From Chthonomonadales bacterium (GTDB taxonomy: Bacteria; Armatimonadota; Chthonomonadetes; Chthonomonadales; CAJBBX01), in the NCBI GenBank assembly GCA_013360745.1, contig JABWBA010000001.1, positions 1 through 64,000 on the forward strand: a DNA stretch of 64,000 nucleotides. The letters are read 5' to 3'. Every line of letters begins with the position of its first letter. The first letter of the stretch is position 1. Shown here in pieces: positions 1-64,000 of this stretch. The translations under genes and the position numbers were made by a program. Below the pieces are notes generated by a model. That model saw nothing but the letters and a program-made list of their open reading frames with translations. It ran no database searches and was not told the DNA's origin.

Positions 1-2
1 CT

Positions 3-191
3 GAGCATCTCATTGGCGAGTATCTCCGCGTCGATCAGGGATGGCATGACTATCCTGTACGAATGGTCCTGTATTCGGTCCATCCAGCATACCTGACCCG
101 GGGCGGTGTCTGTATGACCTCGACGTTTCGCGCCTGGTGTCCGGATCGGATCACAGGCGCCAGCCCGCCGCCAATCAGCGATGGTCTCTGA
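3..191 (+). CDS. C-terminal tail of an unidentified protein (partial)
   Basis: An open frame enters from the left edge and reads 62 codons to a TGA at 189-191. The peptide (it includes GWHDYPVRMVLYSVHP) has a mixed, globular-looking composition, and its third-position base use resembles neighbouring genes. I recognise no family. The 5' part lies outside the window. It could be a chance open frame, and the antisense ORFs here look no better, so confidence is low. Confidence 0.35.
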   Translation, partial: EHLIGEYLRVDQGWHDYPVRMVLYSVHPAYLTRGGVCMTSTFRAWCPDRITGASPPPISDGL

Positions 192-389
192 GTAGGGTAC
201 TGTCTATGATCTAGTAACGGTCTCGACCCGAGGGGCGGGCAACTCGATCGTATACGGCGAGGACGGAAGGAACGTGACGACGGTGCGCTGGGACATCGAA
301 GCGCTAATACCGGATTGGTCTGCGTGTACCCTCTGAAACCAGGGTGCGCGTGGAGCCCGTACCTGAGCGGCAAGGTCCGTTAGCCGTTC

Positions 390-1670
390 GTGTCCGATGC
401 GCGTATACCGACTCTGACATCCCAAAGGGGCGAATCCAGCGATCCGCCCGTCTGGCGTAGACGGGCGCTGATCGCGTGTATGTTTCTGATCACCTCGGCT
501 CTCGGCTTCCTCCAGCCTTTCGTGCCGATCTACCTTCAGGCAGCCGCGCTATCACGCGCTGAGATCGGCTTGATCTCCGGTCTTGGCACGGGAGCAGCGC
601 TGTTGATCCAGCCGGTTCTGGGACGTTTATCAGACCGCCGGGATGCACGTCGATCGCTCATGGTGGCGTGTGCGTTGACGGCGTCGTTCGCGTTCACGTG
701 CTACCGTTTCGCGAACGGTCTATGGGCTTTCGTGGCATTGAGCGCGATCGGCATCAATGGAACGATGTATCTGAACGCGGCCACGGGAGTGATGATCGCC
801 CGCATCTCGCCGCGGGGCGCCGGAGGACGGACCTATGCCTCGTACCGGGTATGGGGTTCGGTCGGTTATATCGTGGTCGCCCTCGCCGCTGGATGGCTCC
901 TCCATCTTTTTCGAACGGATACATCTCGTTCGATGGATCGCAGTATGTTGGCGCCGGTGTTCGCGTACGGCCCGATCATCTTCGTTCTCGTGGCAGTGTC
1001 GGCCTTGTTTACCCCCGATCGACGCGCTACGGTCGACGACACCCCTGTCCTGGGCCCTGAAAGGGGTCATCCGACACGACCAGATCGAGAGCGGGCGATG
1101 CGCCGCTTTCTTACTGCCTTCTTCCTATACCAGTTCTCGTTATATGGCGCCTCCGCCTACCTCAGCCTGTATATGCAGGAGCTTGGGGCCGGACCCCTGT
1201 GGGTTACGGGAATGTTCGCGGGCGGCGTGGTCTGCGAGGTACTGGTGATGACTCGTATCGGCGGTGTCTCCGATCGACTGGGCCGCCGGCCTGTCCTCGC
1301 TGTAGCGTTTGTGGCGCTCCCAATCCGTCTTCTATGTTATATGCCCGCCACTGGTCCCGTTTGGGTGATGGTAGTGCAACTGCTCCATGGTCTCAACTTC
1401 GGGATTATGGGAGCCATTGCGGTCGTATACATCAATGATCTGGCATCCGACTCAGAGCGTGGGCGTGCCCAGGCGCGGTTGGCTGCGGCTGGCGGGCTGG
1501 CTTCTGCCGCAGGCCCTCTCCTGTGCGGATTAATCGCCCAGGCGTACGGTCTTGTTGCCATGTTCGGCGTTATGGCGGTCATTGGCGCCATTGGTGCGGT
1601 CTATTTCCTCAGCAGAGTTCCCGAGTCGCATCCGATACGTACCATGGAATCGAAGATCGAAGCTCGTTGA
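390..1670 (+). CDS. MFS transporter, DHA1-like drug/sugar efflux type
   Basis: A 426-residue inner-membrane protein with the 12-helix pattern of the major facilitator superfamily, in two six-helix halves. The cytoplasmic loop 2-3 motif A is visible as GRLSDRRDARRSL near residue 75. Its repeat in the second half is GGVSDRLGRRPVL near residue 290. A charged loop around residues 210-235 separates the halves. This layout fits proton-driven efflux permeases of the drug/H+ antiporter-1 group, but the substrate cannot be read from sequence. The start is GTG at 390, and the family-like N-terminus follows soon after. The stop overlaps the -35 box of the next gene's promoter, so the two genes are probably transcribed separately. 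Confidence 0.85.
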   Translation: MSDARIPTLTSQRGESSDPPVWRRRALIACMFLITSALGFLQPFVPIYLQAAALSRAEIGLISGLGTGAALLIQPVLGRLSDRRDARRSLMVACALTASFAFTCYRFANGLWAFVALSAIGINGTMYLNAATGVMIARISPRGAGGRTYASYRVWGSVGYIVVALAAGWLLHLFRTDTSRSMDRSMLAPVFAYGPIIFVLVAVSALFTPDRRATVDDTPVLGPERGHPTRPDRERAMRRFLTAFFLYQFSLYGASAYLSLYMQELGAGPLWVTGMFAGGVVCEVLVMTRIGGVSDRLGRRPVLAVAFVALPIRLLCYMPATGPVWVMVVQLLHGLNFGIMGAIAVVYINDLASDSERGRAQARLAAAGGLASAAGPLLCGLIAQAYGLVAMFGVMAVIGAIGAVYFLSRVPESHPIRTMESKIEAR

Positions 1671-1696
1671 CTTCCCTCTGATCCGAGTGCTATATT
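1667..1696 (+). promoter_or_regulatory. Vegetative promoter of the LCP-family gene
   Basis: TTGACT at 1667-1672 and TATATT at 1691-1696 are separated by 18 bases, an almost consensus sigma-70/sigma-A arrangement. The expected start near 1703 gives a leader of about 75 bases before the ATG at 1780. The -35 box overlaps the stop codon of the MFS gene. Confidence 0.75.
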
Positions 1697-1779
1697 CACG
1701 CTCCGCGCCGGGTTGCCGAGGTATCGGTTAGTGCGGCTCGTTGCACGGTTCGTACGGTTGTGGACCATGGGGGAATGGG

Positions 1780-3093
1780 ATGGAGGGTGGCGGGCTGCGC
1801 TCACCGCGCAGTTGGCGTGAACAGCAAGAGGAGCAGCAACGACGCGGCGTACGCCGGGTAATACGTACGCTGGCCGTTACCGTGTTCGTGATGTTGTTCG
1901 TTGTGGCTGGCGGTGTGTTCGGCGCGTTCTATTTCGGAAGCCGAACCATTCGTGACGCCCTGTGGAAGCACATCAGGGAGAACCCGTTCCAAAACCCGAT
2001 GGCGCTCTACACCCCCGAGCGCCAGTTCGCCGGCGTTCGGTCCATGAACATTCTGGTTCTTGGCGTCGATCGCGACCTTGATAATCGCCGTCGAGTAATG
2101 AAAACGAACGGTCGGAGTGACTCCATTCTGATCGCCCGCGTGGATCTGGCTGGTAAGACGATCCGTGCTCTGACCATACCCAGGGATACCGCGGTTCATA
2201 TTCCCGGGAGACGGGGACTGAGCAAGATCAACGCTGCACACAGCTTCGGTGGTCCGGAGCTGACGATCGATACCATCCGTGAGTGCTTCGGTATTCCGAT
2301 CGATCATTATGTGACGATCAACTTCGACGGATTCTGTAAGGTCGTGGATGCCATCGGCGGTGTTGACTTGACGGTGGAAAAGCGTCTCAAGTACGACGAT
2401 AACTGGGGAGGATTGCACATCAATCTGTATCCTGGATATCAGCATCTCAATGGATACCAGGCGATGGGCTACGTGCGGATGCGGCATTCTGATAGCGATG
2501 AGATGCGATCCAAACGGCAGCATGCGTTCCTTGAGGCAGTCCGCACGAAGCTAAAGAGCCCCGCCACGTTTCTCCGACTTCCCGGCGCCGTGGATCGTCT
2601 GGCAGACAGCCTCAAACGCTCGCCGAATCTCACTCTAGAACAGATGTTCGCGCTGGCGAACTTCGCACGAGGTCTGCCCAAAGACAGGATCGAGGTCGTT
2701 ACTCTGCCATCAGAGGAAGGGAGGAGCTATGTGAGTGTCAATCGCACAGACGCCGAAGCCCTGATCAACAGGCTGTTCTTCCCGGGCTCCGCGAGTGGCG
2801 TCCGACTCGATGTGCCGGATCCCAGTACCGTCGCCGCGTTGAACGGGGAATACCGACGTCACCGCACCAGGCGATCATCTGGTAATGCAGGGGTGAACGG
2901 TGATTCAGGCGCCTCCGATTCTTCAGGTGATCCATCGAACGTCGATGGGCTCAGTGACCCAGACACCGCCGATGGTGTCAGCTCAGGAGAGAACGGGATG
3001 TCTGACCACACGGATAATCCGCCCTCTACCGATCCAACGCCTATGAACCACGACCCTCAGGAGGAACCGCCCCATGCTTCGGATCAGCCCTGA
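1780..3093 (+). CDS. LCP-family (LytR-CpsA-Psr) glycopolymer ligase
   Basis: LCP proteins transfer lipid-linked polysaccharides or secondary wall polymers to peptidoglycan, outside the membrane. A short basic cytoplasmic segment is followed by one membrane helix (about residues 27-49) and a catalytic LCP domain (about residues 85-260). That domain carries the expected motifs NGRSDSILIARVD and TIPRDT, and the arginine-rich segment RMRHSDSDEMRSKRQ that contacts the pyrophosphate. The last 90 residues are a Ser/Asp/Pro-rich acidic, probably disordered tail. I chose ATG 1780, which has a G-rich Shine-Dalgarno (gggggaa) just upstream; an in-frame TTG at 1741 would add 13 residues. The cupin gene starts inside its 3' end (20-base overlap). 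Confidence 0.88.
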   Translation: MEGGGLRSPRSWREQQEEQQRRGVRRVIRTLAVTVFVMLFVVAGGVFGAFYFGSRTIRDALWKHIRENPFQNPMALYTPERQFAGVRSMNILVLGVDRDLDNRRRVMKTNGRSDSILIARVDLAGKTIRALTIPRDTAVHIPGRRGLSKINAAHSFGGPELTIDTIRECFGIPIDHYVTINFDGFCKVVDAIGGVDLTVEKRLKYDDNWGGLHINLYPGYQHLNGYQAMGYVRMRHSDSDEMRSKRQHAFLEAVRTKLKSPATFLRLPGAVDRLADSLKRSPNLTLEQMFALANFARGLPKDRIEVVTLPSEEGRSYVSVNRTDAEALINRLFFPGSASGVRLDVPDPSTVAALNGEYRRHRTRRSSGNAGVNGDSGASDSSGDPSNVDGLSDPDTADGVSSGENGMSDHTDNPPSTDPTPMNHDPQEEPPHASDQP

Positions 3094-3427
3094 AGCCGTT
3101 CCGTTCTCACCGGTGACGATGGAAGGAGCCAGCGGATGCGAGATACGAGAGTTGATCACGGCGGCGGATGGCGCCCCAACATTCGCGATGCGACACTTCG
3201 AGATCGCCACCGGCGGACACACGCCATACCACAGCCATCCATGGGAACACGAGGTCTATATTCTGAGCGGTTCCGGATACCTGCGAATCGTAGATGGGCA
3301 CCGACCGTTCACTCAGGGTGATGCCGTCTACGTCGCTCCTGGTGAGGAACATTCGTTTGTTAACGATGGAAGCGAACCCCTTCAGTTTCTCTGCATGATT
3401 CCGGTCGCCGAGGCCTGTTGTCGGTAG
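3074..3427 (+). CDS. Small single-domain cupin protein
   Basis: A 117-residue one-domain cupin. Motif 1 is seen as HTPYHSHPWEHEVYILSGSG (two His, one Glu, then the conserved Gly) and motif 2 as PGEEHSFVNDG with a His. Together these form a complete three-His/one-Glu metal site on a beta-barrel. Such small cupins include mannose-6-phosphate-isomerase-like, dioxygenase-like and binding-only proteins, so the reaction is undetermined. It overlaps the preceding LCP gene by 20 bases and is probably co-translated with it. A functional link to cell-envelope sugars is possible but only inferred from position. Confidence 0.85.
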   Translation: MLRISPEAVPFSPVTMEGASGCEIRELITAADGAPTFAMRHFEIATGGHTPYHSHPWEHEVYILSGSGYLRIVDGHRPFTQGDAVYVAPGEEHSFVNDGSEPLQFLCMIPVAEACCR

Positions 3428-3475
3428 GTCAGCGTCGAACGCGTACGACTATATACATTCGCCATTCCTACGCCA

Positions 3476-6400
3476 TTACGGCGTCGGCCTGGCAGATGAT
3501 GGGCGAACCTCGATCGTAACCGCGATCTCTGGCTGAACGAATAGCAGCTGCGCGCGTATACGTTCCATCGGAATCCGGAATACTTCGGAAACACATTCGG
3601 CATAGCTGCGTATCTGCGGTGCAAGAAGCTCGGCGCGCGTGGCCACGGCGTCGGCGCCTATCATATCTGTCTTGAAGTCCGTAATCGTCGCGACGGAACC
3701 TGTCGGCTCTCTTGTCACAACCATCCGATCTACACGACCCCGCACGAGTGAGCCTCGAATGCGTGCGGTGATGGCATGCTCCCTGAAGAGAACCGCCTCG
3801 ATCCCGGGTCGAGATAGTGTTGCGGTGACTGCGGGGCTTCGCAGCATGCGATGATAGTCTTCGAGGAACCCTTCGGCCCACTCAGGCTTACGATGCGGCA
3901 GCGTTATTCTGGCGATATCCAGCAGCTGATCTGTACCAGGGACGCCATCCTCGATCCATTCGATTTGCTGAAGCCACCCATGGAGGAGCGTGCCTCGATC
4001 CCTTGCGTCTCGGTTCATACCGAAAAGTGATCGGATCGCGTCTGTATGCTCTCTGGCCGCGCTCGACGGCGATAGATCAGGCCAGCGACGGCGCGGCGAT
4101 CGGCATGCAAAAACGACCCGCTCGGGAGCAACCTGTTCGATGATCGGCCCAGAGTCGATGGCGGAATCCCCAGCGCCGCCGAGATCAAGATCGCCAACGC
4201 GATGATCGTAATCCTCCGCCTCATTCGGGATATCGAGAGCACCGCGAACGATATCGCCCAGTGTCGGTTTGCCCGTCGCTGAGGCGGTCCCATCCGGTTT
4301 CAGTTTTTTGGGTGGTATCAGCATGTAGAGTGCGTTTCGTGGTCGTGTCATTGCGACATAGAGCAGATTGAGCTCATCACCCAGGATCCGCTGGTGGTAC
4401 CGTTGATGCGCGGATACTAGCTCCGGCGAACACGCTCTGATGCTCTCCGCTGCATACGGGTAGATCGCGGTGATCGGCCCTGTCTCGGTCTGCCTTACGA
4501 TCATGACCGGTGGGGTCTTTGCGGGGATCGTCCTCTGGAGTTCAGGTAAGATCACGACATCGAACTCAAGCCCTTTTGCCTGGTGGATCGACATGACCCG
4601 GACAGGAGAGGGCACGGAGTCTCGGAGGGTACGGGTTCGGATCATATCGACGAACTCAACCGGGCGGCGGCCCGGGCTCCGGTCGTATTCATCCGCGGCT
4701 TCCACTAGCGAGGACAACCGTCTCGCACTTCGAGCGTCACTCCAGGGTGCGAGAAGACGGCATAACCAGCTAATCGTATGTCCCCAGCCGCGAGCGATCA
4801 CGGATTCACGAAGAGCCAGGGCGGTACGATTTCGCTGATCGTCTGTGAACTCGGTAAAGCCTAGTTGAGCGCTCAGTGGTGAATGGAACACATGGAACGC
4901 CGCTGCATCCGATCCTGGATGGTCTGCGAAGGTGATCGCTGAGAGAACAAGCTCAACGGCGGGGTCATCGACGAGCGTGCCGGGACCTTCGAGACTGGCG
5001 TCGATGCCCTCGACCATCAGGCGGATCGCCAATCGTCTGGCATACTTATTCGTCCTCGTCAGGATGCCAACGGAGCTTCGAGGATGGTCGCGGATGATCT
5101 CGAGGATCTTCGTAACGCCCCAGGATTCGTATGGTGTGAATGCGCTGTCATGGTCCTCCCCGGGTTCAGCGTCGGATGTCGAGGGGAGGAGTACGGATCG
5201 AGGGGCGATGATGAGTTCCGCTAATCCAGACCGCGGGATTGCCGCGACGCTGCGGGTATACGCCTTCTGCCATCGCTCGAGCAACTCTGGATAGGCTGCA
5301 AGCGTGTGAGAACGTTTCAGCCCTCTGAATACCCTGTCAACGAAATCGAGGATGGTCTGAGACGATCGATAGCTCTGGTCGAGCTGCTCCCAATGGATAT
5401 CCGCGACATCCTCATTCAGGGAGTCGAATATGGCGGCACAACCGCCGCGCCACCCGTAGATCGCTTGCTTGGTGTCGCCGACGAAGAATGCCGAGGACCT
5501 CTGGCGCTCGGGATGGGTATCTGAAGGCAGCAGCGAGCGAAGCGCCTCCCATTGTTCCCGGTTGGTATCTTGAAACTCATCGAGGAGCAGATGCTGCGGG
5601 TGGAACGGGAGGTGATAGGCGAGACTGGACCGCGGGATCGACTCGAGGAGATTAGCAAGCCGGAGCGGTACCTCAGAGAAGGGTATCTGTTCTGCTGCGG
5701 CTATCCGGCCCAGATAAGCCGGTGCGAACGCATGGATGACGTCCCTGAGAGCCTCGGTTTGGCGCTGGACCACCGTAAGGCTCTCGGACGCGGCAAGGCC
5801 GATTATCTGCCTGATGAAGGTTGCCGTTGTCTCCTCCAGCGCTACGCGACTATAGGAATCCAAACCACGCTGAACATTCCTGACGATAGTGGCTGCAAGG
5901 ACGTCGGTCCAATGCCGTGCGGTGATCAGCTCAGCAAGGCATTTGAGCGCGTCTCGTACACGCTGATCCGAGTAAGCCTGCGCGTCAGCGATGAGCTCCT
6001 TAGAAAGCGTGAATAGATCGACTGGCTCAGCCTCTGGGATGGATAGAGCGCACCACGCCTCATCCGGCGCCGATCGGACATCGACGTACAGCGCTTCGAT
6101 GCTGTTGTAGATTGTGTCTGCGATATTACGCTTCGGCTGTCCCCGATTGAGTCGCCAAACAAGGTCATCCAATCGTCCGGTCGGAAGTCCTGCAAGCGCA
6201 TCATAGACAGCCGATTCGCGATATCGACGCGCCTCGCTGGACTCATCATCAATAGGGGTAGGACCGCCCGTGGCTCCAGCATCCATTGCCAGGGACCGCA
6301 GCATCTTCATGAAGAGGGCATCGATCGTCGAGATCTCGACCCTGTCGAGTTCGTTGCACAGACTCCGGAGAAGCCCGATGCAATCCTCGATGGAAAGAGG

Positions 6401-6661
6401 ATGAACGGGGCGTCCACCGGTGAGCCATGTGCGTATCGGCGCGCAGTCGTCATTCAGGCGCTGCAACGCACCGTCGGAAGCCGCAGCCTCGGCTAGACGT
6501 GCCAGAATGCGCGTGAGGATCTCACCAGCGGCTTTACGGGTAAACGTTGTGGCGATAATCTGGGACGGGCGTGATCCGTCGGCGAGAAGCGCAAGATAGT
6601 GGACCGCGAGAGCATAGGTCTTACCGGTGCCGGCGGATGCACGAATGGCGCGAGCGAGCAT
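3476..6661 (-). CDS. addA: AddA/RecB-type ATP-dependent helicase-nuclease
   Basis: A 1061-residue UvrD/Rep-superfamily protein with a C-terminal RecB-type nuclease, the AddA layout for double-strand-break end processing. Visible are Walker A ASAGTGKT at residues 8-15, Walker B LLLDEFQDTN, motif III VGDTKQAIYGWRGG, motif V SIHQAKGLEFDVVILPEL and motif VI LLYVAMTRPRNALYM. The nuclease has GRVDRM, then ITDFKTD, then RSYAECV, the intact D-(D)xK plus Q/R-Y pattern, with an upstream RGTLLHGWL helix supplying the His. It starts at an ATG only two bases after the stop of the upstream addB-like gene, so the two are translated as a unit. Domain order argues for addA rather than uvrD or pcrA. Confidence 0.88.
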   Translation of the reverse strand: MLARAIRASAGTGKTYALAVHYLALLADGSRPSQIIATTFTRKAAGEILTRILARLAEAAASDGALQRLNDDCAPIRTWLTGGRPVHPLSIEDCIGLLRSLCNELDRVEISTIDALFMKMLRSLAMDAGATGGPTPIDDESSEARRYRESAVYDALAGLPTGRLDDLVWRLNRGQPKRNIADTIYNSIEALYVDVRSAPDEAWCALSIPEAEPVDLFTLSKELIADAQAYSDQRVRDALKCLAELITARHWTDVLAATIVRNVQRGLDSYSRVALEETTATFIRQIIGLAASESLTVVQRQTEALRDVIHAFAPAYLGRIAAAEQIPFSEVPLRLANLLESIPRSSLAYHLPFHPQHLLLDEFQDTNREQWEALRSLLPSDTHPERQRSSAFFVGDTKQAIYGWRGGCAAIFDSLNEDVADIHWEQLDQSYRSSQTILDFVDRVFRGLKRSHTLAAYPELLERWQKAYTRSVAAIPRSGLAELIIAPRSVLLPSTSDAEPGEDHDSAFTPYESWGVTKILEIIRDHPRSSVGILTRTNKYARRLAIRLMVEGIDASLEGPGTLVDDPAVELVLSAITFADHPGSDAAAFHVFHSPLSAQLGFTEFTDDQRNRTALALRESVIARGWGHTISWLCRLLAPWSDARSARRLSSLVEAADEYDRSPGRRPVEFVDMIRTRTLRDSVPSPVRVMSIHQAKGLEFDVVILPELQRTIPAKTPPVMIVRQTETGPITAIYPYAAESIRACSPELVSAHQRYHQRILGDELNLLYVAMTRPRNALYMLIPPKKLKPDGTASATGKPTLGDIVRGALDIPNEAEDYDHRVGDLDLGGAGDSAIDSGPIIEQVAPERVVFACRSPRRRWPDLSPSSAAREHTDAIRSLFGMNRDARDRGTLLHGWLQQIEWIEDGVPGTDQLLDIARITLPHRKPEWAEGFLEDYHRMLRSPAVTATLSRPGIEAVLFREHAITARIRGSLVRGRVDRMVVTREPTGSVATITDFKTDMIGADAVATRAELLAPQIRSYAECVSEVFRIPMERIRAQLLFVQPEIAVTIEVRPSSARPTP

Positions 6662-6663
6662 GG

Positions 6664-9492
6664 CTACCTCCAGATGCTCGGCGCCCGCGCGATGAGGGCT
6701 TGTCTATACGGAGATCGATCCATACAGATACTGGAAAGGTCATCGTCCCAGGTGGGCACAACCATAGAGGGCGGCCAGAATACCCCGGCTCTCACCCCCC
6801 GGATAATCTCCTCGGCGCGATCAAGGGCTGATGCGTAGTCAGCATCGGTCCAGTCGGCGATCGCGAGTGGCGGACGATCCTCAGCGCCATCGAGAAGGAT
6901 GTACCCAACCTTGATTGAAGACCCGGACGGGATTGGAGCGATCTGTCGGTACAGGGGAAGCTGCAGGTCCGTCCAGACTTTTGCGTTTCTGGGACCCTGG
7001 CGATGGGATTCCTCTGGTTCCGTGCGGCGGTCCGATGTCTTGAGGTCGAGGATCGCGTATTCGTTCGTATCATCCCGGTACTCGATCCGGTCGATTCTTC
7101 CCTGTATGCGAAACGGGATATCGTCCACCACGAGATCTTTTTCGGCGTCTACCTCGATCCACTCCTCTTTGGTGCGCCAACCGTCGAGGCTGCGCTTGCA
7201 GTGGAACTCCGCGTAGCGCATAAGACGGATGCGGATATGGCGGAGTTGCTGTTCAAGGTATATGGAGCGCTCTGCTCCATAGGTGGCCTTCACCAGGCTA
7301 TCGAGGCGCTGATATAGCTCCTTGACCACCGCATTCGGCTCAACTGAGGTTAGACGATCGCTCCGGGCGAACTCCCCAATCACAGTATGAAGAAGTGATC
7401 CAAATCCGGCGCCGTCCAGCTCGCGCGCCTCATCGTCGAGCGCTTGTAGGCCGAGAACATGCCGCAGATAGAAGCGGTATTTGCACGCGATATAGTCCTT
7501 GAATGCTGTTACCCGAAGGTGCGTTATCGGTGGTTCGGGTACGGAAGGTCGCGGCATCACGAGAACGGAGGTCGCCGCTGACGGGAAGAGGACCGGGATC
7601 GATGGGGGTATCGAGTCATGGCTGGTAAATGCTTGATTGGCCCGGGTTACCAGGGTCTTATCGTCGACGGCAAAGAGGAGCCGGCTCGGCGCCAACGCGC
7701 TTCCATCCACACTCGTCTTACCCCAGACGATCCGCAGATTCGGCGTAGAGGCGCATATTGCCGATAGAGCGTGAGCATCACGGGCGTACCGTACCTCTGT
7801 GCCGGGTAGTCCCAGCGCAGAGCGTAGCGACTCGGATAACAGAGGATCGTACGCTGGCATTTCCGGTACGGACCCGTTGTTCATGCCGGTGATGATCTTC
7901 ACCGGTGCATCATCGGAGCTCAGCTCGAACCAGTTTACTAACTCAACCGATGGGCCCTTGTACGTTTCGGGGATCGGTATTCGCGAGGCCATCCGGGTCA
8001 GCCATCGGATAATGTCCGATCCCCGGATCGGCGCATATTCCGCGAGTGCCGCCGGTAACATCGAGAGGCGCTGTAGGACAGAAGCCAATGCCTTGAGTTC
8101 CGTCTGGAGGGCTTCCGTGTATTCCCTCGCGATCGATGAATGGTCTGCAGCGCCGTAGGCAGCCAGCAACAGTCGCGCGATGTTGTCGGCCGCGATACGG
8201 ACATCGGTAACGCTTTGTGAGACGCTCCCGACAAGACGCCTCGCTGTCCGGACGAGAGCCTCGAGCTCCTTCTTCTCCTTGCATGCGTACGATATCGCAG
8301 CGTCGATCCGTCTCGGAAGATGCTTTGCACGATGGAAGTCCAGAAGTGTCAGCAGGGAAGGCCCGGACGCATGACGGTCAAGAAGGTACTCAGCGTCGGG
8401 GTGCCGGAGCAAGGCTGCTAAGGCATCGCTATCCTCGGACGATGCGTATTCCGCCAGGGCTCTAAGAAGCAACAGCGGCCGAGCGGTTGCCAGCGATCGA
8501 CCATATGCGGAGTGCGTCGGAACACCAGCGCCTTCGAGGAAGCGCTGGATGGTCCTGTGTACTGTCAAGTCTCCGAGGCCGACCGTATATTCATCAATCG
8601 AGAACAGGTCGGCGCGATCGCCAATGAAGCGGAGGGTTTCCATGGCCTGACATCGATGGTCTTGGGCAGCGACGATTACCTCATCGTCTATGTCAATAGG
8701 CCGGTGTGCCCAACGGTCGGGTCTGGGGCATCCAAAGGAATCGAAATAGGATTCGTCGACGGCCGGTGCGTGTACGATACTATGGACCGAAATATCGGGA
8801 TGCAGCAGTAATCGACGCATGCTCTTCGGGAGTTCCGTGACACCGAGCAGCACGACCGATCGGTACTTGGGTGCGCCTGCCGATATCGACCGAGATAGCA
8901 GCGAGGGTACCTCCAGACCCGCCTCATGCATGTAGTCGCGGGCACGCCTGTCAGCAGCCGCCAGGGTCTGCCATATGGCCGCTGACTCCATACTCTGACG
9001 ATTTCCCGCAATCGAAGCTACCTCGTCGGGCTCGATCTCTTCATTGCGCAGATCCGCCATCAGTCCCGACAAACGCGAAGCGAGGTCGAGCGTGGATACA
9101 GGAGATTCCGACCAACCGAGTGGAGCCAGTCGCAGGCGCTCTTCGCTCCGAAGCTCGCCAAGAGCGTGACACCAGGCAAACGTCTGTGCCATATCATCCG
9201 CGATTGGGAACGAACTCCGCAAGAAAGCCGAAGTGATGCCGCTGATCGTGATGATCATCGGCGGGATCAGTACACATGGACTCGAGGGCGACTGCGCTCG
9301 GTCTGCAAGGAGTTCGAGAAGCCGACGGCCCGCCCGCGCGGATGGAGTAACGATCAGGAGATCTTCAAGGTTCCATACTGTCGTGGATTGGTCCCATGCG
9401 GCCGGCTGCGGTGGACGGATCGTGAGAAGAGCGTTCGAGCCTTCGACCAACAGCGGCTGCGTCCACCCTACGAACGTTCGGATCGGTTCCAC
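6664..9492 (-). CDS. addB: AddB/RexB-like nuclease subunit
   Basis: Partner of the AddA-like enzyme directly downstream. A degenerate helicase-like N-terminal region begins with LLIVTPSARAGRRLLELL, and no Walker A is visible, as in RexB-type subunits. The C-terminus carries a RecB-family nuclease with GRIDRIEY, LDLKTSD and LQLPLYR, so its catalytic D, D and K are present. Of the four cysteines that hold the Fe-S staple in B. subtilis AddB, only the N-terminal one (YIACKYRFYL) and a single C-terminal Cys are seen. The open frame extends to 9660, but that would run 145 bases into purC. I take GTG 9492 as the likely start, without a convincing Shine-Dalgarno, so the N-terminus is uncertain. Confidence 0.75.
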   Translation of the reverse strand: MEPIRTFVGWTQPLLVEGSNALLTIRPPQPAAWDQSTTVWNLEDLLIVTPSARAGRRLLELLADRAQSPSSPCVLIPPMIITISGITSAFLRSSFPIADDMAQTFAWCHALGELRSEERLRLAPLGWSESPVSTLDLASRLSGLMADLRNEEIEPDEVASIAGNRQSMESAAIWQTLAAADRRARDYMHEAGLEVPSLLSRSISAGAPKYRSVVLLGVTELPKSMRRLLLHPDISVHSIVHAPAVDESYFDSFGCPRPDRWAHRPIDIDDEVIVAAQDHRCQAMETLRFIGDRADLFSIDEYTVGLGDLTVHRTIQRFLEGAGVPTHSAYGRSLATARPLLLLRALAEYASSEDSDALAALLRHPDAEYLLDRHASGPSLLTLLDFHRAKHLPRRIDAAISYACKEKKELEALVRTARRLVGSVSQSVTDVRIAADNIARLLLAAYGAADHSSIAREYTEALQTELKALASVLQRLSMLPAALAEYAPIRGSDIIRWLTRMASRIPIPETYKGPSVELVNWFELSSDDAPVKIITGMNNGSVPEMPAYDPLLSESLRSALGLPGTEVRYARDAHALSAICASTPNLRIVWGKTSVDGSALAPSRLLFAVDDKTLVTRANQAFTSHDSIPPSIPVLFPSAATSVLVMPRPSVPEPPITHLRVTAFKDYIACKYRFYLRHVLGLQALDDEARELDGAGFGSLLHTVIGEFARSDRLTSVEPNAVVKELYQRLDSLVKATYGAERSIYLEQQLRHIRIRLMRYAEFHCKRSLDGWRTKEEWIEVDAEKDLVVDDIPFRIQGRIDRIEYRDDTNEYAILDLKTSDRRTEPEESHRQGPRNAKVWTDLQLPLYRQIAPIPSGSSIKVGYILLDGAEDRPPLAIADWTDADYASALDRAEEIIRGVRAGVFWPPSMVVPTWDDDLSSICMDRSPYRQALIARAPSIWR

Positions 9493-9515
9493 TGCAATCC
9501 AATCCGCCTGTTCGA

Positions 9516-10466
9516 TTAGATAGGATCCGCCGTAATGGCAGATGCTGAGCCGGTAATCGCTTCGAGGGCTCGCCTGTAGCGGCTGGAGGTCTCTCGCACC
9601 ACCTCCTCCGGAAGCTCTGGCGCTGGGGGTTCCCGATCCCAGCCAGAGCCTATCAACCAATCTCTGAGATATTGCTTGTCGAAGGACGGCTGCGCATGGC
9701 CCGGTTGGTACAGATCCGCGTTCCAGAACCGAGAGGAATCGGGCGTAAGGACCTCATCGGCGAGTGTTAGCACACCGCGGTGCAAGCCGAACTCGAACTT
9801 CGTATCAGCGATTATGATCCCGCGCTGTAACGTAAGGTCTGCGGCGGCACGATAGATATCGAGGCTTGTTCGGCGGAGTTCCTCGGCGAGCTTAGAGCCG
9901 ACGATCTCGGACATCTGCGAGAAACTGATATTGACATCGTGACCCGTTTCGGCCTTCGTCGCAGGGGTGAACACGGGTTCCGTGAGCCTGGCAGACTCCA
10001 GCAGCCCCGGCGGTAGGTCGATATCGTGGAGCCGGGCTCCCTTTGAAGGCCCATCGGCGGCGAGATACTCCGCATACAGCGAACCGGCGAGATAGCCTCG
10101 AACTACGCATTCCACAGGCAGCATATCTGCGCGTACGACTAGCATGGATCGACCATGAAGATGGTTGAGATCAGATGGCGTTAAGTAGTATCCTGTTTCG
10201 CGGAGACGCGTGGCAATATAGTCCATATCAGCGGTGATGTAGTGGGTCGGTGTTATGGGCCGAAGTCTTCGGAACCAGTAACGGGACAGCTCGGTCAAGA
10301 TCCGACCCTTGTTGGGAATCGGAGTTGGCATGACCGAATCGTAGGCGGATATGCGGTCGGAGACGACGATGAGCAGGGCATCGTCCACCGGGAATATCTC
10401 CCGTACTTTGCCTGAGACGATCGGATCGATGCCCGGTAATATGGTGCGGTGCGGTGTGTCAGCCAT
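9516..10466 (-). CDS. purC: Phosphoribosylaminoimidazole-succinocarboxamide synthase
   Basis: SAICAR synthetase joins aspartate to CAIR using ATP in de novo purine synthesis, in the cytoplasm. The 316 residues match the longer PurC form. Recognisable segments are SGKVREIF with the ATP-contacting lysine, SDRISAYDSVMPTPIPNKG, and the CAIR-binding region around VRGYLAGS. IIADTKFEFG follows, then LTPDSSRFW. The ATG start at 10466 gives a family-typical N-terminus (GKVR near residue 20). It sits in the minus-strand run between the phosphohexomutase and addB, which starts about 25 bases beyond its stop. No other pur gene is present. Confidence 0.95.
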   Translation of the reverse strand: MADTPHRTILPGIDPIVSGKVREIFPVDDALLIVVSDRISAYDSVMPTPIPNKGRILTELSRYWFRRLRPITPTHYITADMDYIATRLRETGYYLTPSDLNHLHGRSMLVVRADMLPVECVVRGYLAGSLYAEYLAADGPSKGARLHDIDLPPGLLESARLTEPVFTPATKAETGHDVNISFSQMSEIVGSKLAEELRRTSLDIYRAAADLTLQRGIIIADTKFEFGLHRGVLTLADEVLTPDSSRFWNADLYQPGHAQPSFDKQYLRDWLIGSGWDREPPAPELPEEVVRETSSRYRRALEAITGSASAITADPI

Positions 10467-10530
10467 GATGACCTTTCTGAACTATCCGCTTCGTCCCACT
10501 AGACCGGGGATGTCCGACCCGCGGATGTAT

Positions 10531-12405
10531 TCACGCCCTGGAGGCGATCTCAAGCGCATAGGCGAGCAGGTCTTCTCGTACCTTTCGTGCAGCAGCGTCT
10601 ACTGCCTCGCGGGTACGACCCATCCCCCGCTGAATGTCCGACCAGCCCGATGCATAGAACTTGCATTTTGGCTCCGTACCCGAAGGGCGTACCGATGCCC
10701 GGACACCATCAACGAGATGGTTACCCTGGAGCACAAAGATCAGCAGGTTGTCGGACGCGACGTCAAGACCGTCGATCGGTACGCCTGAGATCGGATCGAT
10801 GATGTCGGGAAAACCGCGTAGCAGGGTTCGATCGCTGTTTCGGACGGTTCCATCGCGCCGATCGATGATATGGGTGACCTCAAGACCCGCCAGAGATCTC
10901 GGCGGGAATGCCCTCAGGCCTTCGAGCATTCGTGCGACATGATCCATGGCCGCGCGTCCCTTGCTCAAATGGGGAGTGAGCGAATCGGTATGGTATCCAA
11001 CGGCATCATAGATGTCGTCAAGGACATCCCACAGGGTTCGTCCTTGGGCCCGTGCATCTGCAGCCGCTTCAGCAAGGAGCAGTGCGGCGCCCGCTGCGTC
11101 TTTGTCGCGCGTATAACTGCCGCCAAGATAGCCGTGGCTCTCTTCGCAAGCGAATACGACTTGATCGGGGTCGTCGTAATGATCCAACACTCGGGCGATA
11201 TATTTGAAGCCTACGAGTAGGTCCTCAATGACGGCTACTCCGAAGTGCGCCGCGATCTTGCCGATCATGGGCGAGGTCACGGTGGTGGTAACAACGACCT
11301 CGTCCGGCTCGAGAAGGCCCTGCGATTGACGGGTCTTCAGTACATGCCAACAAAGAATGGCCCCTATCTGATTGCCCGTGAGAGGCGCATACGACTTCAC
11401 AGCATTCTGTCGTCTGGCCACGCAGCCAAGACGGTCGGCGTCTGGATCGGTGCCGATCGCAATATCCGCGTCGATCCGGTTCGCTTGTTCAGCGGCGAGC
11501 TGCAATGCCAGCGGCTCCTCCGGGTTGGGTATGCCGCCCGTCACGTTCGTGAATGCTCCGTCCGGATCGGCCTGTTCGCCGACGATGTGCATGTCGTCGA
11601 ATCCCGCGCGCTTCAGGACCGGCGGCACCGAGCGGATCCCTGCCCCATGGAGAGGCGTATAGACGATGCGAACGGCGCGTTGAGCGGACCTCGATGTGGC
11701 CAGGACGGCGCTCTGATAGGCCTCGTCTTCGTGCTCGCCAAGCAGGCGGATGGAGCCGTCCGCAACCCCCTGATCAAACGGCTTGCGAGGGATCGCACCG
11801 TTAGAAGCCTTGAGGACCGCATTCAGCACTTCGACATCGAACGGAGGAATCAGCTGTCCGCCGGACGGGCCATACGCCTTGAAACCGTTATCGGTAGGTG
11901 GATTGTGGGACGCCGATACCACGATACCCGCATCCGCCTGGAGCAGCCGAACCGTGAACGAGAGCTGGGGCGTGGGGCGGAACCCGTCGTAAATAAGCGC
12001 GTTGAGTCCGGCGCCCGCGATGACCTCAGCACAGATGCGGGAAAGATCATCGGACGCGATACGCGTGTCGCAGGCCACGACAACGGCTCCCGATGCGGAT
12101 CCGCGCGTGGCGCATATCCAGTCCACCAGACCTCGGGCCGATTCCGCAATCGTACGAGCGTTGATACGGTTGGGACCGACGCCTCGAGGGCCTCGTCGGC
12201 CGCCCGTGCCGAACGGCAGCACGGTATAGAAACTCTCCTCCAGGACATCCCAGGACTCGGATGCGATGAGGTCCGAAATCTCCGGCACGAAGTCGGCATA
12301 ACCGGGATTCGTGAGCCATGTCGTGAGGTGCTCGAAGGCCGAAGGGCTAAGGCGCGCTCGGCTGGCCGTCAGTAAGTCCGTTACAGATGGTATTGAATCT
12401 GGCAT
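10531..12405 (-). CDS. Alpha-D-phosphohexomutase (phosphoglucomutase/phosphomannomutase)
   Basis: Interconverts hexose-1- and hexose-6-phosphates and supplies sugar nucleotides and glycogen. At 624 residues it has the full four-domain layout. The phosphoserine loop is VSASHNPPTDNGFK (the Ser carries phosphate), the metal loop GTDPDADRLG, the sugar loop CEESHGY, and the phosphate loop RPSGTEPKCKFY at the C-terminus. The loop order and length resemble the PgcA/PGM2 type rather than ManB or GlmM, but substrate preference is not certain. An unusual FPPRSLAGLEVTHIIDRRDG insertion-like segment precedes domain 4. It reads on the same strand as glcF (136-base gap) and purC (64-base gap). Confidence 0.92.
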   Translation of the reverse strand: MPDSIPSVTDLLTASRARLSPSAFEHLTTWLTNPGYADFVPEISDLIASESWDVLEESFYTVLPFGTGGRRGPRGVGPNRINARTIAESARGLVDWICATRGSASGAVVVACDTRIASDDLSRICAEVIAGAGLNALIYDGFRPTPQLSFTVRLLQADAGIVVSASHNPPTDNGFKAYGPSGGQLIPPFDVEVLNAVLKASNGAIPRKPFDQGVADGSIRLLGEHEDEAYQSAVLATSRSAQRAVRIVYTPLHGAGIRSVPPVLKRAGFDDMHIVGEQADPDGAFTNVTGGIPNPEEPLALQLAAEQANRIDADIAIGTDPDADRLGCVARRQNAVKSYAPLTGNQIGAILCWHVLKTRQSQGLLEPDEVVVTTTVTSPMIGKIAAHFGVAVIEDLLVGFKYIARVLDHYDDPDQVVFACEESHGYLGGSYTRDKDAAGAALLLAEAAADARAQGRTLWDVLDDIYDAVGYHTDSLTPHLSKGRAAMDHVARMLEGLRAFPPRSLAGLEVTHIIDRRDGTVRNSDRTLLRGFPDIIDPISGVPIDGLDVASDNLLIFVLQGNHLVDGVRASVRPSGTEPKCKFYASGWSDIQRGMGRTREAVDAAARKVREDLLAYALEIASRA

Positions 12406-12541
12406 CGATTACGCCGTGCGCCCGTAAACGATAGGATGATGTACGGGTTCCGGGCTCTCCTGATCATCGTAGTAGCGCCGCAGGGCGACCGAGGGTTTAT
12501 AGCATGAGCCGATCGGCTCGGTCAATACGAATACCGAACGA

Positions 12542-13801
12542 TCACAGAGCGGCGTCGACGATCTCCACGGTGTGCATGATGCGGACAGCTGAGCCGCGCT
12601 CCTGGAGGCCGGTTTGAATCCAGGCCATGCAGCCCGGATTACCCATCGCGACGATCTCCGCTCCCGTTTTAAGGATGTTGTCGACCTTGCGATCGAGAAG
12701 CCGCTTTGCCATATCCGGCTGGGTGATATTATAGGTGCCGGCGCTGCCGCAGCAAAGATCGGATTCTGCCAATGGGACGAGGCGAAGGCCGGGCACCTGC
12801 TCGAGCAGGCGCCGGGGTGGCTCGACGACCCGCTGTCCGTGTGCGAGGTGGCAGGCGTGGTGGTAGGCGACTGTGCGTTCGAAGCGGCCCGTGAAAGAGA
12901 GGGGACCATGATCGTCTAGGAAGGTACTGATATCAACAACCTTCGCAGCGAACGTACGGGCCTCGTAAGAGTGAACGGGATCGTCGGCGAGGAGATCGCC
13001 GTATTCGGTCAACGTCGATCCGCAACCTGCAGAGTTGACGACAAAAGCATCATAATCGAGCGTCTGGAGCGTTCGAAGGAACGCCCGGGCTCGTTCAAGG
13101 CCGGAGGAAAGAAATCCAGCATGGATGTCCAATGCGCCGCAGCAGCCGAGAGCCCTGGGCGCCAGGACATCGCAGCCGACCTTCTGGAGGACTCGGATCG
13201 TAGCCCGATGTACTCTATCATACAGAACCTGCATCACGCATCCGGGGAGGATCGCTACGGTATGCCGACGCTTCCCGCTCGCAGGCGAGATCTCGGGAAG
13301 TGGAGAAGTGGATTCCGGCAGGTCCGCCGTGGGCATGAGCAGCTGATCGGCTTTACCTCCCGTGATGGCCCGCACGATGGGCGACGGTATCGGATCATTG
13401 CCCGACACCCGACGTGCCCCCGCTGCGATTTTCAGCGACGCCGCGAAGGCCGCGGGGCGTTCCATCATCGCGATAAGGCCGGCTTTCGACGCGTGCTGGA
13501 CACGGGGACGCGCAGAGGAGGCTTCGATCCGATGCCGGAATATCTCCAGCATTCGACCGTACTCGACGCCTGATGGGCACGCCGTTTCACAGGCGCGGCA
13601 GCCGAGGCAAAGATCCATCGCATGGATCAGGTCGGGGGTGAGCGATTTCCCCTCCCCGGTTACGGAGACCATCAAGCGAATCCGTCCTCTGGGCGAGGCG
13701 GTCTCCGAGGCCGTCAGCTTGTACGTCGGGCAGGCATCCTGGCAGAATCCGCATCGGATACATCGGGACGCCAGTGAGAGGAGGTCGTCGCTCACGGCCA
13801 T
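12542..13801 (-). CDS. glcF: Glycolate oxidase iron-sulfur subunit GlcF
   Basis: The electron-transfer subunit of glycolate dehydrogenase, which passes electrons from GlcD/GlcE to the quinone pool. Two ferredoxin-like 4Fe-4S motifs lie near the N-terminus: CIRCGFCQDACP at about residues 17-28 and CLGCRACETACP at about 68-79. Two cysteine-rich CCG domains follow, seen as LGCCGALDIHAG and LCCGSAGTYN, each preceded by its GC/HxCH element (NSAGCGS, YHHACHLAHG). Its length of 419 matches the family. The ATG start overlaps the end of glcE by 10 bases, so translation is coupled. Confidence 0.93.
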   Translation of the reverse strand: MAVSDDLLSLASRCIRCGFCQDACPTYKLTASETASPRGRIRLMVSVTGEGKSLTPDLIHAMDLCLGCRACETACPSGVEYGRMLEIFRHRIEASSARPRVQHASKAGLIAMMERPAAFAASLKIAAGARRVSGNDPIPSPIVRAITGGKADQLLMPTADLPESTSPLPEISPASGKRRHTVAILPGCVMQVLYDRVHRATIRVLQKVGCDVLAPRALGCCGALDIHAGFLSSGLERARAFLRTLQTLDYDAFVVNSAGCGSTLTEYGDLLADDPVHSYEARTFAAKVVDISTFLDDHGPLSFTGRFERTVAYHHACHLAHGQRVVEPPRRLLEQVPGLRLVPLAESDLCCGSAGTYNITQPDMAKRLLDRKVDNILKTGAEIVAMGNPGCMAWIQTGLQERGSAVRIMHTVEIVDAAL

Positions 13802-15045
13802 CCTCCGGGCTGAATGAGGCTGAAAACGCCGCAGGGATCGAACGCGCGCCGAATGCGCTGGTAGAGCTGATACCTGGTCGATGTCGTGACGGTCTCAGGG
13901 AGCCATGCTGGATACGGCCTCACGCATCGGAGCACGGTTATTCGGTGATCGGCCGAACGGACCATAGCCAACGGCCGTAACCGGTCACGATCGCTATCGA
14001 CGACACCGGCCGCGATGATACCAGAGGGTATGAGCCAGATCCACTCGTCCGCAACGGACGCTGATCGAGCGAAATCGACAGCGTCACGCGGAGGTAGAGT
14101 GACGCGCACTGCGGTTGTACAGATAGTGCCGTACAGTCGCTTCCGCACCGCTCCGAGTCCCGGATCGTCGAAATCGATACGCTCTCCGTGTTCGATACCG
14201 AGTGATCGCAGGACCCTTCGGAGGCGGTCCTCTTCCGCATCGACGTGCCCCGCCGCCCCTGCAAGACCCGTGTACAGGCGTATGCTTGTCGAGGATTTGT
14301 CGCCACCAAGAGCCAGATACGTACGATCACCACCATCGGCCGTAAGGGCGGCGGCAGCCTCGAGTCCAAGGTCGATAGACGCGATATCGAAGACGAGATT
14401 GCGTGCAGCCCGTGATCGAGGGCGCGTTCGGAAGGTGACTTCGGTAATGATCCCTAGGGTTCCGCGCGAACCCGCGAGCAAACGACAGATATCATAGCCA
14501 GCGGCGTTCTTGACTACCCGGGCGCCTGTTGAAATGCATGCACCCGTGCCAATGACGGCTGTCATGGCGACGGCGCTGTCTCTGGGAGTTCCAGCCGCAC
14601 ATTGAAGCAGCCCATGGGCGTTCTGGGCGGTGACTCCTCCCACCGTTGCCAGCTCCGCAAATGGCGGATCAAACGGGAGCGCCTGGCCCCGCTCATCAAT
14701 GGCTCGCAAGAGATCAGCCCAGCGCACTCCGGCTCCGCACGTTACGAGCGAGTCCTCTGGGCGTACCGTGATCCGAGCATCGAACCGGCCGGTTGATATC
14801 GCGACCCACGGCCGATCGGACAGGAAATGCGCCGTGTGTACGGTGGTGCGGCCGCCGATCGGGACCATGTTGATCCGATTGTTCATAGCAGTCCGTACGG
14901 CATCTTGCAGTTCGTCAACGGTGGTCGGTTCGAAGACTGCTTCCGGTATCAAACCGTGAATCGATGCCTCCCGTCGGACTTCGATGTCGGTCTTCGCTGT
15001 GCTGCACGAGGTCACGGGCATGGCAGCATCTTGCCGGGATTGCAT
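13792..15045 (-). CDS. glcE: Glycolate oxidase FAD-binding subunit GlcE
   Basis: A PCMH-type FAD flavoprotein that pairs with GlcD and GlcF in glycolate oxidation. The FAD motif VPIGGRTT lies near residue 55, followed by the GVTAQNAHGLLQC and GARVVKNAAGYDICRLLAGSRG-type segments (the latter seen from residue 175 on). LGIITEVTFRTRP is typical of GlcE. The open frame runs further upstream into glcD, but the start fits ATG 15045, preceded by GGAGGG six bases away. ATG 15021 is an alternative eight codons in. It overlaps glcD by 34 bases and glcF by 10, so the three subunits form a translationally coupled operon. Confidence 0.92.
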   Translation of the reverse strand: MQSRQDAAMPVTSCSTAKTDIEVRREASIHGLIPEAVFEPTTVDELQDAVRTAMNNRINMVPIGGRTTVHTAHFLSDRPWVAISTGRFDARITVRPEDSLVTCGAGVRWADLLRAIDERGQALPFDPPFAELATVGGVTAQNAHGLLQCAAGTPRDSAVAMTAVIGTGACISTGARVVKNAAGYDICRLLAGSRGTLGIITEVTFRTRPRSRAARNLVFDIASIDLGLEAAAALTADGGDRTYLALGGDKSSTSIRLYTGLAGAAGHVDAEEDRLRRVLRSLGIEHGERIDFDDPGLGAVRKRLYGTICTTAVRVTLPPRDAVDFARSASVADEWIWLIPSGIIAAGVVDSDRDRLRPLAMVRSADHRITVLRCVRPYPAWLPETVTTSTRYQLYQRIRRAFDPCGVFSLIQPGGWP

Positions 15046-16412
15046 AGGCCCTCCGGATCGAACGTCTCTCGGAGACGATGCATGAGCTGAAGATCCGGTT
15101 CGGAGAACATCAAGCGCATGGCCTCTCGTTTCTCGATGCCGACGCCATGCTCCCCTGTGATCGTTCCTCCCGCTTCGACGCACAATCTCAGGACATCCTC
15201 ATTGAAGGCATGGACCCGCGCCGATTCGTCCGGATCGGCTTGATCGTACAGGACGCATGGATGGAGATTCCCATCCCCTGCATGAAAGATGTTGCATACA
15301 CGGATCCTATGGCGCTCCGCGCACTCCGCGATACCAGAGAGGACATCGGGGAGTCGGCTTCGGGGTATCGCTCCATCCTGAGTGACGATTGTGGAGGCCA
15401 GGCGGCCGGTCGTACCTACGCCCTTCTTTCGGGCCAGCCACAGGCGAGCCCGTTCTTCGGGTGTTGCGGCTTCGCGAACCTCGCGTGCGCCATGTTGGAG
15501 ACATACCTCGCGCGCGATCGCGGCTTCCTCGGCCGAACCGGCTTCCGATCCATCTAACTCGATGGTAAGAACGGCGCGTGCATCGCCGGGAAATCCCATC
15601 TGAAAGGCATCTTCGATCGCAAGTAGGATGGTCTGATCGATCATCTCCAGAGCGCATGGAAGAACACCGGCCCCGACGATGGCGACAACCGATGACGTAC
15701 AGCTTTCGACACGGTCGTAAATGGCAAGCAGAGTGCGAACCGCTTGGGGCAGAGGTGTGAGGCGTAAGGTCGCCTCGGTAACGATGCCGAAGGTGCCCTC
15801 GGACCCGACGATGACACCGACGAGATCGAATGCCCCCGGGTCGTCCGCCTTGCCCCCAGCCGTAACGATCGAACCGTCGGCCAGAACCATCGTAACCCCG
15901 AGAACGTGATTGACCGTGACACCGTACTTGAGCGTATGGGGCCCGCCTGCGTTCTCGGCGATATTGCCGCCGATCGTACAGACCGTCTGACTGGACGGAT
16001 CCGGAGCGTAATGGAGCCCGTAAGCCTCTACGGCCCTGCTGACCGCGATATTTGGACATCCCGCTTCAACGACCGCACGACGGTTCTCCGGATCAACCTC
16101 CAGTACGCGGTTCATACGAGCGAGGGAGATCACAACGGAGCCAGGCGAGGGGGTCGCTCCTCCGGAGAGGCCGGTGCCGGCGCCTCGCGGAACGAACGGC
16201 GTTCCATAACGATTACATAGGCGTACGACAGTTGACACCTGTTCGGTGCACGTTGGGAGCGTCACGAGCGCCGGCGCCTGCCTTGCCGCAGGGTAGGCGT
16301 CACCGTCATATGCGAGAACATCAGCCGGTGAGGACAGTACAGCATCGGGGCCCAGGGCCAGCGCCAGCTCCTGTTCCAGTTGCGCAAGGCCGATTTCGGT
16401 ACACAACATCAT
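15012..16412 (-). CDS. glcD: Glycolate oxidase FAD-linked subunit GlcD
   Basis: The catalytic FAD subunit, which oxidises glycolate (or lactate-like 2-hydroxyacids) to the 2-oxoacid. The FAD-binding PCMH domain shows FVPRGAGTGLSGGATP near residue 75, then GGNIAENAGGPHTLKYGVT and VGVIVGSEGTFGIVTE. The C-terminal oxidase domain carries NIFHAGDGNLHP and GEHGVGIEKRE, the metal/substrate histidine motifs of the family. GGAG lies nine bases before ATG 16412; ATG 16418 and an upstream frame to 16460 are also open, the latter without a ribosome site. It is the first gene of the minus-strand glcDEF set and is divergent from miaB, with about 70 bases between them. Confidence 0.93.
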   Translation of the reverse strand: MMLCTEIGLAQLEQELALALGPDAVLSSPADVLAYDGDAYPAARQAPALVTLPTCTEQVSTVVRLCNRYGTPFVPRGAGTGLSGGATPSPGSVVISLARMNRVLEVDPENRRAVVEAGCPNIAVSRAVEAYGLHYAPDPSSQTVCTIGGNIAENAGGPHTLKYGVTVNHVLGVTMVLADGSIVTAGGKADDPGAFDLVGVIVGSEGTFGIVTEATLRLTPLPQAVRTLLAIYDRVESCTSSVVAIVGAGVLPCALEMIDQTILLAIEDAFQMGFPGDARAVLTIELDGSEAGSAEEAAIAREVCLQHGAREVREAATPEERARLWLARKKGVGTTGRLASTIVTQDGAIPRSRLPDVLSGIAECAERHRIRVCNIFHAGDGNLHPCVLYDQADPDESARVHAFNEDVLRLCVEAGGTITGEHGVGIEKREAMRLMFSEPDLQLMHRLRETFDPEGLCNPGKMLPCP

Positions 16413-16468
16413 ATGCATACACTCCAGTATACCGTTCGTCCTTCCAGGGTATCGAAACACGTAGTGAG

Positions 16469-16474
16469 TATAAT
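16469..16474 (+). promoter_or_regulatory. -10 box of miaB, probably leaderless
   Basis: A perfect TATAAT lies only eight bases before the miaB ATG at 16483, with no Shine-Dalgarno between them and a TG two bases upstream. Transcription would begin at or next to the A of the ATG, which suggests a leaderless message. No good -35 hexamer is visible. On the opposite strand TATACT-like boxes at 16467-16472 and 16426-16431 could serve glcD. Confidence 0.5.
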
Positions 16475-16482
16475 CACGCGAA

Positions 16483-17925
16483 ATGAGTACGTATACACCG
16501 ACCTATTGTGTGCTGACCTGGGGCTGTCAGATGAACGAGGAGGACTCCGAGCAACTGGGTCTCTTCCTGGAACAAGACGGGTTCTTACCGGCGACCGACG
16601 CTGAAAGCGCGGATGTCGTATTGTTGAACACGTGTTCCGTCCGTAGGAAGCCGGAGGAGAAGGTTTTCAGCAAACTAGGAGAACTCCGACTCCTGAAAGT
16701 TGAGCGGCCAACGATGGTGATCGGGGTCTGCGGTTGTATGGCACAGGTTCAGGCCGATGAAATCCAACGCCGTGCGCCGTACGTTGATATCATCGCAGGC
16801 ACCGGACATATTGCGGACATTCCCGCGCTTGTGCGTGAGGCATGGCGTCGGAGAAATGGGACCGCGCGCCATCAAGCCGTCACTGAGCTGTCGCTGCCAG
16901 AACGGAAAGGGAACATCGTCGTCGAAGTTCCGGAGCGGACCTTCGCGCGCCCGCGCAGACTTCGCGCGTTTGTACCCGTCATGTACGGTTGCGATCGTTT
17001 CTGCACGTTCTGCATCGTTCCCTCAACCCGAGGACGCGAGCGGAGCCGTCCTCCCTCCGATATCCTGAATGAAATCCGGAGACTTGCCTATACCGGGACG
17101 CGCGAGGTAACGCTCCTCGGTCAGACGGTGAACTACTACGGGCGACATTTGCCCCCATCCACGAGCGGGGAGTCCGTAACCCTTGCCGGGTTGATCCGGG
17201 AGATCGCTCAGGTGCCCGGTATCGAGCGGATCCGATTCACTTCACCGCATCCCTGTGGGTTCACCGATGAGCTAATCCGCGTGATCGCCGATTGTGACAG
17301 AGTGTGTGAGCATGTCCATCTGCCGTTGCAGGCCGCGGATGACCATCTGTTGCGCAGGATGCGGCGCGGCTATACGGTCGATCGCTACAGGCGCTTGCTG
17401 GATAAGCTTCGGAAACACGTCCCGGGTATTGCCGTGACGACGGATATCATGCTCGGGTTTCCCGGTGAGACGCGGGAGCAATATCGCGCGACCCTGGAGT
17501 TTGTGCGCGAGGCCCGCTTCGATTCCGCGTTTATGTTCGCCTATTCGCCCCGGCCCGGAACCCGTGCCGCAGCATCCGGCGATCAGGTGCCCGAAGCAGA
17601 GAAGGTCGATAGGCTGAATGAGCTCATCGCGACCCAAAACGGGATTACAGCGGAGATCAACCGGAGCTCGATCGGTTCATCGGTCGACGTGCTCGTTGAT
17701 GGTGCGAGCGAACGAAATGCCAATCGCGCTGTGGGGCTGACTCGAACCTTCAAGACCGTGCACATCGATCCGGTACCAGGCGACTCGCCAGGAGGAACAG
17801 GATCGCATGGGCCGAAGTTGCCGAAGATCGGCGATACCGTTCGAGTTGTCGTCACGGATGCGGGCCTGACCGGTCTTATTGCTGATTGGGCGCCGGATAC
17901 CGGGGACGCCAGCCTGATCTATTAG
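16483..17925 (+). CDS. miaB: tRNA-2-methylthio-N6-dimethylallyladenosine synthase MiaB
   Basis: A radical-SAM methylthiotransferase modifying A37 of tRNAs that read UNN codons. The N-terminal MTTase domain has its three Fe-S cysteines in TWGCQMNEEDSEQ, NTCSVRRKPEEKV and GVCGCMAQ. The radical SAM triad is CDRFCTFCIVPSTRGRE at about residues 168-184. A TRAM domain (VDVLVDGASERN to IGDTVRVVVTDA) closes the 480-residue protein. The MTTase signature NTCSVR with the following spacing fits MiaB rather than MtaB or RimO. The ATG at 16483 has no Shine-Dalgarno and probably heads a leaderless transcript. A hairpin and a minus-strand small gene lie downstream. Confidence 0.94.
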   Translation: MSTYTPTYCVLTWGCQMNEEDSEQLGLFLEQDGFLPATDAESADVVLLNTCSVRRKPEEKVFSKLGELRLLKVERPTMVIGVCGCMAQVQADEIQRRAPYVDIIAGTGHIADIPALVREAWRRRNGTARHQAVTELSLPERKGNIVVEVPERTFARPRRLRAFVPVMYGCDRFCTFCIVPSTRGRERSRPPSDILNEIRRLAYTGTREVTLLGQTVNYYGRHLPPSTSGESVTLAGLIREIAQVPGIERIRFTSPHPCGFTDELIRVIADCDRVCEHVHLPLQAADDHLLRRMRRGYTVDRYRRLLDKLRKHVPGIAVTTDIMLGFPGETREQYRATLEFVREARFDSAFMFAYSPRPGTRAAASGDQVPEAEKVDRLNELIATQNGITAEINRSSIGSSVDVLVDGASERNANRAVGLTRTFKTVHIDPVPGDSPGGTGSHGPKLPKIGDTVRVVVTDAGLTGLIADWAPDTGDASLIY

Positions 17926-17952
17926 GTTGCCGGTAATGCAGCCGATCGAGCC

Positions 17953-18105
17953 TTATTCGCTCGGATGATCTTCGGACTTGTTGCTCGGAGCCTCCGAGCA
18001 CTTCCCGGGCGCCATTCAGGTAGGGACGCCAAAGCGCGGCAGAATAAAGCGCTGCAGTACGAACCAAACAACCAGAAATGCGATCAACACCGCCCATTCG
18101 GGCAT
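17953..18105 (-). CDS. Candidate small membrane selenoprotein (in-frame TGA) or 29-residue membrane peptide
   Basis: The ATG at 18105 is preceded by GGGAG at a seven-base spacing, a good ribosome site. It opens a 29-codon peptide: MPEWAV, then a single hydrophobic helix, then RFILPRFGVPT. The reading frame meets TGA at 18016-18018. It continues as MAPGKC and a short hydrophilic tail of 20 residues to TAA at 17953. If TGA is read as selenocysteine, the product is a 50-residue single-span protein with a U-x5-C pair just after the membrane segment. A perfect 8-bp hairpin with a GGC loop begins 15 bases after the TGA, within the range of bacterial SECIS elements. Seen: the frames, the ribosome site and the hairpin. 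Inferred: Sec insertion. The alternative is a 29-residue peptide ending at TGA with the hairpin as a terminator. Confidence 0.5.
17982..18000 (-). promoter_or_regulatory. SECIS-like hairpin or terminator stem
   Basis: A perfect 8-bp inverted repeat (TGCTCGGA / TCCGAGCA) with a three-base loop, GGC on the minus strand. On that strand it starts 15 bases after the in-frame TGA of the small membrane gene, placing the loop 24-26 bases after TGA with G at its first position. That fits the bacterial SECIS pattern. No T-run follows on either strand, but it also lies 57 bases beyond the miaB stop and could be a shared terminator. Confidence 0.5.
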
Positions 18106-18258
18106 TTCGATGCTCCCAAGCGAATCCTAGGTCATCCAGTACAGTACACTATACCTTATAAGATAGACGCCCGGTATTAGTGTGCTTGGGATCGTAAGGG
18201 CCGACAGGCAATGGTGGTGCGGTTATTGAGCCATATACGGATCCGAAGGGGGTGGCGG

Positions 18259-18546
18259 TTGATTCGAAGCATTCATGCACTCGGGCTTCTTCTTGTGATC
18301 TTCGTTCTAGCGGTCGTCGGTTGCGGGCGGCGGCAGGCGCCATCGACACCGAGTGCGCACGAGATTCAGGAGTTCACTTCGGCGGTGAACGACGGAGACG
18401 CTGCCATCGTCGACCGCTTGCTGTCCGCGAAGCCCGGATTGGTGAATGTTCGGCTGGAATCCGGGAAAACCGCCGTCGCGGTGGCGCGAGAAAAGGGCGA
18501 CAGCGATATGGAGGATGTCCTCAAGCGGCACGGTGGCCACGAGTAA
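18259..18546 (+). CDS. Small lipoprotein with ankyrin-like repeat
   Basis: The product begins with a lipoprotein signal (hydrophobic LGLLLVIFVLAVVGC, the Cys being the lipidation site) and continues as a soluble domain of about 70 residues. That domain resembles one or two ankyrin repeats: FTSAVNDGDAAIVDRLLS, AKPGLVNVRLESGKTAVAVA and REKGDSDMEDVLKRHG. It is probably tethered to the membrane and binds a protein partner that is unknown. I prefer TTG 18259, which has AAGGGGGTGG just upstream and gives an ordinary signal peptide; ATG 18211 is in frame and would add 16 basic residues. It lies 18 bases before the pilC-like gene and may share its message. Confidence 0.7.
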   Translation: MIRSIHALGLLLVIFVLAVVGCGRRQAPSTPSAHEIQEFTSAVNDGDAAIVDRLLSAKPGLVNVRLESGKTAVAVAREKGDSDMEDVLKRHGGHE

Positions 18547-18564
18547 GCTCCATCTCCATTCGCC

Positions 18565-19812
18565 ATGCCAGAGTACGAATATACCGCACGCGACGCATCG
18601 GGAGTCCAACTCGAAGGCCGTATCAACGCCGAGAACTCCGGCTTTGCCGTGGCCCGTCTCCGAGCCCAGGGTCTCGATGTTGACCGAATCCGAGTAGCCG
18701 ATACGAGGGATGCCGCGCCTCCAACGATGACCGTGCAGGCCCGCGGTCCGGGCGTTGTCCGCTCGACGGGCGATCCGATCACTCCCGGTGTGCCACTCGC
18801 CGATCAGGCGGTGTACTTTCGCCAGTTCGCGGTGCTGATCAAGGCTGGTCTTTCCCTGTATGAGGCCCTTACCGCCCTCACCTCTCAGACGAGGAATCCG
18901 ACGTTGAAGGCGATCACATCGGCTAGTCAGTCACACATCATGGCCGGAGGTAGGCTCTCCGACTCGCTTGAGCGTCACCCATACGTGTTCTCGCGGCTCC
19001 AGATATCGATGCTTCGTGCCGCGGAGCAAGGCGGCATGCTGGAGGAGGCGCTAGAGCGGTTGGCGTCGTATCTTGATCGCGAACTCGCCCTGCGACGGAC
19101 GATAAGCCGCGCCACACTGTATCCCAAGATCGTTCTCCTATCCGCTGTGTTCATTCTAGGGCGCTCGTTTCTGACCGATGGCGTACCGGCGATCGCCAAA
19201 CTGATCATCGGATCGATGGGACGATCGTCTTATTCGGTCCTCGACTATCTGTCGGACACGGTTCTCGTGCTTGGCATCGTGGCAGTGTGGGCGTTGATGG
19301 TCAGCGCCGTCGGACGCTACGGTCTATGCCGATCGCTTGACCTGAGGGCTGTACGGGAGCGGGTGATCTGGATCATTCCGGGTGTAGGGAGTGTCTCACG
19401 CTCCTTTGCCGTTTCCCGATTCGCGCGGGCGTTCAGCGCCTTATCCGGGGCCGGCTTGTCGATGAACGGCGCCTTATCGGCCTCAGCAGAAGCCAGCGGG
19501 AGTCCGAGTATCGAACGTGGCACAACCCGTATTCAATCGCTCGTTAACGAAGGACGGCCCCTAGCGGACGCTTTCTCGGAGAGTGGTATCTTTCCTCGGT
19601 TGATCGTTGACATGCTTCGGACCGGAGAACAGACCGGCAATATCGACAGCATTATGGAGCACGCTGCCAACCATCTGGAACGGGAGGCCGAGATGCGAGC
19701 AAGCCAGTACTCGATCATGTTCGGCACCGGTGTGTACCTGATCGTCGCGCTCCTCGTCGGGATGGTCGTGATCAACTCCTATGCAGGGTATGCTTCCGGT
19801 TACGGCAAATAA
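18565..19812 (+). CDS. Type II secretion / type IV pilus inner-membrane platform protein (GspF/PilC family)
   Basis: Polytopic platform protein of type IV pilus or type II secretion machines. The 415 residues show the N-terminal PilC region (YEYTARDASGVQLEGRI, typical of this family), then two GspF domains. The first begins at FRQFAVLIKAGLSLYEAL (about residue 87). The second begins at SRFARAFSALSGAGLSMNGAL (about residue 285), with paired hydrophobic segments after each. The motif LRTGEQTGNIDSIMEHAA in domain 2 is typical. No pilB, pilT, pilin or secretin gene is nearby, so it is an orphan here and the rest of the machine must be elsewhere. A DnaJ-type gene follows 36 bases later. Confidence 0.9.
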   Translation: MPEYEYTARDASGVQLEGRINAENSGFAVARLRAQGLDVDRIRVADTRDAAPPTMTVQARGPGVVRSTGDPITPGVPLADQAVYFRQFAVLIKAGLSLYEALTALTSQTRNPTLKAITSASQSHIMAGGRLSDSLERHPYVFSRLQISMLRAAEQGGMLEEALERLASYLDRELALRRTISRATLYPKIVLLSAVFILGRSFLTDGVPAIAKLIIGSMGRSSYSVLDYLSDTVLVLGIVAVWALMVSAVGRYGLCRSLDLRAVRERVIWIIPGVGSVSRSFAVSRFARAFSALSGAGLSMNGALSASAEASGSPSIERGTTRIQSLVNEGRPLADAFSESGIFPRLIVDMLRTGEQTGNIDSIMEHAANHLEREAEMRASQYSIMFGTGVYLIVALLVGMVVINSYAGYASGYGK

Positions 19813-19848
19813 CCACCTGCTCGGGCAATACGCCTTGCATGGATTCCC

Positions 19849-21015
19849 ATGAGTGCGCCTAATCACTACGAAACGCTCGGAGTCGGGATCGACGTCACCG
19901 AGGCGGACCTCAAGTCGCGGTATCGCGCTTTGGCGCGTCGATGGCATCCGGACATCGCGCGTACCGCTGATGCCGCAGAGCGCTTTCTGGCGATCAACGA
20001 GGCGTATCAGGTTCTGATCGATCCTGTGAGCCGCGCCAAGTACGACGCGGAGCAGAAACTGGCGACCTTCCGTGCTGCAAGAAGTCGACCCGCTGGCGCC
20101 GCCGCGACCGACGACGCGACATGTCCGAACCGATCAAGGGGCACGACGACTGGATCGAGCAGTACCAGGGGAGCTGATCGCGCAACAAGGCGCCAGGCGG
20201 ATCTCGACGCCATGATCGATCACCTTCTCCAGGACGCCCATATCGCCGTGCAACGGATGAATCTCGCCAGAGCCATTGAATGCTGTAACGCAGCGCTCAG
20301 GCTCGACCGGCGTAATGCGGAGGCTCATGAGATACTCGGTGATATCGCGAACGCGCGCGGGCAGGCTGAGGCCGCGCTCTCCCATTACACGCTTGCGATA
20401 CAGCTTGATCCCCGGAGCATCAGGGTGCGCGCGAAGTTCGATCGGCTGGTATCGGAAGAGCGTGGACAGGTGGGGTACTCCGCTAGCCGGAAGGAATCGT
20501 CTTCATCGTTAGCCCTGCGTCAGACGGCAACGTTCATGGTGTGTCTTGGTTTCTTCGTTGCACTCGTTGCTGTCGTTGCGTCGTCCGGCACCTCGAATGG
20601 CATCGAGGGAGCCGCCCTATGGGACTGGTCCGCGGGTCTCCTGTTCGCCTTGCCTTTGAGCGGAGCGATTGCAGGCGTAGTGTGCTCCTATACAGCCATG
20701 GTTCGCCCGGCGCGGAGTGAACTGATGATGACGTCCTCCAGTCGCAGGAGCCGCTCCGTGGTCCCGATGGGAGTGATCCTCGTGTTGCTGTCCCTCGCAT
20801 GCTTCTGGATGGCGGGTCTGCTGTATACGGTTATGGCCATCACTCAAGAGGCGCTGTCGCGATCCATCGTTGCGGCCTTCGTAATATGCGCCATCATCGT
20901 GCTGCTATTCGCGGTTGCCGTTCCTGCCGCACCGCTTGGCGTGCTCCTACTCGGCGGAAACATGGTGTTTCCGGCCTTCATTGGAGGATGGGCGCTAGGG
21001 GACGCACTACGTTGA
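19849..21015 (+). CDS. DnaJ-domain, TPR and membrane protein
   Basis: The N-terminal J domain (residues 5-68) contains the HPD tripeptide in RRWHPDIAR, needed to stimulate a DnaK ATPase. A Ser/Thr/Arg-rich linker follows. About two TPR helices pairs come next (NLARAIECCNAALRLDRRN and the next repeat, residues 135-200). The rest is four hydrophobic segments (about residues 225-385), ending in a C-terminal membrane domain. The zinc-finger and substrate-binding parts of true DnaJ are missing, so this is a specialised membrane-anchored co-chaperone. Its position after a pilus-platform gene hints at assembly of envelope complexes, but that is inference. Confidence 0.82.
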   Translation: MSAPNHYETLGVGIDVTEADLKSRYRALARRWHPDIARTADAAERFLAINEAYQVLIDPVSRAKYDAEQKLATFRAARSRPAGAAATDDATCPNRSRGTTTGSSSTRGADRATRRQADLDAMIDHLLQDAHIAVQRMNLARAIECCNAALRLDRRNAEAHEILGDIANARGQAEAALSHYTLAIQLDPRSIRVRAKFDRLVSEERGQVGYSASRKESSSSLALRQTATFMVCLGFFVALVAVVASSGTSNGIEGAALWDWSAGLLFALPLSGAIAGVVCSYTAMVRPARSELMMTSSSRRSRSVVPMGVILVLLSLACFWMAGLLYTVMAITQEALSRSIVAAFVICAIIVLLFAVAVPAAPLGVLLLGGNMVFPAFIGGWALGDALR

Positions 21016-21127
21016 CGCAGGAAGCGACCGATGACGCGAACGCGGTGGACCACTGCGGTGATAGCGCCCCCTATGACGATGGACGAGTGAAACGCACCAC
21101 CCTTGCGGCGAGGACGAGATGGATATC

Positions 21128-21340
21128 CTAGCCGTCAGAGGCGGCAAGGCGGACGTTGGCTGCCTGCGGTCCTTTGGCTCCGTCGACGATGTCGAACACG
21201 ACATTCTGACCTTCGGCAAGAGTACGAAATCCCTCCATCTGAACTGCGGAGAAGTGGACAAAGATATCCTTGCCATCTGTGGTCTCTATGAAGCCGTAGC
21301 CTTTGGCGTCATTAAACCACTTCACTCTACCTGTGGGCAT
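21128..21340 (-). CDS. Cold-shock-domain RNA chaperone (CspA family)
   Basis: A 70-residue OB-fold protein that binds single-stranded RNA and DNA and melts secondary structure in messages. Both nucleic-acid-binding motifs are intact: RNP1 as KGYGFIE and RNP2 as DIFVHFSA, with GRVKWFND at the start and GPQAANVRL at the end. Its length is standard. The start is ATG 21340 with AGGAGG eleven bases upstream. It has its own strong promoter and a leader of about 50 bases containing a hairpin directly in front of the Shine-Dalgarno, so expression may be controlled at translation. Confidence 0.95.
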
Positions 21341-21358
21341 GCTCGGTTAGGCCTCCTA

Positions 21359-21375
21359 GCCGCTTGTTGCGGCTT
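21359..21375 (-). promoter_or_regulatory. Leader hairpin in front of the csp ribosome site
   Basis: A 6-bp perfect stem (AGCCGC/GCGGCT) with a five-base loop sits in the csp leader and directly abuts the AGGAGG at 21353-21358. Its stability or refolding could affect access of the ribosome, as in cold-shock leaders of other bacteria. That role is inferred from position only. Confidence 0.5.
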
Positions 21376-21395
21376 ATATTACTGCTTGCTCCCAA

Positions 21396-21424
21396 GTATA
21401 ACACTGTGTATTCGATGTGTCAAT
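21396..21424 (-). promoter_or_regulatory. Strong vegetative promoter of csp
   Basis: On the minus strand, consensus TTGACA (21424-21419) and TATACT (21401-21396) are separated by exactly 17 bases. The predicted start near 21389 gives a leader of about 50 bases. This is the closest match to the sigma-A consensus that I found in the window. Confidence 0.8.
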
Positions 21425-21475
21425 GCGCTGAGCTCGTACCGCTGAGCGTACCCTGGCAGTTGCTTAGGAGGACCT

Positions 21476-22381
21476 GTGAATCTACCCTGTGTAATCGCAA
21501 CCTGGAGTTTTGGTGCGCCAGCATGCCGCGCCGCGCTTGAGATCCTGGAGGAGGGCGGATCCTCGCTCGATGCCGTCGAACGCGCCGCCAACGTTACGGA
21601 GGATGATCCTGACGTTACATCGGTTGGCTATGGCGGGATGCCGAACGCCGATGGAATCGTAGAACTCGATGCGGCGATTATGGATGGTCGACGGCATACT
21701 GCCGGTGCGGTAGCCGCGCTCACTGGCATCCGACGCCCGATCTCGATCGCCCGGCTTGTCATGGAGCGAACGAGGCATTGCATGCTCGCCGGAGGCAATG
21801 CACGACGGTTTGCGCTTGCCCAGGGCGGTGAGGATACCGATCTTCATACGGACCGAACACGTGCCGCCTATGCCGCGTATCGGGAGCGTACCGATCAACC
21901 CGCCGTTGTTCACTTCGACGACGAGAACCACGACACGATCGGAATCTGCGCTCTCGATGCGGATGGGCATCTGGCGGCCGCGTGTACGACATCAGGGCTT
22001 GCCTGGAAGTTGCCCGGCAGGGTCGGAGACAGTCCGATCGTCGGTTCTGGACTGTATGTCGATGACGAGATCGGAGCTGCATCGGCGACCGGGAACGGCG
22101 ATGAGATTATGAAAGTTTGTCTATCCTATCGGGTCGTCATGGGGATGGAACGGGGTATGACGCCGACAGAGGCGTGTCGTGACGGGATCGCCTACCTACT
22201 GCGAAAGAGGCCTGATCATCAAGCCCAGGGAGCCGCATGTATTGCCCTGCGAAAAGACGGGGCATGGGGTGCAGCCGCGACACAGATAGGCTTCGATGAA
22301 ATGTCGCGGCGATGGCAGCACGCCTACGGCGCTCGGAGCGTCGTCACGCTTTCGGAAGGTCCATATGTCGCCCGAGGTTGA
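21476..22381 (+). CDS. N4-(beta-N-acetylglucosaminyl)-L-asparaginase / isoaspartyl peptidase family (Ntn hydrolase)
   Basis: A threonine N-terminal-nucleophile hydrolase made as a proenzyme that cleaves itself before the catalytic Thr. The expected site is NHDTIGICALDADG (Thr at about residue 155), giving alpha and beta chains. Downstream, TTSGLAWKLPGRVGDSPIVGSGLYVD is the substrate-binding region typical of glycosylasparaginases, and GNGDEIMK is also conserved. It would split the GlcNAc-Asn bond of glycopeptides or beta-aspartyl peptides. No signal peptide is seen. GTG 21476 has AGGAGG five bases upstream. The next gene, a lactate-racemase-domain protein, begins 54 bases later on the same strand. 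Confidence 0.88.
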   Translation: MNLPCVIATWSFGAPACRAALEILEEGGSSLDAVERAANVTEDDPDVTSVGYGGMPNADGIVELDAAIMDGRRHTAGAVAALTGIRRPISIARLVMERTRHCMLAGGNARRFALAQGGEDTDLHTDRTRAAYAAYRERTDQPAVVHFDDENHDTIGICALDADGHLAAACTTSGLAWKLPGRVGDSPIVGSGLYVDDEIGAASATGNGDEIMKVCLSYRVVMGMERGMTPTEACRDGIAYLLRKRPDHQAQGAACIALRKDGAWGAAATQIGFDEMSRRWQHAYGARSVVTLSEGPYVARG

Positions 22382-22435
22382 GTGGCTGTCAGATAACACG
22401 AGAAACATCGTCTCTCGCTGCTGGAGGTACGACCC

Positions 22436-23737
22436 TTGATCATCGACTTCGACACGCACGCCTACGACTTTGCGGACATCGCTCTGCCCGAGGTCTGGAC
22501 CATTCGACACCGGGTCGACGCGCCGGTGATCGAGGATATAACCGCAAGTGTGCGGCAGGCCGTCTCGGCGTTTCAGGACGACCCGCGTCTCAAGCCGGGC
22601 GCTTCGATCGCGATGGGAGTCGGCAGCCGCGGGATCGCCAACCTGTCTGTGATGGTCAGGGCGGCCGTCGAGGCGCTTATCGAACTCGGCTGTCAACCCT
22701 TCATCGTGCCTGCGATGGGCAGCCATGGAGGCGCGACGGCGGAAGGCCAGATGGAGATCCTCGCCTCCTATGGTGTCACCGCGGAAGCGATGGGAGTTCC
22801 GGTACGGGCTACGATGGAGGTCGATCGTGTCGGATCCCTCGACGATGGGTATCCCATCTATTTCGATCGGTACGCTCTGGAGGCAGACGGCGTCATCGTC
22901 CTGAATCGGGTGAAGCATCATACCGACTTCAAGGGGCCCATCGAAAGCGGTCTCTGCAAGATGTGCGCGATCGGCCTTGGGAAGCGGCAGGGCGCTGAGG
23001 CGATCCACCGTTTCGGCGCCGACGGTTTGTCTAAGATCATGCCGGAAGTCGGCCGGCGGCTGGTTCAGGTCGGTGACGTGATTGGCGGCATCGCCATCAT
23101 CGAAAACCCCTACGGGCAGACTGCGGAAATCCATGGACTACGGGGCGCCGATATCGGGCGTGAGGCGGAAACGGCCCTGTTGGAGCGTGCCCGATCAATG
23201 TCGCCGCGTTTGGCGTTTGATCAAGCGGATGTCCTGGTCGTCGATGAGATGGGGAAGGACATCAGCGGAACCGGCATGGATACGCACGTCCTCGGGCGTG
23301 TCAGAATGCCGTCGGTGCCGGAGACCGATTGGGACGGTCCCGATATTCGGATGGTAGTAACACTCGGGCTAACCGAAGCCACCCATGGGAACGCTGCCGG
23401 GCTCTGTCTCGCGGACATTGTAACCGAGCATCTGATGGAGCAGATCGATCTCAAGAAGACGTTTACGAACCATCGGACGAGTCAGGAGGGGGGCGCCTAT
23501 CGGGGCGGGATCCCCATCGTCCTGCACAGCCCGGATGCGGCGGTCCGAGCGGCGATCGGCATGTGCGGGCGAGGCGACCGTAGCCAGGTGCGCCTGGTGC
23601 GCATCCAGAATACCGAGCACATCAGTCGCTTACAGGTCTCAGAGGCGTTCCTTGCTGAAGTTGAGCGGCGTTCTGACCTGACGGTCGAGGCTGGCCCCGA
23701 GCCGCTGCAGCTTGATCGTACGTTCGTGGGTCGATAG
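22436..23737 (+). CDS. Lactate-racemase-domain (DUF2088, LarA-like) protein
   Basis: A 433-residue protein with the LarA N-terminal domain fold. Visible segments are MGVGSRGIANLSVMVRAAVE, PAMGSHGGATAEGQMEIL and the histidine-rich NRVKHHTDFKGPIESGLCKM. The nickel-dependent lactate racemase family uses a pincer nucleotide built by LarB/C/E, and none of those genes is present here. Members of this DUF2088 branch are mostly uncharacterised. The enzyme may be a racemase or epimerase of a hydroxyacid, but this is an inference. TTG 22436 follows GGAGG at an eight-base spacing. A two-tier hairpin follows the stop. Confidence 0.8.
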   Translation: MIIDFDTHAYDFADIALPEVWTIRHRVDAPVIEDITASVRQAVSAFQDDPRLKPGASIAMGVGSRGIANLSVMVRAAVEALIELGCQPFIVPAMGSHGGATAEGQMEILASYGVTAEAMGVPVRATMEVDRVGSLDDGYPIYFDRYALEADGVIVLNRVKHHTDFKGPIESGLCKMCAIGLGKRQGAEAIHRFGADGLSKIMPEVGRRLVQVGDVIGGIAIIENPYGQTAEIHGLRGADIGREAETALLERARSMSPRLAFDQADVLVVDEMGKDISGTGMDTHVLGRVRMPSVPETDWDGPDIRMVVTLGLTEATHGNAAGLCLADIVTEHLMEQIDLKKTFTNHRTSQEGGAYRGGIPIVLHSPDAAVRAAIGMCGRGDRSQVRLVRIQNTEHISRLQVSEAFLAEVERRSDLTVEAGPEPLQLDRTFVGR

Positions 23738-23749
23738 GTACGAGCCGAA

Positions 23750-23784
23750 GCCCTGCGCCAGAAGGCAGTTGCCTGACGCAGGGC
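23750..23784. terminator. Bidirectional hairpin between convergent genes
   Basis: An outer 8-bp perfect stem (GCCCTGCG/CGCAGGGC) encloses an inner GGCA/TGCC stem. It sits in the 57-base gap between the LarA-like gene and the DUF2961 gene, which converge. No T-run follows on either strand, so it would be an L-shaped terminator or an RNA-end stabiliser. Confidence 0.5.
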
Positions 23785-23794
23785 ATCGAAGGCG

Positions 23795-24904
23795 CTAGAT
23801 GACTTCCAGCGCGTTACGGTCCGGCAGCGCTGGGAACGGAGCGTGCGGTTCCGCCTGATACCAGAGCGCTACCGAAGCGATGTCGTCCCGAAGAGGGAGA
23901 TATCGGCCTCCTGACCGCCATCCCAGCGCCTGGACGGTGACTTTGAGATCCTCTTCGAAGCGGATCGGATCCATGATGTGCCACCGGTACATTCCGTGTC
24001 GTTGCTGGCTCCGGTACATCCCCTGAGCGCCAGCCGTGATGACCTGGGGCATGCCCAGAAACGGGGTCGAATAGATGCAGTACTGCCCTGCCGGCTGTTC
24101 CCAGTCCCAGGCGCCCCCGAAATAATCCTCGGTGCCGGTACCGCAGATGGTCGGGAAGTCGGTGTCGCCGTCCAGGTAGAACTTCACCTCGCCTTCGCCC
24201 CACCAGCCACAGCTATTGGTTTGCCACGCCATGTAGGTTCCGACATAATGGCCGCAGCCTCGAACGCCGTCGACAAGGATATGGTCGGTGCGCTCGGGAA
24301 GGGGGTTGCTGCGACGCCACTGAGCATGGAGGTAGGCGGCGTCCTCCGGAACGTCGGTCAGCGCATAGGTGATCTGATAGAAGAAACCGCGGCATGGCTC
24401 ATCCCAGGTGTTCTCCACCGTAATCCGGGCGCCCTTACGAAACGGCATCTCCCAGTAGGAGTTGAAACCGCCGGCGGGATTAACGGCGATGGGAAGAGAG
24501 TTGACGTTCGCCCGTTCACACCATCCCATGCAGAAGAAATCGCCCAGCGGCACTTCGATCGAGGGCGTCTCCTCGGCATCCCAGTACATCCGGAGAACGA
24601 GGCGGCGCCAATAGTTCGGGTCCACGGTGATCCAGATGTGCTGGATGGCGCCAGAGCCGTCGATTATAGCCAGATCCGTCGTCGTATGGGGCTCGAGCGT
24701 GATGCAGGGGCGCACTTTCCAGCCCTGTCCCAGCTCGCGAGCCGCGCCGATCGGACGGCCCTGATCATCCATTAGCGGCACAGCCATGGCGCCGCGGCCT
24801 TTGGACCCGTCGGGGTTCTCCGCGCAGATCGATCGGACCTTCGCTCGTGACAGACGACTGATGTTGTGGAGTCCCAGGCCAAGCCCGTCAAAACCTTGAG
24901 CCAA
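23795..24904 (-). CDS. DUF2961 family protein, probable carbohydrate-active enzyme
   Basis: About 369 residues matching the DUF2961 family, a double jelly-roll fold related to glycoside hydrolases. Characteristic segments are VPLGDFFCMGWCERANVNSLP, WEMPFRKGARITVENT and TICGTGTEDYFGGAWDWE. The last carries the conserved acidic residues GTEDY. No signal peptide is seen. The frame is open far upstream into the neighbouring gene. I chose TTG 24904 because AGGAGG lies nine bases before it; this start overlaps the end of the glycosidase gene by 17 bases. The two carbohydrate genes are therefore translated together, with tlyA upstream. The substrate is unknown. Confidence 0.85.
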   Translation of the reverse strand: MAQGFDGLGLGLHNISRLSRAKVRSICAENPDGSKGRGAMAVPLMDDQGRPIGAARELGQGWKVRPCITLEPHTTTDLAIIDGSGAIQHIWITVDPNYWRRLVLRMYWDAEETPSIEVPLGDFFCMGWCERANVNSLPIAVNPAGGFNSYWEMPFRKGARITVENTWDEPCRGFFYQITYALTDVPEDAAYLHAQWRRSNPLPERTDHILVDGVRGCGHYVGTYMAWQTNSCGWWGEGEVKFYLDGDTDFPTICGTGTEDYFGGAWDWEQPAGQYCIYSTPFLGMPQVITAGAQGMYRSQQRHGMYRWHIMDPIRFEEDLKVTVQALGWRSGGRYLPLRDDIASVALWYQAEPHAPFPALPDRNALEVI

Positions 24905-27257
24905 GTTGCGTATCCTCCTGTTTGTAGATAAGAGTGAAACCTGCGATATAGACCTCACCAGAGGTAGGGCTGCCGCCGGCGCTATCCAGCAGGAACAACG
25001 TATCCCAGCGCAGCGGTGGACGCAGCGCTCCGTCGTTTGGTCCGCCCCAATGTCCGCTGCGTGATCCATCCAGGCGAAAGGTGATCCACTTCCATCCATT
25101 CCACGTGATCGGATCTCCGTCCGGCTGCCAGGCCTGGCCGGATGAGTCCGCGTAGCGCATACGAGGGATGTTGCCCGAACCGTCACCGTAGAGCCACATA
25201 CCGAGACTATCGGGTTTTCCCGCCAACGGTGTCAGCAGATCATCGTCCGCAACGATGCGGAGGAACTTCCAGCCTCTATCGAACTTGTACCTAAGGCGGA
25301 CGGACTGGAGGCCCTTAGCCGCCGGACCGTCTGCAGGATCAGCAGAGGCGATCGACTGGGTGGATGCAACCTTCGGATCGCCATCGGGCACGAGCCTGAT
25401 GCCGTGTGGCAGGCGCGAAACCGGAGCGCTCAGAGCCGAAAGTACGTCAACGAACCGCCACGACCCCAGATCTCGGACCTTCCGTCCGTGATCATCCCGC
25501 AGTTCCCCTCGTACTGGAAATGCCGGCCCGGTGCGTTCGATCGGAACCGTGAATGTGTCCGATGACTTGCCCCGCCCAAGGTGTACCGGTATCTTCCGTT
25601 CCACCGCGGGATCGCCCAGACGCAATACCATAGTCCCGCTGAACGCTCCCTCTGCCGGAGTCCAGAGGCGAATCGTCATGCGGCCGCCAAATGGAGGTGA
25701 AAGCTCAGCGCCGATGGGATCGGTCACGTATATTCGCGTCTCCTGCACGAGTGGAGCACTGCCTTCAATGCGTACTTCGAGACGGGCGATCTCCGGGATG
25801 TCGGATCGTTCAAGAGGAACGTCGGCGGCGATCGTCGTCTGCTCATGCTTAGCGAGGTTCTCGCTTCCATTAAGGGAACGGACCGAAACAGCCTTACCCG
25901 AACTGTTCCGGAGGCGTGCTTGAACCCTCGCCTTCGCGCGGAACGGCAACCATAGATCCAGTGGCAACCGCTCCCAGGAGGCCGCTACCGAGAGGATCGC
26001 GTTGGGTGATACGGGATGCAGGTAGACCGGTGCATCGGTCAGGCGGATCCGCAGGCCGGAACCGGCTTCCGCCTTCATGGGAGAGAGCGGGTTGCCGAGA
26101 TGATCGACGGGGTTGAGGGAGCCCGGGCTTGCGGGAATAACGCAATCGATCGGAGCGGGACTCGACGTCCAGGCCACAATCTTGACGTCCGCGCCCTTGA
26201 TGAACAGAAGAACATGGTTCGACGACGGCCCGCAGATCAACCGCTTGTTGAACCGGTAACCACGAAGCTCCCGTGTCAGCGTCCTCGCGGCGAGATAGGC
26301 GGGTTTGGGATCATAGACCGGTGTCTTTGCTTCATGGTACGGGTGCAAAACAGTTCCGAAATGGTGCTCCGGCTCTTTCGGGTCTGGACCGTCATCATGC
26401 CAGTCGTACCAGATGCTAAGGACAACATCTTCGGCAACGTTGGTCAGCCACTGGCGGGCCAGCATCCGGCCCTGAGCCTCAGGGGACATGCCGGACCATA
26501 CGGACGAGTACCCCCACTCGCCCGAGATGATCGGGATCCGCCTGCCGCGGGGGCTATGGGCTCGAATCATGGCCCGGAGCCGGGCGTAATCGGGAATCGC
26601 GGTCTCCGGTGCGCTCTGGCGATACGGATGTACGGAGACTGCGTCCCAGTACTCGAGTAATCCGCCTTTGAAGCAGGCTTCCAGGAAGGCCCAATCGAAG
26701 CCGGAGACTGCCGGCCCTATGTACGCTTCGCCCGGCGCCGCTTCGCGTATCGCTTTGCCCACTGCTGTCGCCAGCCGAACATAGTCCGCTGCATTCGGCT
26801 TCGGGCGCCAGAACGGGAAGATGTTCGGCTCATTGTACATCTCCCAGAGAATGCCCTTGCCCTTATAATGGCGCGCCGCAGCAGCAGCGAACCGAGCGAA
26901 TGCGGCGATCGCGGCGTCCGAGTGGGGTGATTGCGCATCATCATACAATCGGTGGACGTAGTCCAGGATGAAGATGGGGCGCATATGCTGGGCTTCCAGC
27001 GCGGCCATGAGCCGGTCGTATGCGTCAAACCGGTACTTGCCCGCCTCATATTCGATCTGGTTCCAATCGAAGTCCATCCGGACCCACGTAAAGCCTCCGT
27101 CGTGGAGCATCTCCATTTCGCCCGGGCGGGGATCGGTAAAGTGGATGTTGACGCCCAGGCCATCGGGTAATACACCCGTCGGCAATCTCGGCGGAGCGGC
27201 GTATACAGCGGTCGACGCCAGCGTGAATAGTAGCGAGGCCATGGTAAGGGAGTTCAT
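24888..27257 (-). CDS. Secreted clan GH-A glycoside hydrolase (GH39/GH5-like)
   Basis: A signal peptide (about residues 1-21, SLLFTLASTAVYAA) precedes a TIM-barrel glycosidase domain (about 30-400). The likely acid/base Glu is in LWEMYNEPN (about residue 143) and the nucleophile Glu in ISGEWGYSS (about 249). Both have the typical clan GH-A spacing. Beyond residue 420 there are beta-sandwich regions and a C-terminal galactose-binding-like module (WKWITFRLDG to GEVYIAGFTLIY). The protein would act on extracellular plant or microbial polysaccharide; the exact sugar is not determinable. Its ATG overlaps the tlyA stop (TGATG), and DUF2961 overlaps its own 3' end. Confidence 0.85.
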   Translation of the reverse strand: MNSLTMASLLFTLASTAVYAAPPRLPTGVLPDGLGVNIHFTDPRPGEMEMLHDGGFTWVRMDFDWNQIEYEAGKYRFDAYDRLMAALEAQHMRPIFILDYVHRLYDDAQSPHSDAAIAAFARFAAAAARHYKGKGILWEMYNEPNIFPFWRPKPNAADYVRLATAVGKAIREAAPGEAYIGPAVSGFDWAFLEACFKGGLLEYWDAVSVHPYRQSAPETAIPDYARLRAMIRAHSPRGRRIPIISGEWGYSSVWSGMSPEAQGRMLARQWLTNVAEDVVLSIWYDWHDDGPDPKEPEHHFGTVLHPYHEAKTPVYDPKPAYLAARTLTRELRGYRFNKRLICGPSSNHVLLFIKGADVKIVAWTSSPAPIDCVIPASPGSLNPVDHLGNPLSPMKAEAGSGLRIRLTDAPVYLHPVSPNAILSVAASWERLPLDLWLPFRAKARVQARLRNSSGKAVSVRSLNGSENLAKHEQTTIAADVPLERSDIPEIARLEVRIEGSAPLVQETRIYVTDPIGAELSPPFGGRMTIRLWTPAEGAFSGTMVLRLGDPAVERKIPVHLGRGKSSDTFTVPIERTGPAFPVRGELRDDHGRKVRDLGSWRFVDVLSALSAPVSRLPHGIRLVPDGDPKVASTQSIASADPADGPAAKGLQSVRLRYKFDRGWKFLRIVADDDLLTPLAGKPDSLGMWLYGDGSGNIPRMRYADSSGQAWQPDGDPITWNGWKWITFRLDGSRSGHWGGPNDGALRPPLRWDTLFLLDSAGGSPTSGEVYIAGFTLIYKQEDTQLGSRF

Positions 27258-28060
27258 CAGACCTCCTCATTCAAGGTCGGATCGACGACGGCCACCTCCG
27301 CCGGCCGCTGGAACCAGGAGAGATACTCGCGATTGCGGCCGCTTCGGACGGGAGACGGAATCAGCGCCCGTTTGATCAGGCCGAGTTCCCTTACCGCGCA
27401 CCAGGTGACGCGATCCCGGGCTGACCTCAGGGCTTCCGGGTCGCGGACGACGCCGCGCTCATCGACCGCCTCACGCCCCGCTTCGAACTCGGGTTTGATG
27501 AGAGCCACGAGATGACCCGTCGGTCGGATCATCGGGACGAGCGCAGGCAGGACCAGAGTCAGCGAAATGAACGACACGTCGACTGCCACGAAGTCGAACA
27601 CCCCGCAAAACTGATCTGGCGCGATATGGCGAGCGTTGACTCCTTCGAAACTGCGAACCCTGGGGTCGGCGGCGAGGGATGGATGGAGCTGACCGTGGCC
27701 GACATCCACCGCGATTACCTCACGAGCCCCTCGTTGCAGCAGACAGTCCGTGAAACCGCCAGTGGAAGCGCCGATATCAAGGCAGCGGCATGCGCTGACA
27801 TTGATGCGGAACTGGCGTAAGGCGGCGTCGAGCTTCAGTCCTCCCCGGCCAACGAAGGGTAACGCATCGCCTGTAATCGATACGATCGCGTCGTCCAGGA
27901 CGATCGCACTGGCTTTCCTTGTAACGGCTCCGTCAACAGTGACGTGCCCGGCCTGGATCAGCATCTGGGCTCGTTCGCGGCTCGGGGCGAGTCGGCGGTT
28001 CACGATCGCGATATCAAGGCGTTTCCCGGTCGTATCGGAGGTTCTTTTTACATCGGACAT
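27257..28060 (-). CDS. tlyA: TlyA family rRNA (cytidine-2'-O)-methyltransferase
   Basis: Methylates 2'-hydroxyls of cytidines in 16S and/or 23S rRNA. It has an N-terminal S4 RNA-binding domain (RLDIAIVNRRLAPSRERAQM, then GHVTVDGAV) and an FtsJ/RrmJ-type SAM domain (CLDIGASTGGFTDCLLQRGA, DVGHGQLH, VDVSFISLTLVLPAL). The KPEFEAG segment carries the catalytic Lys and Glu. Its 267 residues are standard. No ribosome site is obvious at ATG 28060. It sits downstream of a NIL-domain gene and is coupled by TGATG to a secreted glycosidase, a strange partner for an rRNA enzyme. Confidence 0.93.
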   Translation of the reverse strand: MSDVKRTSDTTGKRLDIAIVNRRLAPSRERAQMLIQAGHVTVDGAVTRKASAIVLDDAIVSITGDALPFVGRGGLKLDAALRQFRINVSACRCLDIGASTGGFTDCLLQRGAREVIAVDVGHGQLHPSLAADPRVRSFEGVNARHIAPDQFCGVFDFVAVDVSFISLTLVLPALVPMIRPTGHLVALIKPEFEAGREAVDERGVVRDPEALRSARDRVTWCAVRELGLIKRALIPSPVRSGRNREYLSWFQRPAEVAVVDPTLNEEV

Positions 28061-28126
28061 CGGGGCTTAGCCTTCTCTCAGGCGATTACGCCCAAGTGCG
28101 CCGTCGATTGCGGAGAGATGCAAGGA

Positions 28127-28381
28127 TCAGAGGTTGCCGCCGTCGGTTACGGAGCGTTGCTGGGCGTCGATGCTTAGGCCGGTGGTATGAAGCCATGCGA
28201 TCGCTCGCTGCACCTCATCCAGGCTACCCTCCAAATCGATCTCCACATAACCGCCCTCTTCCGACAGTGCGGCTCTTCGGAGGTTCGGGGCGACACGAAA
28301 CTCCGTCGCCAGACGATAGAGCACCGGTTGGCTCGCCTGGGACGCTGATCGGGTTGCAATGCGTACAGAAATGACAGGCAT
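28127..28381 (-). CDS. Small NIL-domain protein
   Basis: An 84-residue protein beginning MPVISVRIATRS. The sequence (LYRLATEFRVAPNLRRAALSEEGGYVEIDLEGS, then VQRAIAWLHTTGLSID) fits the NIL domain, an ACT-like ferredoxin fold. It is found at the C-terminus of methionine ABC transporter ATPases and in small stand-alone proteins. It probably binds a small ligand or a metal-sulfur partner. The frame is open to 28489, but I chose ATG 28381 because the family starts there. Two 19-base direct repeats lie just upstream. It is 66 bases before tlyA and may share its message. Confidence 0.75.
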   Translation of the reverse strand: MPVISVRIATRSASQASQPVLYRLATEFRVAPNLRRAALSEEGGYVEIDLEGSLDEVQRAIAWLHTTGLSIDAQQRSVTDGGNL

Positions 28382-28423
28382 GGGATTCCACTCCGTTGAG
28401 GGATTGCGATCCCCATACCCATT

Positions 28424-28485
28424 ATGGCCGATCCAGCGGCGCTTGCAGATGGTCAGCGTACATCCGATGGCCGATCCAGCGGCGC
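28424..28485. repeat. Two 19-base direct repeats, 43-base period
   Basis: ATGGCCGATCCAGCGGCGC occurs at 28424-28442 and again, perfectly, at 28467-28485. They lie in the gap between the divergent NIL-domain gene and the DUF6785 gene. A related sequence (GGATCCAGCGCCGCTTACAG) is at 31643-31662, also upstream of a minus-strand gene. Whether it is an operator or a remnant of a repeat family cannot be told from three copies. Confidence 0.7.
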
Positions 28486-28546
28486 CCAACCGGTATGGAA
28501 ACCGTGTTCGGGTTGAGGCCGTCTCGTGCGGTATCCTCTACGGATT

Positions 28547-30499
28547 ATGGACGAACGTCCCATCGAGGCTCATGGACAACCCGACACGGGTCTTCTCAGG
28601 ATCGTACGCGCGACGATCGTAGGCCTGCTCTTGATGCCGGTCTGCTGTTACTGGGCACAGGATCAGACGGTCGATCGCATCTTCTCTCTGATGGTCCCTC
28701 CGATCGTGTTGACCCTGATCGTCGCCGTCGCCAATCGTATCGTGAGGATGAGAAGCGTTGTCCTTGCGATGAGCGAAGGCGAACTGGTCATCGTATATGC
28801 GATGCTGACGGTCGGATGCGCCATGGCATCGGAGTGGATGGATGTGATCGCGCCGTATATCCATTCCTACGGCCTGTACGCCGATCGCAATGAACGGTAC
28901 CGATCGAAGGTGCTTCCCTATGTAAGTAACCTTCTGTTCTTCAAGGACGCCTCAGCGCTGGAGGGATTCGCGGCCGGCGGAAAACCATTCTGGTACTTCG
29001 TTTCACAGCTACCGCTCTGGTGGCCGAAGATCTTAGCCTGGACCGCGATCATCAGTCTGGTCTGTCTTGCGATGCTCTGTATCAACATGCTGATGAGGGA
29101 CCAATGGACGCATCGCGAGAGGCTCGCGTTTCCGATCATCCAGCTGCCAGTCGCGATCGTGAGCGAGGGGAGCGGAGGAGGAGGTCTGCGAGGACGCTAC
29201 GTGCTTGGCGCCATGGGGGTGATGCTCGCCATCGACCTGCTCAACGGGTTTGCATTTCGTTATCCGGTCTTGCCTCGAATCAACGTGCGATTCCTGGGTG
29301 ATATGTCCCAGTGGTTCACCGTGCGACCATGGAACCAGGTCGGTTGGACGCCGATCGGTATCTTCCCCTATATGGCGGCGATCGGCCTGTTCATGCCGAC
29401 GGACCTGCTGTTCTCGTGTATCTTCTTTTTCTTCGTTCGGAAGGGGATGCAGGTCGTAGCGGCGGCGTTGGGCAATGAACAGGGCGTCTTCGGCGGAGGT
29501 GGGTTGGTGCCGAGCCCGCCGTATTTCAGCGAACAGTCCTGGGGTGCGTTTTTCGGACTCTTCTGCACTGCAATATGGGTGTCGCGCGGCTACCTGCGAG
29601 AGGTATGGGCCGAGATCGTCCATGGGGGTGGAGAACCACGAGGCGTACCCCATCGCATCTCGTTTATCCTGCTGCTGCTCAGCCTGGGACTGCTGGGTTG
29701 GATCGGTTATGCGATTGGGCTTCCGTGGTATTTCGTCATCGGGTACACCATCGTCTTTCTCGCGTTCAGCGTCGCGATAACGCGCCTTAGAGCCCAGCTC
29801 GGGCCGCCGACGCACGAGATGGCCTTCATGGGGCCAAACCAGCTGCTCGTTGATTTCCGCGGTTCCCAGGGGTTGGGGGAGAGTTTCATCGCACGAACGG
29901 TGACGACGTTTCACTTCATGAATCGGATTCACCGAACCCATCCGATGCCGCACCAGCTAGAAAGCATCAAGATGGGAGCGATGGCCCGGGTGAACCAGCG
30001 GGCGATCTTCACGGCTATCGTGCTCGCGACGCTGGCAGGCAGTATCTTCGGGCATCTAGTCCGAATCTATCTTGGCTACCGCTGGACCCCGGGCGATTAC
30101 GGAGGCGATACGGCGGGTGTGATCGCCCAGTTGACCGATTCGCCGCGACCATACAATATCGCGGCCATTACCGCGATCGTTCTGTCGTTCAGCTTCGTCC
30201 TGCTGCTCGATATGATCCGCTTTCGGATACCCGGATTTCCGCTTCATCCGGCGGGCTATGCGCTTACGATGAACTTCGGCGTCGATTACTACTGGTTCGG
30301 CTTGATCATCGTGCTTCTGGTCAAGACCTACGTCCAGCGCTACTACGGCCTTGCCGGATACGACAAGCTCAGGATGGTCGCATTGGGCATCTTGCTCGGA
30401 GAGTTCGTCGCAGAAGGGATATGGGGGACGGTCGCGATGATTACGCGCGAAGCGACCTACAGCATCTCGATCAATGGTCGACTGGGATGGACCCAGTGA
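28547..30499 (+). CDS. Polytopic membrane protein, DUF6785/DUF6784 type
   Basis: A 650-residue protein with roughly 14 predicted membrane segments. It matches what I know of the DUF6785 (N-terminal) and DUF6784 (C-terminal) proteins of Armatimonadota and Planctomycetota. Landmarks are the conserved loop HRERLAFPIIQLPVAI, the internal LGFAISYDA-like region around RGYLREVWAEI, and the C-terminal FPLHPAGYALT and FGVDYYWFGL segments. The layout recalls oligopeptide-transporter-like carriers, but no function is established. ATG 28547 is preferred over GTG 28526 because the family starts near there. It is transcribed alone and diverges from the NIL-domain gene. Confidence 0.8.
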   Translation: MDERPIEAHGQPDTGLLRIVRATIVGLLLMPVCCYWAQDQTVDRIFSLMVPPIVLTLIVAVANRIVRMRSVVLAMSEGELVIVYAMLTVGCAMASEWMDVIAPYIHSYGLYADRNERYRSKVLPYVSNLLFFKDASALEGFAAGGKPFWYFVSQLPLWWPKILAWTAIISLVCLAMLCINMLMRDQWTHRERLAFPIIQLPVAIVSEGSGGGGLRGRYVLGAMGVMLAIDLLNGFAFRYPVLPRINVRFLGDMSQWFTVRPWNQVGWTPIGIFPYMAAIGLFMPTDLLFSCIFFFFVRKGMQVVAAALGNEQGVFGGGGLVPSPPYFSEQSWGAFFGLFCTAIWVSRGYLREVWAEIVHGGGEPRGVPHRISFILLLLSLGLLGWIGYAIGLPWYFVIGYTIVFLAFSVAITRLRAQLGPPTHEMAFMGPNQLLVDFRGSQGLGESFIARTVTTFHFMNRIHRTHPMPHQLESIKMGAMARVNQRAIFTAIVLATLAGSIFGHLVRIYLGYRWTPGDYGGDTAGVIAQLTDSPRPYNIAAITAIVLSFSFVLLLDMIRFRIPGFPLHPAGYALTMNFGVDYYWFGLIIVLLVKTYVQRYYGLAGYDKLRMVALGILLGEFVAEGIWGTVAMITREATYSISINGRLGWTQ

Positions 30500-30605
30500 A
30501 CCATTGCGGTGCAGGATATCCGTCCGACACACCAGTCGGCCGATTGGGCTCCTTCATCTCCACCATCACCGGTTGAATCCGGCGAAAACGCTGTGCTGGC
30601 AGATA

Positions 30606-31100
30606 CTAAGCCCGCGGCGGATCGGCATCGATTCGTGCGGTCTCGTATGCGAGCGAAGCCAGTTCCTCCGGCGTTGCACGCTGCTCGATGGTCGGGAACA
30701 GCACACGCTCTTCCCAGCGAACGTGAGCCTCAAGCCGTGTTCCGGCTTCGCCGCAAAGACCCCCATCCTCCGCACCCGCCTCAACGATGGTTCGCGCCTG
30801 TTCGACCATCGAGCGCAGCGCGTCATGATCACCAACCAGTCGGGAGCGCTCCTCGGCAAGCATCAGAGGGATCAGCAGCCTCTCTTCATCGATGAAATGC
30901 TGCCTCATCCTGCGGTCCCATTCGTACACGAACCCTTGCAGCGCGGCAATCCGATCAGCCGCTGCACTGTGTGCGTTGATCATTCGGACCGCACGGACGA
31001 GCGATTGATGATGGTCCCTGGAAAATGGGATCAGACTGTCGTGTCGTCGTGCCAAACCGATTTCACCTTCGCGTCTGCATGCATCGGGCTGAGACTGCAT
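30606..31100 (-). CDS. Hemerythrin HHE-domain protein
   Basis: A 164-residue four-helix bundle that binds a di-iron centre. The ligand-bearing helices are visible as FSRDHHQSL, RRMRQHFIDEERLLIPLM, VGDHDALRSM and LEAHVRWEERVLFPTIE. These supply the His and Glu residues of the HHE pattern. It could bind oxygen or nitric oxide, or help repair iron-sulfur proteins. It lies about 64 bases downstream of a minus-strand FMN-binding protein gene, which would suit a redox or NO-handling pair, though that is inference. Confidence 0.88.
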   Translation of the reverse strand: MQSQPDACRREGEIGLARRHDSLIPFSRDHHQSLVRAVRMINAHSAAADRIAALQGFVYEWDRRMRQHFIDEERLLIPLMLAEERSRLVGDHDALRSMVEQARTIVEAGAEDGGLCGEAGTRLEAHVRWEERVLFPTIEQRATPEELASLAYETARIDADPPRA

Positions 31101-31164
31101 CGCGAACGGATCCAGACCCGCTCGCGAGGCAACATACCCGACTCATCGCGGGAACCGTACCGTT

Positions 31165-31548
31165 CTAGAGTTGCGTAACAGCATCCTCGACACTGATGAT
31201 GAGCACGCCTCTGGCCCAGGGAAACTGCGCTTTGACGCGATCGTAGTCATCGCCGGACGTGATGATCCTGCCGGTCCCCGTGATCAAGCATCCCTGACCC
31301 GGGGTGCGGGTTCCGTGAACGGCCTTGGACGCCAGAAGAACCTGGACCCTGTTATCCCTCTGGAGGTTGTCCTCTGTTATACGGTAGCCGCCGGTTGGGA
31401 GAACGATCCGGTCAGGCTCGATGCCCACCTTCCGTAGATAGTCTCCCCAGTTAGCTACAACATGAGGCGCATCGTCTCCATTGGTCACGATAGCCATGAA
31501 CTCGGCCTTTTCGCACAGCTCCCGGATCACACCGTCGATTTTCGGCAC
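31165..31548 (-). CDS. Pyridoxamine 5'-phosphate oxidase-like FMN-binding split-barrel protein
   Basis: A 127-residue single-domain split beta-barrel of the PNPOx-like group. Typical features are the start KIDGVIRELCEKAEFMAIVT, the loop GDDAPHVVANW, and the core VQVLLASKAV followed by GTRTPGQGCLITGTGRI. Members bind FMN, F420 or haem and reduce small molecules, and the substrate here is unknown. The start is GTG 31548 with GAGGAGG six bases upstream. A degenerate copy of the 28.4-kb repeat lies about 95 bases upstream. It probably reads into the hemerythrin gene. Confidence 0.82.
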   Translation of the reverse strand: MPKIDGVIRELCEKAEFMAIVTNGDDAPHVVANWGDYLRKVGIEPDRIVLPTGGYRITEDNLQRDNRVQVLLASKAVHGTRTPGQGCLITGTGRIITSGDDYDRVKAQFPWARGVLIISVEDAVTQL

Positions 31549-31656
31549 TGTCGCCTCCTCGCATACGATATTCGTCTCGCGCGGGCCATGATCGCCCGCC
31601 TCTGAGCGAACCGTCTCATATATTATGCCCGTGGATGTGCCCGGATCCAGCGCCGC

Positions 31657-33417
31657 TTACAGTGATTCCGGCGCATGGACGGCGATGGCCGCTCGGATCT
31701 TATCGGCCTCTTCCTGAATCAGGCGCCCCTCCGCGCCGATTTCCGATAAGAGCGCCTCAGCCAGATGCACAGCTACCTCGGCCTCTTCATAGGTCACAGC
31801 GGTGACACCCAGAGCCTCCAGCTCATCCCTCTCAGAGATGTGGCGTGCGCGAACGAAGATCCGGAGGTCCGGATTGATCGCGCGGGCGCCGAGGATAACC
31901 GGCGTCCTGCGTGCCATGTCTGGCAGGGTTACAAGGAGGTATCCGGCCTTATCTACACCAGCGCCGCGGAGGACTTCCTGCTGACGAGCATCACCGTAAA
32001 TAGCCGGTGAGTTCTCGGCCGCCAGGGCGCTCACAGCGTCCACATCGAGGTCAATCACCGTGGCGATCACCCCGAAGTCCTTTAGGATGTGCACCAGTGT
32101 CTGCCCTGCTGGTCCATATCCGACAACAACCACTCGGAGGAATGTAGGGGTCTCGGATGGAGGTGTGATCAGTCGTGCATTCACATCGCGCCCGCGGGCT
32201 TCGGCTCTGCGGTTCAGGCACCGCCAGAGACGCGGACGAGCGCGCAGTTGCCGTTCAATCCAACCGGACATCCGGTAGAGAAGGGGATTCAACGTAATGG
32301 AGATCAAAGCGCCCGTGACAAGAAGGCTCTGACCTTCCCTGGGCAGGATGCCGAGCTTTCTCGCGGCATCGCCGAGGATGAAGGAGAACTCGCCGATCTG
32401 CGCAAGGCTCAGGCCGACCGTGATCGCTGTCGGGACGGAGTAACCCAGTACGGTAAGGAGGAGAAGCATTGCGACTGGCTTGGCGATCAGGATCACACCG
32501 AGGACCCCGAGGACGAGCCACGGCTCTGATAGGAGGAGTTCCGGTCGAAACAGCATGCCTACCGAGACGAAGAACAGCACGGCGAATGCATCGCGCATGG
32601 GGAGCGCATCGGCGGCAGCCTGATGGCTAACGCTCGACTGCCCAACCACGATTCCGGCTAGAAAGGCTCCAAGCGCCATGGATGCTCCGAAGAAGATCGC
32701 TGAGCCGGCTGCGGTGACCAGGGCGAGCACCAGAACCGTCAGCGTGAAGAGCTCCTTGGATCTCGAACGGGCCACATGGAACAATAGCCAGGGCACGAAG
32801 CGAGAACCGAGGAAGAGGACGATGCCTGCGAGTCCTCCCAGCTTCAACAGTGCGATCCCCAGAGACTTCAGGATGGCGGCCCCGCTAACATTCGATGACG
32901 CCGAAGCGCCGAGAGCCGGAAGAAGGACCAGAAGGACCACCACCAGGATATCCTCAACAATGACCCACGCGACCGCGGCTTTCCCTCCCGGTGTGGCGAG
33001 GTGCTCTCGTTCGGTCAGGTTCCGCACCATCACTACAGTGCTGGCAACGGAGATGGCGGCGCCGAGGACCATAGCCGCGCTCAGCTTCCATCCAAATGCA
33101 ACGGCGAGGGACGCTCCCAGTAGGGTTGCGCAGAGACTCTGGGACAGAGTGCCGATGATGATCCGTCGGTGAGCGAGCAAGTCCCGGAGGTGGAAATGAA
33201 GGCCGACACCAAACATCAGCAGGATGACGCCGATCTCGGCGAACTGCGCTGCAAGGCTCGTGTCTGCGACAACCCCTGGCGTGTGCGGACCGACAATGGT
33301 TCCTGCGATGAGATAGCCGGGTATGGGTGATAAGCGAAGCCGGTTTGTGAGAAAGCCGAGGATGAGGCCGAGCGTAAGACCGATCGTAAGGTTGAATATC
33401 AGGTGATGCTCATGCAC
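31657..33417 (-). CDS. CPA2-family K+/H+ or Na+/H+ antiporter with RCK (TrkA-N) domain
   Basis: 586 residues. About 12-13 membrane helices (residues 5-390) form a monovalent cation:proton antiporter domain of the KefB/YbaL type. SLAQIGEFSFILGD carries the conserved acidic/Gln pattern, and FGASMALGAFLAGIVVG is another signature. The cytoplasmic RCK domain starts at VVVVGYGPAGQTLVHIL (GxGxxG), with DLD at the end of strand 2, and binds NAD(H). The C-terminus (EAEVAVHLAEALLSEIG) is a short helix like YbaL. A role in potassium efflux or pH balance under electrophile stress is plausible. It is alone on its strand, with a TATAAT-like -10 at 33536-33541 upstream. Confidence 0.92.
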   Translation of the reverse strand: MHEHHLIFNLTIGLTLGLILGFLTNRLRLSPIPGYLIAGTIVGPHTPGVVADTSLAAQFAEIGVILLMFGVGLHFHLRDLLAHRRIIIGTLSQSLCATLLGASLAVAFGWKLSAAMVLGAAISVASTVVMVRNLTEREHLATPGGKAAVAWVIVEDILVVVLLVLLPALGASASSNVSGAAILKSLGIALLKLGGLAGIVLFLGSRFVPWLLFHVARSRSKELFTLTVLVLALVTAAGSAIFFGASMALGAFLAGIVVGQSSVSHQAAADALPMRDAFAVLFFVSVGMLFRPELLLSEPWLVLGVLGVILIAKPVAMLLLLTVLGYSVPTAITVGLSLAQIGEFSFILGDAARKLGILPREGQSLLVTGALISITLNPLLYRMSGWIERQLRARPRLWRCLNRRAEARGRDVNARLITPPSETPTFLRVVVVGYGPAGQTLVHILKDFGVIATVIDLDVDAVSALAAENSPAIYGDARQQEVLRGAGVDKAGYLLVTLPDMARRTPVILGARAINPDLRIFVRARHISERDELEALGVTAVTYEEAEVAVHLAEALLSEIGAEGRLIQEEADKIRAAIAVHAPESL

Positions 33418-33557
33418 TTGTGATAATCCTGGCGTCTAGCGAAAGCGCTGCGGGTAGGGAATGACCAGGGACATCGGCTCGGAGGCGCTATCCTCAAGGA
33501 TCGAGTTCGAGTCGGTTCGTCGTTGTGTGGGCAGGATTATATGGAACCAGGGGAAGT

Positions 33558-33586
33558 GGAGGCCTGGGATTCGTCGCCAAGCCTCC
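33558..33586 (-). terminator. Hairpin downstream of tRNA-Asn
   Basis: A 10-bp stem with one G-T pair and a nine-base loop lies 26 bases after the tRNA-Asn 3' end and upstream of the antiporter gene. Little T follows, so termination is a guess. Confidence 0.4.
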
Positions 33587-33611
33587 GGGGATGAGCATTC
33601 TTCGATAAGGG

Positions 33612-33683
<72 letters not shown>

Positions 33684-33715
33684 ATGGGACGTCGATAGGC
33701 GTCCATTCGCCAGTG

Positions 33716-33745
33716 AGTATACGCCCAGAGGTATTCGTGAGTCAA
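33716..33745 (-). promoter_or_regulatory. Promoter of tRNA-Asn
   Basis: On the minus strand TTGACT (33745-33740) and TATACT (33721-33716) are separated by 18 bases, with the tRNA starting about 25 bases beyond the expected start site. The -35 box lies inside the first codons of the divergent repeat-protein gene. Confidence 0.8.
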
Positions 33746-34381
33746 GATCCTGGCGCAAGTCGCCGTAGTCGGTTTCGGCGACGCTGGACGCGCGAAGCGA
33801 TCCTTCGTTCTATCGACGCACTGCATGAGGCAGGTGCGGATCTCTCCTATTCCGCTGTTCATCGGGATCGGGGGGCGCTGTATGCAGCGGCAATCCGGCT
33901 ATTCGGCGATTGGTCTAGTGCGCTGAGAGAATCGGGTGTGACGCCGGCCAGGGTGCGCCGTCGGCAGCGTTGGACGGATGAGGGTCTTATTGAGCGAATC
34001 GCCTCCATGGCGGCCGCAGGCCATGATCTTTCCTGGACGGCTGTGATCAACGGACCGGATAGGATGGTCGCCTATGCCGCAGCCCGATCGTGTCATTTCG
34101 GGTCATGGCAAGCGGCTCTCGCCGCTGCGGGGATTACCGAGCGCACGCGCAGGAGGCGCCGTTGGGATGCGCGAAGCATAAGCCGGGCGGTATTGACGCG
34201 ACGGCGAGAAGGGCTGCCGCTCAACGCGAAGGCGGTGGAGCGGGATGAACCGGCGCTCATCGCTGCGGCACGCCGGATCTTCGGCACGTGGAACGACGCT
34301 CTCAAGGCATCGGCGATCGACCCGGAGACGGTAGCATTGCGAAAATCGCCCAGACGTCTGGCCGCCTCTTCGCCCCTCTGA
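33737..34381 (+). CDS. Protein of tandem homing-endonuclease-associated repeats
   Basis: About 214 residues built almost wholly of three basic helical repeats of roughly 60 residues. Each runs RRRWTREAILRSIDALHEAG, then DLSYSAV, then an LYAAAIRLFGDWSSALRESG-like segment. They match the homing-endonuclease-associated repeat (HNH_repeat) seen beside HNH nucleases and thought to bind DNA. No HNH, LAGLIDADG or GIY-YIG catalytic motif is present, so this may be a free DNA-binding protein. The open frame extends back across the tRNA to 33461, but GTG 33737 with AGAGG five bases upstream is the credible start. The tRNA promoter overlaps its first codons. Confidence 0.8.
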   Translation: MSQDPGASRRSRFRRRWTREAILRSIDALHEAGADLSYSAVHRDRGALYAAAIRLFGDWSSALRESGVTPARVRRRQRWTDEGLIERIASMAAAGHDLSWTAVINGPDRMVAYAAARSCHFGSWQAALAAAGITERTRRRRRWDARSISRAVLTRRREGLPLNAKAVERDEPALIAAARRIFGTWNDALKASAIDPETVALRKSPRRLAASSPL

Positions 34382-34436
34382 GCCGCGGTATCGATGCGGA
34401 CCGTTGGGGCCTAGTACTAATAGGAGTAATAATCGA

Positions 34437-35456
34437 ATGTCGATAGAACCCCTGCGTATTGGTGTGGTCGGATGCGGAGCCATCGGCCAGGCGCATATCG
34501 GTGTCTGGTCGGAGATATCCGACGCCCGGATTGCCGCGGTCTGTGACGCGAATCCGGAGCAGGCCAACGCGATGGCCCGATCTCTGGGCTGCGCCCCGTT
34601 CACCGATCTCAAGGCGATGGCGGCATCCGGATTGATCGATGCCGTTGACCTGTGCACGCCGTCTGGCGTGCACGCCGACCAGGGCATGATCGCAGCCGAA
34701 CACGGCCTCCACGTTCTATCGGAAAAGCCACTCGACATCAACGCAGAAAAGGCCCGTGCGCTCGTTGCCCTGTGCGAAGATCGCGGATTGACCCTGTCCT
34801 GCGTGCTTCAGCGCCGAACCTACTCCGGAGCCAGAACCGTAGCGAACGCGATCCATAGCGGCGAGTTCGGCGAACTGCTCTCCTGTTGCGCCTATATCAA
34901 ATGGTGGCGGGACCAGGCTTACTACGACAGCAGCCGGTGGCGCGGAAGCATTACCCTGGACGGTGGTGTGCTCGCCAATCAAGGGATTCACGCCCTGGAT
35001 CACCTGTGCTGGCTGGCGGGCCCTGTGATCCATGTGGACCACGCCTATGCCGCAACGGTCGGACATCAGATGGAAGCGGAGGATTTTCTCATCGCCGTGG
35101 TCCGGTTCGCATCCGGAGCCAGAGGTGTGATCGAGGCAACGACCTGTTGTAATCCGCCCTTGTGTTCGCGCATTGAGGTCGTCGGCGCTCGCGGCTCGGC
35201 TGCGTTCGACGACGCACGGGTTGTGCAGTTCGGATACGGCGGTGAAGACTTGATCCGTACCGTGGACGAGGCGGATGCCCGTCTGGGAGGTCGCGCTGAG
35301 GCGATGGCGATCAGTATGGAGGGGCATCGCGCCATCCTATCCGATTTCGCAGCTGCCGTTCGCGACCACCGTCCGCCTGCCGTTACCGGCCGCGATGCGC
35401 TCGTCGCCGTCGAGGCTCTGGATCTGATCTATCGGGCGGCGAGCGCCAGTTCGTGA
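34437..35456 (+). CDS. Gfo/Idh/MocA-family NAD(P)-dependent oxidoreductase
   Basis: A 339-residue dehydrogenase of sugar, inositol or related polyols. The Rossmann N-terminus is RIGVVGCGAIGQAHIGVW (GxGxxG), followed by DLCTPSGVHADQGMIAAEHG and the hallmark SEKPLDI carrying the cofactor/catalytic Lys. The C-terminal beta-sheet domain includes LDGGVLANQGIHALDHLCWLAG, with the catalytic His. The start is ATG 34437 with AGGAG ten bases upstream; a TTG at 34404 lacks a ribosome site. Its stop overlaps the ppk1 start by four bases (GTGA), so the two are translated together although no metabolic link is evident. Confidence 0.92.
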   Translation: MSIEPLRIGVVGCGAIGQAHIGVWSEISDARIAAVCDANPEQANAMARSLGCAPFTDLKAMAASGLIDAVDLCTPSGVHADQGMIAAEHGLHVLSEKPLDINAEKARALVALCEDRGLTLSCVLQRRTYSGARTVANAIHSGEFGELLSCCAYIKWWRDQAYYDSSRWRGSITLDGGVLANQGIHALDHLCWLAGPVIHVDHAYAATVGHQMEAEDFLIAVVRFASGARGVIEATTCCNPPLCSRIEVVGARGSAAFDDARVVQFGYGGEDLIRTVDEADARLGGRAEAMAISMEGHRAILSDFAAAVRDHRPPAVTGRDALVAVEALDLIYRAASASS

Positions 35457-37531
35457 TCGCGAACCGGTTCTTCAACCGCGAGATCAGCTGGCTGGAGTTC
35501 AACGGGCGGGTTCTGGAGGAAGCCGAGGACTCACGGAACCCGTTGTTGGAACGGGTGAAGTTCCTCAGCATCTTTCATAGCAACCTCGATGAGTTCTATA
35601 TGATCCGGGTATCGGGATTGCAGGAACAGGTCGAAGCCGGCTATATCGAACGGTCCCGGGATGGCCTCTCGCCTACGGATCAGTTGGTAGCGGTTCGTGA
35701 GCTGGCGGCCGGGCAAAATCGAAGGGCCTGGCAACTCTGGAATCACGAGTTACAGCCCTGCCTTGAGCGCGAGGGGATCGTAATACGGGACTATACAACG
35801 CTATCGCATAAAGAGCGCACCTCTCTGAAGCGTTACTACGAAAAGGATATCTATCCGATCTTGACTCCTCTGGCTGTCGATCCCAGCCATCCGTTTCCAC
35901 TGATATCAAACCTCAGCCTGAACCTCGCAGTCGTCATCGACGGCAAGGATAAGAGCGTCAAGTTCGCCCGTGTAAAGATACCGCCGACACTGCCAAGGCT
36001 TGTCCGGACCCCCAACCCGCGAGGCAAAGACACACTAGACGCTCCGGTCCACTATACATGGCTCGAGGACATTGTCGCGGACAACCTGGGCTCGCTGTTT
36101 CGAAAGATGGCTGTCGTTAGCGCCTACCCCTTTCGGGTGATCCGGGATACCGATATCGAGATCAGAGAGGATGAGGCCGGTGATCTGCTGCAAGGGATCG
36201 AGCGAGTCCTGAGGCGCAGACGGTTTGGAAGCGTGGCGCGGCTTGATATCACCGAATCGATGCCAGGACACATACGGGAACTCCTTCTCAAGCATCTCGA
36301 AACCGATCCTGCGGATTGCTTCGAGACCGAAGGGCGGCTGGGCATGAGTGCGATCGGAGCGTTGGCCGATATCGATCGCCCGGACTTGAAGGTCGTACCG
36401 TATCGACCCAGGCTCCCTGCGCGGATGCGGGAGGATGTTGATATTTTCGAGACCGTACGGGCGCAGGATGTTCTTCTGCACCACCCATTCGATAGTTTTT
36501 CCCCCGTGGTAACGCTTATTACAGCGGCGGCTTCGGATCCTGACGTGCTCGCAATCAAGCAAACCATCTACCGTGTTGGCACAAACTCTCCGGTTGTTGC
36601 GGCTCTCCAACAAGCCAGCGATAAAGGGAAGCAAGTGACCGTGATCGTCGAACTCAAGGCGCGTTTCGACGAGGAAAACAACCTGGAGTGGGCGCGCTCG
36701 CTCGAGGCTGCCGGCGTCCATGTCGTCTACAGCGACATCGCGTTCAAGGTCCACTGCAAACTGCTGATGATCGTACGCAGGGAGGCACGCAAGGTCCAGC
36801 GATACATACACCTCAGTACGGGCAACTACAACGCTCGTACTGCCACGCAATATACGGATCTTGGTCTCCTGACCTCTGATCCCATCATCGCAGATGATGT
36901 GAGCGCTCTCTTCAACGCCCTCACAGGATACAGCGAGGATCAGTCCTATCGAAAGCTGCTCGTCTCGCCCGGTGGGATTCGGAAAGGGCTCTATCACCGG
37001 ATCGAACGGGAGATCGAGCACGCGCGGAGCGGTGGCACGGGCCGACTGGTCTTCAAGATGAACGCCCTGACCGATTTCGACTTCGCCGAGCGCCTATACG
37101 ATGCCAGCAGGGCTGGCGTGTCCATCGACCTGATTGTACGAGGCAGCTGTTGTCTGGCGCCAGGGATACCTGGGCTGAGCGATACCATCAGGGTGCGCAG
37201 CATTGTAGGGCGCTTTCTGGAACATGATCGAGTGTTCTTCTTTCAGAATGGCGGCGCCGAGGAGGTATATCTGGGCAGCGCCGACTTGATGCCCCGAAAC
37301 CTGGATCGCCGGTATGAAGCCCTATTCCCGGTCGAAGACCCATACCTGAAACGATGGATCATCGATACATACCTAGGGGCCTATTTGAAGGATTCGAGCT
37401 CCGCGAGAATCCTCAATGGAGACGGAACCTACGTTCGGGTAGCCCCGGAGGGTAGGGATCCGGTCAACGCGCAGCGATGGTTTATGGAACGGGAGCGGAG
37501 CTATGGTCAGGAGGATAGTAAGACTCGCTAA
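35453..37531 (+). CDS. ppk1: Polyphosphate kinase 1
   Basis: Makes inorganic polyphosphate from the terminal phosphate of ATP, reversibly, at the membrane. The 692 residues have the N-terminal domain FNREISWLEFNGRVLEEA and HSNLDEFYMIRVSGL, a head domain, then two PLD-like domains. The phosphohistidine is in FKVHCKLLMIVRRE, the ATP site in IHLSTGNYNARTA, and the second catalytic His in FLEHDRVFFFQNGG. QTIYRVGTNSPVV and GSADLMPRNLDRR are further conserved blocks. It starts at GTG 35453, overlapping the oxidoreductase gene by four bases. A palindromic hairpin overlaps its stop codon, before the nuo operon. Confidence 0.96.
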   Translation: MIANRFFNREISWLEFNGRVLEEAEDSRNPLLERVKFLSIFHSNLDEFYMIRVSGLQEQVEAGYIERSRDGLSPTDQLVAVRELAAGQNRRAWQLWNHELQPCLEREGIVIRDYTTLSHKERTSLKRYYEKDIYPILTPLAVDPSHPFPLISNLSLNLAVVIDGKDKSVKFARVKIPPTLPRLVRTPNPRGKDTLDAPVHYTWLEDIVADNLGSLFRKMAVVSAYPFRVIRDTDIEIREDEAGDLLQGIERVLRRRRFGSVARLDITESMPGHIRELLLKHLETDPADCFETEGRLGMSAIGALADIDRPDLKVVPYRPRLPARMREDVDIFETVRAQDVLLHHPFDSFSPVVTLITAAASDPDVLAIKQTIYRVGTNSPVVAALQQASDKGKQVTVIVELKARFDEENNLEWARSLEAAGVHVVYSDIAFKVHCKLLMIVRREARKVQRYIHLSTGNYNARTATQYTDLGLLTSDPIIADDVSALFNALTGYSEDQSYRKLLVSPGGIRKGLYHRIEREIEHARSGGTGRLVFKMNALTDFDFAERLYDASRAGVSIDLIVRGSCCLAPGIPGLSDTIRVRSIVGRFLEHDRVFFFQNGGAEEVYLGSADLMPRNLDRRYEALFPVEDPYLKRWIIDTYLGAYLKDSSSARILNGDGTYVRVAPEGRDPVNAQRWFMERERSYGQEDSKTR

Positions 37532-37551
37532 GAGAACGGCCGTTCGCTTAG
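37528..37551 (+). terminator. Palindromic hairpin at the ppk1 stop
   Basis: CTAAG and GAAC on one arm pair with GTTC and CTTAG on the other, with one A/G mismatch and a GGCC loop. The stem overlaps the ppk1 TAA. No T-run follows. It separates ppk1 from the complex I operon 38 bases downstream. Confidence 0.5.
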
Positions 37552-37588
37552 AACAGCGGCGCTCTGAGGGTACACTAACACGGTCGTC

Positions 37589-38122
37589 TTGAACGACCAG
37601 TCAATCGGAATGCCAGGTACCTATCTTCTATTAGCTATAGCATTGATCGTCGCCGCAGCCCTTGGCATCGCCATGGTTGTCGGGGCGTATGTACTCGGTC
37701 CCAAGAAGCCGAGCCGCCATAAGGAGGCCCCGTACGAGTGCGGTATGACGCCCGTCGGCGGGGCACGGGAGCGGTTTCCCATACGTTTTTACGTCGTCGC
37801 TATGCTCTTTATCGTGTTCGACGTTGAGACCGTTTTCCTATATCCGTGGGCTGCTACGTTCGCTGACGGGAGTCGCGCCCAGAAGTTGTTCCTTCTGGGT
37901 GAAATGGGCGTCTTCGTCGCCATCTTGATCGTCGCCTATGTATATATCCTCGGAACGAAGGCTCTAGACTGGGGGCCGGAACATGTGGATGGCCGACGAG
38001 TCGAACCCGGAGTACTGGATCGGCGCCCGCCGATCATGTTCGGCAATGAAACCTCGAACGGAGTGAATCTCAGTCAGACCGTGGTCAGCGATCGGCATTC
38101 GATGAGCTCGTCCCGTGATTGA
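37589..38122 (+). CDS. nuoA: NADH-quinone oxidoreductase subunit A
   Basis: A three-helix membrane subunit of complex I (ND3 homologue), at the joint between the peripheral and membrane arms. The conserved cytoplasmic loop is KEAPYECGMTPVGGAR, followed by FYVVAMLFIVFDVETVFLYPWA. Beyond residue 125 there is a 50-residue polar tail that most NuoA proteins lack. The start TTG 37589 or ATG 37610 is uncertain; neither has a clear Shine-Dalgarno. It is the first gene of a 12-gene operon. The next gene is nuoC, overlapping by eight bases, where nuoB would be expected. Confidence 0.93.
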   Translation: MNDQSIGMPGTYLLLAIALIVAAALGIAMVVGAYVLGPKKPSRHKEAPYECGMTPVGGARERFPIRFYVVAMLFIVFDVETVFLYPWAATFADGSRAQKLFLLGEMGVFVAILIVAYVYILGTKALDWGPEHVDGRRVEPGVLDRRPPIMFGNETSNGVNLSQTVVSDRHSMSSSRD

Positions 38123-38759
38123 TCGAACGGAGTCGACGCTCGAGCTGCCCGAAGCGATTGCGAGCGACGTTGCGGCCGTCAGGTCTGCGGTGCCGGCCGG
38201 TTTCATCGACGCGCAAGCCCATCGTGGTGATGTATGGGTCAGGGTGCACCGCGAGAGTATCGTCGAAGCGCTCCAGTGTCTGCGTGATCAGGTCACTCCC
38301 GGCTATCGATTCTTCTCCGAGTGCGTTGGGGTCGATTACCTTGATCCGAAGACCGGACAGCTGATCATGGGGCGTGAGGAGCGCTTTGAGATCATCTATA
38401 ACCTGGCGGCATTCGTTCCTTCTTCAGAGGGCGTTGGGGCCGTGCGGCGGATCTTCGTGGCTGTTTCGGCGCCCGAGGCGGATCCGACCGTCCCGAGCGT
38501 AACGGAGCTCTTCGCAGGCGCGTCCTTCCCCGAGCGCGAGATCTACGATATGTTCGGAATCCGCTTCCAGGGGCACCCAGATCTCCGGCGCCTCTTGATG
38601 TCGGATGACTGGATCGGACATCCGCAGCGCAAAGACTATCCGCTGGGCGGTGAACGAGTACGCTTCCCGGCGGAGATGACCGGCCCGAGTATCAACGATC
38701 GGCTCGTTCAGCATCCCGGCGAAAGCTTCTTCGGGCCTACTGCGGAGGAGTTTGAGTGA
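38115..38759 (+). CDS. nuoC: NADH-quinone oxidoreductase subunit C
   Basis: The 30-kDa hydrophilic subunit in the connecting part of complex I, next to NuoD. The signature is ELFAGASFPEREIYDMFGIRFQGHPDLRRLLMSDDW, seen in parts around residues 133-170, followed by HPQRKDYPLGG. 214 residues are normal. It begins at GTG 38115 within the 3' end of nuoA and overlaps nuoD by four bases (GTGA). Confidence 0.95.
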   Translation: MIDRTESTLELPEAIASDVAAVRSAVPAGFIDAQAHRGDVWVRVHRESIVEALQCLRDQVTPGYRFFSECVGVDYLDPKTGQLIMGREERFEIIYNLAAFVPSSEGVGAVRRIFVAVSAPEADPTVPSVTELFAGASFPEREIYDMFGIRFQGHPDLRRLLMSDDWIGHPQRKDYPLGGERVRFPAEMTGPSINDRLVQHPGESFFGPTAEEFE

Positions 38760-39985
38760 CGAAGCCCGCGATGACGACCGCGGCGATGGCGGCCCAGGGT
38801 ATTACCCTGGATCCAGTGGATGACAGCACCATCGTTCTGAATATGGGGCCACAACATCCATCGACGCACGGAGTCCTCCGGCTTGTGCTCGAACTAGACG
38901 GCGAGACAATCGTCAGTGTGACGCCTCATATCGGCTACGTCCATACGGGTATCGAAAAAGAGGGAGAGTACCAGAGCTACCTGAAGGCCGTTACGATAAC
39001 GGACCGGATGGACTACGTTAGCGCCCACATCAACAACCTGGCGTTCTGTTTGTCCGTGGAGCGGCTGCTGGGGGTGGAGCCACCTCCGAGAGGGCAGTAT
39101 CTGCGCGTTCTATTATCGGAGATCCAGCGGATGGCCAGTCACCTCGTCTGGCTGGGAACGCACGCCCTCGATCTTGGAGCGATGACGGTCTTCTTCTACG
39201 CTATGCGCGAGAGGGAGAAGCTTCTGGATCTGACGGAGATGCTGTCGGGCGTCCGCTTGATGCCGTCCTGGATCGTCCCGGGCGGACTCCGCGGCGATGT
39301 GCCCGAGGGCTGGTTTGAGCGATGTAAGCACGTTCTGGATGATCTGCCCGGCCGTTTTGCGGAGTATGAGACGATCCTCGACCAAAACCCGATCTGGTGC
39401 GAACGGACCCAGGGCGTGGGGATCATCTCTGCGGATGAGTGTCTCGGGCTCGGGGTCAGCGGTCCGTCGTTGCGAGGTAGCGGTGTCGCATACGATGTGC
39501 GAAAAGCCAGCCCGTATTCCCGGTTTGAGGATTTTGAGTTCGGTATCCCCGTCGGCGCCTTTGGGGATGTGAACGATCGGTACCGGGTTCGCATGGCGGA
39601 ACTGCGCCAGAGCCGTGAGATCGCGCGGCAGGCGATCGAACGGATGCCCGATGGTCCAGTCAGCATCGATGACCCTCAGATATTCCCGCCGAAGCGGGCG
39701 GATCTCGATCGGTCCATGGAAGCGGTGATCCAGCATTTCAAGCTGTGGAGTCAGGGATTCGCGCCGCCTGCGGGCCATGCCTACGTGCCCGTCGAATCGC
39801 CCAAGGGCGAGCTGGGTTTCTATGTCGTCTCGAACGGCGGCTTCTATCCGTGGCGCATGCACCTGCGGGCGCCCTCGTTCATGAACCTACAGGCGCTATC
39901 GACGTTATGCCGCGGCCGATTGATCGCCGATGTTGTTGCGATTATCGGCAGCCTGGATATCGTCCTCGGGGAGATAGATCGTTGA
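38756..39985 (+). CDS. nuoD: NADH-quinone oxidoreductase subunit D
   Basis: The 49-kDa subunit, which shares the quinone-binding pocket with NuoB. The loop GPQHPSTHGVLRLVLELDGE carries the His thought to contact quinone, and DRMDYVSAHINN and RMASHLVWLGTHALDLGA follow. The C-terminus DVVAIIGSLDIVLGEIDR is diagnostic. 409 residues match the family, and the start is GTG 38756. Its natural partner NuoB is not encoded alongside. The stop overlaps the nuoE start (TTGA). Confidence 0.96.
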   Translation: MTKPAMTTAAMAAQGITLDPVDDSTIVLNMGPQHPSTHGVLRLVLELDGETIVSVTPHIGYVHTGIEKEGEYQSYLKAVTITDRMDYVSAHINNLAFCLSVERLLGVEPPPRGQYLRVLLSEIQRMASHLVWLGTHALDLGAMTVFFYAMREREKLLDLTEMLSGVRLMPSWIVPGGLRGDVPEGWFERCKHVLDDLPGRFAEYETILDQNPIWCERTQGVGIISADECLGLGVSGPSLRGSGVAYDVRKASPYSRFEDFEFGIPVGAFGDVNDRYRVRMAELRQSREIARQAIERMPDGPVSIDDPQIFPPKRADLDRSMEAVIQHFKLWSQGFAPPAGHAYVPVESPKGELGFYVVSNGGFYPWRMHLRAPSFMNLQALSTLCRGRLIADVVAIIGSLDIVLGEIDR

Positions 39986-40599
39986 CTCACGACCGTACCG
40001 ATCCGGCATACGCGCGCCGGTTTTCCCCAGACGCGGTGCGGGAGCTTGAGGAACTCGTGGCCCGCTATCCGCAGCGAAAAGCAGCTATGTTGCCCGCACT
40101 CTGGATCGCGCAGCGTGAGTATGGCGGTGAGATCACCGCGGAAGCCATGGAAGAGGTGGCGCACCGATTGGGCGTGCCGCCGGTGGAGGTTGAAGGGGTT
40201 GCATCGTTTTATACGATGTATAACCTGAAGAAACGGGGCCGCAAGCACATCGAGGTATGCGCGTGCCTTACCTGTGCTGTCCTGGACAGCGCCTCCGTTA
40301 TCCATGCACTGGAACAGAGACTCGGCATCAAGGCCGGAGAGACGACTGCCGATGGCGAATACAGTCTCAGCGAGGCTGAGTGCCTGAACTGGTGTGAGGC
40401 GGGAACCGTCGTCCAGGTAGGGCATCGTTACTACGGGAACGTAACTGCGGAGGATGTGGATCGACTGCTCGACGATATTGCGGGAGACCCTCGCAACGAC
40501 GTGGTAACCCATGCGGACACCGTAGTGCGGGTGCAGCTGCGCGGAGGATGTAAAGGTCGTCCGAGGCCGTCGGCTGAGGTGGAGGCCGATCGTGGCTGA
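39982..40599 (+). CDS. nuoE: NADH-quinone oxidoreductase subunit E
   Basis: The 24-kDa thioredoxin-like subunit of the NADH-input module, holding the 2Fe-2S cluster N1a. Its four ligands are the C-x4-C in EVCACLTCAV and the C-x3-C in ECLNWCEAG. The N-terminal helical part (YPQRKAAMLPALWIAQREYG) is typical. I place the start at TTG 39982, which overlaps the nuoD TGA and has GGGGAG eight bases upstream. The longer open frame from 39745 lies within nuoD and is not real. The tail of about 40 residues after VDRLLDDI is longer than usual. Confidence 0.92.
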   Translation: MTHDRTDPAYARRFSPDAVRELEELVARYPQRKAAMLPALWIAQREYGGEITAEAMEEVAHRLGVPPVEVEGVASFYTMYNLKKRGRKHIEVCACLTCAVLDSASVIHALEQRLGIKAGETTADGEYSLSEAECLNWCEAGTVVQVGHRYYGNVTAEDVDRLLDDIAGDPRNDVVTHADTVVRVQLRGGCKGRPRPSAEVEADRG

Positions 40600-41887
40600 G
40601 AAGCTGGTGCTGTTCGAGCACCGTCATCTGCCCGGGGTGGAGACCGCGGCCGTATATGAGACCGTGGGCGGTTACGAGGGGCTTCGCCGGGCGCTGCAGA
40701 TGACGCCCGCCGGCGTGATCGAAGAGATAAAAGTATCCGGGCTTCAAGGGCGCGGGGGAGCCGGTTTCCCGACCTGGATCAAGTGGAATGGAATGCTGGG
40801 CAATCCGCCGGGAGATCGCTATGTGGTCTGCAACGCGGACGAAGGAGAGCCCGGGACGTTCAAGGACCGTGAGTTGATGCTGCGCTTCCCGCATATGATC
40901 GTCGAAGGAATGGCGATCGCGGGCCACGCCACCGGCTCCGCCACGGGCTATATCTACATTCGGGGTGAGTTCACCGAGCCTGCCGACGCGATCCGCAGAG
41001 CCGTAGACGAGGCGTATGAGCGCGGCTATCTGGGGGAAGGGATTCGCACCGACGGCAGCCGGTTCGATATCCACGTTCACCTTGGCGCGGGCAGTTATGA
41101 ATGCGGCGAGGAAACCGCTCTGATGAGCAGCCTGATGGGAGAGCGGGGACAACCGCGCGCCAAACCGCCGCATGCTCCGCTGCCCGTAGTCGCAGGCCTC
41201 TGGCGGCGGCCAACACTGATCAACAACGTCGAGACCTATGCATGCGCCCCTCATATCCTCCGGCGAGGCGGCGCCTGGTACGCGTCGATGGGCACGGAAC
41301 GGGCCAAAGGGACCAAGATCTTCAGCGTGAGCGGCCACGTGGCGCGGCCGGGCAACTACGAGATCGAACTCGGCACCCCGTTGCTCGAGCTGCTCGATAT
41401 GGCGGGCGGCGTCACCGGCGGCGCCTTGAAAGCGATCATCCCGGGCGGCTCGTCCGTGCCGATCCTGCCCGCGGCGAAATGCACCGATGTTCGACTCGAC
41501 TATGATGGATGCCGGGCCGCGGGAACCATGCTGGGGTCGGGCGGCTGCATGGTCTTCAATGAGACCACGGATATCGTCAAGCTCATGTGGGTGACGGCGC
41601 GGTTCTACGCTCATGAGTCCTGCGGCAAATGCACCCCGTGTCGTGAGGGAACCCGCTGGATGGCCAAGATCATGGATCGTATCGTTCAAGGCAAGGGCAG
41701 ACCTGAGGACCCGGATCTGCTGGTCAGCGTCTGCAATAACATCGACGGCCGATCCTACTGTCCGCTGGGCGATGCTGCGGCCTGGCCGATTCGTGCCAGC
41801 GTACTCCAGTATCGCGATGAGTACGAGCACTGGGTTCGGCACAAAACATCGCCGGTCGGCGAGCACTCGGTTCCGAAGGTGGCATAA
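40592..41887 (+). CDS. nuoF: NADH-quinone oxidoreductase subunit F
   Basis: The 51-kDa subunit that oxidises NADH through FMN and passes electrons to 4Fe-4S cluster N3. The NADH/FMN site is GLQGRGGAGFPTWIKW and VCNADEGEPGTFKDRELM, followed by YECGEETALMSSL. The N3 ligands are ESCGKCTPCREGTRW plus the Cys in GRSYCPLGDAAA. 431 residues, starting at GTG 40592 inside the end of nuoE (eight-base overlap). The presence of E, F and G shows an NADH-dependent rather than ferredoxin- or F420-dependent complex. Confidence 0.97.
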   Translation: MAEKLVLFEHRHLPGVETAAVYETVGGYEGLRRALQMTPAGVIEEIKVSGLQGRGGAGFPTWIKWNGMLGNPPGDRYVVCNADEGEPGTFKDRELMLRFPHMIVEGMAIAGHATGSATGYIYIRGEFTEPADAIRRAVDEAYERGYLGEGIRTDGSRFDIHVHLGAGSYECGEETALMSSLMGERGQPRAKPPHAPLPVVAGLWRRPTLINNVETYACAPHILRRGGAWYASMGTERAKGTKIFSVSGHVARPGNYEIELGTPLLELLDMAGGVTGGALKAIIPGGSSVPILPAAKCTDVRLDYDGCRAAGTMLGSGGCMVFNETTDIVKLMWVTARFYAHESCGKCTPCREGTRWMAKIMDRIVQGKGRPEDPDLLVSVCNNIDGRSYCPLGDAAAWPIRASVLQYRDEYEHWVRHKTSPVGEHSVPKVA

Positions 41888-41893
41888 TAGCGC

Positions 41894-44065
41894 GTGTCTC
41901 AAGTTGAGTTCGTCAATATAACCATCGACGGCACGACCGTGCAGGTCCCTGCCGGCGAAATGGTGATCGAATCGGCCCGCCGAGTCGGGATCGAAATACC
42001 TCACTTTTGCTATCACCCCAGGCTAACGATGGAGGCCGGCGCCAACTGCCGCATGTGTCTCGTCGAAGTATCCATGCCCCGTAAGAATCCCGATGGCACA
42101 CTGGCGTTGGCACGGATGCCAAAGCCGCAGACCTCGTGCAGCTTGCCTGCGGCTGAAGGTATGGTGATCGAGACCGAAACGCCGATGATCGTTGAAGCTC
42201 GGAAGGGTATGCTGGAGTTCCTGCTGATCAACCACCCTCTCGATTGCCCGATCTGTGATCGCGGCGGCGAATGTCCACTCCAGAACAATACGATGCACTA
42301 CGGCGCCGCAACCACGCGCTTCGTTGAGGAAAAGCGACATCCGCCCAAGGCGTATCCGCTGTCCAAGTACGTCATCTTCGATCGGGAACGGTGCATTCAT
42401 TGCGCCCGCTGCACCCGGTTCGCGTCGGATATCTCCGGCGATGCCCAGCTTGATTTCCTCAAACGGGGCGCCGACATGGAGGTTTCTTCGTTTCGGGACA
42501 CCGAGTTCACCTCGCTCTACTCGGGCAACGTCATCGAGGTCTGCCCGGTAGGCGCTCTGTTATCCCGGCCCTATCGGTTCACGGCCCGTCCGTGGGACCT
42601 ATCTACCCAGAAGTCGATCTGTACTGAATGCTCCAACGGATGCAACATCAAGCTTGATCACAGAGCGGGCAAGCTCCTGCGGGTGAATGCGCGCCTGAAC
42701 GAAGAGGTCAACGAGGAATGGACCTGTGATCAGGGCAAGTTCGGGATGGACTATGCCTCGCACGAGAAGCGACTTCGGCGTCCGTTGATCCGAGACGGCG
42801 CGGTCTTCCGTGAAGTCTCATGGGATGAAGCCCTGACCCATGTCGCGACGGCCTTGAGCGAAGCGGGGCCCGCAGCGGCGTTTCTGGGCGGCGCTCGGTC
42901 CTCGAACGAAGACCTGTTCGTTCTCCGCCGACTCTTTCAGGAGGTGCTCGGCTCCCAGAATATGGACCACCGGCTTGGCCCAGCCTATCCTTCCGCCGCC
43001 GATGTGCGGGCGGCGCTGGGTTCGCAAAGCCCTACACCGATTGCGGCCTACGAACGGATGACGACGATCATCGTCTTCGGATGCGATCTCGCCGTCGAGT
43101 TGCCGATCCTGTATCTGAGGGTGCGTAAGGCCGCCGTTCGCAGGGGCGCGAAGGTCATCGAGTGCCAACCGAGCTCCTATCGTGAGCGGCCCCATGCGAA
43201 CAAGGTCACTGATTTTGCGCATAGCTCGATCTGGTACGAGCCCGGCCAGGAGACGGCAATCGCTGAAGCGTTGGCGCACGTGATGACCGGTGGTCGTGAT
43301 CCTGGCGCGTCTGATGGGGCGTCGGACGCGGCGGCATCTCTGCCAAACGCAGTGGCCGAGGCGAATGTGGAGTTCGGATCGGCGATCCCCAGGCTTGACG
43401 ATGGACCGATCGCGATCATCATCGGGCGGGACGTATGGTCCCGGAGTCTGAGCGTACCGGCTACGCTGAAGGCCGCTGCCGACAAGATGGGAACGCCCTG
43501 CGTCATCAATACCTACGCCTGTTCCGTTAATGAGCAGGGAGCGCGGGAGTTAGGCATCCTTCCGGATGGAAGCGTGCAGGCATCCGCACCCGGCCTCAAT
43601 GCAGATCAGATCCTTCACGGATTGAAGGACGGAACGGTAAAGGCGCTGTGGGTGAGCGGCGTGGACATCGCATCGCAGTTCCATGATCCGGAACTGGTCA
43701 CGCAATCGCTCGAACAAGCGCCCTTTGTGGTTGTAACCGCTCTCGACCTCAATCGGACAGCGACGATGGCTGATGTGGTGTTGCCGTTGGCGAGCGTTGC
43801 CGAATATGACGGCACCTATACCAGTATGGAGCGTCGCGTGCAGCGCTTCCATCAGGCATTTGATGCGGGCGTCGACGTCCGTGAGGAATGGCGCATCGCC
43901 GCCAACGTGGGCATGCGGCTCGGCGTTGATATGCCCTACGCGAGCTGGCGCGACATCTTCGGGGCCATCGCGACTTCGGAGCGCGCCTTTGCGGAATGCA
44001 CTCCGGATAACCTGGGCGACGGCGGACGGCTGCTGGCGGATCGGAACAACGAGGATAGCCGGTGA
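41894..44065 (+). CDS. nuoG: NADH-quinone oxidoreductase subunit G
   Basis: The large Fe-S subunit (723 residues). N1b ligands are in CYHPRL, NCRMCLVE and TSCSLPA. N5 has the His-Cys3 pattern of NHPLDCPICDRGGECPLQ. N4 has RCIHCARCTRFAS plus VCPVGAL. The extra cluster N7, seen in only some bacteria, is complete: C-x2-C-x3-C in ICTECSNGCNI and a fourth Cys exactly 27 residues later (WTCDQGKFG). The rest is a molybdopterin-oxidoreductase-like domain without metal ligands. The start is GTG 41894, six bases after nuoF, and it overlaps nuoH by four bases. Confidence 0.95.
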   Translation: MSQVEFVNITIDGTTVQVPAGEMVIESARRVGIEIPHFCYHPRLTMEAGANCRMCLVEVSMPRKNPDGTLALARMPKPQTSCSLPAAEGMVIETETPMIVEARKGMLEFLLINHPLDCPICDRGGECPLQNNTMHYGAATTRFVEEKRHPPKAYPLSKYVIFDRERCIHCARCTRFASDISGDAQLDFLKRGADMEVSSFRDTEFTSLYSGNVIEVCPVGALLSRPYRFTARPWDLSTQKSICTECSNGCNIKLDHRAGKLLRVNARLNEEVNEEWTCDQGKFGMDYASHEKRLRRPLIRDGAVFREVSWDEALTHVATALSEAGPAAAFLGGARSSNEDLFVLRRLFQEVLGSQNMDHRLGPAYPSAADVRAALGSQSPTPIAAYERMTTIIVFGCDLAVELPILYLRVRKAAVRRGAKVIECQPSSYRERPHANKVTDFAHSSIWYEPGQETAIAEALAHVMTGGRDPGASDGASDAAASLPNAVAEANVEFGSAIPRLDDGPIAIIIGRDVWSRSLSVPATLKAAADKMGTPCVINTYACSVNEQGARELGILPDGSVQASAPGLNADQILHGLKDGTVKALWVSGVDIASQFHDPELVTQSLEQAPFVVVTALDLNRTATMADVVLPLASVAEYDGTYTSMERRVQRFHQAFDAGVDVREEWRIAANVGMRLGVDMPYASWRDIFGAIATSERAFAECTPDNLGDGGRLLADRNNEDSR

Positions 44066-45201
44066 CGATTCCGAACGTTCAAATAGGGCCGTTGGACCTG
44101 GTAACGGTGTTGCCGTACCTCAGCCTCGCCATCATGTTCGGGATCGTCCTCGCCGTGGTGCCGCTCTTGACCTGGTTCGAACGCGTCGTGCTTGGTTTGT
44201 TCCATGATCGGCCCGGACCGAATCGAGTCGGTCCCAGGGGGATCCTGCAACCTATTGCCGATGGGATTAAACTGTTCTTTAAGGAGGACATCCTCCCGAC
44301 ATCGGTGGATCGACGCATCTACTATCTGGCGCCGGTACTGGCCCTCATGCCGCCGCTTGCTTCATGCGCTGTAATCCCTATTACCGAACTCCGTATACGG
44401 ATGGCCGATGGCACGATCCGCACGTTGCCGATGGTCGCCGCCGACGTGAATATCGGTGTACTCTGGGTTTTCGGATTGGCGGCCCTGCAGGTCTATGGCA
44501 TCGTCCTCGGCGGATGGTCCTCGAATAACAAGTACTCGCTGCTCGGCGGCCTCCGGTCGAGCGCGCAGTCGATCTCCTATGAACTCGCGATGAGTCTCAC
44601 CATCGTGACGGCGGTTCTGATGGCGGGGAGTTTGAGCCTCGTCGAGATCGTGCAGGCGCAATCCGGTGGGATCTTCTCGTGGAATATCCTCCGCTGGTTC
44701 CCACTCGGCCTTATCGCAGCAATCGTGTACGGCATCTCCATGGTAGCGGAGACGAATCGTGCGCCGTTCGATCTGCCCGAGGCCGAGTCCGAGCTCGTCG
44801 CGGGTTTTCAGACCGAATATTCCTCGATGAAGTTCGCGGTGTTCTTCATGAGTGAATACGCCTCGATGGTGGTAGTATCCGCGATGGCTACCGTGCTGTG
44901 GCTGGGCGGATGGCAGGCGCCCGCGCCCGGTCTGACGATCATACCGGGCGTTGTCTGGTTCTTCGGTAAGATCGCACTCATTATCTTCACCTATGTGTGG
45001 GTACGGGCTACGCTGCCCAGATTTCGCTACGATGCTCTGATGCGTTTCGGATGGAAGCGGTTATTCCCGGTTGCGCTGGCGGTTCTGATGCTCGGAGCGG
45101 TGGTCGATGCGTACTATACGAGCCCGACCGCCAAGAGCGCTATCCCGGCCAAACCAGAGCGACCCAAGCCCAATATGATGGGCGCGGAGGGGGCTGGGTA
45201 A
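44062..45201 (+). CDS. nuoH: NADH-quinone oxidoreductase subunit H
   Basis: The ND1-like membrane subunit that forms the quinone entry channel. About eight helices are seen, with the conserved blocks ERVVLGLFHDRPGPNRVGPRG, ADGIKLFFKEDI, ETNRAPFDLPEAESELVAGF and TEYSSMKFAVFF. The 379 residues exceed the usual 330 or so through a C-terminal Lys/Pro-rich tail (SAIPAKPERPKPNMMG). In most operons nuoI follows here; instead nuoJ starts four bases after the stop. Confidence 0.96.
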   Translation: MTIPNVQIGPLDLVTVLPYLSLAIMFGIVLAVVPLLTWFERVVLGLFHDRPGPNRVGPRGILQPIADGIKLFFKEDILPTSVDRRIYYLAPVLALMPPLASCAVIPITELRIRMADGTIRTLPMVAADVNIGVLWVFGLAALQVYGIVLGGWSSNNKYSLLGGLRSSAQSISYELAMSLTIVTAVLMAGSLSLVEIVQAQSGGIFSWNILRWFPLGLIAAIVYGISMVAETNRAPFDLPEAESELVAGFQTEYSSMKFAVFFMSEYASMVVVSAMATVLWLGGWQAPAPGLTIIPGVVWFFGKIALIIFTYVWVRATLPRFRYDALMRFGWKRLFPVALAVLMLGAVVDAYYTSPTAKSAIPAKPERPKPNMMGAEGAG

Positions 45202-45205
45202 CGAC

Positions 45206-45727
45206 GTGGGGAGCGCGATTATCTTTTGGATCCTTGCGACGATCGCCGTCGTTACGGCCGCTATGACCGTGTTGAACCGCAATCCCGTTCGCGGCGCGTT
45301 GATGCTCGTGGCGCATATGCTTACGCTGGCGGTGATGTACCTGACTCTGTCGGCGCAGTTCGTCGCGGCCGTACAGGTAATCGTTTATGCCGGTGCGATC
45401 ATGGTCCTCGTTCTCTTCACGATCATGCTGCTGAACCTAGGCGTAACTGGCGGCGGCATCCGCTCACGCGGTGCCGGATTCGTGCTCGCGGTGATCGGTG
45501 CGCTCACGTTGACACTTGCGATGGTCGGAGGCTCAGTGTGGCGTCATGGTCTTGCCCCGATGAAGGCGACCGCCGAGTCCCTCGAGCGGGGCGGCACCGC
45601 GCAGGCCATCGGCTATGCTCTCTACGATCCCGAACTGCCCTGGCTCTTTCCGTTTGAAGTGATCTCGTTGCTGCTCCTGAGTGCGATCGTAGGAGCGCTC
45701 GTTTTGACGAGGCGGAGATCGGAATGA
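45206..45727 (+). CDS. nuoJ: NADH-quinone oxidoreductase subunit J
   Basis: The ND6-like membrane subunit with five helices. The conserved block is NPVRGALMLVAHMLTLAVMY and then AAVQVIVYAGAIMVLVLFTIML, which contains the pi-bulge helix of TM3. A periplasmic loop of about 45 residues precedes the last helix. The start is GTG 45206, four bases after nuoH; the stop overlaps nuoK (ATGA). Confidence 0.95.
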   Translation: MGSAIIFWILATIAVVTAAMTVLNRNPVRGALMLVAHMLTLAVMYLTLSAQFVAAVQVIVYAGAIMVLVLFTIMLLNLGVTGGGIRSRGAGFVLAVIGALTLTLAMVGGSVWRHGLAPMKATAESLERGGTAQAIGYALYDPELPWLFPFEVISLLLLSAIVGALVLTRRRSE

Positions 45728-46035
45728 TCCTTCCCGTACCTACGGCTCACTACATGGCTCTATCGGTTCTCATCTTCTGCTGCGGAGCGTTCGGCGTCGC
45801 CACCCGTCGGAACCCGATCGTGATGTTGATGTGTATCGAGTTGATGCTCAACGCGGCGAACCTAGGCTTTGTGGCGCTGGGCCGCCATTTCGGCGACACC
45901 GGCGGACAGATGCTGGCGATTTTCGTCATGGCCGTCGCCGCGGGGGAGGTTGCGATCGGCTTGGCGATCATCGTCGCCCTTTTCAGAACACGAGAGACGA
46001 TCGATGTCGATCGTGTGGATAGCCTCCGACTATGA
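45724..46035 (+). CDS. nuoK: NADH-quinone oxidoreductase subunit K
   Basis: The ND4L-like three-helix membrane subunit with two conserved glutamates in the proton path: LMCIELMLNAANLGFVA in TM2 and AVAAGEVAIGLAIIVALFR in TM3. 103 residues is standard. It overlaps nuoJ by four bases and nuoL by four. Confidence 0.96.
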   Translation: MILPVPTAHYMALSVLIFCCGAFGVATRRNPIVMLMCIELMLNAANLGFVALGRHFGDTGGQMLAIFVMAVAAGEVAIGLAIIVALFRTRETIDVDRVDSLRL

Positions 46036-48038
46036 TGGATGGAATGGGGCATCTGAGCTCGGGAGGCCTCGTCTGGGCGATACCTTGCGTGCCGCTTATC
46101 AGCTTCGTGGTGATCATGCTCTTCGGGGGCAGAATCCTTCAGGTGCTCGGCGATGCCGCTGGCCGACGGGTCATCGGCGCCCTCGCGACGCTGGCGGTTC
46201 TGGTCCCCTTTGCTCTGAGTGCGGCGCTGGTCAGAGATCTCCTTGCATTGCCCGCGGAGGCCCGCCGGGCCATCGTCCCGTTACTGCCGTTTGCCAAGAC
46301 CTTGCCGTGGATCGACGCCGGCCCCATCCACGCACAGTTCGCGGCGCTGATCGATCCGCTGTCGGCGCTGATGTGCCTGATCGTTACCGGTGTGGGCGGC
46401 CTGATCCATCTGTACGCCACGGGCTACATGGCTCACGACCGAGATTACGCCCGGTTTTTTGCCTATTTCAACCTGTTCATCGTGGCGATGCTCTTTCTCG
46501 TCCTCGGGGAGAGCATTCTGATGATGTTCGTCGGCTGGGAAGGGGTCGGGTTATGCTCCTACCTGCTGATATCCTTCTGGTACGACGATACCGACAACGC
46601 GAAGGCCGGCAACAAAGCGTTCATCGTGAACAGAATCGGCGATGTCGGCTTTGTCCTGGGCATCCTGACGATTGTCAGCCTATTCGGTACCGTTTCATTC
46701 CATACCGCTGACGGCCGGGGGTTCCTCGACCTCGCGGCACGGAAGGAGACACTCCACGGAGCCCTGGGGATCGGATCGGCCGCGCTCATTGCGGGCCTCC
46801 TCTTCATCGGCGCCTGTGGTAAGTCGGCGCAGTTCCCATTGCATATCTGGCTTCCCGACGCGATGGCAGGCCCAACGCCGGTGTCCGCGCTCATCCACGC
46901 AGCGACGATGGTAACGGCGGGTGTAGTGATGCTGACCCGCATGTCGGTGATCTTCGTGCAGGCTCCCGCGGTCCTTCTCATCGTCGCGCTGGTCGGCCTT
47001 TTCACTGCGATATTCGCCGCGACGATCGCCCTGACACAGACCGACATCAAGAAGGTTCTGGCGTATTCCACTGTATCCCAGCTTGGCTTTATGTTCCTCG
47101 GATGCGGTGCGGGCGCGTTCGCTGCGGGCATGTTCCATGTGATGACCCATGCCTTCTTCAAAGCTCTACTGTTTCTCGGCGCCGGCTCGGTGATCCACGG
47201 TATGGCTGGACAGCAGAACATGAGGCTGATGGGCGGCTTGCGCAAGCACATGCCGATTACCTTTGCGACCATGGTTGCGGCCTGGGCGGCCATCTGCGGA
47301 TTCCCCGGGCTGTCCGGCTACTGGTCCAAGGACCTGATCCTCGGATATGGCGCAGGTATCCATTCATATGGCATGGTCATCTACGCGGTCGGCACGTTCA
47401 CGGCTTTCCTAACGGGTCTCTATATGACCAGGCTCATGGTGATGACCTTTGGGGCAAAAGAGCGGTTCAACACGCACGAGGTCCACGTCCATGAGTCCCC
47501 TCCGTCGATGTGGATCCCTCTGGCGCTCCTCGCCGTTCTTTCGATCATCGGCGGTCTGATCGGCACGCCGTGGGGTCATCAACTGCAGCATTTCCTCGAG
47601 CCTGTGCTGCCTACCGCTGCACTGCATGTGGCGCACGAAGGTGTTCCGGTTGGAGTTGGATTGGGCATTGGCGCCATCGTTGCGATTGCCGCAATGGCCG
47701 CTGGGCTGGTCTTCTATCCTGCTGAGGCTGCGAAGGGCGAGGCGATTGAACCGGCGCGCAATCCGATTCTCGTCGGTGCAGAGCGACTCTGGTATGTCGA
47801 TTCGGCCGCAAACGCGATCGGGATCCGATTCGGCGGCAAGGTCGCCACCGTCCTCTGGCAATGGGTCGATCAGGGCAACATCGATCGCCTCGTGAACATC
47901 GTTGCCTTTGTCGTCGGGCTCCTGAGCGAGATCGTGCGCGGCTTACAGACCGGATATGTTCGGATCTATGTGACCACCATGCTCGCGGGTGTTGCGGTCC
48001 TCGCTGTCTGGGCGCTCATCGGCGGAGGCGTTCGATAA
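46032..48038 (+). CDS. nuoL: NADH-quinone oxidoreductase subunit L
   Basis: The largest antiporter-like, proton-pumping membrane subunit (ND5). Landmarks are MFVGWEGVGLCSYLLISFWY with the key Glu, the block FIGACGKSAQFPLHIWLPDAMAGPTPVSALIHAATMV (key Lys; shown here only in part), and HVMTHAFFKALLFLGAGSVIH. The C-terminus carries the long lateral helix and the final TM. 668 residues are normal. It starts at ATG 46032 and is followed two bases later by nuoM. Confidence 0.94.
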   Translation: MMDGMGHLSSGGLVWAIPCVPLISFVVIMLFGGRILQVLGDAAGRRVIGALATLAVLVPFALSAALVRDLLALPAEARRAIVPLLPFAKTLPWIDAGPIHAQFAALIDPLSALMCLIVTGVGGLIHLYATGYMAHDRDYARFFAYFNLFIVAMLFLVLGESILMMFVGWEGVGLCSYLLISFWYDDTDNAKAGNKAFIVNRIGDVGFVLGILTIVSLFGTVSFHTADGRGFLDLAARKETLHGALGIGSAALIAGLLFIGACGKSAQFPLHIWLPDAMAGPTPVSALIHAATMVTAGVVMLTRMSVIFVQAPAVLLIVALVGLFTAIFAATIALTQTDIKKVLAYSTVSQLGFMFLGCGAGAFAAGMFHVMTHAFFKALLFLGAGSVIHGMAGQQNMRLMGGLRKHMPITFATMVAAWAAICGFPGLSGYWSKDLILGYGAGIHSYGMVIYAVGTFTAFLTGLYMTRLMVMTFGAKERFNTHEVHVHESPPSMWIPLALLAVLSIIGGLIGTPWGHQLQHFLEPVLPTAALHVAHEGVPVGVGLGIGAIVAIAAMAAGLVFYPAEAAKGEAIEPARNPILVGAERLWYVDSAANAIGIRFGGKVATVLWQWVDQGNIDRLVNIVAFVVGLLSEIVRGLQTGYVRIYVTTMLAGVAVLAVWALIGGGVR

Positions 48039-48040
48039 CG

Positions 48041-49657
48041 ATGTTCGAACAGCATCTTCTCAGCCTGCTGATCTTCCTGCCCGTCATCGGCGCGATGATC
48101 GTCGCGACTGCCCCGACCCGCAAGAGGGACGCCGCGGATTCCGGGTTGTCACCTGCCGCGATTCTGGCCCTCGTGGCGGCTGGAGCGGAGTTCGTGCTGG
48201 CGATCTGTCTTTGGTTCCGGTTTGAGCCGGGGCGACCCGGATTTCAGTTCCGCGAGCTTGCCGAATGGATCCCGGGCTTTGGCATCAACTACGACGTAGG
48301 GCTCGACGGGATGAGCCTGCTGCTCGTGATGCTAACCGCGTTTCTGACGCTGCTGTGTGTCCTCTACTCGGTTCGTCTACAAACCCGCATCCGAGAGTAC
48401 ATGGTCTGTTTGCTCGTACTAGAGGCCGCGATGATGGGCGTGTTCGTTGCGCTCGATCTGGCGCTCTTTTATGTGTTCTGGGAAATAGTCCTGATCCCGA
48501 TGTACTTCTTGATTGGCATCTGGGGGCATGAGCGGCGGATCTACGCGGCCATCAAGTTCTTCGTCTATACGTTTACCGGCAGCGTTCTCATGCTCGTGGG
48601 CATCATCTACCTGTACGTCCAGACAGGCAGCTTCAGTCTGCTGGAGCTTGGCGCTAACGGTTCGCCCGCAGCAATGAAGCTCGCGGGTATTCCCGCGCCG
48701 GCGTTGATGTATCTCTACGGGGCGTTCGCGCTCGCGTTCATGATCAAAGTGCCGATGATCCCGTTCCACACTTGGCTGCCCGATGCCCATGTCGAAGCGC
48801 CGACCGCCGGAAGCGTGATCCTCGCCGGTGTGTTGCTCAAGATGGGGGTCTACGGCTTTATCCGCGTTTGTCTCCCGCTGTTTCCCGAGCAGATGCAGGC
48901 GAGCGCACCGTTGTTCCTGTGGCTGTCAGTGATCGCTATCATCTACGGCGCCATCGTCGCGGCGATCCAGCCGGACATGAAGAAGCTAGTGGCCTATACG
49001 AGCGTCTCCCATATGGGTGTGGTGATGCTGGGCGTCTTTTCCTTCAACGTCACAGCGATGACCGGAGCGATACTGCAGAGCGTGAACCACGGGATCTCGA
49101 CGGGAATGTTGTTCTTCCTGGTCGGCATGTTGTATGATCGGAAACACACTCGCGCCATCGCGGCCTATGGCGGGATCAGACGCATTGCGCCGTTCTTCGG
49201 AGCCGTGTTCCTGATCGCCGCGTTCTCCTCGGCCGCATTGCCTATGACCAACGGCTTCGTCGGCGAGTTTCTGGTGCTACAGGGGGCCTATCTGGCGCCG
49301 AATCGAGGTCCGATGTACGCGGCGATCGCCGCCTGCGGCATGATCTTCTCGGCGGTATACATGCTCTGGCTCTTCCAACGCGTATTCTGCGGGCCGCAGA
49401 TGGCGGACGGACACGATCATGTATCTGACCTCACAATGCGGGAGAGATTCGTTCTGGTACCGCTCGTTGTCATGGTTCTGTGGCTCGGGTGCTATGTGTC
49501 TCCATGGATACGGCCGCTGACCGGGATTGCGCAGGAGAGACAGACTGCCGACCAGCAGGCCGCGTCGGCCGTACCAACGCCGGGCGGGTTCGACATGGGC
49601 CAGGTTGCCGAGCATGAAACTCGTCCGTCGATAGCGGCGGTAGGGCAAAACCGGTAA
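48041..49657 (+). CDS. nuoM: NADH-quinone oxidoreductase subunit M
   Basis: An antiporter-like subunit (ND4). Conserved parts are YDVGLDGMSLLLVMLTAFLT near residue 85, FYVFWEIVLIPMYFLIGIWG with the key Glu, and KVPMIPFHTWLPDAHVEAPT with the key Lys. HMGVVMLGVFSFN and the helix-broken SVNHGISTGMLFFLVGMLYD follow. I chose ATG 48041, 538 residues; the open frame from 47861 lies inside nuoL. It ends by sharing one base with nuoN (TAATG). Confidence 0.94.
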   Translation: MFEQHLLSLLIFLPVIGAMIVATAPTRKRDAADSGLSPAAILALVAAGAEFVLAICLWFRFEPGRPGFQFRELAEWIPGFGINYDVGLDGMSLLLVMLTAFLTLLCVLYSVRLQTRIREYMVCLLVLEAAMMGVFVALDLALFYVFWEIVLIPMYFLIGIWGHERRIYAAIKFFVYTFTGSVLMLVGIIYLYVQTGSFSLLELGANGSPAAMKLAGIPAPALMYLYGAFALAFMIKVPMIPFHTWLPDAHVEAPTAGSVILAGVLLKMGVYGFIRVCLPLFPEQMQASAPLFLWLSVIAIIYGAIVAAIQPDMKKLVAYTSVSHMGVVMLGVFSFNVTAMTGAILQSVNHGISTGMLFFLVGMLYDRKHTRAIAAYGGIRRIAPFFGAVFLIAAFSSAALPMTNGFVGEFLVLQGAYLAPNRGPMYAAIAACGMIFSAVYMLWLFQRVFCGPQMADGHDHVSDLTMRERFVLVPLVVMVLWLGCYVSPWIRPLTGIAQERQTADQQAASAVPTPGGFDMGQVAEHETRPSIAAVGQNR

Positions 49658-51144
49658 TGAGCGGATCGAGTCGGTTCATCGCGGATCTCAGCGCCCTGTA
49701 CCCTGCTCTCGCCCTGATCGGCGCGAGCGGCCTGATCCTCCTTGTGATGCCGTTCCTACGCAGGTGTGGAGGCAATAGCGGCAGCGCGACTATTAGCGGT
49801 CTCGGCGTCCTGGCAGCGCTTGCGTTGCTGATCCGGCTGCCGGGAGAAGGCTTTGGCGCCACTTTGTTCGCGGAGACGCTGGTCACCGACAGTCTCTCCA
49901 CAGCCTCGGCCTTCGTCCTACTCCTCTCAGGTCTTCTCGCTGTACTCATCGCGCAGAGCTACCTCAAAGTAAGAGAGATCGATGAGCCCGAATACTACGC
50001 AATCCTGCTGCTCTCCATGGCCGGTGCGTACCTTATGCTGTTGGCTAACGACCTGCTCATCCTGTTTCTGGGTCTCGAGTTGATGTCCTTCGGTTTCTAT
50101 GCCATGGCAGGATTCGCGAGGAGGGACGGTCGGAGTGGGGAGGCGGCGCTCAAGTACTTCCTGACGGGCGCCTTCGCATCGGCTCTGTTTCTGTATGGCA
50201 TTATGCTCATCTACGGGGTATCCGCTTCTACCGAGTTTGCTAAGATCCAGTCCGCGGTTGCGCATGGAGCGCTCCATACGCCTATGGGACTGGCCGGTAT
50301 GATCTTGATTATTGCAGGCCTCGGTTTCAAAGTCGCCGCGGTTCCGTTCCACCAATGGGCGCCGGATGTCTACGAAGGCGCGCCAACCAGCGCCACGGCG
50401 TTCCTTGCGGCAACGGCGAAGATCGGCGCATTCGTGGGTCTCATTCGCGTCCTTGACGTGTTCGCAGGCGGCTCACAGACGCTCATTCCCATGCTTCGCG
50501 TCCTCGCGATCGCGACGATGATCTACGGCAATCTCGTTGCGATTGCACAGACGAACGTGAAAAGAATGCTCGGATATTCTGCGGTGGCCCATGCGGGTTA
50601 CCTACTAGCCGCAATGGTGTGCGTGGCGATGCATTACGAAGGTACGGCGGGCGCGAGAACGAATACCGCCGCCATGAGCGCCTCGGTCTTTTACCTGCTC
50701 GCTTATGCGCTCGCTGGCTTCGGGGCGTTCGGCGTACTCGCCTATCTGAGCTCCCGCGACAAGGACGTCCAAACGCTCGATGACCTACGCGGCCTGGTGC
50801 AGCGTGACGCGCCGTCCGGGTATGCGCTGATTCTGTTCATGCTATCTCTGGCGGGCATTCCGGCCACGGTCGGCTTCATCGGTAAATGGCAGATCTTCTA
50901 CGCGGTCCTGATCGGAGGCGATATGACGCTGGCCGTCACGATCGCCCTGACGAGCGCGATGGGAGCGTACTACTACCTCCGCGTGGTCTGGTATGCGGCA
51001 TTCGAGAGTGCGAGCGGTCCGGATGCCCCTCGTCAGGTTGGATTGACCGGCGCCGGCTTGACAGTCTTCGTTTCGGCGTTTGCGACCCTACTACTCGGCA
51101 TTGTGCCAGGGCTGCTCACGGGCTTCCTGCAGGTGGTGAAGTAG
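49657..51144 (+). CDS. nuoN: NADH-quinone oxidoreductase subunit N
   Basis: The ND2-like antiporter subunit, last of the operon. Visible are LLLANDLLILFLGLELMSFGFYAMAG with the key Glu (within residues 125-150), LIIAGLGFKVAAVPFHQWAPDVYEGAPTS with the key Lys, and NVKRMLGYSAVAHAGYLL. 495 residues are typical. No hairpin is obvious after the stop, and the next gene converges only two bases away, so transcription probably reads into its antisense. Confidence 0.95.
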   Translation: MSGSSRFIADLSALYPALALIGASGLILLVMPFLRRCGGNSGSATISGLGVLAALALLIRLPGEGFGATLFAETLVTDSLSTASAFVLLLSGLLAVLIAQSYLKVREIDEPEYYAILLLSMAGAYLMLLANDLLILFLGLELMSFGFYAMAGFARRDGRSGEAALKYFLTGAFASALFLYGIMLIYGVSASTEFAKIQSAVAHGALHTPMGLAGMILIIAGLGFKVAAVPFHQWAPDVYEGAPTSATAFLAATAKIGAFVGLIRVLDVFAGGSQTLIPMLRVLAIATMIYGNLVAIAQTNVKRMLGYSAVAHAGYLLAAMVCVAMHYEGTAGARTNTAAMSASVFYLLAYALAGFGAFGVLAYLSSRDKDVQTLDDLRGLVQRDAPSGYALILFMLSLAGIPATVGFIGKWQIFYAVLIGGDMTLAVTIALTSAMGAYYYLRVVWYAAFESASGPDAPRQVGLTGAGLTVFVSAFATLLLGIVPGLLTGFLQVVK

Positions 51145-51146
51145 GC

Positions 51147-52250
51147 TTACCGTTTCGGTGTCTGGGCCGCGAGCTTCGCCATACCTAGCAGGACGGCCGC
51201 AGAACCCGTCGTATCCAGAGACCCGAGTGCACCTTCCGCATCATCACGGATGGTCGGCGCCCATGGCGCGAGATCCAACCATCGGCCAATCGCCTGAGGG
51301 ACATGGGTATTGGTGTTGCCGGCTCCGTTCATGGTGTCAGCCCACGTGCCGGGACCCTTTCGGATCACCGATCTCCACGTGATCCCGATCCTCCGCAGAT
51401 CGGAGTCGGTGAACACGAGACCCGCCTGACGGAGGCGGACCGCGAACTGCACGTTGATCGCAGCGTGGGAGATGTCCTCGGCGCCCCGTGCATTCCCTTC
51501 GATATTCGGTTGATAGGCCCAATCGATCCCGCCGTTCGACGTGATCCTTACTCGGTTGCGGAAATAGCGTCCAAGAGCCTCAGCTCGGTCCCTGTAGAGC
51601 CGCTGATGCATCGAACGGTATAAACTGAGCCAGACCATGCCGGGAGCATTCTGCTGGTTCAAGGGCAGCAGGCCGATCGCGGGATCGATCATATGGGCTT
51701 CATCGCGCCTGGGACCCCAGCGCCATTCGCTGTCATGAGCAGCCATGGCCTCATCGATCAGATCCAGAATCTCCTGCGCTCGTTTACGGAGCGTCTGCGG
51801 CGTCCTGCGGGATAGGATATCCGCCGCGCACTCCGCCGGTCCGAGGCACAGCATGCCGGTGTGGACGGCCCATACGTGCCAGCGTCCCTGTGTGTACTGC
51901 GCCGTGCCCCACGCCGGCCGGATCGTCCGCGTAAAGGCGTCGACCGCGGGTGGACGCCGCCGATCATCCCGATCCCGAGCTATGGCCTCGAAGCGATCAA
52001 AGAGGAGTTCAGCATATCTGCGTTGAGCCGTCGCTCGGTACATAACGGCATAGGCCTGAAGGAGGTACGACTCAGACCATGGAAGGGCGTCATTGTCCTT
52101 AGTCGTCCTGTAGGGAGCGGCGGACCGATAGGCGGCCTCGGCCCGGTCGAAGCGTCGTATTGCGGCCTCGTAACGGTCCGATGCGGACATCCCCGAGATG
52201 GCCGGAAACGCCGCAAGAACCACCCCGCAAACGATAATGAACCTAGTCAT
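51147..52250 (-). CDS. Secreted protein of probable (alpha/alpha)-toroid fold, unidentified
   Basis: A 367-residue protein with a signal peptide (about residues 1-22, FIIVCGVVLAAFPAISG). A run of helical hairpins rich in aromatic residues follows: SESYLLQAYAVMYRATAQRRYAELLFDRFE, AVHTGMLCLGP, APGMVWLSLYRSMHQRLYRDRAEALGRYF and AINVQFAVRLRQAGLVF (given in parts). This pattern recalls toroidal polysaccharide lyases, epimerases and glycosidases, but I cannot name the family. It probably acts on or binds sugar outside the cytoplasm. It overlaps the upstream acetyltransferase gene by eight bases, so the two share an operon with the GH-L-like gene. Confidence 0.7.
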   Translation of the reverse strand: MTRFIIVCGVVLAAFPAISGMSASDRYEAAIRRFDRAEAAYRSAAPYRTTKDNDALPWSESYLLQAYAVMYRATAQRRYAELLFDRFEAIARDRDDRRRPPAVDAFTRTIRPAWGTAQYTQGRWHVWAVHTGMLCLGPAECAADILSRRTPQTLRKRAQEILDLIDEAMAAHDSEWRWGPRRDEAHMIDPAIGLLPLNQQNAPGMVWLSLYRSMHQRLYRDRAEALGRYFRNRVRITSNGGIDWAYQPNIEGNARGAEDISHAAINVQFAVRLRQAGLVFTDSDLRRIGITWRSVIRKGPGTWADTMNGAGNTNTHVPQAIGRWLDLAPWAPTIRDDAEGALGSLDTTGSAAVLLGMAKLAAQTPKR

Positions 52251-52734
52251 CAGGCTCGGTACGTCTCTTCAACCTGTCCGCGTAGATGCCCGGTTCGCTG
52301 CCGGGAATGACGATTGCGCCCAGGGCTCCGGAATAGAACTCGATCGGCCCGGCGCCGCCGATGATGCCATAGACGTAGCCCAGATCCCTGAGGCCATGCA
52401 TGCAGGCAAGGAGCAACGCCTTCCCTATTCCCTTGCCACGTTCCCGCTCCGTGACACCAGTGGGGCCGAAATACGCGCGCCGTGTGCACTCGTAGGCGCC
52501 AAACCCGATAACCTCTCCGTCCCTGATAGCAATGTAGACGGTAACGGGCTTGTTCGAGAAACCGACAAGAACCTCGTCGGCCCAGCTCGTAGCGAAGTTG
52601 TTTTGAATGAACGACCTCACCTGCGAGATCTCAAAGACGTTCGCCCTCCGGATGACGACACCCTGTTCGGACAGAGCGTTGAGATGGGGTTGCAGATCCG
52701 GCAGGATGAGCAGGTTGGCGAGCATGTCGGGCAC
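52243..52734 (-). CDS. GNAT-family N-acetyltransferase
   Basis: A 163-residue acetyl-CoA-dependent acetyltransferase. The acetyl-CoA loop of motif A is GVTERERGKGIGKALLLACM (the R-x-x-G-x-G pattern as RGKGIG), with strand 4 at VYIAIRDGEVIGFGAYECT before it. The substrate is unknown. It starts at GTG 52734 with AAGGAG eight bases upstream. It overlaps the start of the secreted-protein gene by eight bases and follows the GH-L-like gene by 35 bases. Confidence 0.82.
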   Translation of the reverse strand: MPDMLANLLILPDLQPHLNALSEQGVVIRRANVFEISQVRSFIQNNFATSWADEVLVGFSNKPVTVYIAIRDGEVIGFGAYECTRRAYFGPTGVTERERGKGIGKALLLACMHGLRDLGYVYGIIGGAGPIEFYSGALGAIVIPGSEPGIYADRLKRRTEPDD

Positions 52735-52769
52735 GGGACGTTCTCCTTCGGTTCGTGGCGCTGATTGAG

Positions 52770-54914
52770 TTACAATAGATCTGCAGGACGATCCGGTTCA
52801 ATATCCAGCTCTAGGATCAATCGCTCCGGCGTCGTCTGAACGATCGTTCCGAGCGGCCGTCGGCGCTGCATCAATCGTGTCGGCACGGTGTAACGCCATG
52901 GTCCACGGAGCGCCGTTGTTGCTTGAGCCCTCAGCCGCTCGATACGGCCGCCACTCACCGTTCCAGAGAGGAGAACGCCGCCTCCGCCCAGGAGGCCATC
53001 GAACGTGCAATCGTCCATAGTATGCGGCAGTCCGTGACAGAGATGGGTCGCCTCTTCATCGACCGCGACGAAGACCGCATGCAGGGCATAGATCCACGCG
53101 CCGATACCGGTGGTGAACCACGGAACGCGGGGATGCCCGTCCGCCGCCAGATGTTCGTTCGGCACCAGTCCCGGCCCGCAACAGGAGGGTCCCGACGATA
53201 GGGCTTCCCATGCGAGATCGCCCTCCCCGTGCATGGCGTGGACGATTCCGAGATGGGCGCCGGCCCAGAGCCAGTTGGTATCGTCGTACACCGGCGATAA
53301 CCCCGGCTTCCAGCCCCGTGTGGAGCGGCAGGCACGGTGGATCAGCTCAGCGCTGCGCCGAGCGCGCACGGAGCCGATTTCGGTGCGGAACGGGAAGATG
53401 TGCCCCAGGACCGAATAGTGCAGCGCGGCGCCGTCCGGGATTCCAAATACCTCCCCATGCATCTCGCGCGCGGAGGCGACGACGATGCTAGCCAGGAGCC
53501 CGTTCGAAAGCTCACGCCAGTGAGCCCCTCGCGCGGGATTAACACCGAGGATGTCCGCAGCATCGGCGGCGCAACGGAGGGCGAAGGCCGTACCCGAAAG
53601 GGTGAATGGGCCGCCGTTGACTGGCCCGACGGACTCGTCGAAGTCCACGCAGGGCCAGGTAGACAGCCTGCCGTGCGATCCGATCTGAACCACGTTCTTC
53701 TCGTAGTACCGGGCGATCTCTCGGAGGACCGGATAGAGGTCTTCCAGGAGGGATAGGTCCCGCGTATAGAGCCAGAGCGCCCATATCTCGGCCGAAAACT
53801 GGGCAAGGTGAAAACGCTCCGACAGCCATAGGCCGTCGGGATCGCGCTCCTGGCCGTCCTCGGTGCTGCTCCACGGATACAGCGCACCAGTTCCCCGGGC
53901 GCGCGCTTGAGCCTGGGGCAGCGTAGCCAACCGAAAGTAGGGCATCCGGGCGGCGAGGTCCGCGTGATTGCCGGACAGCAATGCATAGAAAGGGTACATC
54001 TCGTCATGGAACGCGCCGCCGCCCCAGTACCGTTCGGAAAGCGTGGGGCCGATCGACCACGGACTTAGCTGGGCGCGAATGGTGTATAGGCCGACGGCAC
54101 GCAAGCGATCGATCTCCGCATTGCCGGTCATTAGAACGCTCCGCCCTGTGTAGGCGCGCCAACCGGCTCGATGCGTTGCGGCATAGTCGTCCCATTGTTC
54201 GATGTCGAGCGGAAACGCGAAGGTCACCCGGTCGCTGAACTGAAGGAGTACTCTGATGGTCGCGGATCGGTTTGGGCTGACGCGATGGACGAACGCGATC
54301 TCCTCACGGTTTTGATCGATGGCGCACCCGCAATCGGGATCGTCACATCGAGACTGGATCACGATCGTGCCCATCTGATCAAGATACGTGTAACGCAGTT
54401 CGACGCCAGCGCCCGTCCGCTGAACATCTCGAACTGCGGGCCAACGGGGCAGACGGTACCGAATCCGGTAGTCCAGCTGTCGGGAACGATTGGCGGTCCG
54501 TTCGATCGTTACTCTGGCCATCAGCGCATTGCTATGAAGTGGGATGAAGGTATCGGCGATTTCGATGATGGAATCGGTGGTATATCGAGAGGTTACGATT
54601 CCATCCTCGAGATGCAGGGTCTGTTCCCAGTCGACCGGCGTGGGCGTTCTACGATCGATGAGCAGGCGCCGGCTCAGGCTGCCAAAGTCGAGAAGAGGCC
54701 TACCCGCACCGGGGCCCCTGCGGCCTGCCCAGACGAAGAACTGGGTCTGATGTGCGGTGGCGCTCGGATCAAGCGGATCATCATGAAAGCCGGTGGGACC
54801 GATGGTTGTGGCAAGTTCGCCGTTGCCGATGAGCATCGAGGTGATACCATCAGCGTCGTCGGCGCTTAGGGTGGTCGTAAGGCGGTCCTCGCGATTGCTG
54901 TGGTACTCTGCCAT
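52770..54914 (-). CDS. Clan GH-L glycosidase-like protein (GH65/GH95-related)
   Basis: A 714-residue protein with an N-terminal beta-sandwich (about 1-260) and an (alpha/alpha)6 barrel (about 290-640). Its layout and motifs resemble GH65 phosphorylases and GH95 fucosidases. Seen are YWGGGAFHDEMYPFYALLS (in place of the usual WDTE motif) and YFRLATLPQAQARARGTGALYPWSS. The segment CVDFDESVGPVNGGPF carries an Asp-Glu that is a candidate general acid. There is no signal peptide, so the target is probably an imported oligosaccharide. Substrate and mechanism, hydrolysis or phosphorolysis, are not resolved. It is the first gene of a three-gene minus-strand operon and is divergent from the alpha/beta hydrolase. 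Confidence 0.75.
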   Translation of the reverse strand: MAEYHSNREDRLTTTLSADDADGITSMLIGNGELATTIGPTGFHDDPLDPSATAHQTQFFVWAGRRGPGAGRPLLDFGSLSRRLLIDRRTPTPVDWEQTLHLEDGIVTSRYTTDSIIEIADTFIPLHSNALMARVTIERTANRSRQLDYRIRYRLPRWPAVRDVQRTGAGVELRYTYLDQMGTIVIQSRCDDPDCGCAIDQNREEIAFVHRVSPNRSATIRVLLQFSDRVTFAFPLDIEQWDDYAATHRAGWRAYTGRSVLMTGNAEIDRLRAVGLYTIRAQLSPWSIGPTLSERYWGGGAFHDEMYPFYALLSGNHADLAARMPYFRLATLPQAQARARGTGALYPWSSTEDGQERDPDGLWLSERFHLAQFSAEIWALWLYTRDLSLLEDLYPVLREIARYYEKNVVQIGSHGRLSTWPCVDFDESVGPVNGGPFTLSGTAFALRCAADAADILGVNPARGAHWRELSNGLLASIVVASAREMHGEVFGIPDGAALHYSVLGHIFPFRTEIGSVRARRSAELIHRACRSTRGWKPGLSPVYDDTNWLWAGAHLGIVHAMHGEGDLAWEALSSGPSCCGPGLVPNEHLAADGHPRVPWFTTGIGAWIYALHAVFVAVDEEATHLCHGLPHTMDDCTFDGLLGGGGVLLSGTVSGGRIERLRAQATTALRGPWRYTVPTRLMQRRRPLGTIVQTTPERLILELDIEPDRPADLL

Positions 54915-54994
54915 GTCCTCGCAGGTTCGGCGGCAGGGGCATGGGATCCTGCCGGTATTGGTGAAAAGAACGGTGAGTGACAGGGAGGTGTACG

Positions 54995-55960
54995 TTGTAC
55001 TGCCGTAGACTCATTGTGCGTGCCGCTCTAGTTCCAGTAGTCCTTGCGCTGGGAGTTTCGACCTCGGGACAAGGGCAATCACCGAGTCTTGAGGAGATAC
55101 GGGGGGCCATCTACGAGATCGACAGCTCGCAACCACTCAACGCGGATGTGTCTGCTGCGCCGAAGCTCAAGGATGAGGCGGCAAAGATCAGCAGCGTTCG
55201 CTCTCGGTACAAGGTGATCTTCGACAGCGTCAACGATCAGCGAGTGCCCTGTATCCTGACCCTACCGTTGAAGGCGAAGGCTCCGTTTCCCGCGGTTCTG
55301 CTGTTGGCCGGCTCCGGTGGTCACAAGGATACTGATTATGTCCGGCTGACCAGCGATATGCTGAATACGATGGGCTTTGCGACTCTGTCGATCGATGCCC
55401 AATACCATGGTGAGCGATCGCGCACGAACCGTTCCGGCGACATCCACCTGATCCATCACGTGACGGAACGGGACGCCTGGATCCAGACGGTACGGGATCT
55501 CCGACGAGCGGTCGATTATCTGATATCCCGTAAGGACGTGGACCGCACCCGTATCGGCTTTGTCGGATTCAGTCAGGGAGGAATGATCGGCGGCACCTTC
55601 ATCGGTGTAGAGCCGCGAATACGGGCCGCGGTCCTGGCGATACCGGGCGGGGGATTCGCGGATTGGGCTGTTCGTGCGAAGATGGTGCAGCCGAACGATA
55701 TGGAACGGCTTCGGCTCGGCGCAGCGCTGACAGATCCAGTTCACTTCATCGGCCGGTTTGCACCGCGCCCGCTTCTTGTCCTATCCGCCCGGAAGGATGA
55801 GCTGATCCCTGCCTATGCTACAGAGGCGCTCTGGTCGGCAGCGGCCGAACCGAAAGAGATCAAATGGTACAACTCTGGCCACGTGCTCCCTCCGACGGCG
55901 CTGCTCGTAGACGCCAGAGCCTTCCTCAAACAGCATCTTGGCTCGACAAGCGCACCATGA
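54995..55960 (+). CDS. Secreted alpha/beta hydrolase (dienelactone hydrolase / acetyl xylan esterase-like)
   Basis: A signal peptide (RLIVRAALVPVVLALGVSTSGQ) is followed by an alpha/beta hydrolase of about 290 residues. The nucleophile elbow is GFSQGGMIGG (Ser at about residue 187), the acid is in LLVLSARKDELIPAYA, and the His is in WYNSGHVLPP. The oxyanion region is LLLAGSGGHKDTDY. These form a complete triad, suiting an esterase of the BAAT/dienelactone type. Acting outside, it could remove acyl groups from polysaccharides used by the neighbouring glycosidases (inference). TTG 54995 has GGGAGG six bases upstream; GTG 54977 would add six residues. A perfect 7-bp hairpin begins at its stop. 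Confidence 0.85.
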   Translation: MYCRRLIVRAALVPVVLALGVSTSGQGQSPSLEEIRGAIYEIDSSQPLNADVSAAPKLKDEAAKISSVRSRYKVIFDSVNDQRVPCILTLPLKAKAPFPAVLLLAGSGGHKDTDYVRLTSDMLNTMGFATLSIDAQYHGERSRTNRSGDIHLIHHVTERDAWIQTVRDLRRAVDYLISRKDVDRTRIGFVGFSQGGMIGGTFIGVEPRIRAAVLAIPGGGFADWAVRAKMVQPNDMERLRLGAALTDPVHFIGRFAPRPLLVLSARKDELIPAYATEALWSAAAEPKEIKWYNSGHVLPPTALLVDARAFLKQHLGSTSAP

Positions 55961-55977
55961 CCGACGGCGTCCGTCGG
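55961..55977 (+). terminator. Hairpin after the alpha/beta hydrolase gene
   Basis: A perfect 7-bp stem (CCGACGG/CCGTCGG) with a three-base loop starts on the base after the stop codon. No T-run follows. The 158-base gap up to the sigma-factor gene otherwise shows no recognisable feature, apart from two possible Shine-Dalgarno-like G-runs. Confidence 0.45.
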
Positions 55978-56163
55978 GACGATGGATGTGTCTGTGGCTG
56001 GGCCGCTGATCGTGTGGCACGTTCGCTGCCGCATCCGCTGCCGATCGGATGATGGTTATCAACAAAGCCTCCTTCCGCGACGGGAGGGAGCAGCTCAGCC
56101 AATCAGGAGCTTTCCCGGTTGCGGCGATTTCCGATAGTGCAGTTCACTCTCCGAGTAGATGAA

Positions 56164-56880
56164 ATGAATACCAATGAACAGACACGGCTCATCAACGAGG
56201 ATTTCCCGTACATCGATCGGACACCGCATGGTCAGTATCAGCGCGAACCGCACGCGATTGCGGATCTACGGAGGCTGATGGGTATGCCCGCATACGCAGT
56301 GCCAAAGGCCATCGCCGATCTGTCGCCGGAGGCTGGGGTATGCGCGTTTCGTATTGCCTATGTAATGGGTCTGACCGGAGTCAGCGATCAGATCGTGGAG
56401 GCCCTGCTGTATAAGTGCGTCCCGTATATTCTTAGGCGGCTTCCAAGGTATGGCGTGATGTACGCTCTGGAGGATATCCGATCGGATCTGGCTGTAGTAT
56501 TGATCGAACAATGGCGACGAACGGACTCATGTCAGGAGTTCTGGGAGGTCCGTTTCTGGCACTGCCTCGGGCTTCGGATACGTGATGTAGTGCGGCCCTA
56601 TTGCCGATTCGGGGAACGGGATGCCGACGGTCCGTCCCCTTTCCCGGAGACGCTCCAATCGATGCCGTCCGCTGTCAATGTGGAGGAGGAAGCGATTCAT
56701 CGCGTTATGTTGGACGGTCTCCCGGATAACCTTCGCCGCGCCGTCGTCCTGCGTCATCGGCATGGTTATACCGAGGGTGAGATCGCCAGGCGGATGGGAG
56801 TTACATCCAGAACGATAAGGAACTGGTTGACGAAGGCTCGAGAGCTGTTGATCAAACATTATGGAGGCGCCGAGCGATGA
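56164..56880 (+). CDS. ECF-like RNA polymerase sigma factor
   Basis: About 238 residues. Region 2 lies around residues 65-140, where ALEDIRSDLAVVLIEQWRR resembles the -10-recognition segment. Region 4 is at the C-terminus: DNLRRAVVLRHRHGYTEGEIARRMGVTSRTIRNWLTKAREL, seen in parts, is a standard sigma-70 region-4 helix-turn-helix. I chose ATG 56164; GTG/ATG starts at 56119 upstream are in frame without a clear ribosome site. It ends in an ATGA overlap with the XRE-regulator gene, and the ImmA/IrrE-helicase gene follows. The group looks like one regulon-control module, with the sigma factor probably held in check until the signal comes. Confidence 0.85.
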   Translation: MNTNEQTRLINEDFPYIDRTPHGQYQREPHAIADLRRLMGMPAYAVPKAIADLSPEAGVCAFRIAYVMGLTGVSDQIVEALLYKCVPYILRRLPRYGVMYALEDIRSDLAVVLIEQWRRTDSCQEFWEVRFWHCLGLRIRDVVRPYCRFGERDADGPSPFPETLQSMPSAVNVEEEAIHRVMLDGLPDNLRRAVVLRHRHGYTEGEIARRMGVTSRTIRNWLTKARELLIKHYGGAER

Positions 56881-57608
56881 AGCGTGTGACACGGGACGAA
56901 GCGTTGTTCGAGTTTTCGAAGCTTGGCCATATTGATGAAAGAACGCTGGCGGAGTACCTGGCCCGATATCCGGAATACGGCTCGGACCTGATGGATCTCG
57001 CGCTTAGCCGCGTGCCGTTGATGGACCTGGAGCCCACGGCCGATGATCTGGATCCTCAGGCAGCGGAGAGCATTGAGGTTAAGACCAGCATTGCGGCGAT
57101 GCTCGAGCGGATGCGCACTCATGGTACAGCAAGCCACCTCTCACAATGGGGTCTTCTTGGAACGATTAAACGCCTGGGTAGGGCGCCATCGTCCTTTGCC
57201 GAGAGCCTCGAACTCGGCCTCAGTGTCCTGACGAAGCTCGACCGTCGGTTCTATGAACCCTCTACCATTCCGCTTCAGCTGTTGACCGATCTCTCCAAGG
57301 CGATCGACGAACCGCTGGTGGCTCTGCTTGAGTATTTGAACCGCCCGCCGACCCTTGCTCGACAGGCATCGTATCGAGCGACTGCTCGTGACGTACAAGA
57401 GGGTGGCCTTCGAACACCCTTGCGGTTGTCCGAAGCGGAACATAGGGTTGGCTTGTATCGCCCCGTACGGGCTGATGGATCGGCAATGGATGGGTCGATC
57501 GATACCGATACGGAAATCGGAGCGGATCATATCGAACGTCTTGATTTCGCGGAAAGCGTGCGTGATGCGCCCGATATGAGCCTCGAGCAGAAGGCGAAAT
57601 GGGCGTGA
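56877..57608 (+). CDS. XRE-type regulator of the sigma/ImmA-IrrE module
   Basis: 243 residues. The N-terminal helical part (DERTLAEYLARYPEYGSDLMDLALS) is typical of a family found beside ImmA/IrrE genes. A helix-turn-helix of XRE type occupies about residues 90-155 (FAESLELGLSVLTKLDRRFYEP, then LLTDLSKAIDEPLVALLEYLNRPP, in parts). A polar linker and a conserved C-terminal element (DFAESVRDAPDMSLEQKAKWA) follow. In IrrE-DdrO and ImmA-ImmR systems the metalloprotease cleaves a partner of this kind to release transcription, so this protein is the likely substrate; that is an inference. It overlaps the sigma gene by four bases. Confidence 0.7.
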   Translation: MKRVTRDEALFEFSKLGHIDERTLAEYLARYPEYGSDLMDLALSRVPLMDLEPTADDLDPQAAESIEVKTSIAAMLERMRTHGTASHLSQWGLLGTIKRLGRAPSSFAESLELGLSVLTKLDRRFYEPSTIPLQLLTDLSKAIDEPLVALLEYLNRPPTLARQASYRATARDVQEGGLRTPLRLSEAEHRVGLYRPVRADGSAMDGSIDTDTEIGADHIERLDFAESVRDAPDMSLEQKAKWA

Positions 57609-57639
57609 GATCCACCTAGATCGAAGAAGATCTCCGGCC

Positions 57640-60600
57640 ATGACACGGTCCGATTTCGATGGTGTTCGCGACGCGGCACACCGTGCGCTGCGATCCGTAG
57701 GACTGGACATTCACTCCCTTCGATCGGCGGATATTCCGATAGAAGCGCTGTTGAGCTCTCTGGGCTACCAGTGTATCGGCTTGCCACGTTTCGATCCGCT
57801 TCTTGCCGGCGCTCTTGGCGTACTCGACCGTGAGGCGGGCGCCGTTTGGATCCGGGAAGGTTTGGCGCCATCCGACCGCCGACTACTAATCGCGCATGAG
57901 CTCGGACATGCCTGGTGCGGTACAGGCGCTGATATTAACGATGATGATGAGGGGACCTTCGGATTCCTCGCCCGCTCGTCGTTCGATGTGGATGGACCGC
58001 TGGGGTACAGTCCGGTCCAGGCTGATGAGATCGATGCCACGGTATTCGGCCTTGAACTCATTGCACCCGGACCCGCACTCAGAGCCGCCTTCCTAGGCGG
58101 AATGACCTCTTCGGCGATCGCTGAGAAGATAGGCGTTCGACAAGCCACCATTGATGGACAGCTCGTGCACCACCTCCTCCGCCCAATCCGGCCAGCAGGG
58201 CGACCTATAGAGCCCCATCTGCCCCTGGACACCTACCAGCGCCGCGCATCGGTCCATATGGATGGTGACGTTACCGTCCTGGCGGGTCCAGGCACAGGAA
58301 AGACGCGCGCATTGATCGGCCACGCTGTCCACTTGATACGGTCGGGAGTCAGACCGGACCGGATATTGATCCTAACATTCGCTCGACATGCGTGTTCCGA
58401 GATTCGGAATCGGTTGGAAGAGAGCCTCGGTGACGAGTGTCGTGGGATACGCGTATCCACTACGCACGCCCTGGGCCTCGAGATCCTTCGCACCTACGGC
58501 GGTCGAATCGGCTTGTCGCCGAACCCCGGGATCTTGAGCGCTGACGAAGCCATCCGTTTCATGGAACAGCGTCTCGATTTGTTTGAGATGTCGGATGCGC
58601 CGATCGGATTGAGTCCGTTGACCACGCTGATCGGATACTACCGGAGCATTGGGAGATGGAAAAGCCAGGGAATCACTCCTGCGAGCCTGTTGAGCGAATC
58701 CATGCCGATCGGTGTGAAGGACGATGCTCCGATTCGCGCGTATTCCGCGTATCAAGCGCTGCTGAGCAGTAATGATTGCCTGGACCTATCCGATCTAGTG
58801 TATCGCTCGCTTGAGCTCCTACGCTCGCATCAGGATGTACTCTCAACCGTTGCCGGCACGTTGGACCACGTCCTTGTCGATGAAGCACAGGATCTCCACG
58901 ACGCCGAATGGGAGATGATTCGTCTATTGACGGTCGGTACGGCGCGCCTCTGGACGGTTGGCGATCCTAATCAGGCGATCTACGGATTTCGTGGAGCGGG
59001 ATGGAAGGGCTGGGCGTCTGGTGGCATGGGGCGAACAGTTCACGGGCAATACGAACTGGCGGTGAACTATCGCTGTGGAGAACGTATCGTCCGTTTGCTG
59101 AGAGCCTTCGCGGGCCACGCTGGCCTGACGCCTCCTCGGCGTATGCGCTCGGTAACTTCCCGCGATCGTGGTCGAATACGTTTCGCCACGACTCTGGATG
59201 AAAGGACGCAGGCCGACGCGATCGCTGAGGATATCATGGAGAGCCGGCGATCGGGTACGCCCTACTCCGAACACGCAATCCTGGTACGCACGAACAAACA
59301 GGCGGGGCTGTATGCCCGAGTACTACGGGACCGTGGTATCCCTGTGATCTGGGCGGCCTCGGTTTTATCTTCAGATTCTGCTCGTACGGCGATTGCCATG
59401 ATCGCTAGAGCGGCATCGTCTGCCGTGGATGCACGGGGCGGGGAACAAGTCGGTCCCAGGGAGGTCCTGAGCGAGTATCTATTCGGCAGTGAACGTGCAG
59501 CGGTACGAAAGAGCCTCGAGCCGCTCGATTATGCGGCGCTCGCATGGCTATACCGTTTCGTTGATCGATGGGAGTGGCACAGTCGAGATCCGGATCGTGC
59601 TGGCCGAACGGACGCTTTGTTCGCAGCGCTGTCGGCGCTCCGAAGAGCAGTTGCCCTTCGTGAAGACGGATTGGAGTTGAGTCACCTGATGGCTTCTGAT
59701 GATGCGGTCCGGGTGTTGACCGTGCACAGAGCGAAGGGGCTTGAGTTCCACTCGGTCTATGTTCCGTCATTGAACATCGGGCGATTCCCTATTCAGTCAA
59801 CTTCTGCAACGCAGAACGACAACGATGCGAACCGACTCGACGGGACGGAGTCCGACAAGGAAGAGGCCAGGTTGCTGTATGTTGCCATCTCACGGGCCCG
59901 CGAGTCGGTTACCGTGTCGGGTTGCAGGGAGCTGGATGGAAAACCCGCTGAGTTATCCTCTCTGGGCCAATGGGCGCAGTCGGCCGTTAAAGAGGTTGGC
60001 GGTGAGTTGATCGAGTGGCGTTCCGAGGGGACATCGCGTCCCGCGAGATCCTCAGTACAGAACCTACCGGCGCAAAGTGAAGAGTTGTCGCTCGATGATC
60101 TGGATGTATACCACCATTGCCCACGACGATTCTACTACGAACGGACGGAACTCGCCTCGGGAGCCTGGAGCGATCCTGATCGTCTCTTCCAGCGTGGGAT
60201 GCGAACGGCCATGCGAACGATACAGGCCGCCAGGGTGCACGAGAGCGAGAACGTGCACGATAAGGCGTATCAAGTGTGGCTGAGTGTGTGGAACGCCGAT
60301 CAATGGCCGAAGGACTTCGATGACCATTATCAAAGGCTGGCACAACGTACCATCCGAACGGTTTGTGGATGTCCGGAACTCCGTACCGGCGAAGTTGGTA
60401 TGCACCTTCGAGTACGCAGTCCGGCCGGGGTCTTTGTGTTGACAGCGGATCGCATCGTTCATTCATCAGACGGATCGACTACCGTTGAGATATTCCGCTA
60501 CACTCGGAGACCCCGTTGGAACGGTCGTCTTGGCGCGATCGTCCAGATAGGGGCCGAACAACAGTGGCCTGATCGCCATGTGCGAACAGCGATCCGCTAC

Positions 60601-60783
60601 TGCCTCGACGGCGAACACACGCTGGAGCAATACCGGCCCTCGGTGAGCGCTGTGACGATGGCCGACAAACACTACAACGGTATCATGAATCGGATAAAGG
60701 AAGGCGATTATCCCGCGAAACCATCACGATGGTGCGCGCAATGCCCGTTTCTATTCGATTGCCCGGAAGCGTCCGACCGGTAG
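57640..60783 (+). CDS. ImmA/IrrE metallopeptidase - UvrD/Rep helicase - Cas4/AddB-like nuclease fusion
   Basis: 1047 residues in three parts. Residues 1-180 are an ImmA/IrrE-type zinc peptidase with HELGH at 86-90 and a third-ligand region QADEIDATVFGLELI. Residues 195-800 are a superfamily-1 helicase: YQRRA Q-motif at about 199, Walker A AGPGTGKT at 215-222, VDEAQDLHDAEWE near 414, GDPNQAIYGFRGAG, NYRCGE, TVHRAKGLEFHSVYVPSL and LLYVAISRARE. Residues 820-1047 are a RecB/Cas4-like domain with four Fe-S cysteines (YHHCPRRFYYE and CAQCPFLFDC). The expected D-x-K active-site strand reads EIFRYTR, so nuclease activity may be lost. It is 31 bases after the XRE gene. The fusion could couple DNA unwinding to repressor cleavage. 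Confidence 0.85.
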   Translation: MTRSDFDGVRDAAHRALRSVGLDIHSLRSADIPIEALLSSLGYQCIGLPRFDPLLAGALGVLDREAGAVWIREGLAPSDRRLLIAHELGHAWCGTGADINDDDEGTFGFLARSSFDVDGPLGYSPVQADEIDATVFGLELIAPGPALRAAFLGGMTSSAIAEKIGVRQATIDGQLVHHLLRPIRPAGRPIEPHLPLDTYQRRASVHMDGDVTVLAGPGTGKTRALIGHAVHLIRSGVRPDRILILTFARHACSEIRNRLEESLGDECRGIRVSTTHALGLEILRTYGGRIGLSPNPGILSADEAIRFMEQRLDLFEMSDAPIGLSPLTTLIGYYRSIGRWKSQGITPASLLSESMPIGVKDDAPIRAYSAYQALLSSNDCLDLSDLVYRSLELLRSHQDVLSTVAGTLDHVLVDEAQDLHDAEWEMIRLLTVGTARLWTVGDPNQAIYGFRGAGWKGWASGGMGRTVHGQYELAVNYRCGERIVRLLRAFAGHAGLTPPRRMRSVTSRDRGRIRFATTLDERTQADAIAEDIMESRRSGTPYSEHAILVRTNKQAGLYARVLRDRGIPVIWAASVLSSDSARTAIAMIARAASSAVDARGGEQVGPREVLSEYLFGSERAAVRKSLEPLDYAALAWLYRFVDRWEWHSRDPDRAGRTDALFAALSALRRAVALREDGLELSHLMASDDAVRVLTVHRAKGLEFHSVYVPSLNIGRFPIQSTSATQNDNDANRLDGTESDKEEARLLYVAISRARESVTVSGCRELDGKPAELSSLGQWAQSAVKEVGGELIEWRSEGTSRPARSSVQNLPAQSEELSLDDLDVYHHCPRRFYYERTELASGAWSDPDRLFQRGMRTAMRTIQAARVHESENVHDKAYQVWLSVWNADQWPKDFDDHYQRLAQRTIRTVCGCPELRTGEVGMHLRVRSPAGVFVLTADRIVHSSDGSTTVEIFRYTRRPRWNGRLGAIVQIGAEQQWPDRHVRTAIRYCLDGEHTLEQYRPSVSAVTMADKHYNGIMNRIKEGDYPAKPSRWCAQCPFLFDCPEASDR

Positions 60784-60793
60784 TTAGGAGTTC

Positions 60794-60835
60794 ATGCGCA
60801 TGTTTCGTTATGACCCGTGGACAACCAGGCCTTGA
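60794..60835 (+). other. Possible 13-codon leader ORF overlapping rimI
   Basis: After AGGAG an ATG at 60794 (and another at 60800, nine bases from GGAG) opens a 13-codon frame ending in CCTTGA. Its stop overlaps an in-frame TTG of rimI at 60832 as TTGA. It may couple or regulate rimI translation. It may also be just the sequence that follows a ribosome site belonging to a mis-set start. Confidence 0.35.
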
Positions 60836-61395
60836 TCGAGGGCGTTTATACGACAACGCACCGACCGGATGGTGCCGTGTGTCGCATCAGACACATGGAC
60901 ACGGCTGATATCGTCGCGGTGGTTGAGCTCGAACGAGCGTGTTTTACAACGCATTGGCCTGTCGCCACCTATCAGAATGAGCTGTTGAATCCTGCGGCGG
61001 TTTATCTGGTGGCGGAGCTCGACGGTACTGTAGTAGGTTTTGCTGGGATGTGGGTCTCGGCCGATGAGGCCCATATCACACTACTCGCGGTTCGATCGGA
61101 GTATCGGCGCAAGGGTATTGGCACGCGTCTGCTCATCGGCCTTCTGGAAGAGGCCCGCTATCACGGCGCCACCGCGGCAACACTCGAAGTACGGAAGAGC
61201 AACGAGTGCGCACTGGGTATGTATCACGCGGCCGGTTTCGTTGAGACCCACGAGCGGCCCGGCTATTATTCGGATACGGGCGAAGCCGCCGTCATTATGT
61301 GGGTCTACGATATTCAGTCTTCGCGATATACCGCTCTGCTCGGCCAGTTGAGGGCCGGCCTTGAGGAGCGATGCCCACCGACATCGTCGGTGTAA
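60817..61395 (+). CDS. rimI: Ribosomal-protein-alanine N-acetyltransferase RimI-like
   Basis: A GNAT acetyltransferase that modifies the N-terminal Ala of ribosomal protein S18 and is commonly encoded next to tsaD. Visible are the N-terminal CRIRHMDTADIVAVVELERACF, the acetyl-CoA loop VRSEYRRKGIGTRLLIGLLEEA (R-R-K-G-I-G), EVRKSNECALGMYHAAGF and the C-terminal RPGYYSDTGEAAVIM. All are RimI hallmarks, including the GYY-tyrosine. 192 residues is a little long at the N-terminus. The start may be GTG 60817 or TTG 60832, neither with its own strong ribosome site. tsaD starts 33 bases after its stop. Confidence 0.88.
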   Translation: MDNQALIEGVYTTTHRPDGAVCRIRHMDTADIVAVVELERACFTTHWPVATYQNELLNPAAVYLVAELDGTVVGFAGMWVSADEAHITLLAVRSEYRRKGIGTRLLIGLLEEARYHGATAATLEVRKSNECALGMYHAAGFVETHERPGYYSDTGEAAVIMWVYDIQSSRYTALLGQLRAGLEERCPPTSSV

Positions 61396-61428
61396 ACATC
61401 CGCGGAACATAAAAGGCCAGGAACGGTT

Positions 61429-62445
61429 ATGGTTGTACTCGGCATCGAGACCTCGTGCGACGAGACCTCCGCGGCGCTGGTTGCGGACGGCCGAAGAGGG
61501 CTCGTCGACATCGTCGCGAGCCAGGCGGACCTACATGCGCGATGGGGCGGAGTCGTACCCGAGGTGGCAAGCAGAATGCACGTAGAACGGGTTCTGCCTG
61601 TGGTTCAGGAGGCGATGGAGAAGGCAAAGATCACCTCAGCGGAGATCGATGGCATCGCCGTTACCAATCGTCCCGGACTGATCGGCGCTCTCGTCGTGGG
61701 CGTAGCAGCAGCGAAAGCGTTGGCGCTCGCATGGAACCGCCCACTCGTTGGCGTGCACCATCTCATCGGGCATATTTACGCGTGCTACCTTGCCGAACCT
61801 CGTCTCGTACCGCCGTTCGTCTGTCTGATTGTATCCGGCGGTCATACCGAACTGATCTACGTCGATAGGACAGGGGAGTGCACCGTTCTGGGGCGAACAC
61901 GGGACGACGCAGCAGGAGAGTGCCTCGATAAATGCGCGCGCATGCTCGATCTCCCGTACCCGGGCGGCGCTCATCTCGAGCGGCTCGCGGAGCAGGGGGA
62001 TCCACAGCGCGTTCCACTGCCGAGGGCCTGGTTGGAGGGGTCGGCGGACTTCAGCTTTTCGGGGCTGAAAACTGCGGTAGCCCGGTATCTGAGACAGAAC
62101 ACACACGAGATCCGTCGAGAGGATGTCGCCGCCGCACTGCAGGGCGCCGTGGTGGATGTCCTTGTGGAGAAGACGGTCGCCGCCGCGCGATCGGTGGGTG
62201 TAGAGGCGATCGGCATTGGCGGCGGGGTGGCGGCGAACAGAACCCTGAGCAGGGCGATGGCGGATGCGGCCCTAGCCGTCGGCATCCGTTGCATCACCCC
62301 TCTGCCGCCGCTATGTACCGATAACGCGTCGATGATCGCAGCAGCCGGATATGATCGACTGATTCGCGGCGAAGACGACGGTCTCGGGCTCGACGCGGCT
62401 GCCTCGGCTCCCCTGCCGAGAGCCTCTTCAGTCGAAGGAACATAG
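61429..62445 (+). CDS. tsaD: tRNA N6-adenosine threonylcarbamoyltransferase TsaD
   Basis: The Kae1/Gcp-type catalytic subunit that transfers threonylcarbamoyl to A37 of ANN-reading tRNAs. 338 residues with the metal-binding HxxxH in VGVHHLIGHIYA, the N-terminal ETSCDETSAALV, VTNRPGLIGALVVG, the nucleotide loop FVCLIVSGGHTELIYVD, and PLPPLCTDNASMIAAAGYD at the end. GKCARMLD-like and YPGG segments are intact. Partners tsaB, tsaC and tsaE are not in the window. It lies between rimI and the M50-like protease gene (six bases). Confidence 0.97.
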   Translation: MVVLGIETSCDETSAALVADGRRGLVDIVASQADLHARWGGVVPEVASRMHVERVLPVVQEAMEKAKITSAEIDGIAVTNRPGLIGALVVGVAAAKALALAWNRPLVGVHHLIGHIYACYLAEPRLVPPFVCLIVSGGHTELIYVDRTGECTVLGRTRDDAAGECLDKCARMLDLPYPGGAHLERLAEQGDPQRVPLPRAWLEGSADFSFSGLKTAVARYLRQNTHEIRREDVAAALQGAVVDVLVEKTVAAARSVGVEAIGIGGGVAANRTLSRAMADAALAVGIRCITPLPPLCTDNASMIAAAGYDRLIRGEDDGLGLDAAASAPLPRASSVEGT

Positions 62446-62451
62446 GCTACG

Positions 62452-63141
62452 GTGGCTGGCGCTTCAGGTATCGCGCAATCCAGAAGGCTGCTTGTTGCGA
62501 GCGCTCTCGCCGCGCTCGTGTGCGCGTATATCCCCGGAGCATGGATCATCGTCTATCCGATCCGGCTATTCGTGACCTACATACACGAGACATCCCACGC
62601 GTTGGCGACACTGCTTACTGGCGGCGCGATAACACAGGTGATTGTGGAGCCTGGCGGAAGCGGACTGACGCTTTCCAGAGGTGGGCTTCCGCTGATCATC
62701 TGTCCTGCCGGTTATCTTGGGGCCGCGTTGCTCGGAGGCCTGCTACTATTGCTCATGCGGCCAAAGCTGGGAAGCGGTACCCTGGTCAGTCTCGGTGTGC
62801 TGATTCTGGCGGCGACGCTATTGTGGGGCAGAGATCCGTTCACGATCATCGCAGGACTCGTCCTCGCCGGTGTCCTGTTAGGCGTCGGACGATTACTGCC
62901 CGCCAACGGCTCTGACTTCGCCGCCGCATTCCTGGCTATACAGCTGTGCCTGAACTCCATCCTGGATGTCCGAACCTTGCTCTGGCTGACCACAGCGACC
63001 GACGCACCCAATGACGCGGTCAATATGGCCAAGCTCGTCGGGCTTCCGCCGCTGCTCTGGGCTCTCCTATGGAGTCTTGCCTCAATAAGTATTCTGATCG
63101 CGGCGCTGCGTGCAGCATGGAATGGAAATCGATCACGATGA
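62452..63141 (+). CDS. M50B-like membrane metalloprotease
   Basis: A 229-residue polytopic protein with about six helices. It carries HETSHAL (HExxH, near residue 46) in the second helix and a second conserved element TTATDAPNDAVNMAKL toward the C-terminus that can supply the third metal ligand. The layout fits the Peptidase_M50B-like family of intramembrane proteases. Its substrate is unknown. It is six bases after tsaD and so likely co-transcribed. GTG 62452 is used, with a preceding ATAGG-like sequence only. Confidence 0.8.
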   Translation: MAGASGIAQSRRLLVASALAALVCAYIPGAWIIVYPIRLFVTYIHETSHALATLLTGGAITQVIVEPGGSGLTLSRGGLPLIICPAGYLGAALLGGLLLLLMRPKLGSGTLVSLGVLILAATLLWGRDPFTIIAGLVLAGVLLGVGRLLPANGSDFAAAFLAIQLCLNSILDVRTLLWLTTATDAPNDAVNMAKLVGLPPLLWALLWSLASISILIAALRAAWNGNRSR

Positions 63142-63190
63142 GCGTCCGCATCCCCCGACCCATCATGGACGGCATCAACATCCGAATCGC

Positions 63191-63220
63191 TTGACTTGGC
63201 CGATCGCTCGCGCGTATACT
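63191..63220 (+). promoter_or_regulatory. Vegetative promoter for the last gene
   Basis: TTGACT at 63191-63196 and TATACT at 63215-63220, 18 bases apart, in a 232-base intergenic gap. The leader would be about 147 bases long before the TTG start at 63374, with room for regulation. Within it I see only a short CCTCGATCGAGG palindrome (63237-63248) and no recognisable riboswitch. Confidence 0.75.
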
Positions 63221-63373
63221 CGGAACCGTTCATCCCTCGATCGAGGCTGGCTGACGATCGATACCAACATTATTCCGGCGTGTACACGGACGTCGAGGGC
63301 ATGGACATACCGGCAGCATTCATCTAGATCGGTATGCGAAGGGGCCGACTCCCCGGTCGACAAGGAGCGGACG

Positions 63374-64000
63374 TTGACGATTCAGGTGGCCGCGGCTCAA
63401 GTGCGCCCCCGGAAAGCCGATTATCAGGCCAATCTCGAGATGCTGGGCGACCTGTTCGAGCAGCTGGCCGAATCGACAACCCCAACCGATTTGCTGACAT
63501 TACCGGAAACCATCCTTTCGGGCTATTTCCTCGAAGGCGGGGTTCGTGACGTCGCGAGGCCCGCCGATGCGGTATTTGAGGACATCCTGGCCGTGTTCCG
63601 TTCGCGATGTGTCGACCCTGAGGCCGTCCTCGATGTCTCTCTGGGGTTCTACGAAGAGTACCGAGGACAATACTATAACGCCGCGCTGTACGCCACTCTA
63701 ACTGGTTCCGATCATGCCGCCTGCGCCGCTCGCCTCCATCACGTTCATCGCAAGTTTTTCTTACCCACCTATGGTGTGTTTGACGAACAGCGGCATGTGA
63801 CCCGTGGACGTACGATTACCGCGTTCGACACGCGACTTGGGCGGCAGGCGCTGTTGATCTGTGAGGACGCATGGCACTCCGTCAGTGCGGCCTTAGCGGC
63901 GCTCCAGGGAGCGCGCATCATCCACATACTGAGCGCTTCGCCGGGAACGGATTTTCACGGGCCGACGCCTGGCAATCTGGCCTGTTGGGATCGGATCCTC
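63374..64000 (+). CDS. Nitrilase-superfamily amidase, NadE-glutaminase-like (partial)
   Basis: 209 residues are visible and the frame runs off the right edge. The carbon-nitrogen hydrolase triad is complete: Glu in LTLPETILSGYF, Lys in HRKFFLPTYGVFDE, and Cys in LLICEDAWHS. The Lys and Cys blocks resemble the glutaminase domain of glutamine-dependent NAD synthetase. Whether a synthetase domain follows lies outside the window, so it could instead be a lone nitrilase-type amidase. TTG 63374 is preceded by AAGGAG at a seven-base spacing. Confidence 0.85.
   Translation, partial: MTIQVAAAQVRPRKADYQANLEMLGDLFEQLAESTTPTDLLTLPETILSGYFLEGGVRDVARPADAVFEDILAVFRSRCVDPEAVLDVSLGFYEEYRGQYYNAALYATLTGSDHAACAARLHHVHRKFFLPTYGVFDEQRHVTRGRTITAFDTRLGRQALLICEDAWHSVSAALAALQGARIIHILSASPGTDFHGPTPGNLACWDRIL

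Follow-up and report, generated by a model that had tools for sequence, protein, structure and literature searches.

A very probable 50-residue membrane selenoprotein gene in a Chthonomonadales bacterium, with relatives across phyla and beside ArsR and DUF302 genes

The window analyzed here, a stretch of 64,000 nucleotides from a Chthonomonadales bacterium (contig JABWBA010000001.1), carries a short minus-strand gene at 18105..17953, which opens with an ATG at 18105, closes with a TAA at 17955..17953, and would encode 50 residues, including one selenocysteine (Sec), in a frame that is conserved through an internal TGA. The frame reads MPEWAVLIAFLVVWFVLQRFILPRFGVPT-TGA-MAPGKCSEAPSNKSEDHPSE-TAA, corresponding to the peptide MPEWAVLIAFLVVWFVLQRFILPRFGVPT-U-MAPGKCSEAPSNKSEDHPSE, and its segments follow one another as one hydrophobic span, LPRFGVPT, the TGA, and MAPGKC. 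Read directly from the minus strand, a Shine-Dalgarno-like GGGAG (18117..18113) lies 7 nt 5′ of the ATG, while the codons of residues 3-24 (18034..18099, minus strand) specify what is predicted to be a single membrane helix. The TGA, the putative Sec codon, is residue 30 (18018..18016, minus strand), and a TGC at 17998..18000 (minus strand) supplies the candidate partner Cys, residue 36, in a U-x5-C arrangement. A perfect 8-bp stem starts 15 nt after the TGA and its loop (17990-17992) starts 23 nt after the UGA, together forming the apical hairpin UGCUCGGA-GGC-UCCGAGCA (18000..17982, minus strand). On one side the gene is flanked by miaB (16483..17925), which converges on it, and on the other by an ORF at 18211 that diverges from it; this copy is isolated, opposite miaB, with sulfur-type neighbors absent. 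An earlier note on this DNA had named the component parts, namely the GGGAG, the membrane span, LPRFGVPT, the TGA, MAPGKC, and the 8-bp stem with its GGC loop, and all of them are present on the minus strand.

Relatives of this gene retain both the TGA and the protein beyond it. A search of 61 related genomes, using a query with Cys in place of the TGA, returned 11 good matches, the window's own gene among them, all with TGA at that codon. Profile A1, built from 17 members and run on 291 genomes of the phylum, places the family in 31 of them, where 29 have TGA (one of these divergent) and two have Cys. Weak matches (L020-L022, L024-L028, G172, and G272) are left out of the member counts, and the divergent G045 member (L097, ESA-U-PPRSC) is included since its hairpin fits. 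Outside the phylum, a scan of named genomes finds TGA-type members in five Geomonas strains or species, a further Geomonas sp., KSB1, and a Desulfobacterales bacterium, with the distribution in Desulfobacterota known from a single contig scan. The UGA is conserved in other Sec-using species, with conservation beyond it. Homologues with Cys in place of the TGA, which the earlier note had proposed to look for, exist in three cases with protein conservation continuing downstream: GIGTCMSGAC (G103/L067, TGC) and GIPTCCSGPC (G218/L070, TGT) within the phylum, and GVPTCMSNSC (L029, TGC) in a Bryobacterales genome (G291) outside it. As a separate observation, the pseudopilin motif ILAAILFPVFAxAREKARQ, typical of Armatimonadota, occurs in relatives from the phylum.

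Across the 17-row alignment, L22, P23, G26, T29, and the Sec/Cys position are invariant, and the later Cys is nearly so. The earlier idea of a U-x5-C pair at a membrane helix holds as far as the Sec is concerned, which lies just beyond the predicted helix, and needs loosening for the partner Cys, which is common and not absolute: it occurs in 33 of the 37 TGA-type members (28 as U-x4-C, four as U-x5-C, and one as U-x9-C) and is absent from four. The Sec codon is kept without a later Cys in L018 (UMTNSSHVESR), L095 (URIDSGPAAG), and L096 (URIDSKPAAG), where either a Sec/Cys pair may not be strictly required or the thiol may come from another protein. The second residue after Sec is Ser, and because this Ser is written with all six codons (TCA, TCC, TCG, TCT, AGC, and AGT), and the partner Cys with either TGC or TGT, selection acts on the protein past the TGA. 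A possible double selenoprotein is the G148 homologue (L075:1501-1656, plus strand), which reads T-U-MSSAPT-U-SSG through two in-frame TGAs. Its second TGA falls close to where the partner Cys would be, and each of the two is followed at the usual distance by a hairpin of its own, one with a UGAU loop and the other with GUC at +23 from the second TGA.

The published model of the bacterial SECIS (bSECIS) sets limits of 3-9 nt for the loop, 4-16 bp for the stem, a G in the first two loop positions, 16-37 nt for the UGA-loop spacing, and an energy at or below -7.5 kcal/mol (PMC13188914). With a 3-nt GGC loop, 8 bp, a spacing of 23 nt, and -11.7 kcal/mol (-17.6 for 47 nt), the window hairpin lies within every one of these, bearing out the earlier claim of a hairpin in the bSECIS range. 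By itself, without comparison between species, the hairpin would prove little, and its single-sequence fold is not outstanding against shuffles (z of -0.2 over 65 nt and -1.3 over 47 nt). Among the 37 TGA-bearing homologues, 73% have a hairpin of -9 kcal/mol or below with a G in the first two loop positions at the same spacing, versus 2.6% of the 1358 TGA trinucleotides found elsewhere in this DNA. The homologue loop cores are GGA, GUC, GGC, or GGG, and where that core is 3 nt long (28 members), its offset from the U of the UGA is only ever 23 or 26, one codon apart. MAFFT lost the register of these short hairpins, and 24 distinct sequences were therefore aligned on their loops before pairs were counted; in this register, 87.5% of stem cells pair and 49 cells are changed on both sides. 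Swapping the 3′ arms among members (2000 trials) gives at most 70.8% paired and 28 two-sided changes, and a sliding partner gives at most 49% and 13. Judged by this comparison between species, the hairpin is not a chance structure. Within the Cys-type genes, G103 has no such hairpin, L029 lacks a bSECIS-like hairpin, and G218 still has one, perhaps as a relic. The earlier note had worried that a hairpin here also fits a terminator; the stem lacks a trailing T-run, a terminator scan is negative, and on the sequence evidence the element is a bSECIS rather than a terminator. By these comparisons, the ribosome would decode the UGA at 18018 as Sec, with SelB-Sec-tRNA acting on the hairpin just downstream.

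The window's genome carries the machinery for such decoding, a point on which the earlier note had asked for a check. It contains a tRNA-Sec with a TCA anticodon (71.6 bits, above the gathering score), SelB, and a selD that has its own in-frame TGA (GCAGUASK) and immediately precedes the tRNA-Sec gene (L038, G000:C2, about 230-1300 and 1362-1457), while SelA is represented by a fragment at the end of the SelB contig that falls just under the cut-off (267.4 versus 267.9 bits). Within the phylum, 23 of the 29 genomes with the TGA-type gene have SelA, versus 119 of 262 others (Fisher p = 6.5e-4). Three of the six TGA genomes without SelA have SelB and tRNA-Sec; counting SelA, SelB, or tRNA-Sec, 26 of 29 are covered, and the remaining three genomes are 72-88% complete. 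In the Cys-type G103 and G218 genomes, no selA, no SelB over the cut-off, and no tRNA-Sec are detectable. The Cys-type Bryobacterales genome has both SelB and tRNA-Sec, and because it keeps this machinery and uses Cys, the Sec/Cys exchange is not forced by machinery loss.

These observations bear on two readings without selenocysteine. That the gene encodes an ordinary 29-residue membrane peptide stopping at the TGA, with the hairpin a terminator or a product of chance, draws something from the unexceptional single-sequence fold and from the hairpins that terminators often show after a stop codon, but is made highly improbable by protein conservation past the TGA, homologues with Cys for the TGA, stem covariation, the missing T-run, and the absence of such a hairpin in Cys-type G103; the downstream conservation and the Cys forms refute a peptide ending at the TGA. 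Two overlapping short ORFs coupled through a TGAATG stop-start are suggested by the ATG directly after the TGA in 25 of 37 members but are scarcely conceivable, as the other members have CTG, CTA, CTT, GTG, CGG, ACC, ATA, CCG, or TGG at that codon, several of them non-start, and reinitiation is refuted by those members without a start codon (CTA, ACC, CCG, CGG, and TGG) together with the Cys forms, which join both halves in one frame. Comparison between species shows instead a UGA decoded as Sec, its SECIS, and a family built around them, and 18105..17953 is very probably a genuine gene for a 50-residue single-span membrane selenoprotein. The selenoprotein reading of the earlier note is thereby supported by the TGA/Cys homologues, the bSECIS, and the Sec machinery in the genome, and neither of the outcomes that it had named as contrary, a genome without Sec machinery or homologues ending at the TGA, occurred.

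AlphaFold predicts one helix at residues 3-24 and coil beyond (mean pLDDT 70.8), and in 38 of 40 members positive charge is higher on the C-terminal side of the helix than on the N-terminal side. By the positive-inside rule, this charge pattern suggests an N-out/C-in orientation with Sec facing the cytoplasm, which refines the earlier note. The product would have a short extracytoplasmic N-terminus and one helix, then LPRFGVPT-U-x5-C at the cytoplasmic face and a hydrophilic tail. A thioredoxin-like fold is not seen in the predicted structure, which is one helix plus coil in 50 residues.

Comparison also shows the gene neighborhood of the relatives. The order ArsR - selenoprotein - DUF302 is found on one strand in G032 and G059, and SQR-like - selenoprotein - DUF302 in G062, where the best NCBIfam match of the SQR-like protein is the selenoprotein subtype of type III sulfide quinone reductase (127 bits, far under the cut-off). 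G025 has an adjacent DUF302 gene and a divergent ArsR gene, G248 has an ArsR gene upstream of the selenoprotein, G050 has upstream a CoA-disulfide-reductase-like gene with a rhodanese domain and an MBL-rhodanese gene, and in G012 the selenoprotein lies downstream of MFP-RND and YgaP-like membrane genes. The last of these (L103:1466-1726, minus strand), placed between the RND operon and the selenoprotein gene, encodes a tail, WCPMMWLVEKLGAQSC, with a faint resemblance to LPKLGVPTU. In G084, a zinc-ribbon gene (FmdB-type, Zn_ribbon_8; L087:1035-1259, minus strand) lies directly 3′ of the selenoprotein gene; FmdB-type selenoproteins are a known family. The DUF302 proteins at the G032/G059-type loci have, on direct reading, conserved ACNP and LPCN cysteines.

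DUF302 is present in 17 of 31 family genomes versus 61 of 260 others (p = 4.6e-4) and adjoins the selenoprotein gene in 4 of the 17 DUF302-bearing family genomes, an adjacency with p = 4e-8 to 2e-5 given an assumed chance of 0.2-1% per genome (1-3 DUF302 genes each). When neighbors within ±6 kb are set against 20 control regions, ArsR (5/30 versus 0/20, p = 0.07) and DUF302 (4/30 versus 0/20, p = 0.12) are suggestive only, and no single neighbor family is significant in this comparison. DUF302 has no match in the window's genome, so it is not obligatory, and since the window's copy is also isolated, the sulfur link rests on the relatives. Elsewhere, DUF302 genes lie between soxA and soxB in sulfur oxidizers (PMC5037610). 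In Synechocystis, the sqr operon has an ArsR-type regulator and a gene to which one DUF302 gene is similar (PMC5061849).

Because Sec and a nearby Cys would sit at the inner membrane face, in genes beside ArsR, DUF302, and sulfide-oxidizing genes, a tethered selenol relay is suggested. Here we infer the topology, the redox pair, the sulfur substrate, and the partner, and propose tentatively, as the likeliest function, that a membrane-tethered selenol/thiol pair, controlled by an ArsR-type repressor and working with DUF302, handles sulfane sulfur (persulfide) or the matching electrons. A membrane oxidoreductase would load the tethered selenol with sulfane sulfur or electrons, which would then go to a soluble thiol partner, for example DUF302; the ArsR-type repressor would be sulfur-responsive.

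A genuine selenoprotein could also serve other chemistry. A role in metal or metalloid stress, or as an RND-pump accessory, draws on the metal sensing of ArsR/SmtB regulators (the L104 and L042 regulators match the general model NF033788) and on the MFP/RND genes near the selenoprotein in G012, G025, and Cys-type G103, but is unlikely, as the immediate neighbors lean toward DUF302, SQR-like, CoADR-like, and YgaP-like genes, and RND clusters are equally frequent near the family and in control regions (3/30 versus 2/20). RND efflux as a partner is rejected on that count. Repair or scavenging of peroxides at the inner membrane face is a distinctly improbable role: redox enzymes are common among bacterial selenoproteins (PMC13188914) and a U-x4/5-C at a membrane would fit a peroxidase-like relay, but the protein has only about 50 residues and no thioredoxin fold, and no peroxidase or thioredoxin gene is recognized among the annotated neighbors. 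To extend the sulfane-sulfur proposal, and with a little less confidence than in the proposal itself, this family of about 50-60 residues could supply a widespread sulfane-sulfur module of ArsR and DUF302 with its membrane-bound selenol carrier, with at least one lineage carrying two Sec. If true, this would give DUF302 a function and Sec a role in membrane persulfide chemistry.

The window protein has no significant match in Pfam, NCBIfam 20.0, the PDB, or plasmids, and the 17 members have no NCBIfam match, the NF04xxxx selenoprotein models included. In the 2026 catalogue of 119 prokaryotic selenoprotein families (PMC13188914), no family has [VI]xT-U-[MVL][SA]x(2-3)C after a membrane helix, where families without an NCBIfam or Pfam model were compared by table motif, not by sequence. 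A search of openly readable papers by motif letters returned unrelated text only. Nine other new families were reported by the deep-Sep study, in which Geobacter sulfurreducens was among the genomes covered (PMC12013277). As far as can be searched, the family is uncatalogued, and it may have been mentioned earlier without a name. It would add a new cross-phylum family to the bacterial selenoproteins and exemplify a class likely missed by present pipelines, microproteins with a UGA halfway along a 50-codon frame; the frame would be cut short at the TGA, as the earlier note had said of gene finders. It would also link Sec to DUF302, a widespread family in sulfur-oxidation clusters, with both roles testable in one small operon.

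Compared with bacterial bSECIS selenoproteins (PMC13188914), the window gene is alike in its in-frame UGA, its 3-nt GGC loop, 8-bp stem, 23-nt spacing, and strong energy, and in having Cys homologues and Sec machinery in the genome. Like GOS_B (NF041374), DG (NF049953), DW (NF041197), and DF (NF049942), it is a small uncharacterized Sec protein known by Sec/Cys pairs and a SECIS, but no alignment member matches these models, and NF041374, which is present in the searched collection, does not match the window gene. The eukaryotic selenoproteins K and S have a single membrane span and a cytosolic Sec near the C-terminus. We regard them as work-alikes only and claim no homology, as the Sec here directly follows the helix, the SECIS is of another type, and the organism belongs to another domain. 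Finally, among the DUF302, ArsR (SuoR- and BigR-type), and SQR sulfide groups, several relatives lie in like neighborhoods, and though the window's own copy stands outside any such group, the selenoprotein would be a new component of them.
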